The translations under genes and the position numbers were made by a program. A stretch of DNA of 25,559 nt from IMG/VR virus record IMGVR_UViG_3300042352_001251, positions 1-25,559 of that record; one strand, 5' to 3'. The notes below the pieces were generated by a model that saw only the letters and a list, made by a program, of their open reading frames with translations, was not told the origin of the DNA and did not search any database. Within the stretch, counting starts at the first letter, position 1, and every line of letters starts with the position of its first letter. The DNA comes from a virus. Positions 1 through 25,559 of this stretch are shown here, one piece after another.

Positions 1-170
1 AAGTTTTCTTTGAAGTCTGCATTTTTAGCGCCAGTACTTAAATCCTTTAATCTTTTATACTCACCTGAGAGAATTTCTTCATTTATTTCTTTTTTGTTAT
101 CAGTAAAGATTTCGTCTTTTTTCTCAAACATCTTTACTAAATCTCTCATTCTATTTTTTTCTTCGCTCAT
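1..170 (-). CDS. Partial hypothetical protein (N-terminal 56 residues)
   Basis: An open frame starts with ATG at 170-168 on the minus strand and runs off the left edge without a stop. The visible part begins MSEEKNRMRDLVKMFEKKDE and is highly charged, rich in Lys and Glu, and probably helical or coiled-coil. It starts 11 nt after the stop of the next gene upstream on the same strand, so it is probably the last visible member of that operon. No family is recognised. The plus-strand open frame over the same bases lacks a plausible leader and is treated as a shadow. Confidence 0.65.
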   Translation of the reverse strand, partial: MSEEKNRMRDLVKMFEKKDEIFTDNKKEINEEILSGEYKRLKDLSTGAKNADFKEN

Positions 171-181
171 ATCTTATAATA

Positions 182-664
182 TTACCATGTGATTATCCCA
201 ATCCCTAAATCTCCGCTGTAGAACCTGATTGACTTTGGAATGCTTGATTGATACACTCTTTCTAAGTCCCATCTTATTTTATCGCCAACCATTCTACCAG
301 TGGCATTGCTAGGCAAGTCTGTACTAGACATAATATCCCCATTATCATCAACTATTTCGTTCACATTTTCCATAGATGAATCTGCTTCACTTGATGATGC
401 TATAAATTGTTGTAGATATTTTTTAAATAAACTTTCAGGTTTTTGACTTTTTTCTTTGTTTTTAGAATACCATTTTACAAAATCATCATAGTTAGCGGCA
501 ACACTCATAGGCTTACCGTAAGTTGTTGTAAAATCTATTCTTATGTAATTATCATCTTTAGACAAAGAAACATCACTAACGTCTTTTACTGAACTCTCGT
601 CCAAATAAAAAAAGTCTTTTGTGTTTTCATTTAAGAAACTCAAATATAAATCTTTGATTCTCAT
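182..664 (-). CDS. Hypothetical protein, 160 aa, GDKIRW motif
   Basis: An acidic, mostly soluble protein of 160 residues with no recognised family. Its N-terminus (MRIKDLYLSFLNEN) is a short amphipathic segment. The middle is a low-complexity Ser/Glu/Asp linker, and the C-terminus carries MVGDKIRWDL followed by alternating hydrophobic residues that look like a small beta barrel. A near-identical motif, KGDKIRWEI, occurs in the C-terminal part of the 145-residue protein at 16073-16510. The ATG is 13-15 nt downstream of a TATTTATA box at 677-687, so it may have its own late-type start as well as belonging to the leftward operon. Structural or virion-associated function is possible but unproven. 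Confidence 0.75.
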   Translation of the reverse strand: MRIKDLYLSFLNENTKDFFYLDESSVKDVSDVSLSKDDNYIRIDFTTTYGKPMSVAANYDDFVKWYSKNKEKSQKPESLFKKYLQQFIASSSEADSSMENVNEIVDDNGDIMSSTDLPSNATGRMVGDKIRWDLERVYQSSIPKSIRFYSGDLGIGIITW

Positions 665-676
665 TAGTCGGATTTC

Positions 677-687
677 TCTATAAATAG
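677..687 (-). promoter_or_regulatory. Candidate late-type promoter box
   Basis: The minus strand reads CTATTTATAGA, ending about 15 nt before the ATG at 664. The same 11-mer occurs before the endolysin gene at 8371-8381, and close variants precede several other apparent virion genes. It lies in the 35-nt gap between two minus-strand genes. Confidence 0.45.
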
Positions 688-699
688 GATAAAAAAACT

Positions 700-1050
700 T
701 TAAATCTTACTTATTAGCCTATCTATAATGCCTGGTTTTATGGTGAATAATTTTGGCGTTCCATCAAAATCTGATTCGACTCTAGATGTTTGATTCGGGA
801 AATTAATACAAGCAGATTCTTTTGAGATGGCTCTTATTAAATACTCATATCTTTCTAGAGGGCTAAACCATAATTTTACATCTTCTTCAAATGTAGTAAT
901 TACCTTTCTAGCATTAATTTTATTTTTTTCTTTAAAAAATTCTATACTAATCAAATTTTTACCTTCGGCCATATAAAAAATTGCCAAGTTTTTCTTGTGA
1001 AACTTGGCAACTATTTTTAAATCATTATTTTTATCGTATATAAAAATCAT
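700..1050 (-). CDS. Hypothetical protein, 116 aa
   Basis: A 116-residue basic protein without recognised motifs. The first two thirds alternate hydrophobic and charged residues, as in a beta-rich fold, and the C-terminus is helical. Its ATG overlaps the stop of the PcfJ-like gene by 4 nt (ATGA), so the two are probably translationally coupled. The gap to the next gene downstream is 35 nt. No membrane segment or signal peptide is visible. Function cannot be assigned from sequence. Confidence 0.75.
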   Translation of the reverse strand: MIFIYDKNNDLKIVAKFHKKNLAIFYMAEGKNLISIEFFKEKNKINARKVITTFEEDVKLWFSPLERYEYLIRAISKESACINFPNQTSRVESDFDGTPKLFTIKPGIIDRLISKI

Positions 1051-3050
1051 TCTTCCGAATCTATTCTTAAATCCTTAATAGGTTGGAAAGACACATCTTT
1101 TACTTCCAACCATTCCATAACCAATTTTTTAAATCGATCACTACCTAACTTATTTGCAAAACCTTTTATTTGGTCAAAAACAAGACCTTTGTATTTGTCA
1201 TGCTTGAATCCTATGGTATATCTAATAAGTTCATCCTCTTGTCTATTTTCGTCTCTATCAAAAACTTGACCCATAAGATATTGTCCTGATGCAACATTTT
1301 TTGCATATGCAGCACCACTATGTCTTAATTCCACTCCTTCTTTTATAATCATAGCAGGAGTCGATAAAAGATTTATTTCTAAAGGTCCATCATAATTACT
1401 ACGATCTTCCAAGAAGGCAAATTGTGAAACAAACTTTTCAATAGCGCCATTTTTCTCTTCTGATTTTATTGTCTTGAAATACTTGACCAAATTATCATGA
1501 TACTCATTTAATTCTTTCCAAGTTTTTATTTTATCAAAATGTCTTCTTCTGTCAAACTTTAATACAGTCATCATCATAAGTGAATCATCATATGGAATAA
1601 AGTCGAAATCTTTTAACAGCTCAAATTTTGATTCTGATGAATTATTTCCAATTACAGATGGCATATTGCTTTTGTAAGAAACAAAGTCAAGCATGATATC
1701 TAATACTCTTTGGAACTCCTTAAAATCAGTCACTTTATCTCTAAAATACAACAAATCTATTGCATAGGAAAGGAATTCTAAATCATATCTTTGAAGAAGA
1801 AGAATAAGCTCTTGTTTGTTGATTAATTTAAAATATTTTATGATATATTTATAATCACTAAATCTAGTTATGTTTTTAAAGATAAATTTAGAAACACTAC
1901 CATCTTCAATTGCTTCTAATACACCAAAACCAAATCCAGTATCTTTAACTCTACCTGTTTTGTAATTTCTATTGTTTGTAAAGTTGATGTTGAGGGTTTT
2001 TTCTTCAGATGACTCTTTTACGACAGCTTTAGTTATATCATCACCCTGCTTATCCTTTATTGTCTCTCCTTTCTCGTTAACGACATTTTCAAACTCTATC
2101 AACTGTTTAGATTTGAAGGTGAATTCTTGTTTGTCTTTATCTTCAGCAGAAATATCTTTACCTAACTCATTAACATAATTTTGAGCCAAGAAATTAAAAA
2201 TCTTTATTGGAGAAGTTACCTTATTTTCTAAAAGAACCTCTGGCTTTGGAAACTTACATTCAATCATCATATCATACAAGAACAATGGACCTTTAGTCAT
2301 TGCTATGGTAGATAAGTTTGAATATTTAATAATTCCCAAAAATATAATAACAACTTTCTTGATTATATCCAATCCAATTTCACCATTACGATTCTTAATT
2401 GAATCTATCATCTCGGTCATTATATCTATATTGCTACGATCAAGAACAAGGTTTGTTAGCGAATGGATGAATGTGTGTAAATCAAAAGCGTTGTATACAA
2501 TTTGAGTTTCAGTTATGAACATTTTATTTACAACGCTTACGATTTCATCTAAATCAAATTCATATTCAACATTATCATAATCAGAATAAAATAGTTGTTT
2601 AGTTTTCTTGTCAATTCTTATGTATTTAAAATTTTCAACAAAATCAAAATCAGAACTATAATCAAATTTAATTTTAGAATAATAAATTTTTGATTCAGAT
2701 TCATTTTCTTCGAACTTAAATCCTGAAACAAAATATATACCTTTGGTAATAAGTTTTCTTCTGTTTTCTTCTTTTAGGAAACTCTTTTTGCAGGAAGGAC
2801 AATCAACCTTCTCGTGCATAGACATATTTATATTTTTGTAAAGATCTCCAAACTCCTCCATTAAATTGCTATCGCCATGTAACATTTGAGAAACCTCACT
2901 ATTTACCTCAGCCAATTCCTTTTTTAATTCAACACTTGTATTTTCTATATTGAATCTATGTCCGCACGAACAAAGATAAATATCGCCAATTTCTGTGTTA
3001 TTTTCTACAAAAGATAAATCCTGCAATACTTGACTTTTATTTAGAATCAT
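1047..3050 (-). CDS. PcfJ-like protein with N-terminal zinc ribbon
   Basis: A 667-residue soluble protein. The N-terminus has two Cys pairs, C27-S-C29-G and C84-P-S-C87, consistent with a zinc ribbon split by a ~55-residue acidic helical insertion. The C-terminal ~100 residues resemble the PcfJ family: E571-G-x3-R-H577 and a following A-Y582, then a Tyr-Thr strand and Q627-I-K-G-F-A-N633, matching the family pattern EG..L.HC...Y ... Q..G..N, but with Ser578 where Cys is usual. PcfJ was named on the enterococcal plasmid pCF10; homologues occur in phages and their biochemical role is unsettled. It heads a leftward operon (4-nt overlap with the next gene). A weak TATATTTTT box lies upstream. The PcfJ assignment is from recalled motifs, so it is moderate rather than firm. 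Confidence 0.6.
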   Translation of the reverse strand: MILNKSQVLQDLSFVENNTEIGDIYLCSCGHRFNIENTSVELKKELAEVNSEVSQMLHGDSNLMEEFGDLYKNINMSMHEKVDCPSCKKSFLKEENRRKLITKGIYFVSGFKFEENESESKIYYSKIKFDYSSDFDFVENFKYIRIDKKTKQLFYSDYDNVEYEFDLDEIVSVVNKMFITETQIVYNAFDLHTFIHSLTNLVLDRSNIDIMTEMIDSIKNRNGEIGLDIIKKVVIIFLGIIKYSNLSTIAMTKGPLFLYDMMIECKFPKPEVLLENKVTSPIKIFNFLAQNYVNELGKDISAEDKDKQEFTFKSKQLIEFENVVNEKGETIKDKQGDDITKAVVKESSEEKTLNINFTNNRNYKTGRVKDTGFGFGVLEAIEDGSVSKFIFKNITRFSDYKYIIKYFKLINKQELILLLQRYDLEFLSYAIDLLYFRDKVTDFKEFQRVLDIMLDFVSYKSNMPSVIGNNSSESKFELLKDFDFIPYDDSLMMMTVLKFDRRRHFDKIKTWKELNEYHDNLVKYFKTIKSEEKNGAIEKFVSQFAFLEDRSNYDGPLEINLLSTPAMIIKEGVELRHSGAAYAKNVASGQYLMGQVFDRDENRQEDELIRYTIGFKHDKYKGLVFDQIKGFANKLGSDRFKKLVMEWLEVKDVSFQPIKDLRIDSEE

Positions 3051-3086
3051 ATTTTATTTTTAGAAAAATATAACCAATAGAAACAA

Positions 3087-3115
3087 AAAAACCAAGGCTT
3101 TTGACCTTGGTTTTT
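3087..3115 (-). terminator. Intrinsic terminator, probably bidirectional
   Basis: A hairpin with stem AAAAACCAAGG / CCTTGGTTTTT and a 7-nt loop. It is flanked by A-runs on the left and T-runs on the right. On the minus strand it lies just after the stop of the gene at 3141-3821 and is followed by a T-tract, so it should end that transcript before the PcfJ-like gene. Confidence 0.8.
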
Positions 3116-3140
3116 AAAATAAAATTTATAAACCTATTTA

Positions 3141-3821
3141 TTAATCTTCTTTTAAAAGAGTTTCGCTTAATTTCTTAGCTTCTTCGTTGATAAAATTAAT
3201 CAACTCAGCTTTATTCTTAAAAGACTCTGGTAATTGAATTCCTTGAGCAATTCTTTCTGCTGTTTCTTTTTCATTTTGAGCTTTCTCAGAGAATTTTGCT
3301 GCATGTTGACCTGTAGAAGCTCCTTTGTGCAATTCCGCACCTGGCTCAACATAAGTCTTAGCGCCACCTTCATCAGCTTTGTCTTGAGAATTCATCTCAA
3401 CTTTTTCTTTTCTTTCTTCAAAAGGAGTAGAAGATGCTGTAGAAGGATTTTTATCTTTAGATTCAAAGTCTGAATTTTTCATTCCCTCAACTGAAGGACC
3501 TTTTTTTGTTGAACTTGTAGCATCGACTTTAACAGCTGCAGCTATTTGCTCATCATGACCTTGGTCTCCATCCATTTCATTCATGTCAACTTCTAACGGC
3601 TCTTCTGTATCCTCAATATTTTCAGCAGCATCAGGAGCAGCACTTTTCTTTTCGAAACCACCTTTTTCTTTTGCCATAACTAAGGCGTCACCTGTAGAAT
3701 TTCCAGGATTTGTCATTTTATTCATATCAACACTTAAAGGATCACCTAAGCTCATAATTTTTTCAGCTTCAGCGATAATCATCTTTTTAAGTTCTGAAAG
3801 GTTTAGTTTTTCTGTGGCCAT
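3141..3821 (-). CDS. Hydrophilic low-complexity protein with capsid-targeting-like N-terminus
   Basis: A 226-residue acidic protein rich in Ala, Glu, Lys and Ser, probably extended or disordered with helical ends. The N-terminus, MATEKLNLSELKKMIIAEAE, is an amphipathic helix with [L/I]-x-E sites L8-S-E10 and I16-A-E18|A19, the pattern cut by T4-type prohead proteases. A short internal repeat, PLxVDMNxM, occurs at residues 28-36 and 75-83. The C-terminus (residues ~190-226) is again helical. The gene stands alone: a divergent promoter region lies upstream and a terminator downstream. A scaffold, prohead-core or injected internal protein is a reasonable inference; no enzyme motif is present. 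Confidence 0.7.
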   Translation of the reverse strand: MATEKLNLSELKKMIIAEAEKIMSLGDPLSVDMNKMTNPGNSTGDALVMAKEKGGFEKKSAAPDAAENIEDTEEPLEVDMNEMDGDQGHDEQIAAAVKVDATSSTKKGPSVEGMKNSDFESKDKNPSTASSTPFEERKEKVEMNSQDKADEGGAKTYVEPGAELHKGASTGQHAAKFSEKAQNEKETAERIAQGIQLPESFKNKAELINFINEEAKKLSETLLKED

Positions 3822-3836
3822 AATAAAAAGTTTTTA

Positions 3837-3848
3837 TTAATAAATATA
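3837..3848 (-). promoter_or_regulatory. Candidate late-type promoter box
   Basis: The minus strand reads TATATTTATTAA, about 18 nt before the ATG at 3821. It matches the TATTTAT core seen before other apparent virion genes and faces away from the IF-3 promoter in the same gap. Confidence 0.4.
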
Positions 3849-3873
3849 TTAAAAAAGTAAAAGTTTGATATTT

Positions 3874-3903
3874 TTGTAACTTCTTCGTAAATTTAGCGTA
3901 TAA
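3874..3903 (+). promoter_or_regulatory. Candidate early-type promoter (TTGTAAC-N15-GCGTATAA)
   Basis: TTGTAAC at 3874-3880 and GCGTATAA at 3896-3903, with first bases 22 nt apart. The same two boxes with the same offset occur before the plus-strand genes at 8524, 9626 and 10963. The A-rich leader to the IF-3 ATG is about 30 nt and has no clear Shine-Dalgarno sequence. Confidence 0.6.
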
Positions 3904-3933
3904 AACAAAAAATTAAAGCAACAAATACAATTA

Positions 3934-4461
3934 ATGAAAAATTATAATAACAAAAAAACTGAAGAACACAAGATAAACACCAACATTAAAGAATTTGAGG
4001 TGAGGTTGGTTGATTTACCTGAACAGTATGAAAATGGAGTGTACAAAACAGATGTTGCCTTAAGAATAGCAGAGGAAATAGGTTCTGATTTGATTCTTAT
4101 TTCAGACAAAGCCAAACCTGTAATATGTAAGATTATGGATTATTCCAAATTTAAGTATGAAAAAAAGAAAAAAGAAAAAGATTTAAAAAAGAAGACTTCC
4201 GTTTTAAAAGAATTGAAGTTTAGTCCTGATATTGCAGAAAACGACTTAGCGATAAAATCAAAAAAGGCAATAGAATTTTTGAATGATGGGAATAAAGTTA
4301 GAGTAACTGTTCAATTCAAGGGAAGGGGAATTGTTTTTAAAGATAGAGGTACAATTGTTTTGCTTAAACTAGCAGAGCTCGCACAAGAAGCTGGTGTTCC
4401 AGATTCTATGCCTGAATTAAACGGAAAAAGAATGTCTTTCACATTAAAACCTAAAAAATAA
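3934..4461 (+). CDS. infC: Phage-encoded translation initiation factor IF-3
   Basis: IF-3 binds the 30S subunit, keeps 50S off, and checks initiator tRNA and start-codon choice. This 175-residue protein has both domains at near-normal length. The N-domain (about 10-75) holds the alternating ALRIAEE, DLILISDKAKP, VICKIMDYSKFKYE signature and leads into a Lys-rich linker (about 75-88). The C-domain (about 92-175) holds KELKFSPDI, FKGRGIVFKDRG and the C-terminal GKRMSF...PKK. The FKGR-x-I-x-FK stretch and the VYKTDVALRIAEE region recall Bacteroidota IF-3 more than the enterobacterial form, which suggests capture from such a host. It is the first gene of a two-gene operon under a phage-type promoter. 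A bacterial origin of the whole contig is unlikely given the neighbours. IF-3 genes have been reported in some huge phages. Confidence 0.9.
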   Translation: MKNYNNKKTEEHKINTNIKEFEVRLVDLPEQYENGVYKTDVALRIAEEIGSDLILISDKAKPVICKIMDYSKFKYEKKKKEKDLKKKTSVLKELKFSPDIAENDLAIKSKKAIEFLNDGNKVRVTVQFKGRGIVFKDRGTIVLLKLAELAQEAGVPDSMPELNGKRMSFTLKPKK

Positions 4462-4463
4462 AT

Positions 4464-4967
4464 ATGAGTTTTGAATTACAACCAAGAATATCGCCGTCTG
4501 AAAAAGATTTTTTCCTAAAGTTAGGTTCAGACTGGGTTCAAGAGAAAAACAATATCTTTAAAGATGTGTTGGAACAAAATGATTGTACATGTCAAGGTTG
4601 TGGATATAAAGTTCATAGTGAAGAGCTTGTGACAAAAATTTTACAACTACATTTAGTAGAAGAGAATATAGATGATTTAAAACAATCTGTATTTGTTTCT
4701 TTATGCAAGGCTTGTCATACAACTCAACACATAGACAAGGCAATCGAGAAAGGGTGGGTAAATGTAGTAAATTCAAGTTTCTCCCAAAAGAGTCTTGTTG
4801 AAATGTGTAGAATAAGTACAATTGGACAACACATCAGAACTGATGAGGTTAGGGTTTTAAAAACCACTCCAGAAGAATATTTGGATAATCTAAAAAACGA
4901 AACCCTGCCATTACATAGCAGGGTTAAGGTAATATTCACAAACAAATTTGATTGGGGTGATTTATAA
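4464..4967 (+). CDS. HNH-like zinc-binding protein downstream of IF-3
   Basis: A 167-residue protein with a treble-clef-like arrangement: C43-x2-C46-G, H63 in LQLHLVEEN68, and C81-x2-C84-H85 with H89. Order and spacing resemble HNH endonucleases (CxxC ... H ... N ... CxxCH). The usual His-His or Asp-His pair is Leu-His here, so catalytic ability is uncertain; it could be a DNA- or RNA-binding zinc finger. It begins 2 nt after the IF-3 stop, so the two are cotranscribed. Its stop directly abuts the stop of the convergent minus-strand gene, and an opposite-strand terminator lies inside its last codons. The two minus-strand frames over it are shadows. Confidence 0.7.
   Translation: MSFELQPRISPSEKDFFLKLGSDWVQEKNNIFKDVLEQNDCTCQGCGYKVHSEELVTKILQLHLVEENIDDLKQSVFVSLCKACHTTQHIDKAIEKGWVNVVNSSFSQKSLVEMCRISTIGQHIRTDEVRVLKTTPEEYLDNLKNETLPLHSRVKVIFTNKFDWGDL
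4892..4925 (-). terminator. Minus-strand terminator inside the HNH-like gene
   Basis: A perfect 8-bp stem, AACCCTGC (4901-4908) with GCAGGGTT (4918-4925), and a 9-nt loop. On the minus strand it is followed by TCGTTTTTT (4900-4892), giving a standard intrinsic terminator 43 nt past the stop of the gene at 4968-5849. It lies wholly within the coding sequence of the opposing gene. Confidence 0.75.
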
Positions 4968-5849
4968 TTATCTTTTTATTTGTACTGGCGTTAGTTTATA
5001 TAATTTTCCATCAGCTGTTTTAACAATAGACTTTTCTTTATTGTAAACCTCATAGAATGTTTTATTCTTTTGAGTTTCAGTAAAATCAGTAAGAACTTTT
5101 TTAATTGTTTGCTCCGCCATAGTTTTAGCGATGCTCTCCATCATCATTTTCATTGCAGGTGTAATTCCCGTATTTGGATTTTGCTGTGCAACATATGAAC
5201 CTTGAGGTGTGTAATCAACTGCATAATCAGATGGATTTCCTGCTGGATTTTGTTGTGCAAATTGTAAGAAAGAATTACCTTGGGCTTTTGCTTGAGCTCT
5301 CTGAATTGCATGTTCTGGATTAAAGCTCGGCATTGAATTTAATGTACTTCCCAAATCTATTTGTGTGTTTTGAGAATTTTGTGGAATTAATGGTTGACCA
5401 GAGTCAAAAGCATTTCCTCCATAAGGATTCATAGAAACTCTAGACCCCTCACCACTAAACATAGCGTCAATCATTGAAAGTTCTGAGTTGTCAACACCTC
5501 TATTTGGAGCACTAAAATTATCTATCTGAACTTTGTATTCAGAATTAACTTGTTGACCTGGCACACTTGGATTTTTCCTATTAGCTTTTACCTCTGGGAT
5601 AGGGTCAAAACCTGCCAATCCTGGCGTAGATGATCCACTTGATTTTGATGCGGCTGAAACATATTTGTTTAATTCAGATTTTGCAGCTCCACTTTTTATT
5701 TGCTGTATTTTTTGAAGAACATTTAAATTTTTAGCCCCACCAGCAACAGTAGTTTCTGTAACCATTTGTCCTGCATTTTTAATACCCATCTTTTCAAACA
5801 TCTGCCTTCTTTGTTCTTTTAAGGCATCAATTGAGTTATTACCTTCCAT
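4968..5849 (-). CDS. Gln/Asn/Ser-rich protein, 293 aa
   Basis: An unrecognised 293-residue protein. The N-terminal ~65 residues are helical and charged (LKEQRRQMFEKMG). Residues ~65-210 are low in complexity, rich in Ser, Pro, Gln, Asn and Gly, with Q-Q-N-P motifs. The C-terminal ~80 residues are ordered, ending in a helix and a strand pair (KTADGKLYKLTPVQIKR). The composition suits a virion-associated or scaffold protein; no catalytic motif is seen. It lies 12 nt after the gene at 5862-6317 and is the last gene of a leftward operon ended by the terminator at 4892-4925. Confidence 0.75.
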   Translation of the reverse strand: MEGNNSIDALKEQRRQMFEKMGIKNAGQMVTETTVAGGAKNLNVLQKIQQIKSGAAKSELNKYVSAASKSSGSSTPGLAGFDPIPEVKANRKNPSVPGQQVNSEYKVQIDNFSAPNRGVDNSELSMIDAMFSGEGSRVSMNPYGGNAFDSGQPLIPQNSQNTQIDLGSTLNSMPSFNPEHAIQRAQAKAQGNSFLQFAQQNPAGNPSDYAVDYTPQGSYVAQQNPNTGITPAMKMMMESIAKTMAEQTIKKVLTDFTETQKNKTFYEVYNKEKSIVKTADGKLYKLTPVQIKR

Positions 5850-5861
5850 AAATTGTTTTTT

Positions 5862-6317
5862 TTAAAATTCGCTATTTTCATATACAACCACCCCTTCTTC
5901 TTCATCTTCTGGAAGAGTTTTCTTGCATTTTAATAAATCTTCTTTAGTCATAATTTTCACATTTGAAATCATAAAATCATGAAAGAATGTAAATTTTTCC
6001 TGCACACTTTCTTCTGTAGAAATATTTTTTTTATCTTTAGAAATAACATTTCCGCCTAAAATATCTTTAAAAATTTGAAACTCTTTTTCTAACATGTCCG
6101 CTTTTACAGTTAAAGAGTTATTTTCTCTGTAGAATTTTCTGAATTTAATTTCTTCCCCAATCTTTTCAAAAACCATAGTTTTTAAATCAATATAACTTTC
6201 CTGCTCTACTTCAGCGTAAGTAACGCAATCTCCATAAAATTCCTCAAAATGGTTCATTGAATAAGCGTATCTTATATCAATTAATACAGGAATGGTATTC
6301 TTTCTATTTTTTGCCAT
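5862..6317 (-). CDS. Hypothetical protein, 151 aa
   Basis: A soluble, acidic 151-residue protein with no recognised family. The N-terminal part (TIPVLIDIRYAYSMNHFEEF) predicts a strand followed by a helix; the middle is helical and charged; the C-terminus is very acidic (LPEDEEEGVVVYE). Its start overlaps the end of the 97-residue gene upstream by 14 nt, so the pair are translationally linked. Placement among apparent structural genes is the only clue to role. Confidence 0.75.
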   Translation of the reverse strand: MAKNRKNTIPVLIDIRYAYSMNHFEEFYGDCVTYAEVEQESYIDLKTMVFEKIGEEIKFRKFYRENNSLTVKADMLEKEFQIFKDILGGNVISKDKKNISTEESVQEKFTFFHDFMISNVKIMTKEDLLKCKKTLPEDEEEGVVVYENSEF

Positions 6318-6597
6318 AATTATATATTATAGTTTCATTATTTTCTTCATCCCACCAAGCATAAAACTCTTCACTTCTTTTTTTGGATAGAAAAAATAAT
6401 GAATCAATGCTTTTTACGAATTTCGTATTTTTAATTCTTTTACTTAATTTATCTTTTTCTCCTTTTATGTAATTATCCTTTGTTTTTATGCTTGATAATT
6501 CTTTTTTTAATGCTATAAATTCACCTTTTAAAGAAGTGACAATATCATTCTTGTGTTTACTTTGATTATTTATTATTTGTTGAACTGTGTGATTCAT
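6304..6597 (-). CDS. Hypothetical coiled-coil protein, 97 aa
   Basis: A 97-residue basic protein, mostly helical. Residues ~15-55 have heptad-like spacing (LKGEFIALKKELSSIK) that suggests a coiled coil. The C-terminal third (EFYAWWDEENNETIIYNYG) is aromatic and probably a beta hairpin. It overlaps the next gene by 14 nt. The 42-nt gap upstream contains an ATATATT-like stretch but no convincing terminator. No function can be given. Confidence 0.7.
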   Translation of the reverse strand: MNHTVQQIINNQSKHKNDIVTSLKGEFIALKKELSSIKTKDNYIKGEKDKLSKRIKNTKFVKSIDSLFFLSKKRSEEFYAWWDEENNETIIYNYGKK

Positions 6598-6639
6598 ACG
6601 TGAAATATATTAAACACAACCGATAAAATAAATGAAAAA

Positions 6640-7230
6640 TTAAATCGCTTGATCTTCAGTTTTAGGATAGTTCAATTTATCTCTCCATGTTTTTTGCCAA
6701 ACAATAAAATGATTATATAAATTTTCAGAAATCATTTTTGTATCATTATCTAACTTTAGATTTTGAGCATTTAAAGTAACACCATTCATAATTGAATAAA
6801 ACCATGTAATTTTCCCATCACTTCCGAGGTTAATTATACCAGAAGCAATAGCATCAATCCCATCAGATTTTTTTGTAGCCAATAATGAGTATCCATTTTT
6901 TTGCTTGTTAAAAACAATTGTTGCATTTGGAAGTGCACTTAAAAATTCTTTAAAACTATCTTCAAATTCTCTTATTTCTGTTTTTGTTATTTTAACGTCG
7001 TTCATGTTATTTTCTTTGATTGTGAAAGTTTTAGAAGAACCTACATCTTGTTTAGGTTCGCTACCTCCAAAGAAAAGAACTTTATCAAAATCATCTTCAG
7101 TTATTTCTTCTGATTTTAAATATGATTCAGAAGATTCAATTTTCTCTTGAGACTTAGATTTTTTGGCTTTATCAACTAAAGCATTTCTAATTTCCGAACT
7201 AATCAATTCAGATAACTCCTGTTTATTCAT
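6640..7230 (-). CDS. Hypothetical protein, 196 aa, possible virion component
   Basis: A 196-residue soluble protein of unknown family. Residues 1-20 (MNKQELSELISSEIRNALVD) form an amphipathic helix with an L-S-E site, loosely like the capsid-targeting leaders elsewhere in the window. Residues ~20-85 are a charged, probably flexible linker. Residues ~85-190 form a mixed alpha/beta domain (ATIVFNKQKNGYSLLATKK, GKITWFYSIMNGV). It starts 3 nt after the upstream gene's stop and has a candidate late box at 7246-7256 inside that gene's 3' end. Confidence 0.75.
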   Translation of the reverse strand: MNKQELSELISSEIRNALVDKAKKSKSQEKIESSESYLKSEEITEDDFDKVLFFGGSEPKQDVGSSKTFTIKENNMNDVKITKTEIREFEDSFKEFLSALPNATIVFNKQKNGYSLLATKKSDGIDAIASGIINLGSDGKITWFYSIMNGVTLNAQNLKLDNDTKMISENLYNHFIVWQKTWRDKLNYPKTEDQAI

Positions 7231-7233
7231 TTT

Positions 7234-7449
7234 TTATAATTTATTAATATAAATACTTGATTTCTCCCACATCCACTTATAGTGATTGATAAACATTGTT
7301 CTAACCAACTTTCTAACCCCTTCTTCGTCCATAGACTTCTTTTTTAAAGCAGTCAGCTCATCTTTCATTGAGTCGAACTTTTTATTTACCTTGTCTAATT
7401 CAACTCTTAGAACATCTTTTGCAATTCTTCTTATATCCGCTTCGCTCAT
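7234..7449 (-). CDS. Small coiled-coil protein, 71 aa
   Basis: A 71-residue charged helical protein (DIRRIAKDVLRVELDKVNKK, then DELTALKKK) with regular hydrophobic spacing typical of a coiled coil, ending in an aromatic tail (HYKWMWEKSSIYINKL). It sits between the endolysin gene (1-nt gap) and the gene at 6640 (3-nt gap), so it belongs to the same operon. Lack of a transmembrane segment argues against a holin; a spanin-like or structural role cannot be judged. Confidence 0.7.
   Translation of the reverse strand: MSEADIRRIAKDVLRVELDKVNKKFDSMKDELTALKKKSMDEEGVRKLVRTMFINHYKWMWEKSSIYINKL
7246..7256 (-). promoter_or_regulatory. Possible late-type promoter box
   Basis: The minus strand reads GTATTTATATT, about 19 nt before the ATG at 7230. 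It lies within the final codons of the upstream gene, so it may be coincidental in this AT-rich sequence. Confidence 0.25.
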
Positions 7450-7450
7450 A

Positions 7451-8356
7451 TTAAGGATTATATTTTTTAGCTAATCTTTTTAACAACTCCAACAATCTAT
7501 GATCTGGGTAAGAATCAAACTTGTCTTTTCTACAATTTACGTGCGTCCACAAACCTGCAGTTTTATTTGAAATTAATTCAGGCATATATTTAAACCAAGA
7601 CATATCAAAATCTTTTTGAACAGGTATGTTATAATTTTCAATTAAATACACTAGAAGCTTCTCTAATGTATCCAATTGGGCGTCAGTATATGCATGAAAG
7701 TATTTAAAATCCTTGAATGGTGTTTCTAATTCATATACTTCTTCAGCAGGAATTTCTGTTTTCCAATCATTCGGCCAAGCATAATATTTATCTCCAACTT
7801 TTTTAAGTGGACCAAAACAACAAATTTCTATACCAATCGATTTTTTATCTAAAGCACCATTTGTTCCTTTTACTCCTAAATGCCAACCCCAATAATCTGG
7901 ATGAAATGCTTCATATACTTTTCCATCTTCACCATCTATTACATAAGCAGTGGCTATTTTTATTTCATCACCTGCCCAATAACCTATTGTCTTTTCAGCA
8001 CTTTTTCTTCCAGCAGTAAAATGTATAAATATTTTATCTTTGTCTGTTTTTTGTTTTACGTATTGGGAAACATCTAATGGATGAGTTTTAACAATCTCTA
8101 AATTTCCGTAAACCTTTGGTGTAATTCTTCCCTTATCTTCTTTTGAAGTTCTCTTTTGAGCAGCTTTTAAAGCTTCCAATGTTTTAAATCCAACGATTCC
8201 ATCTGTTTCTAAGTTGACTTTTTTCTGAAAAGCCTTTATTGATCTTAATGTTCTATCTCCAAAATGACCATCAACGATTAAATCATACCCTAAAAAAGAT
8301 AAGTACTTTTGAACTTCTGAAACTTTTGAATTGATGTCTCCGTATTTTAAACTCAT
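7451..8356 (-). CDS. Endolysin: peptidoglycan-binding plus N-acetylmuramoyl-L-alanine amidase
   Basis: A 301-residue lysis enzyme expected to cut the amide bond between N-acetylmuramic acid and the stem peptide. Residues ~6-66 are a PG_binding_1 domain (VSEVQKYLSFLGY, DGHFGDRTLRSIKAFQ, LETDGIVGFKTLEAL). Residues ~100-285 are an Amidase_2 (type 2) domain: zinc-ligand candidates H112 in IFIHFTAG, H272 in LWTHVN, and an acidic/Cys segment C275-R-K-D278-KF-D281, with the SIGIEICC strand between. No signal peptide is visible, so a holin or another route is needed to reach the periplasm. It is the first gene of the leftward run 8356-4968, with a late-type box 17 nt upstream, as suits lysis. No holin is identifiable next to it. 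Confidence 0.88.
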   Translation of the reverse strand: MSLKYGDINSKVSEVQKYLSFLGYDLIVDGHFGDRTLRSIKAFQKKVNLETDGIVGFKTLEALKAAQKRTSKEDKGRITPKVYGNLEIVKTHPLDVSQYVKQKTDKDKIFIHFTAGRKSAEKTIGYWAGDEIKIATAYVIDGEDGKVYEAFHPDYWGWHLGVKGTNGALDKKSIGIEICCFGPLKKVGDKYYAWPNDWKTEIPAEEVYELETPFKDFKYFHAYTDAQLDTLEKLLVYLIENYNIPVQKDFDMSWFKYMPELISNKTAGLWTHVNCRKDKFDSYPDHRLLELLKRLAKKYNP

Positions 8357-8370
8357 AAAAAAATAATTTT

Positions 8371-8381
8371 TCTATAAATAG
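8371..8381 (-). promoter_or_regulatory. Candidate late-type promoter box before endolysin
   Basis: The minus strand reads CTATTTATAGA, identical to 677-687, ending about 17 nt before the endolysin ATG. It is back-to-back with plus-strand promoter boxes at 8406-8434. Confidence 0.5.
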
Positions 8382-8434
8382 TTCATAAAAAGTGTTTCAT
8401 AAATATTGTAAACTTTTGATTTTACTTGCGTATA
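8373..8434. repeat. Duplicated divergent promoter block, copy 1
   Basis: About 60 bp beginning TATAAATAGTTCATAAAAAG that align, at roughly 80% or better by eye, with 9543-9604. The block carries a leftward TATTTATA box and a rightward TTGTAA(A)C/GCGTATA pair. This suggests duplication of the whole divergent control region with its flanking genes. Confidence 0.65.
8406..8434 (+). promoter_or_regulatory. Early-type promoter P1 for gene at 8524
   Basis: TTGTAAAC at 8406-8413 and GCGTATA at 8428-8434 keep the 22-nt offset seen in the IF-3 promoter. It drives the plus-strand gene at 8524, leaving a leader of about 80 nt. Confidence 0.55.
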
Positions 8435-8453
8435 TTATAAATTATTATACAAT

Positions 8454-8483
8454 ATGTAACTTTTTATTAAACATATCGTATAA
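8454..8483 (+). promoter_or_regulatory. Tandem early-type promoter P2 for gene at 8524
   Basis: ATGTAAC at 8454-8460 and TCGTATAA at 8476-8483, again offset by 22 nt, with one mismatch in each box. It lies 48 nt downstream of P1, giving a tandem pair. The leader to the ATG would be about 35 nt. Confidence 0.45.
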
Positions 8484-8523
8484 TGATTTATAAAGATTAT
8501 TTAAATCTATAAATATAATTATT

Positions 8524-8976
8524 ATGAAAATTACTTATATAAAATCTAAAGATACAGAAACAATTAACGTTCCTGAATTAAAGGAGAAAGTTGGCAATAT
8601 TTTAAATAAATATTTAGATGATAAAAATGAATTATTATTTGACTCTTATGTTGCTGGCAATAGAATAGAAGGTGTTAGTGAAGAGGCTTTCTTATTTATG
8701 GATGAAGAAACTACTAATAATTTAATCAATTGCTATAGAGATTACAATCTTTTAATTGAATATAAAGATATTACACATGAAGTTAAAACAGAAAGCTGTG
8801 ATTTAGAAGAATTTAAAAACATTTTTTACCATAACAAACAAAGTGAATGTAATATTATTTTACTTAACAATTTCTTAAAAAGAAATATGACTTATGATGA
8901 TGTTTTAGATAAAATTTCAATACATGGTTATGATTATTTAAATGAACATGAAAAAAAAATACTCTCTAATATATAA
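8524..8976 (+). CDS. Hypothetical protein, 150 aa, early-type promoter pair
   Basis: An acidic soluble protein of 150 residues, not recognised. It opens with a strand (MKITYIKSKDTETINVPEL), continues with alternating helices, and ends with a helical segment (MTYDDVLDKISIHGYDYLNEHEKKIL). No membrane segment, signal or catalytic motif is visible. It stands alone on the plus strand between the endolysin and the first leader-family gene, has two tandem promoter candidates, and ends in a strong bidirectional terminator. The promoter type is shared with IF-3, which suggests early expression and perhaps host takeover (inference). Confidence 0.7.
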   Translation: MKITYIKSKDTETINVPELKEKVGNILNKYLDDKNELLFDSYVAGNRIEGVSEEAFLFMDEETTNNLINCYRDYNLLIEYKDITHEVKTESCDLEEFKNIFYHNKQSECNIILLNNFLKRNMTYDDVLDKISIHGYDYLNEHEKKILSNI

Positions 8977-9009
8977 AAAAGCCCAACTATTATTTAGTTG
9001 GGCTTTTTT
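8975..9009. terminator. Bidirectional intrinsic terminator
   Basis: A perfect stem, GCCCAACTA (8981-8989) with TAGTTGGGC (8995-9003), loop TTATT, extended by A6 on the left and T6 on the right. It serves both convergent genes: the plus-strand gene ending at 8976 and the minus-strand gene ending at 9024. Confidence 0.92.
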
Positions 9010-9023
9010 ATATTAATTATATA

Positions 9024-9521
9024 TTAACCTTTTTTACCTCCAGTAATATTAGCTTCACCGCTATATACTGTTGAATCTTGGAAATAACCCGCTGTTCCAT
9101 CTGGCGCTTTTAATTCTGGATTCCAATTAGAATATTTAGCAGATGGATTATAACCGTAATAAATTAAATATTTAGGTTTTTGTTCTGCTGTCATTTTATT
9201 GTATATATTAGATTTAGCTCCTTTTAAAGCTGGATCTGTAATTACAGCTATACCCTTCGTTCTTGCTTCCGCATCATTAGTTGGATTTATTTTTAAATCT
9301 TCTCTACGAGCAATTTCTTTAGGTGTTAATTCTTCTTTTTTTCCAAAACCAAAAATCTCTTCTAATTCTTCTGTTTCTTCTGTATCTTCTGTATACATCT
9401 CCTGAAGTCTACTAAGAAGTTTTTTCTTTTCAGCCTCTAGAGTCAATTTCTTTTTAAATCTAGCAGCTTCCTCAGAGATAATTTCTCTAAGTCTAGATTC
9501 TGATATGATTTCTTTTTTCAT
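9024..9521 (-). CDS. Leader-family protein 1, candidate head-internal protein
   Basis: A 165-residue protein starting with the shared leader EIISESRLREIISEEAARF (residues 4-22), then KKKLTLEAEKKKLLSRLQEMY to residue 43. The leader holds [L/I]-x-E sites I6-S-E8, L11-R-E13, I15-S-E17 and L39-Q-E41; the last coincides with the end of similarity to its paralogues. After an acidic linker (~44-60), residues ~70-165 are a separate domain (GIAVITDPALKGAKSN, KPKYLIYYGYNPSAKY) of unknown family with a Gly-rich tail. The analogy is with T4 internal proteins, whose capsid-targeting sequence is removed by the prohead protease. A late-type box precedes it, and a bidirectional terminator follows. Confidence 0.75.
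   Translation of the reverse strand: MKKEIISESRLREIISEEAARFKKKLTLEAEKKKLLSRLQEMYTEDTEETEELEEIFGFGKKEELTPKEIARREDLKINPTNDAEARTKGIAVITDPALKGAKSNIYNKMTAEQKPKYLIYYGYNPSAKYSNWNPELKAPDGTAGYFQDSTVYSGEANITGGKKG
9398..9521 (-). repeat. Leader-coding repeat, copy 1
   Basis: The first ~125 coding nt (residues 1 to about 42) are nearly identical to 10731-10858 and 11665-11792, with differences mostly silent. This copy is the most diverged of the three. Sequence after the block is unrelated among the three genes. Confidence 0.85.
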
Positions 9522-9540
9522 AGGTTTTATTTTTTATTTT

Positions 9541-9551
9541 ATTATAAATAG
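9541..9551 (-). promoter_or_regulatory. Candidate late-type promoter box
   Basis: The minus strand reads CTATTTATAAT, about 22 nt before the ATG at 9521, within the duplicated divergent block. Confidence 0.45.
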
Positions 9552-9604
9552 TTTATAAAAAGTGTTTTATATTATTGTAACCTTTTGAATTTAATTGCGT
9601 ATAA
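9543..9604. repeat. Duplicated divergent promoter block, copy 2
   Basis: Counterpart of 8373-8434: TATAAATAGTTTATAAAAAG followed by GTGTTTTAT, then TTGTAAC and GCGTATAA. Most differences from copy 1 are single-base changes. Confidence 0.65.
9575..9604 (+). promoter_or_regulatory. Early-type promoter for gene at 9626
   Basis: TTGTAAC at 9575-9581 and GCGTATAA at 9597-9604, offset 22 nt. The leader to the ATG at 9626 is about 20 nt and A-rich. Confidence 0.6.
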
Positions 9605-9625
9605 GATGATATAAAAACAAATATT

Positions 9626-9991
9626 ATGGAAAATATTAGCCAAGAAGAATTTAATGAAGGTTTGAGAGCTTATAAAAACGTTTCTACCGAAGAAGTCGAG
9701 AAGATAAATAAAAAATTTAAACTTATTTTGTTTTTATATAACAAAAACATATTGTTTATATTACTTTGGTTTTCAGTAATGTTACCTGCTTTTTTTCTAT
9801 ACATATTTGCTGGTGTAAATTATATAACAAACCTATTTGCCTCGTTTATGTTTGTGATTTACCCAATAATATTCTTTTGTATTAAAAAAACAATATTTAA
9901 ATATAGTGAAATAGAAGATGAATACTTTAGAAGGAAAGTTCATATTTTTGAATACGTTTTAAAAGATAGAAAAGAAAAAAGGGCTGAATAG
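9626..9991 (+). CDS. Small two-helix membrane protein, 121 aa
   Basis: A 121-residue predicted inner-membrane protein. Residues 1-38 are a charged cytosolic-type segment (STEEVEKINKKF). Two transmembrane helices follow, ~42-62 (ILFILLWFSVMLPAFFLYIF) and ~67-86 (ITNLFASFMFVIYPIIFFCI). The tail is charged and basic (RRKVHIFEYVLKDRKEKR). Positive ends suggest both termini face the cytoplasm. No signal peptide. The same layout recurs in the 112-residue protein at 10963. The early-type promoter suggests host modification, such as superinfection exclusion; a holin is an alternative but the promoter class argues against it. Its stop lies inside the following terminator stem. Confidence 0.72.
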   Translation: MENISQEEFNEGLRAYKNVSTEEVEKINKKFKLILFLYNKNILFILLWFSVMLPAFFLYIFAGVNYITNLFASFMFVIYPIIFFCIKKTIFKYSEIEDEYFRRKVHIFEYVLKDRKEKRAE

Positions 9992-10007
9992 CCCCTTTAT
10001 TTTTTTA
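9975..10007 (+). terminator. Intrinsic terminator
   Basis: A-run, then GGGCT (9981-9985), a 4-nt loop, AGCCC (9990-9994), then CTTTATTTTTTT. The gene's TAG stop (9989-9991) is within the hairpin. It separates the plus-strand gene from the convergent gene ending at 10019. Confidence 0.75.
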
Positions 10008-10018
10008 TGTGATTCCAA

Positions 10019-10858
10019 TTATTTTGACCTTGGAATGCTTAACATATCTTTTACTGTATCTACAAAACCAAGTCTTTGATCAGCAGCAAGTAATCCTTGA
10101 ATACCCGCTTTATCAGCTATTCCGTTTAGATATTTATCTATTTGCTGTATTACTAAACCTTTAGCTCTAGCATCTGCAGCTTGTTTAAATTGATTTACAT
10201 ATGTCAAAAGATTTTGATCTTTAACAGTATTAGCAGCTAATTCGATATAACCTTTTTTAACTTTTTTAGCCCCTACTATAAGTTTAATTATTCCCAATAC
10301 AAATGTAAGTGCAGCTGAATAGACAAGTGGGTTTGCTAACAAAAACCCACCTGGAATTGCACCAGTAGCTACAGCCCATCCAATTCCAGCTAATATAATA
10401 CCTACAACAGAAGACCCAAGTCCAAGACCTTTTAGTATTTTACCGAATCTAATTTTAAATTCACCAATATTTTCTTTAACAGTTTGCCCATCTTCTTCAT
10501 TTAAACCATATTCTTTTAATATGTTTTGAGCGACAGTAGCAGCTTGTTTTGCTTCTCCTGCAGGATTGCTAATCGCATCTTGAGCTTCTGAATCTTGACT
10601 GACAGCTTGAGCAACTTGATCTGGAGTCATTTTTATAGCAGCTAAAAAACCTTGAACGTCGGCTTCTGTAGCTGGTCTTACTTTAACAGACTCAGCTCCT
10701 TCTTCCGCTTCATCCATCATTTCCTCCATATACATTTCATTAAGTCTATTAAGAAGTTTTTTCTTTTCAGCTTCTAGAGTTAATTTCTTTTTAAACCTAG
10801 TAGCTTCTTCAGAAATAATTTCTCTTAATCTAGATTCTGATATAATTTCTTTTGCCAT
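10019..10858 (-). CDS. Leader-family protein 2 with two membrane helices
   Basis: A 279-residue protein. Residues 1-45 are the shared leader (AKEIISESRLREIISEEATR ... RLNEMYMEE) with [L/I]-x-E sites including L39-N-E41. Residues ~46-135 are acidic and Ala/Gln-rich (TPDQVAQAVSQDSEAQDAI). Residues ~146-200 contain two hydrophobic stretches (VVGIILAGIGWAVATGAIPG and YSAALTFVLGIIKLIVGA) that look like a helical hairpin. The rest is helical (AAQ/KQ-rich). A packaged protein able to insert into a membrane would suit a role in genome entry or exclusion (inference). Another structural protein with a hydrophobic core segment is possible. A late-type box lies 20 nt upstream. Confidence 0.75.
   Translation of the reverse strand: MAKEIISESRLREIISEEATRFKKKLTLEAEKKKLLNRLNEMYMEEMMDEAEEGAESVKVRPATEADVQGFLAAIKMTPDQVAQAVSQDSEAQDAISNPAGEAKQAATVAQNILKEYGLNEEDGQTVKENIGEFKIRFGKILKGLGLGSSVVGIILAGIGWAVATGAIPGGFLLANPLVYSAALTFVLGIIKLIVGAKKVKKGYIELAANTVKDQNLLTYVNQFKQAADARAKGLVIQQIDKYLNGIADKAGIQGLLAADQRLGFVDTVKDMLSIPRSK
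10731..10858 (-). repeat. Leader-coding repeat, copy 2
   Basis: Codes for residues 1 to about 43. Very close at DNA level to copy 3 (11665-11792), with few substitutions (for example Thr20 instead of Ala20). Similarity extends upstream over the TTATAAATATG promoter-like stretch. Confidence 0.85.
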
Positions 10859-10877
10859 TGATTTTGTTTTTAATTTC

Positions 10878-10888
10878 TTATAAATATG
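10878..10888 (-). promoter_or_regulatory. Candidate late-type promoter box
   Basis: The minus strand reads CATATTTATAA, about 20 nt before the ATG at 10858, identical to the box at 11811-11821. Confidence 0.5.
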
Positions 10889-10905
10889 AAAAAAATTAAA
10901 AATCT

Positions 10906-10935
10906 TTGTAACATATTTATATTTATAGCGTATAA
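10906..10935 (+). promoter_or_regulatory. Early-type promoter for gene at 10963
   Basis: TTGTAAC at 10906-10912 and GCGTATAA at 10928-10935, offset 22 nt. The leader to the ATG at 10963 is about 27 nt. Confidence 0.6.
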
Positions 10936-10962
10936 TGTAGTATAAACATAAATTGATATATT

Positions 10963-11301
10963 ATGAATAGTTTAACCTCTGAAATGAAAGAAGAACAAGA
11001 AAAACAAAGAAAAGAGAAATTGGAACTTATTAAAAAGTTTCAAGAAAAATTGAAGTTTTCAGTGGTTAGCCTTGTATTCTTTATTATACTAACTGGATAT
11101 ACATTATTTGTTCCAATTATATTTATAGGTGCTATTTTACCTATTTTATTTGGAGCTACCTCTATTATTTTTATTCAACAAATAATTCGTTCTTATAACT
11201 ACCTTGAATTTTATAAAAATAATTATAGTTTTATGGAAAGCGTATATAATATAGTGGAACAAGGAAATGAAATAGAACAAAAAAAAGAGCAACTAAATTA
11301 G
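10963..11301 (+). CDS. Small two-helix membrane protein, 112 aa
   Basis: A 112-residue predicted membrane protein. Residues 1-31 are a highly charged helix (EEQEKQRKEKLELIKKF). Hydrophobic segments lie at ~32-50 (FSVVSLVFFIILTGYTLF) and ~52-71 (IIFIGAILPILFGATSIIFI), and the tail is charged and Tyr/Asn-rich. The architecture matches the protein at 9626 although sequence similarity is low, and both have the same promoter type and lie head-to-head with a leader-family gene. Function is unknown; membrane exclusion or host-takeover roles are guesses. It ends in an intrinsic terminator that overlaps the stop codon. Confidence 0.72.
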   Translation: MNSLTSEMKEEQEKQRKEKLELIKKFQEKLKFSVVSLVFFIILTGYTLFVPIIFIGAILPILFGATSIIFIQQIIRSYNYLEFYKNNYSFMESVYNIVEQGNEIEQKKEQLN

Positions 11302-11318
11302 CTGCTCTTTTTTTTTAT
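11281..11318 (+). terminator. Intrinsic terminator, probably bidirectional
   Basis: AAAAAAGAGCA paired with TGCTCTTTTTT, an inner CTA/TAG pairing in the loop, and a T-run of about 11. The TAG stop (11299-11301) is inside the hairpin. The A-run on the left gives a T-tract on the minus strand as well, so it may also end the gene at 11337. Confidence 0.8.
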
Positions 11319-11336
11319 ATCTAAAGACTTAAATTT

Positions 11337-11792
11337 TTATTCTGCTCCTCCGCCAAAATTATGACCTCCAGCAAGTGACCCTTTAGCGCTTGCACCAAAC
11401 TGTTGAAGTTTAGTAAGTTGTGGTTTAAAAGATAAAACTAAAAATGTCTTTTTTGAATTTGGTGCCAAACGAAGTTCTCCTTTAAAAGGGATACTTGCTT
11501 TTTCAGCCTGCCTCATTATTTCTTCTTTAGAAGGCTTAATCTCCCAACCTTTAGGAGCTTTTACTAATACAGCATCTAATTCTTTTTCAAAAGTTTGTTT
11601 GTTAGCTGATATTTCTGCTTTGCTAGGACCAAACAAACCCTCTTCAAGAGAATCTTCCTCCATATACATCTCATTCAGTCTATTAAGAAGTTTTTTCTTT
11701 TCAGCTTCTAGAGTTAATTTCTTTTTAAACCTAGCAGCTTCCTCAGAAATAATTTCTCTAAGTCTAGATTCTGATATAATTTCTTTTGCCAT
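11337..11792 (-). CDS. Leader-family protein 3, candidate head-internal protein
   Basis: A 151-residue protein. Residues 1-46 are the shared leader, almost identical in protein and DNA to that of the 279-residue paralogue, with L39-N-E41 at the junction. After an acidic linker (EEDSLEEGLFG), residues ~55-135 are an unrecognised alpha/beta domain (KQTFEKELDAVLVKAPKGWE, ELRLAPNSKKTFLVLSFKPQ), and the tail is Gly/Ala-rich (GSLAGGHNFGGGAE). No membrane segment. Like its paralogues it has a late-type box just upstream. The role as a packaged, processed protein is inferred from the leader only. Confidence 0.75.
   Translation of the reverse strand: MAKEIISESRLREIISEEAARFKKKLTLEAEKKKLLNRLNEMYMEEDSLEEGLFGPSKAEISANKQTFEKELDAVLVKAPKGWEIKPSKEEIMRQAEKASIPFKGELRLAPNSKKTFLVLSFKPQLTKLQQFGASAKGSLAGGHNFGGGAE
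11665..11792 (-). repeat. Leader-coding repeat, copy 3
   Basis: Third copy of the ~125-nt 5' coding block (see 9398-9521 and 10731-10858). Similarity stops shortly after the codons for NEMYMEE. Confidence 0.85.
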
Positions 11793-11810
11793 AGCCTTTG
11801 TTTTATTTTC

Positions 11811-11821
11811 TTATAAATATG
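11811..11821 (-). promoter_or_regulatory. Candidate late-type promoter box
   Basis: The minus strand reads CATATTTATAA, about 20 nt before the ATG at 11792, in the 73-nt gap after the helicase gene. No clear terminator is seen in that gap, so helicase transcripts may read through. Confidence 0.5.
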
Positions 11822-11865
11822 AAAAAAAATTACATTTCTTTTTTATACTAGTTAAACTTTTAAAT

Positions 11866-13800
11866 TTATTGGTTTTTTATTTTTTCAATCAAAGCCTTTA
11901 GCATATTATAATCCCCTGTATGAACTTTTTTATCCACCCTTTTGTTGTCTAAAACCATAGTTACTACTTGGTCTTTTTCATCTAAAAACTCCATTATATC
12001 TTCATCTATAGTCCCAGAACAATATAAAGTAATAATTTGAATATTGTCGTGAGTTGTTGATGCTCTGTGAATTCTATCTTCGGCCTGCATCATATCTCCA
12101 GGCGTCCATCCAAAACCTAAAAAAATCAAACGACTTGCCTCTGTAAGACTTATTCCAACTCCAGAAGCCATAATCATACCTGAGAAAATTTTGATGTCTT
12201 TATTTTTTTGAAAACTTTGGTATGATTCAAACTTATCATTCTCGCTCATAGATCCAGTATGTAGAACTGATATTTTTGGAAATAGTTTATGCACTTCTTC
12301 GGCAAGTTCTTGCAAGTCTGACATAATTACAACTTTTTCACCACCATCAATTATGTCTTGAATGTAATCTACAGCTCTTTTTAGCTTGCATCTACCTGTA
12401 AACAATTTTAGTTTTGCAATTTTTGCCAAATAAGATTCTTCTGTAGACTTTCCGTCTTTATCTTCTTTTTTGAAAGATTTTATAATTTGTTCGTATTCTT
12501 TATACTCAGCATCCGTTAATTCGATTGGAACATTAGTATATGTTTTAGGAGGTAAATCCTTCAATACATCTTTTTTCAACCTTCTTAAGAACACCCCTGA
12601 TATTCTAGTGAACAATTGTTCTAAGTTAGATACGCCACTATAATCCCAACCAAAGCCAGTATCATATCCAGCGCAATACTTAACGCCAAACTCATGTTGA
12701 TTATTCCACTCGTCTTTATTCAGAAAGTTCAAAGAAGTAAAAAACTCAGAAGGTCTACTTTTAATTGCTGTTCCTGAAATTAAAATCTTTCTAGGAACAA
12801 CATCCCTAAAAGCACGCACAATTACTTGTGTCCATCCCGTCTTCTTTTCTTTGATTCTGTGTGACTCATCAATTACAATCAAATCATAGTCTTCAGGGTT
12901 TAAATACTCTCCAAAACCATCTTCGAAATATTGCAAGGAATGAAATGTTGACTTAAATGTTTTTTTGTTTTTACATTGAGGACATTCTGTTTGAGTCTTG
13001 TTTAGGTTTATTATTTCACAACCACACTCTGTCATACCATTTCCAGCGGTTTTAACCATCTTGCCCTTACACTTATGTTTATATTCAATTTTAATGTAGC
13101 TATCTAAAGATTCATAGTTTATAACATGAAAAAGTGATTCATCTTTTTTATAAGCCACATCTTTACTTCTTTTTTTGGGAACATATTTGTAGACAAACGC
13201 TTTCTCATTTGTGAAGTCATCAATCTCTTTTCTCCAATTAAGCTTTAGGGAAGATGGGCATATAACAAGTGTTTTATATTTATGCTTTACAGCGTAAGAA
13301 ATAGCAGACAAGGTTTTTCCGACACCTGGTTGATCTCCGAGTATTGCCCTTCCATCATTTATTTCGAAAAACTTTACTGCTTGTTTTTGATAATTATATG
13401 GTTGTTGTTTTAAGAAAGAATAATCTTCATTTTCAACACTTAATTGTTCAGCTTTAAGTCTTAATATTTCCGCAAGCCTTTTCTGCCTATCTAAATATTC
13501 CTGTCTTAATTTATTTATGTCGTCCTCTGGTACATTTTGAAATGTGAACGGGATTCCGTTATCAACCATAAAGTTAATTACGTTTCCCATTGCATATTCA
13601 CGGACAGATCTTACCCATTCATCTTTTTCTACACCATCGGCATTTATTATAGAATCTTTTCTAGTAGTTCTGTGTTCTTTAGGAAGTGACTTTATGAACT
13701 CGGACAACATTTTATTAAAATCATATCTAAGTTCATAATTCGCCTTCAACTTTCTTATGTTTACAGGGTTCTTTTGTGAATCTGATTGTTTCTTTGCCAT
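11866..13800 (-). CDS. SNF2-type (SF2) DNA helicase/translocase
   Basis: A 644-residue ATP-dependent DNA translocase, probably acting on forks or recombination intermediates, as T4 UvsW does in its system. Motifs in order: Walker A GVGK162T in a QPGVGKTLSA context; TLVICPSSL; DESH box D311-E-S-H314; LISGTAI (motif III); a second RecA-like lobe with HTGSMSE, SGVGISLTEA (motif V) and QAEDRIHR579 (motif VI, Q572-R579). The DESH box and the IHRA motif favour SNF2/SMARCAL1-like over UvsW proper. An insertion between motifs Ia and II has five Cys (C244, C259, C261, C273, C276), probably a zinc ribbon. It is the last gene of a four-gene operon with a nuclease, following the Hc1-like gene by 1 nt. 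Confidence 0.88.
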   Translation of the reverse strand: MAKKQSDSQKNPVNIRKLKANYELRYDFNKMLSEFIKSLPKEHRTTRKDSIINADGVEKDEWVRSVREYAMGNVINFMVDNGIPFTFQNVPEDDINKLRQEYLDRQKRLAEILRLKAEQLSVENEDYSFLKQQPYNYQKQAVKFFEINDGRAILGDQPGVGKTLSAISYAVKHKYKTLVICPSSLKLNWRKEIDDFTNEKAFVYKYVPKKRSKDVAYKKDESLFHVINYESLDSYIKIEYKHKCKGKMVKTAGNGMTECGCEIINLNKTQTECPQCKNKKTFKSTFHSLQYFEDGFGEYLNPEDYDLIVIDESHRIKEKKTGWTQVIVRAFRDVVPRKILISGTAIKSRPSEFFTSLNFLNKDEWNNQHEFGVKYCAGYDTGFGWDYSGVSNLEQLFTRISGVFLRRLKKDVLKDLPPKTYTNVPIELTDAEYKEYEQIIKSFKKEDKDGKSTEESYLAKIAKLKLFTGRCKLKRAVDYIQDIIDGGEKVVIMSDLQELAEEVHKLFPKISVLHTGSMSENDKFESYQSFQKNKDIKIFSGMIMASGVGISLTEASRLIFLGFGWTPGDMMQAEDRIHRASTTHDNIQIITLYCSGTIDEDIMEFLDEKDQVVTMVLDNKRVDKKVHTGDYNMLKALIEKIKNQ

Positions 13801-13801
13801 A

Positions 13802-14134
13802 CTATCTTCTTTTCCTTTTTTCTTCTAACTTCTTAATTCTCTCATCTTCTTTTTTGAGTCTTAAGATTTCTGCCTTAACTGCTTTGTCTATTGCAGATTC
13901 ATCATTTAGAGGTTGTTTTTTTCTCTTTCTATCTCTTCTCTGTATTTGATCTCTCATAATTAAAGAAAGAAGCCTAATGTCTTGCAATGTCTTTCTTACA
14001 TCAACACCAGCGGCGTGATTATTATGCAAAACAAGCTCTGTTCTTTTTTTTGCACCCTCAGCCACCTCGATTATTTTATACAATAAATCAAGTTCGCTTA
14101 AGTTTTTTAGGTTTTCTAATTCGTTCAAATCCAT
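13802..14134 (-). CDS. Histone H1/Hc1-like DNA-binding protein (tentative)
   Basis: A 110-residue basic helical protein. Residues ~40-65 (NNHAAGVDVRKTLQDIR then MRDQIQRR) resemble the conserved core of Bacteroidota Hc1-like proteins, N-x-AAG-x-x-VRK-x-x-Q-x-hydrophobic-x-x-L...IR..IQ. The C-terminus is a Lys/Arg/Glu-rich helix (KKEDERIKKLEEKRKRR). Such proteins bind and compact DNA. It sits 1-nt from both neighbours, between the unknown 137-residue gene and the helicase, so a DNA-transaction role fits. The family call is from memory of the pattern; a generic coiled coil is the alternative. Confidence 0.5.
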   Translation of the reverse strand: MDLNELENLKNLSELDLLYKIIEVAEGAKKRTELVLHNNHAAGVDVRKTLQDIRLLSLIMRDQIQRRDRKRKKQPLNDESAIDKAVKAEILRLKKEDERIKKLEEKRKRR

Positions 14135-14135
14135 A

Positions 14136-14549
14136 TTAGGAATTGTTTGAAAGGTTTTTTAATGAATCTTTTAATTTATTTGCTACTTCCGCTTTCTCTT
14201 CCTCGGAAATACTTCTTACACTAGCAGTTTCTTCGTTTCTTTTTTTTACAATTTCATACACAGGAACACCTTCTTTTGTTGCTTGATAGCAGTCAATCGC
14301 ATATCTATCGTCACAATATAAATCAAACTCTATTTTTACAAAAACAGAACCTTCCATTTTCACATTCATATTTCCACTACTTTCAATTGATTGCATCTCA
14401 ACCCAAAACATAGGAATTAAATCTTCTTCATCTCCAAGTTTTCTAGCACACTCCTCTAGATTAACCATTACTCTGATTTCACTATTTTTTGCTCTTTGCA
14501 AAACATCTTTAATATAATCAGATACCTGTTGTTTAGTATAATAAGCCAT
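14136..14549 (-). CDS. Hypothetical protein, 137 aa
   Basis: A 137-residue acidic protein not recognised. The N-terminus is helical (TKQQVSDYIKDVLQRAKNSE). Residues ~25-90 are beta-rich (IRVMVNLEECARKLGDEED, VFVKIEFDLYCDDRYAIDCY). The C-terminus is a charged helix. No zinc motif is obvious despite three Cys. It lies 3 nt after the nuclease gene and 1 nt before the Hc1-like gene, so it is in the same operon and probably serves DNA metabolism. Confidence 0.7.
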   Translation of the reverse strand: MAYYTKQQVSDYIKDVLQRAKNSEIRVMVNLEECARKLGDEEDLIPMFWVEMQSIESSGNMNVKMEGSVFVKIEFDLYCDDRYAIDCYQATKEGVPVYEIVKKRNEETASVRSISEEEKAEVANKLKDSLKNLSNNS

Positions 14550-14552
14550 AAT

Positions 14553-15464
14553 TTATTTTTTATATTCTATTAATAATTTTTTATGTTGTTTATCAGAAGA
14601 ATCACACATTGGATGCTTTCCGCCTTTAAGTGGACAAAGCATACAGCCCATTCTTTCACTCATTGTAAACTTCACCTTTGGAAATTTTTTTTCTATATGA
14701 ATCATACGAATTGACTTAGCTAGTTTCTCAAGTGAATATTTTATTTCATCCTCGCTTGAATTTATATCCACTGTTTGTATATTTCCAGGATAAGAGTTGG
14801 GATCCTTCTTTTTTCTCAATCTATTCAATACAACATATGAACAATCTACATTACTCAAAGCTATGTTATTTTTTTTAGACCAAAAGAATTTATAAAATCT
14901 CATTTGACATAAAAATATTTCATCTTTTTTCTTTTTCTTTACATCCCAATCTTCACCTGATGTTTTCCAATCCAAAATCTTATATCTTTTTGTGGTCTTA
15001 TGTTTTAAAACCAAATCTATAAAACCTTTAAAAAAATACCTTGAAAAAATATTTTCATACAAAGGTTCTTCAACTGAAACTAAATCATATTCATCTAGTA
15101 TCTTATTTAAATCCAAAAATTTTAATATATTCTCTCCTTGTATAAGAAAATGATGAAAGTTTAATTTGTAATCATTCGTATCTTTCATATTATCCATCAT
15201 ATCTTTGGAGAATGAAGCTTTGAAATAGTCTATTCTTTGATTTATTGACCACTTCTCTTTGAGAGATAATTCTATAGATGAGTGAATTGCATTACCAAAA
15301 AAAAGATGAATTGACAATGGTTGTTGCAAGATGCCCAAATGCTTTTCAAGCAAATGCCTGTGACCACATTGATTAAATAAAGAAAATTCACTAAAGCTTA
15401 TATGCCTTCTATTTGTGTTTTCTTTTTTTATATCATTTTTATCTATTACTTTTTCTATTACCAT
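14553..15464 (-). CDS. RecB/Cas4-type PD-(D/E)XK nuclease with Fe-S-like Cys cluster
   Basis: A 303-residue nuclease. Motifs in order: RHISFSEFSLFNQC33; GNAIH61SSIE (motif I); GFID150L (metal-binding Asp); ILD165-W-K167 (motif III); QMRFYKFF (Q..Y motif). Four Cys, C33 and C274-x2-C277-x9-C287, frame the nuclease core as in Cas4, AddB and Dna2, where they bind a 4Fe-4S cluster. Family members are exonucleases that process DNA ends. It heads the operon with the Hc1-like protein and SNF2-type helicase, so a separate-subunit resection or recombination machine is plausible. No Cas1/Cas2 or CRISPR is nearby, so a CRISPR role is not supported. A TATATTTG box lies 6 nt before the ATG. Confidence 0.82.
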   Translation of the reverse strand: MVIEKVIDKNDIKKENTNRRHISFSEFSLFNQCGHRHLLEKHLGILQQPLSIHLFFGNAIHSSIELSLKEKWSINQRIDYFKASFSKDMMDNMKDTNDYKLNFHHFLIQGENILKFLDLNKILDEYDLVSVEEPLYENIFSRYFFKGFIDLVLKHKTTKRYKILDWKTSGEDWDVKKKKKDEIFLCQMRFYKFFWSKKNNIALSNVDCSYVVLNRLRKKKDPNSYPGNIQTVDINSSEDEIKYSLEKLAKSIRMIHIEKKFPKVKFTMSERMGCMLCPLKGGKHPMCDSSDKQHKKLLIEYKK

Positions 15465-15470
15465 AATTTA

Positions 15471-15478
15471 CAAATATA
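15471..15478 (-). promoter_or_regulatory. Bacteroidota-type -7 box (TATATTTG) before nuclease operon
   Basis: The minus strand reads TATATTTG, a full match to TAnnTTTG, followed by only 6 nt and then ATG. No good -33 TTTG was found at the usual distance. If used, the mRNA would be almost leaderless. Confidence 0.4.
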
Positions 15479-15524
15479 CAAAAAAATAGCGTAAAAATAA
15501 GTTTTTTGGACATATTTATTAAAG

Positions 15525-16076
15525 ATGTTACTTAGCGAATCATATAAAAATAGACTCAAAGAGCTGGCTGGTTTAATACCGCTAGATGAAGCAATGAGTG
15601 TAGCCGAAAAAACATCTGCTATGAATAAGAGTTCTGAACGATTTGGATTTAACGCTGAATCTATGAAACAGGCTATAGAACAAGGTCGTGAAGTAGGGTT
15701 AAACTTTCAATCCAACAACAAAAAATATAAAATGCCCACAACAAAATCCAGAATTATTTGGCCTGTGGCAATGGGTGTGGATGAAAAAGGAAATCTTGTA
15801 ATTAGAGGATATCACTTAGCTGGGCAATCTGAAAAAGTAGCAAGAGAAACAGGCTCTAGAAGTGCAGAGGCACAAGATGTTTGGAGACTTTTTAAAGTGT
15901 CTAATATTAAAAGTATGTGGCTTACAGATAACTTCTTTAGCGAAATGCTACCAGGTTACAAAGAAAGAGATAGTGCAATGGTATCTATGATGGCTAGCTA
16001 TAGCCCTGCAAAAGCAAAGGCGTACCAAGACTCTATTCAAAACCAAACAGAGCCAAATCAAGAACCAAAAGTTTAA
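15525..16076 (+). CDS. Hypothetical protein with capsid-targeting-like N-terminus
   Basis: A 183-residue protein, the only plus-strand gene in the right half. The N-terminus (LLSESYKNRLKELAGLIPLD) is a short amphipathic helix with [L/I]-x-E sites L3-S-E5, L11-K-E13 and L20-D-E22|A23, resembling the leaders of phage internal proteins. Residues ~70-145 are beta-rich (RIIWPVAMGVDEKGNLVIRG, WRLFKVSNIKSMWLTDNFF), vaguely like a WYL/SH3-type barrel; this is weak. The C-terminus is a Gln/Pro-rich tail. CATATTTATT lies only 5 nt before the ATG, closer than at other late-type sites. The stop overlaps the convergent gene by 4 nt. Confidence 0.7.
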   Translation: MLLSESYKNRLKELAGLIPLDEAMSVAEKTSAMNKSSERFGFNAESMKQAIEQGREVGLNFQSNNKKYKMPTTKSRIIWPVAMGVDEKGNLVIRGYHLAGQSEKVARETGSRSAEAQDVWRLFKVSNIKSMWLTDNFFSEMLPGYKERDSAMVSMMASYSPAKAKAYQDSIQNQTEPNQEPKV

Positions 16077-16510
16077 ATAATCAATAATTTTTCTGCTTTA
16101 CCTTTTATGCTTTCTAAATTTGCAGAACAAGAAGTATAGCCTAACTTTGACCCTTCTGATAAAAAAGATTTATTTTTTACATATAAATTATATATTGAAA
16201 ATCCTCTTTTTATTTCAAAAATAAGCATATTTTTTACAAATCCTTTTAGCAGTCCGTTATTGACTATTTCCCATCTTATTTTGTCTCCTTTTTTAAGAGC
16301 ATCTTCAATTGTTTTTATTTTTTTTTGCTCTTGCGCTTTTCTTTGATTATCTCTAATCTTTCTATCTACAATTGATTGAATGGCTTGGCGCTGAAGCATT
16401 TCTTTTTCATACGCCTCCATTCTAATTTTTAAAGCTCTTTCTTCTGCAGCTCTTTTTATGAACTCGGAAGGATTTTCTTCTATTGGGTTATCTTCGTATT
16501 CGTCTTGCAT
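16073..16510 (-). CDS. Coiled-coil protein with GDKIRW domain, 145 aa
   Basis: A 145-residue protein. Residues ~15-75 are a continuous charged helix (RAAEERALKIRMEAYEKEML, QRKAQEQKKIKTIEDAL), probably a coiled coil. Residues ~76-145 begin KGDKIRWEI and continue as strands (LIFEIKRGFSIYNLYVKN), suggesting a small SH3-like barrel. The same GDKIRW motif ends the 160-residue protein at 182-664. Its ATG overlaps the stop of the Mre11-Rad50 fusion by one base (TAATG), so it is translationally coupled to it. A cofactor of that nuclease is possible. Its 3' end overlaps the convergent gene. Confidence 0.72.
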   Translation of the reverse strand: MQDEYEDNPIEENPSEFIKRAAEERALKIRMEAYEKEMLQRQAIQSIVDRKIRDNQRKAQEQKKIKTIEDALKKGDKIRWEIVNNGLLKGFVKNMLIFEIKRGFSIYNLYVKNKSFLSEGSKLGYTSCSANLESIKGKAEKLLII

Positions 16511-19500
16511 TATGATATAGATAAAGTTGTCACACCTGCTTCAGGATTTGATTCTAAAACTTCTTGAGGAATACCTTTCTTTATTTTTGTTACCTCTATA
16601 ATATTATCAGCAAAGTCCTTAATTTCATTTTTGTGAGTGACAAAAATTACAGTCTTATGTTTACTCTTTAAATATTGTAAAATATTTACAATCTCTAAAG
16701 AAAGTCTGCCACTTAACGTACCAAACCCTTCATCTATAATAGACATAGATGGTTTTGTAAGTGTGCTAATAAAATGTAAAGCATCCTTAATTGCTATTGA
16801 TGCTACAAATTTTTGTGCCCCAGAAGAAAATTGTAAAGGAAGAGAATCTGACTTATCTTCACTGTAATAGAAATACTCAAATATATCTCCATTAGGAAGA
16901 ATGTCTAATTCAACTTTAAACTCTACAATTTGTTGTAATATAGAATTTATCTTACTGTTTATTATAGGAAGTTTTTTTCTAATAATTAAAGCAGGAATTC
17001 CATCTCTATGCATAGCTTGTAAATAAATTGAATATTTTTTAAACATTCTCTCTACTTCTTTTATAGAATCTAATTTTTCTGAGTTTATTTTTATATCAGA
17101 CTCCAAAACTCTAATATCTCCATATACTTCAGTAATACTTTTATCTATACCATATAGTGTTAATTTATATGCCTTTATAAGTTCACTTTGTGAATCTATA
17201 TATTCTTGAATAGATTTGTTTTTACTTTCTTTTTGTTTGTTTTCAGAAATCTTCAATAAATTCTCACTTAATGTTTCTATGTTTTTTTCCGCTTGTGACT
17301 TTACTAATCTACCCTTTTCTAATCTAAAAGAATTGTCTTCAACTTTTTTATTGTGCTCTATAATTTCTTTCATAGATTCAAAAAGAGATAACCTATCTTT
17401 AAGTAAGTCTATTTTTTCCTTTCTATTTTTTAACGAATCGGCAATATTATTCTTTTTTTCAGTCTGACCATCAATTGCTAAATTTTGCTTTGTGATATCA
17501 TTATAAGAATTTATGCTACCTTGCAAAGTGGCAATTTCTTCTTTTTTTAATTCTATACTAGCCAAACATTCTTTTTCTTTTTCTGGATCCGCCTTTTGTT
17601 GAATGTTTCCGCAAGTCGGACAAGATTTACCACGAAGTGTTGGAAGTTGATTTTGCAAACCTGTTACTTCTTCTCTAAGTGATATTATTTTTTCATCTAA
17701 ACCGTCAATGTTAGGTAAATATTTTTTTACATTTTCTTTTAACCAAGAATCTATTTTTACATAATCATCTTTTTCTGTCTTAAAAACAGATTGTACGGAT
17801 GTTAGCTCTTTTGATACACTTTCTTCTGTTTCGCCTTCTTTAAATGGTAATTCTTTTTTGAAATTTACAGATAACCATTCTTCAAGCTCCTTAATAGCAT
17901 TATTGTATTTATCTATATTTTCCCCTTCTTGCTTAAGTAAATTATTTACCACAGAAGAATCGCTATATTTTAATTGTTCTATTTTTTCTAACTTCTTAGT
18001 TTGTTCTAGAACGTCAGTTTCTATATTTTCTTTGTTTTTTGAAACCTCTTCTTTGTCTAACTTCAATCTTTCAAGCATAATATCTTTTTCTGATTTATCT
18101 TTTTCTAAATCAGTAAGCTTTAATTCGATTTCTAATTTAGCTCCAATTTCTTTTTGCTTCTTTTTTATCTCCTTAAAATACTCATTAGCATATTCATAAC
18201 GCATTTTATATGCCTCTAATCCTAAATACCTACTTATTAATGAGTTTTTAGGTTGTTGACTTTGATTTATATAATCATCCTTACCTCCTTGAACCTGTAG
18301 TGTTACTTTTGTAAAATCATCCACATCTCCAATAGCTTCTTCAACCAAACTTTCAACCTCTCTTTTCTCCGCTGTTGCTTTGTCTGATTTTTCATTCTCC
18401 CAAGACTCACTTTCTAAGTCACCATCACCATCATAACCTAGTTCTAAAGATTGATATTTTATACCATATGAATTTGATATCTTTCCGTCTTTATGTTTAG
18501 TTGTTTTTACAGTACGATGAATCTTAAATTTTTTGCCATCTATATTTAAATAAACAGTTACATATCCTTGGTTAGATTCTGTATATAAATTAACAAGGAA
18601 CTTAGGGTCACCTCCACCCAATATTTCCTTATAAAGACCCCAAACAATTGCTTTAATTACATTAGACTTACCGTTATAGTTTTCTCCAAATAACCCAGTA
18701 ATACCATTAAGTGAATTAAAGTCGATAATTGTCGGCTTAATTGGAAAAGAAAAAATATTGCTTATTTCTATTTTTTCCATATACCACGAACTACCAGTTT
18801 TATCTTCATGTTCATTTATACCAAGCTCTTGATTAATTTGAGCATTTAACTTTAAGATATCGACAATCTCATCATTATCACAATCAAATGTACCATCAGC
18901 AATAAATTCTTTAATATATTCTTCACTTTGTTTTCTTGGATCTTCTTCAGCCTCATCATCAACAAGAATATCTTTAGCAACAAAAGAGTGTTCCACTTTT
19001 ACGATTTCACACCCATGAAGCTCCTTTATTTGTCTTGCAACTTGGTTTTCTCTTTCTTGGGAAAAATTTTCTTCTAATTCCTCAATAATAATATGAACTC
19101 TAGTTTTCTTTTTATTATGACTAAATCTCAAATGAGTTAACCTATCTTCTATATTTTCACCTCGTGCAATTACAAGCTTAGAAAAACCATAATCATTTGG
19201 AACAAATTTTCTAACGTGAGAATTCGTATCTGTATCCCACAACAAATAGCCTTTATCTATAGATTCTCCATAATTCTGTTGTAACAAACTACCTGAATAC
19301 GCAACAGAAGCGTCATCTCTAAAACTTTGATATTCATGTATGTCTCCGAGCATTACAATGTCGAAATCCTTAAACGTACTCAAACGCATTAAATTGTCGC
19401 CCTTTTGTTCATATCCATTATCCCCTCTTGCGCCATAAACGGTTCCATGGTATAATGCTATATACTTCTTTTTATCCTTCTTTTTCGAAAACTCTAAAAT

Positions 19501-19965
19501 CTCATTATCTTTACAAGAAAAAACTCCATAAACAACACCATTGCCTATATCATAAAAACCGCTATCTGGAAAATAATATACAGCATTTTTACTGTAATCA
19601 ATTTTATCTTTATTTTCATCAGTAACAATGAAAGCAGTCTTATCTCCATCCTTTTCAAACATACTACCCAACTTGAATATTGGTGAAATGGCATCACCTT
19701 GCTCAAGCTGTTGCAAGTTTAAATCGTGATTTCCTAATATTACATCAGTTGGTGCTATTTTTGATAAATTCAAAAGAAGCTCTGCTAATAATTCAAATGA
19801 ATTTGGCGACATATTAATTTTATGATGTACCAAATCACCCCCAAGAAAAATTCTATCAGGTTTTTGTATTTTTAAATCATCATAAAGTCTTTGAAATACT
19901 TGTCTATATTCGTCGTGTCTAGATCCAAAACGTATTTGAACATCCGCAATGTGTGCAATTTTCAT
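16510..19965 (-). CDS. Single-chain Mre11-Rad50 (SbcD-SbcC) fusion
   Basis: A 1151-residue protein joining what are separate subunits in T4 (gp47 and gp46) and most bacteria (SbcD and SbcC). Residues 1-~340 are the Mre11/SbcD phosphoesterase: HIAD8VQ10, GGD44, GN79-H80-D81, YHG, and GDIH. Q10 replaces the usual metal-binding His. Residues ~400-1151 are Rad50/SbcC: Walker A GENYNGK433S, long coiled coil, zinc hook C782-P-T-C785, second coiled coil, signature LQFSSGAQKF, Walker B IID1078-E1079, and a His switch region FVTHK. The complex resects DNA ends to support recombination-dependent replication. One uninterrupted frame spans the junction (~340-400, an acidic linker), so this is a real fusion. 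It overlaps the primase gene by 4 nt (ATGA). Confidence 0.92.
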   Translation of the reverse strand: MKIAHIADVQIRFGSRHDEYRQVFQRLYDDLKIQKPDRIFLGGDLVHHKINMSPNSFELLAELLLNLSKIAPTDVILGNHDLNLQQLEQGDAISPIFKLGSMFEKDGDKTAFIVTDENKDKIDYSKNAVYYFPDSGFYDIGNGVVYGVFSCKDNEILEFSKKKDKKKYIALYHGTVYGARGDNGYEQKGDNLMRLSTFKDFDIVMLGDIHEYQSFRDDASVAYSGSLLQQNYGESIDKGYLLWDTDTNSHVRKFVPNDYGFSKLVIARGENIEDRLTHLRFSHNKKKTRVHIIIEELEENFSQERENQVARQIKELHGCEIVKVEHSFVAKDILVDDEAEEDPRKQSEEYIKEFIADGTFDCDNDEIVDILKLNAQINQELGINEHEDKTGSSWYMEKIEISNIFSFPIKPTIIDFNSLNGITGLFGENYNGKSNVIKAIVWGLYKEILGGGDPKFLVNLYTESNQGYVTVYLNIDGKKFKIHRTVKTTKHKDGKISNSYGIKYQSLELGYDGDGDLESESWENEKSDKATAEKREVESLVEEAIGDVDDFTKVTLQVQGGKDDYINQSQQPKNSLISRYLGLEAYKMRYEYANEYFKEIKKKQKEIGAKLEIELKLTDLEKDKSEKDIMLERLKLDKEEVSKNKENIETDVLEQTKKLEKIEQLKYSDSSVVNNLLKQEGENIDKYNNAIKELEEWLSVNFKKELPFKEGETEESVSKELTSVQSVFKTEKDDYVKIDSWLKENVKKYLPNIDGLDEKIISLREEVTGLQNQLPTLRGKSCPTCGNIQQKADPEKEKECLASIELKKEEIATLQGSINSYNDITKQNLAIDGQTEKKNNIADSLKNRKEKIDLLKDRLSLFESMKEIIEHNKKVEDNSFRLEKGRLVKSQAEKNIETLSENLLKISENKQKESKNKSIQEYIDSQSELIKAYKLTLYGIDKSITEVYGDIRVLESDIKINSEKLDSIKEVERMFKKYSIYLQAMHRDGIPALIIRKKLPIINSKINSILQQIVEFKVELDILPNGDIFEYFYYSEDKSDSLPLQFSSGAQKFVASIAIKDALHFISTLTKPSMSIIDEGFGTLSGRLSLEIVNILQYLKSKHKTVIFVTHKNEIKDFADNIIEVTKIKKGIPQEVLESNPEAGVTTLSIS

Positions 19966-20948
19966 TCGTTTAAAATTTTTGTAAGTCTATAAGTTATATC
20001 TAATCTTTTTGCTGTTTTTAATAAAGCAGTAACAGCAGTCTGCCCTTCATCTTCAAATAATTTTGAGATATCTTTTTTATTCGTTAAATCCACAAAGTAA
20101 ACATCCAAACCTAAAGATGTTAATTGGTCATAATATTGAATGCTGTCTTTAAATGCATCACCATCAAGACAAAGTACAACTCTCGAATTATGTTCTAATA
20201 ATTTACTTATCAATAAAGGAGAAATACCTTTACCTAATAATGGAATTGAATTCGGAACTCTAAGTGAGTCAAAAACACCCTCAACCAAATATACTGTTAA
20301 ATCCCAATTAATAAAATATTCATTGTAAATGATATCTTGTACATTTGGAGAGTCTGGCTTATAATATGGTATTTTCGGATTAAGCATATATGACCTAGCT
20401 TCAAAGTAGTTTATTTTACCCAACGAGTTAAGTGAAGGCAATATTATTCTATATTTTCTTGAACCTGTTTCTGTGTAGCCAATTTTATATTTATCTATTT
20501 GTTGTTGTGTTATCTTTCTTTCTTTTGTTAAATAATCATAAGCCATTCTATATAAATTAGTATTCCTTTCATAGCTTAACGGTAAATAACCATCAGGTAA
20601 TTCACAAGTAACTAAATCATAGTTAATTTCAGGATTTCTAAATATATTTAATCTTTGACTTTTATGTTCTGGAAGGAGTAATTTTAATCTAGATAAATCA
20701 GATTGCTTTCCATATTCATTAACGAGTTTATGAACAAACCCACTATACTTGCATTTCCAACACTTAAAAATAAATGTTGATGCTTGGTATGCTAAATTAA
20801 ACTTATCGTGATCATGACGACAGGTTGGGCTAGGGCAATTAAATTCCCATTGATTTTTGCTTTCTGCATTTCTAGAATTTTTGGGACTACCCAAAAAACC
20901 TTCTATCAGATTAACAATTAAAAATTTATTTTCATCTTGACCAACCAT
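19962..20948 (-). CDS. DnaG-type DNA primase
   Basis: A ~328-residue primase making RNA primers for lagging-strand synthesis. The N-terminal zinc ribbon is C38-x4-C43 ... C63-W-K-C66. The central RNA-polymerase region contains SRKYRIILPSLNSLGKINYF. The TOPRIM domain has VEG224 with E223 and LD262-G-D264 metal-binding motifs, ending with ASKLF-like KKDISKLFEDEG. It is shorter than bacterial DnaG and lacks an obvious helicase-binding domain, as in phage primases such as T4 gp61. I place the start at ATG 20948; an in-frame TTG at 20966 would add six residues but would swallow a good TAATTTTG promoter box. It is first in an operon with the Mre11-Rad50 fusion. Confidence 0.88.
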   Translation of the reverse strand: MVGQDENKFLIVNLIEGFLGSPKNSRNAESKNQWEFNCPSPTCRHDHDKFNLAYQASTFIFKCWKCKYSGFVHKLVNEYGKQSDLSRLKLLLPEHKSQRLNIFRNPEINYDLVTCELPDGYLPLSYERNTNLYRMAYDYLTKERKITQQQIDKYKIGYTETGSRKYRIILPSLNSLGKINYFEARSYMLNPKIPYYKPDSPNVQDIIYNEYFINWDLTVYLVEGVFDSLRVPNSIPLLGKGISPLLISKLLEHNSRVVLCLDGDAFKDSIQYYDQLTSLGLDVYFVDLTNKKDISKLFEDEGQTAVTALLKTAKRLDITYRLTKILNE

Positions 20949-20953
20949 GTAGA

Positions 20954-20984
20954 CAAAATTAGTCAAAAAAAATTAATTAAACAA
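20954..20984 (-). promoter_or_regulatory. Bacteroidota-type promoter before primase operon
   Basis: On the minus strand TTG (20984-20982) is followed by 20 nt and TAATTTTG (20961-20954), matching the TTTG/TAnnTTTG layout of Bacteroidota sigma-ABfr promoters. Only 5 nt separate the box from the ATG at 20948, so the transcript would be close to leaderless. Confidence 0.5.
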
Positions 20985-21005
20985 TAATAAAATCATATGA
21001 AATAA

Positions 21006-21054
21006 CCATTTGTCATATTTAAAAAAAATTTATATTTTTAAATATGACAAATGG
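21006..21054. repeat. Perfect 20-bp inverted repeat, 9-nt spacer
   Basis: CCATTTGTCATATTTAAAAA (21006-21025) is exactly inverted at 21035-21054. It lies in the 166-nt gap between the resolvase and primase genes, 22 nt upstream of the primase -33 box. The stem is AT-rich and has no T-tract on either side, so it is not a typical terminator. It could be an operator, a replication or packaging signal, or an RNA stem stabilising a transcript. Confidence 0.9.
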
Positions 21055-21114
21055 GATCAATATTTATTTAGACAAGTCTAAGTAATACAATGTATTTTTA
21101 TGGAAAAGATAAGG

Positions 21115-21657
21115 TTAATTATTTAATTGTTTATTGATTACAATTAAGTGACATATACCAATAACATATGCATCAGCCTGATCATAGTTTTCGTCCATCA
21201 ACTTTCTTGTCCTAGGGCTATATCTCCAATTTATTTGAGGCTCTTTTTCCATAACTTTTCTCCAAACTTCATGCTTAATGGATCCTTCTTCTTTAGCAAC
21301 TTTTAACCCTGGGAAAACAGTTGATCTAGCGTTGTTTACATTGTAGTATGCAGGCTCTGAATTATAATTTGTATAAAGCCAAGAACTTATCATTCCGTTA
21401 AAATAATTCAATATCGCTATTGTTTCTGCAGATGAGAATTTTCCTTTAAATTTTTTCAAAGGCTCTTCTATAGCAATTGTTTCAATAGGCATTTTATCTA
21501 CCCCTTCCTGACGCATTTCTACGATAAATTTTTCTAGTCTCTCAAATTTTGTTTGCTTGCTATTGAATTTTACACAACTCATTTTTAATAATTTTCCTGC
21601 GTTGTTAAATACACAATAACCAATACAAGATGAAGAAATATCTAATGCTAATACCAT
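21115..21657 (-). CDS. RuvC-like Holliday junction resolvase
   Basis: A 180-residue RNase H-fold nuclease expected to cut four-way junctions made during recombination and before packaging. Acidic catalytic residues are in the right order: D6 in LALDISSSCIGY, E64/E65 in IAIEEP, and D159-x2-D162 in YDQADAY. The first strand S-S-S-C-I-G-Y follows the poxvirus/phage RuvC pattern. Length is typical (~160-180). It lies upstream of the primase/Mre11-Rad50 operon, separated by the inverted-repeat gap. Upstream TTATGTTTATTAA loosely resembles the late-type box, about 18 nt before the ATG. An RNase H-like nuclease of other specificity is the alternative. Confidence 0.82.
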   Translation of the reverse strand: MVLALDISSSCIGYCVFNNAGKLLKMSCVKFNSKQTKFERLEKFIVEMRQEGVDKMPIETIAIEEPLKKFKGKFSSAETIAILNYFNGMISSWLYTNYNSEPAYYNVNNARSTVFPGLKVAKEEGSIKHEVWRKVMEKEPQINWRYSPRTRKLMDENYDQADAYVIGICHLIVINKQLNN

Positions 21658-21677
21658 AATAATTTTTTAATAAACAT

Positions 21678-21714
21678 AAAAAAAGCCCTGACTAATATCA
21701 AGGCTTCTTTTTAA
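21678..21714 (-). terminator. Intrinsic terminator after tail gene
   Basis: Stem AAGCCCTGA (21683-21691) with TCAAGGCTT (21698-21706), one mismatch, 6-nt loop, followed on the minus strand by TTTTTTT. It ends the tail-gene transcript just before the resolvase gene. Confidence 0.8.
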
Positions 21715-21725
21715 TATTGCTTTAT

Positions 21726-22829
21726 TTATACATCAATATTCAGAGTGAAATTGATGATGTTTGTATAAGTTTTTTCTAGCGGTTCGCTTAATTTTGCTAC
21801 AGCCACTAACTCATTTAATCTATTATATAATCCAACTTCTGTTACATAAACAGATTCAAATCCATTAGTTTGGTTTAGCATTTCATTATAGTTGTATAGG
21901 AAATCCCAACTTGGATTGTTAGAAAAATAAAACTCTTGTGGGAATGCTAAGCAAACAACAGTAGTCTTATATTCAATACTGATATCTATATAAGAAATAT
22001 TTGATGTTGGTGTTGCTGAAAAGTAAATATTTGATGTTCCTGCAGCTATATTTGGTGCTCCTGTATATTCTTCTTGACCTAAACTCCAAGGAATATTATC
22101 TACAATAGAAGGGTGTGTAAATACAATAAATCCTTTATCTAATGCAACAAAACCTAGTGGGATGTCATAGTTATATCCTTGATTTGTGTTTGTAGGATAG
22201 TTTTCAGGAACTCCGTTTGCCAACACAACACTTGACCAAACTCTTTTGTCTGTATTGACATCAGAAGTGCTTAAATCAGCATAAGAAACTGCAGCAGGTC
22301 TTTCTGTGTAATTTAAACCTAAACCCCAAGTTGTGTTTCCAGAGTGAGAAATTGTTCCACCACCTGTTTTACCTGTATATGGCTTATTTAATTCATCAGA
22401 AAATAAAAATGCGATATTATTACCTAATATCGGATTATTATCCGTCTTTGTTAAAGTTGTATATGTGCTAGAGTATATAGTTTTAGCACTTATACTTGTA
22501 GCCCCACTAAGCTGAGGTACATGTATGGTAATACTTCTTCCGTCAATTAATTCACTATAGTTTTCTTTTGGAATTGGAGCAACAACTATTTTATCACGAT
22601 TTATTTGATATATTTCAGGAAATTGCTTTGCTAATGTAGAACCACTAGATAAAGCATCATATTCATATGGAAGACCGAATGAAGAAAAATAATTTGCCTC
22701 TTTAGACAAAGTATCTGTTCTATCACACAATGTGTAAACAAGCTCAGCACCACTTGTTCCAGTAAAACTTATCTTTTCTTGTCTACTAGAAACTCTGCTA
22801 GTTACTGGCTTAAATAATGTATTAGGCAT
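21726..22829 (-). CDS. Tail/appendage structural protein, 367 aa
   Basis: A 367-residue protein rich in Thr, Ser, Asn, Gly and Tyr, typical of beta-structured phage fibres or baseplate parts. No signal or transmembrane segment. Residues 327-367 (VYVTEVGLYNRLNELVAVAK then SEPLEKTYTN ... LNIDV) match the C-terminus of the protein at 24021 (IYVTEIAVLDSTGELVAVGK, TEPIKK ... LEIDF), and a preceding segment (PLGFVALDKGFIVFTHPSIV) parallels VGRVYHKFKIIIITDQELL there. The pattern [VI]YVTE[VI]...ELVAV.K..EP resembles phage tail-collar/fibre end domains. It is the last gene of a tail cluster, with a terminator after it. The exact position in the virion is unknown. Confidence 0.72.
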   Translation of the reverse strand: MPNTLFKPVTSRVSSRQEKISFTGTSGAELVYTLCDRTDTLSKEANYFSSFGLPYEYDALSSGSTLAKQFPEIYQINRDKIVVAPIPKENYSELIDGRSITIHVPQLSGATSISAKTIYSSTYTTLTKTDNNPILGNNIAFLFSDELNKPYTGKTGGGTISHSGNTTWGLGLNYTERPAAVSYADLSTSDVNTDKRVWSSVVLANGVPENYPTNTNQGYNYDIPLGFVALDKGFIVFTHPSIVDNIPWSLGQEEYTGAPNIAAGTSNIYFSATPTSNISYIDISIEYKTTVVCLAFPQEFYFSNNPSWDFLYNYNEMLNQTNGFESVYVTEVGLYNRLNELVAVAKLSEPLEKTYTNIINFTLNIDV

Positions 22830-22862
22830 ATTTTTATTTTTTATTTTTTTCTATATATATCT

Positions 22863-23510
22863 TTAAATCGTTTCGATATTACCTGTAAGAGTTGTTCTTT
22901 GATTAACAGGCCCTGGAAATCCAGTTATTGGAATACCTCCGCCGCCTGTAGTTTGATTTAATGTTAAAAACTCTACCCCAACATTATTTGCTACTTCAGT
23001 TGACAAACCGTTAAATACGGCACTGAATGTAAAATAAAAAACAATAGCTTCAGCTGGTTTATTTGTAGAACTTCCATATGTTGTGAATCTCAACTCTTTA
23101 GTTTTTGTTCCATTTGCATTAGCTTGTTGTGTTGGAGTAAGATGTGAAACGATAAATTGCTTTAACTTACTTCTGTAAGCTGCAGGTATCCCTGTTGTAT
23201 AATCATAATAACCATCTTCCATGTTGCTGTTTTTTACAGCAAATGTTAAGTATGTTTTATTTCCAGAAGTTCCATTTGGAAAATGAAATTTTAAATATGG
23301 AGCTCCAGATCCATTATCTGAAGTAATGGGAACTACACACTTTTTTCCTCCTGTTAATGTTATCGGATTAATAGTGCTATTAGTTGGACCACTTACATTA
23401 TATCCTTCAGTTATGTTTTGTCCTGAAATTTCATCTGTTGTTGAAAACATAATTTCTTTTTTAAAAACTAGAGCCGAAGTAAAAGGGTCTATGTTTGGTA
23501 TTGTTGCCAT
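22863..23510 (-). CDS. Probable structural protein, 215 aa
   Basis: A 215-residue Thr/Asn/Gly/Ser-rich protein, mostly beta strands by composition (KKCVVPITSDNGSGAPYLKF, AIVFYFTFSAVFNG). The N-terminus names no family. The C-terminus (GFPGPVNQRTTLTGNIETI) resembles that of the next protein upstream (DERVVLTGIQSV), hinting at a shared end motif. It lies 33 nt upstream of the 367-residue gene and 43 nt after the 141-residue gene on the same strand. Likely a tail, baseplate or appendage component by context and composition. Confidence 0.65.
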   Translation of the reverse strand: MATIPNIDPFTSALVFKKEIMFSTTDEISGQNITEGYNVSGPTNSTINPITLTGGKKCVVPITSDNGSGAPYLKFHFPNGTSGNKTYLTFAVKNSNMEDGYYDYTTGIPAAYRSKLKQFIVSHLTPTQQANANGTKTKELRFTTYGSSTNKPAEAIVFYFTFSAVFNGLSTEVANNVGVEFLTLNQTTGGGGIPITGFPGPVNQRTTLTGNIETI

Positions 23511-23553
23511 GTTTATATTTTTATAAAATTAATCATTTACATTTATAGTCTTA

Positions 23554-23979
23554 TTACACAGACTGAATACCAGTAAGAACAACTCGTTCATCAGGTGGAG
23601 TATCTGTAGCTACTGGAAATGTAATTACACTATCTACATCTAAGCCTATTGTATTATTAGGAGCATTTGTAGTATAAAGTGGATCTGATAAGATTAAAAC
23701 ATCAACTGTTTGATATAATAAATTTTTCTGAGTATAATCTGTAGTTGCTTTTATACAATTATCGTTTTTACCAGAAATATCTGGAACATCACCTGAAACC
23801 AATCTAGCGGCTGTTTGATAATTTGTATCTACATCACTTAATGCAAAATACAACATTTCCAATAAGTCATTTCCAGCACTATCAAACCTAATATTACCTT
23901 GATTAAAAAGATATTTCCTACCCTTTTCTGTAAGATAAGCTGTGGCATAAACTGTACTCGCTGATTCTATTTTTCCCAT
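23554..23979 (-). CDS. Probable structural protein, 141 aa
   Basis: A 141-residue protein. Residues ~10-50 (TAYLTEKGRKYLFNQGN, FDSAGNDLLEMLYFALSDVD) match a pattern I associate with small virion proteins of large phages: a Y-L-T-x-K-G-R opening, then a strand ending in F-x-L-S-D-x-D-T-N-Y. The remainder is acidic and beta-rich (VDVLILSDPLYTT, DSVITFPVATDTPPDERVVL). No enzyme motif. An AATATTTATTT late-type box lies about 15-18 nt before the ATG. Role in tail or baseplate is inferred from context. Confidence 0.68.
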   Translation of the reverse strand: MGKIESASTVYATAYLTEKGRKYLFNQGNIRFDSAGNDLLEMLYFALSDVDTNYQTAARLVSGDVPDISGKNDNCIKATTDYTQKNLLYQTVDVLILSDPLYTTNAPNNTIGLDVDSVITFPVATDTPPDERVVLTGIQSV

Positions 23980-23993
23980 ATTATTATTCTTTT

Positions 23994-24004
23994 AAATAAA
24001 TATT
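23994..24004 (-). promoter_or_regulatory. Possible late-type promoter box
   Basis: The minus strand reads AATATTTATTT, about 15 nt before the ATG at 23979, in the 41-nt gap after the upstream tail gene. Confidence 0.35.
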
Positions 24005-24020
24005 GTAAATTAAATTTTTT

Positions 24021-25559
24021 TTAGAAATCTATTTCCAATTGTATCGCTAAATATCTATTTGAATTCTTTTTAATAGGTTCTGTAGGTTTACCTACAGCCA
24101 CCAATTCACCTGTAGAATCTAACACTGCAATTTCAGTAACATAAATATCTGTATCATAAGCTAAATCAAAACTATTATTAAGTGTGCTATTATACATTGT
24201 ATCAGGCATTACTGCTGTGATAATTGATTTGAACACAGTTGCTCTAATACCTGCAGTTACATTTCCATAGAATATATATTCATCTCCAAATGTCAAATAA
24301 TCCATATTTTGAGTAAATGCTGAATATGCACCTGTCATAGAATATGTTGTACCACTGTCATAATCCTCTTGAGATATTACAAATGAATAACCTTGAAGTT
24401 GTAGTGGATCAACAGTTGTAGAACCACCACTATATATTCCGTTTCCTATGTTTGCAGAAATTAATTTCCAAGAATCTGTATCTAAACTTCCAGTATTAGC
24501 AAAAGGGAATGTGTTTAAATCAACTCTATTTACTAGTAATTGTATTTTATTTGCATTCCAACCAGTACCAGAATATGTATCCATCCCCGTAGAGCTTCTC
24601 ATATAAGGGAATGAATTAATTGGGAAATTAACTTTTAAATATAAATCTGAAGATGCAGCAGTCTGAGAACCATTTAATTCAGAATAATACCCACAAGGCA
24701 TAGAATAAGGATATCCGTAAGAAGAACCTGAAGAATAAAGATAATTACTTTCAGTTAAATAAGTTACGAAATAAGTATATCCACTTTTAACAAAAGGAGA
24801 TGCTGTTGATTCTGTGAGAGGAAACTGAGGGGCTGAACTAGTATCTAGAGTTAATTTAGGTAAAGTGTAATTTCTGTTAGATTTAAACGTAAGAGCTTGT
24901 AAAAGTTCTTGGTCAGTTATTATGATAATTTTAAACTTATGATAAACCCTACCAACTTCTAAGCTAGTACTTGAATTTCCGTCTCTTAACGGTCTATAAG
25001 AAGTTTGTGCAATTGAGTCAAAAACTGTAGGCCCGTAAGCGTCAGTAAAACTACCACCCCATGTCATAACCTGACCAGTATTACCTGCAGTTCTATGCCA
25101 CATTATATGTGGCACATCAATACTAACAGTACCTTCTACTAATTGTTCAGCATAGGTATTTCCTGTGTAATTATTTGTATAATGTATAATTCCTAAATTT
25201 TTTGTTTCCGAAGAAAAACCTAAGAATTGTTTTGTTCCATTATATTCTATTGATCCATAACTTGTGTATCCACTTATTGTTGGAGTCGTCCCAATCTCAG
25301 AACTAGTTCTTACAATATTTAAATTCCAAACCCTAACATCAGTTGTTGATGCTGATCCATAATATTGTTGCACCCCATCAAATGGATAAAAGTAAGTATT
25401 TGTCTTTTGCAAAGAAGATGTATCAGTAGGGCCAAAATTTGGCAAATCTCTATCTAAAGTTACTATTGAAGTTCCTGTATTTGCAGTTAACACTCTATAC
25501 CAAAGCGCTACACTTGGATTTGCAGATAATATTAAACTATCAGAATATGTTGATCCGCT
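24021..25559 (-). CDS. Tail/appendage structural protein, 5'-truncated by window edge
   Basis: The frame stays open to base 25559, so the true start is outside the window; the in-frame GTG at 25493 is unlikely to be the start, because 22 further coding residues of matching composition precede it. The visible ~512 residues are rich in Thr, Ser, Tyr, Asn and Gly. The first part (SVALWYRVLTANTGTSIVTL ... DVRVWNLNIV) recalls a carbohydrate-binding jelly-roll or concanavalin-like repeat, with low certainty. The middle has VGRVYHKFKIIIITDQELL and SNRNYTLPKLTLD. The last 41 residues carry the YVTE...ELVAV.K..EP module shared with the 367-residue protein. Likely a fibre, baseplate or appendage protein. 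Confidence 0.7.
   Translation of the reverse strand, partial: SGSTYSDSLILSANPSVALWYRVLTANTGTSIVTLDRDLPNFGPTDTSSLQKTNTYFYPFDGVQQYYGSASTTDVRVWNLNIVRTSSEIGTTPTISGYTSYGSIEYNGTKQFLGFSSETKNLGIIHYTNNYTGNTYAEQLVEGTVSIDVPHIMWHRTAGNTGQVMTWGGSFTDAYGPTVFDSIAQTSYRPLRDGNSSTSLEVGRVYHKFKIIIITDQELLQALTFKSNRNYTLPKLTLDTSSAPQFPLTESTASPFVKSGYTYFVTYLTESNYLYSSGSSYGYPYSMPCGYYSELNGSQTAASSDLYLKVNFPINSFPYMRSSTGMDTYSGTGWNANKIQLLVNRVDLNTFPFANTGSLDTDSWKLISANIGNGIYSGGSTTVDPLQLQGYSFVISQEDYDSGTTYSMTGAYSAFTQNMDYLTFGDEYIFYGNVTAGIRATVFKSIITAVMPDTMYNSTLNNSFDLAYDTDIYVTEIAVLDSTGELVAVGKPTEPIKKNSNRYLAIQLEIDF

What the first reader, a model, noticed from the sequence alone, without database searches (positions are those of the whole stretch)
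9024..11821. Modular leader on three adjacent proteins: candidate packaged and injected protein family
Three minus-strand genes begin with an almost identical ~45-residue leader (core EIISESRLREIISEEA), then diverge completely. The DNA of the leader block is far more alike than the rest, which suggests repeated 5' cassette swapping or duplication. The leader has several [L/I]-x-E sites, the last (L39-[N/Q]-E41) at the junction with the variable part, as expected for a T4-type capsid-targeting sequence removed by the prohead protease. Known: T4 internal proteins are packaged this way and injected. Inferred: these three belong to such a set, and one carries a membrane hairpin.
Basis: partly seen in the sequence, partly recalled or inferred. 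Interest (0 to 1): 0.75.

Follow-up and report, generated by a model that had tools for sequence, protein, structure and literature searches.

The report
Capsid-targeting leader on phage internal proteins
Three neighbouring genes of an uncultured T4-like phage start with the same 45-residue tag and then differ completely; relatives carry the matching head protease and capsid cut site, so the tag most likely loads different proteins into the virus head for injection into bacteria, much as in phage T4.

Summary
Three minus-strand genes share residues 1-45 (DNA 88-95% identical over 126 nt, plus about 45 bp upstream); their bodies are unrelated. The window is a fragment of a T4-like myovirus without capsid genes, but a syntenic relative (G005) encodes an S77 prohead protease, a gp23-like capsid protein and a scaffold-like protein. 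That capsid protein carries L-N-E where T4 gp23 is cut; the leaders end in L-[N/Q]-E. Of six related leaders in two other genomes, four have [L/I]NE near residue 40 (background 1.9%). The leader core LREIISE fits the pattern of the T4 targeting peptide YQEFIAE. All three genes carry a TATTTATA element at -27 to -29, which also precedes scaffold, protease and other virion genes. One relative has the same leader with a different body at the same site. A larger relative has about 15 proteins with a similar short N-terminus, including an ADP-ribosyltransferase. Best reading: a T4-type capsid-targeting propeptide, longer than T4's, on a variable set of packaged and probably injected proteins. Packaging, cleavage and injection are inferred, not shown. 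New variant of a known kind.

The parts
11337..11792 (-). tagged gene 1 (151 aa): leader plus a 105-aa body of unknown fold
   Evidence: ortholog in G002, body 57% identical
11658..11792 (-). leader of gene 1 (residues 1-45); putative cut after E41 (codon 11670-11672)
11813..11819 (-). TATTTAT element at -27, candidate late promoter
10019..10858 (-). tagged gene 2 (279 aa): leader plus helical body with a two-segment hydrophobic hairpin (141-159, 172-190)
10724..10858 (-). leader of gene 2 (residues 1-45); putative cut after E41 (codon 10736-10738)
10880..10886 (-). TATTTAT element at -28
9024..9521 (-). tagged gene 3 (165 aa): leader plus a 119-aa body; no copy in contig G002
9387..9521 (-). 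leader of gene 3 (residues 1-45); putative cut after E41 (L-Q-E; codon 9399-9401)
9544..9550 (-). TATTTAT element at -29
182..664 (-). possible further packaged protein: N-terminus MRIKDLYLSFLNE (T4-like YxxF[IL]xE) with a TATTTAT element at -22
   Evidence: inference
3141..3821 (-). possible further packaged or core protein: N-terminus LSELKKMIIAEAEKI, acidic, TATTTAT at -25
   Evidence: inference
6640..7230 (-). possible further packaged protein: N-terminus MNKQELSELISSEI, TATTTAT at -25
   Evidence: inference
15525..16076 (+). protein with another N-terminal motif, MLLSESYKNRLKELAGL, resembling the C-terminus of relatives' scaffold-like proteins; TATTTAT at -12
   Evidence: inference

Best explanation
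The shared N-terminus is a capsid-targeting propeptide. Late in infection the three proteins are made together with the head proteins. The leader, a charged helix, docks in the scaffold core of the forming prohead through its LREIISE core. The S77 prohead protease then cuts after an [L/I]xE glutamate, most likely L39-[N/Q]-E41, which frees the bodies inside the head. The bodies are probably injected with the DNA and act on the host, for example on its defences or, for gene 2, at the membrane. New cargo is acquired by joining new bodies to the promoter-plus-leader cassette. Shown: shared leader, unrelated bodies, body replacement at a syntenic site, shared promoter element, protease and capsid cut site in a syntenic relative. 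Inferred: packaging, cutting, injection, cargo function.
For: Leaders nearly identical, bodies unrelated. S77 protease, gp23-like MCP and scaffold-like protein in G005, linked to the window by synteny through G004, which joins G005's A1/baseplate block to the window's helicase block. The MCP glutamate of the [L/I/V][N/T/S]E site is invariant in eight relatives and aligned with E65 of T4 gp23; in G005 and G035 it reads LNE like the leader end. [L/I]NE ends at residue 36-42 in 4 of 6 leader-type ORFs of G005/G035, background 1.9%, P 1.8e-6. The T4 IPII/IPIII leader YQEFIAE fits the same pattern as LREIISE; in T4 the targeting residues are 4 and 7 and the processing residues 8 and 10 (PMC9026906). 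All six window ORFs with this N-terminal core have TATTTAT at the usual distance, against 3 of 24 others, P 1.4e-4; TATTTATA is the most enriched upstream 8-mer, 34 seen against 2.8 expected. Same leader with an unrelated body directly downstream of the helicase in G003. Window gene 1's leader is closer to gene 2 leaders (95-96%) than to its own ortholog's (88%). G034 has 22 N-terminal cores against 3.9 expected, P 1e-10; tagged bodies include ART-PolyVal 1.6e-16, PolyA_pol 5e-24 and GNAT 3.9e-5.
Against: No virion data. The window contig carries neither protease nor capsid gene; linkage is by synteny across metagenome contigs. The leader is about four times as long as T4's 10-residue CTS. The conserved block passes E41 by four or five residues and the model predicts one helix through it. 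The regular expressions were tuned after looking at examples, and W and G002 are not independent. The N-terminal core is not enriched in G005, G016, G032, G033 or G019 by the strict test.
Confidence: 0.8

Rival explanations
1. The leader is a packaging or core-docking helix that is never removed, or is cut at an earlier site (I15-S-E17 or L11-R-E13) and not at E41.
For: The core with I-S-E at 15-17 matches the T4 CTS including its cut (IAE); the conserved block goes past E41; the model shows one continuous helix 8-50.
Against: L39-[N/Q]-E41 is kept in all six copies, and [L/I]NE near residue 40 recurs in G005/G035 leaders whose surrounding sequence differs.
Confidence: 0.25
2. The leader is a shared oligomerisation or adaptor helix of non-virion proteins, spread by gene duplication, with no link to the capsid.
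For: A charged amphipathic helix could serve dimerisation; no virion data exist.
Against: Late-type promoter shared with scaffold and protease genes; the cut-site match with the capsid protein; similar N-termini on effector-type enzymes 2-6 kb from the protease gene in G034.
Confidence: 0.1
3. The likeness is a DNA-level effect: a recombination hotspot or conserved 5' regulatory cassette, where the protein sequence is incidental.
For: The upstream element and leader DNA are conserved together; leaders seem to move between loci.
Against: Amino-acid changes are fewer than neutral drift would give (gene 1 vs gene 2: 4 synonymous, 1 non-synonymous codon), and the protein pattern is kept in G005/G035/G034 where the DNA is not alike.
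Confidence: 0.05

Closest known systems
T4 internal proteins IPI, IPII, IPIII (Tevenvirinae ip loci)
   Same: Several small proteins share only an N-terminal leader and are otherwise unrelated; leader core [LYF]xx[FI]IxE; [L/I]xE cut by an S77 protease; variable gene sets between relatives (PMC9026906; PMC12373910).
   Different: Leader of about 41-46 residues against 10-19; cut motif L-N/Q-E; no sequence likeness beyond the core pattern; the candidate late element reads TATTTATA; packaging not shown.
T4 Alt (packaged and injected ADP-ribosyltransferase)
   Same: In relative G034 a similar short N-terminus sits on an ART-PolyVal protein, and Alt begins MELITE.
   Different: The three window bodies match no ART family.
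Polyvalent injected proteins of phages and conjugative elements (PMC5512222)
   Same: ART-PolyVal domain in a tagged protein of G034.
   Different: The window proteins are short and match no polyvalent domain.
SPN3US/phiKZ-type ejection proteins cut by the prohead protease
   Same: Head proteins with propeptides removed during head maturation (PMC5694885, PMC10052503, abstracts only).
   Different: Different capsid lineage; not compared by sequence here.

Membership tests
T4-type capsid-targeting propeptide (CTS) / internal-protein set | Otherwise unrelated proteins share one N-terminal leader | tested here: met
T4-type capsid-targeting propeptide (CTS) / internal-protein set | The same phage encodes an S77 (gp21-type) prohead protease | tested here: inconclusive
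   Absent from the window and its four nearest contigs, all fragments; present in syntenic relative G005
T4-type capsid-targeting propeptide (CTS) / internal-protein set | gp23-type capsid protein with its own [L/I]xE cut site | tested here: met
   In relatives only: PF07068 1.6e-71; glutamate aligned with T4 E65
T4-type capsid-targeting propeptide (CTS) / internal-protein set | [L/I]xE at the end of the leader | tested here: met
   L39-[N/Q]-E41 in six of six copies; [L/I]NE in 4 of 6 other leaders
T4-type capsid-targeting propeptide (CTS) / internal-protein set | Leader as short as 10-19 residues | tested here: not met
   About 41-46 residues here. I treat this as a length difference within a CTS-like function and therefore claim a variant, not plain membership; G034 leaders are short.
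T4-type capsid-targeting propeptide (CTS) / internal-protein set | Late expression with the head genes | tested here: inconclusive
   Shared TATTTATA element; no transcript data
T4-type capsid-targeting propeptide (CTS) / internal-protein set | Leader directs packaging into the head and is removed | not testable with these tools
   needs virion proteomics
T4-type capsid-targeting propeptide (CTS) / internal-protein set | Cargo is injected with the DNA | not testable with these tools
   needs infection assay

The most novel reading that the evidence does not exclude
Short N-terminal tags of the form LxxII[x]EE, with late TATTTATA-type promoters, are a general head-packaging code in T4-like phages related to this one, marking large sets of injected effectors (about 15 in G034, with ADP-ribosyltransferase, nucleotidyltransferase and acetyltransferase bodies). 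A second tag (RLKELAG) copies the C-terminus of the scaffold-like protein, so that cargo enters the prohead by mimicking the scaffold.
Probability: 0.4. Interest if true: 0.75.

Novelty: new variant of a known kind. Interest (0 to 1): 0.58.

Why it matters
Injected phage proteins are among the first to meet host defences, but outside the T-even phages they are hard to recognise because their bodies vary freely. A leader that can be read from sequence, tied to a cut site seen in the capsid protein of the same phage group, would let many unknown genes of T4-like environmental phages be sorted into packaged and non-packaged and put forward as anti-defence candidates. It would also extend the CTS delivery principle beyond the T-even phages.

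Tried and rejected
tblastn of gene 1 against 50,697 phage records: no match. PHROGs and Pfam give nothing convincing for the three bodies. IMG/VR scans with the bodies of genes 1 and 2 return only near-identical contigs or G002. PDB sequence search of body 2: none. AlphaFold2 on two-row alignments: gene 2 is poor (mean pLDDT 47.5); gene 1 is moderate (66.8), with the leader as one helix 8-50, low confidence at 46-54 and a small alpha/beta body. Foldseek on gene 1: no PDB match with E below 0.39 and one uncharacterised phage protein at 2e-4 with TM 0.39-0.46, not used. The A1-like protein of G004 was first taken for a terminase and then recognised as T5 A1-like from the annotations. Strict core-motif enrichment fails in G005, G016, G032, G033 and G019, so no claim of universality is made. 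An export signal was rejected: the leader is highly charged, with no hydrophobic stretch. Paper searches found no report of such leaders outside Tevenvirinae in the held library; subscription journals are not covered.

Full report
What is there. The window is a 25.6-kb IMG/VR contig from a T4-like myovirus: gp46/47-type nuclease, UvsW-like helicase, primase, RuvC-like protein and tail proteins. Downstream of the helicase lie three minus-strand genes, 11337-11792, 10019-10858 and 9024-9521. Residues 1-45 are nearly identical and the rest is unrelated. Leader DNA is 88-95% identical over 126 nt and the following DNA is at background. About 45 bp before each start are also alike.

The phage group has the matching head machinery. 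The window and its four nearest contigs have no S77 protease, but all are fragments. Contig G004 runs from an A1-like gene through baseplate and tail genes to the genes just before the helicase. G005 carries the same A1/baseplate block and, about 30 kb away, an S77 prohead protease (PF03420, 3e-32), a gp23-like capsid protein (PF07068, 1.6e-71), a scaffold-like protein, a neck protein and a tail sheath. G005 and the leader-bearing contig G002 come from one sample and have complementary gene content, so they may be two parts of one genome; this is inference. In nine aligned capsid proteins, T4 and immuto included, one glutamate is invariant at the column of T4 E65, the known gp23 cut. It reads LNE in G005 and G035, INE in G034, LNE in G019, LTE in three others, VSE in immuto and LTE in T4.

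The leader fits this machinery. All six leaders found in three contigs end L-[N/Q]-E41. In G005 and G035 six ORFs have a leader of the form [LIVMFY]xx[x]IxEE; four of them carry [L/I]NE ending at residue 36-42 where 1.9% of windows do (P 1.8e-6). The pattern was partly fitted to examples; leaving out the one ORF that needed an added letter leaves three of five. T4 IPII and IPIII begin MKTYQEFIAEA and then diverge. YQEFIAE and LREIISE share the pattern, including the positions shown in T4 to matter for targeting (4, 7) and processing (8, 10) (PMC9026906). T4 Ip1-3 share only the leader and inhibit different GmrSD enzymes (PMC12373910).

Expression. TATTTATA is the most enriched 8-mer upstream of ORFs in the group (34 against 2.8 expected). 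It stands mostly 20-30 bases before the start of the scaffold, protease, neck, baseplate, fibre and the three leader genes. In the window, 6 of 6 ORFs with the N-terminal core have it, against 3 of 24 others (P 1.4e-4). I read it as a late promoter element. T4's late element is, from memory, TATAAATA; this one is its reverse complement on the coding strand.

Cassette behaviour. In G003 the gene directly downstream of the helicase has the same leader with an unrelated 205-residue body. G002 lacks gene 3. The leader of window gene 1 is closer to both gene-2 leaders (95-96%) than to its own ortholog (88%), which suggests conversion or exchange. Most single changes are silent (gene 1 vs gene 2: 4 synonymous, 1 not), so the protein sequence is kept.

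Wider pattern. In the 266-kb relative G034, 22 ORFs carry the core within the first 26 residues against 3.9 expected (P 1e-10). About 15 begin like MNIIKIIKEEY, and some lie 2-6 kb from its protease gene. Their bodies include an ART-PolyVal domain, a tRNA-nucleotidyltransferase/poly-A-polymerase and a GNAT domain. T4 Alt is the known case of a packaged ADP-ribosyltransferase. The isolated Flavobacterium phage immuto has MKKSxLxxLIKEE-type N-termini, and a second type, SEQFRRMQKLAGI, that resembles the C-terminus of its own scaffold-position protein (SEQVSRWQKLAGIIK). Window ORF 15525-16076 has that second type.

Verdict. Not shown are packaging, the exact cut and injection. The window proteins match the known kind in leader sharing, cut motif, protease type in the group and variability; they differ in leader length and sequence. 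I call it a new variant of a known kind.

Noticed in passing
15525-16076 (+); immuto 25061 and 111675; scaffold-like proteins L117:10295-11758 and L183:15627-16868: N-terminal motif LLSESYKNRLKELAGL (immuto: ILSEQFRRMQKLAGIITE) resembles the C-terminus of the scaffold-like proteins (YESEEARRMKQLAGM; SEQVSRWQKLAGIIK): a possible second head-targeting tag by scaffold mimicry.
   Followed up: partly
9626-9991 (+) and 10963-11301 (+): Two small two-TM membrane proteins, weakly alike, run convergent to leader genes 2 and 1, with a different promoter; possible partners or immunity proteins.
   Followed up: partly
upstream of 3934, 9626 and 10963 (+); a variant before 8524: Shared GTAAC-N15-GCGTATA sequence, three times on the plus strand and never on the minus strand: a candidate early promoter.
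   Followed up: partly
3934-4461 (+): Phage-encoded translation initiation factor IF-3 homolog (PHROG 9787, 3e-39).
   Followed up: no
16510-19965 (-): SbcD-like and SbcC-like parts (T4 gp47/gp46 type) fused in one 1151-aa ORF.
   Followed up: no
L117:12590-13183 and 13215-13652 (G005): Two adjacent genes next to the prohead protease share a different leader (MASNK[LM]TKQ[NS]LV[SN]YIQEQV) and then diverge: another leader family.
   Followed up: no
L015:7980-8870 (G002): A 296-aa ORF that looks by eye like a homing-endonuclease-type protein is inserted between the helicase and the first leader gene, overlapping the helicase end.
   Followed up: no
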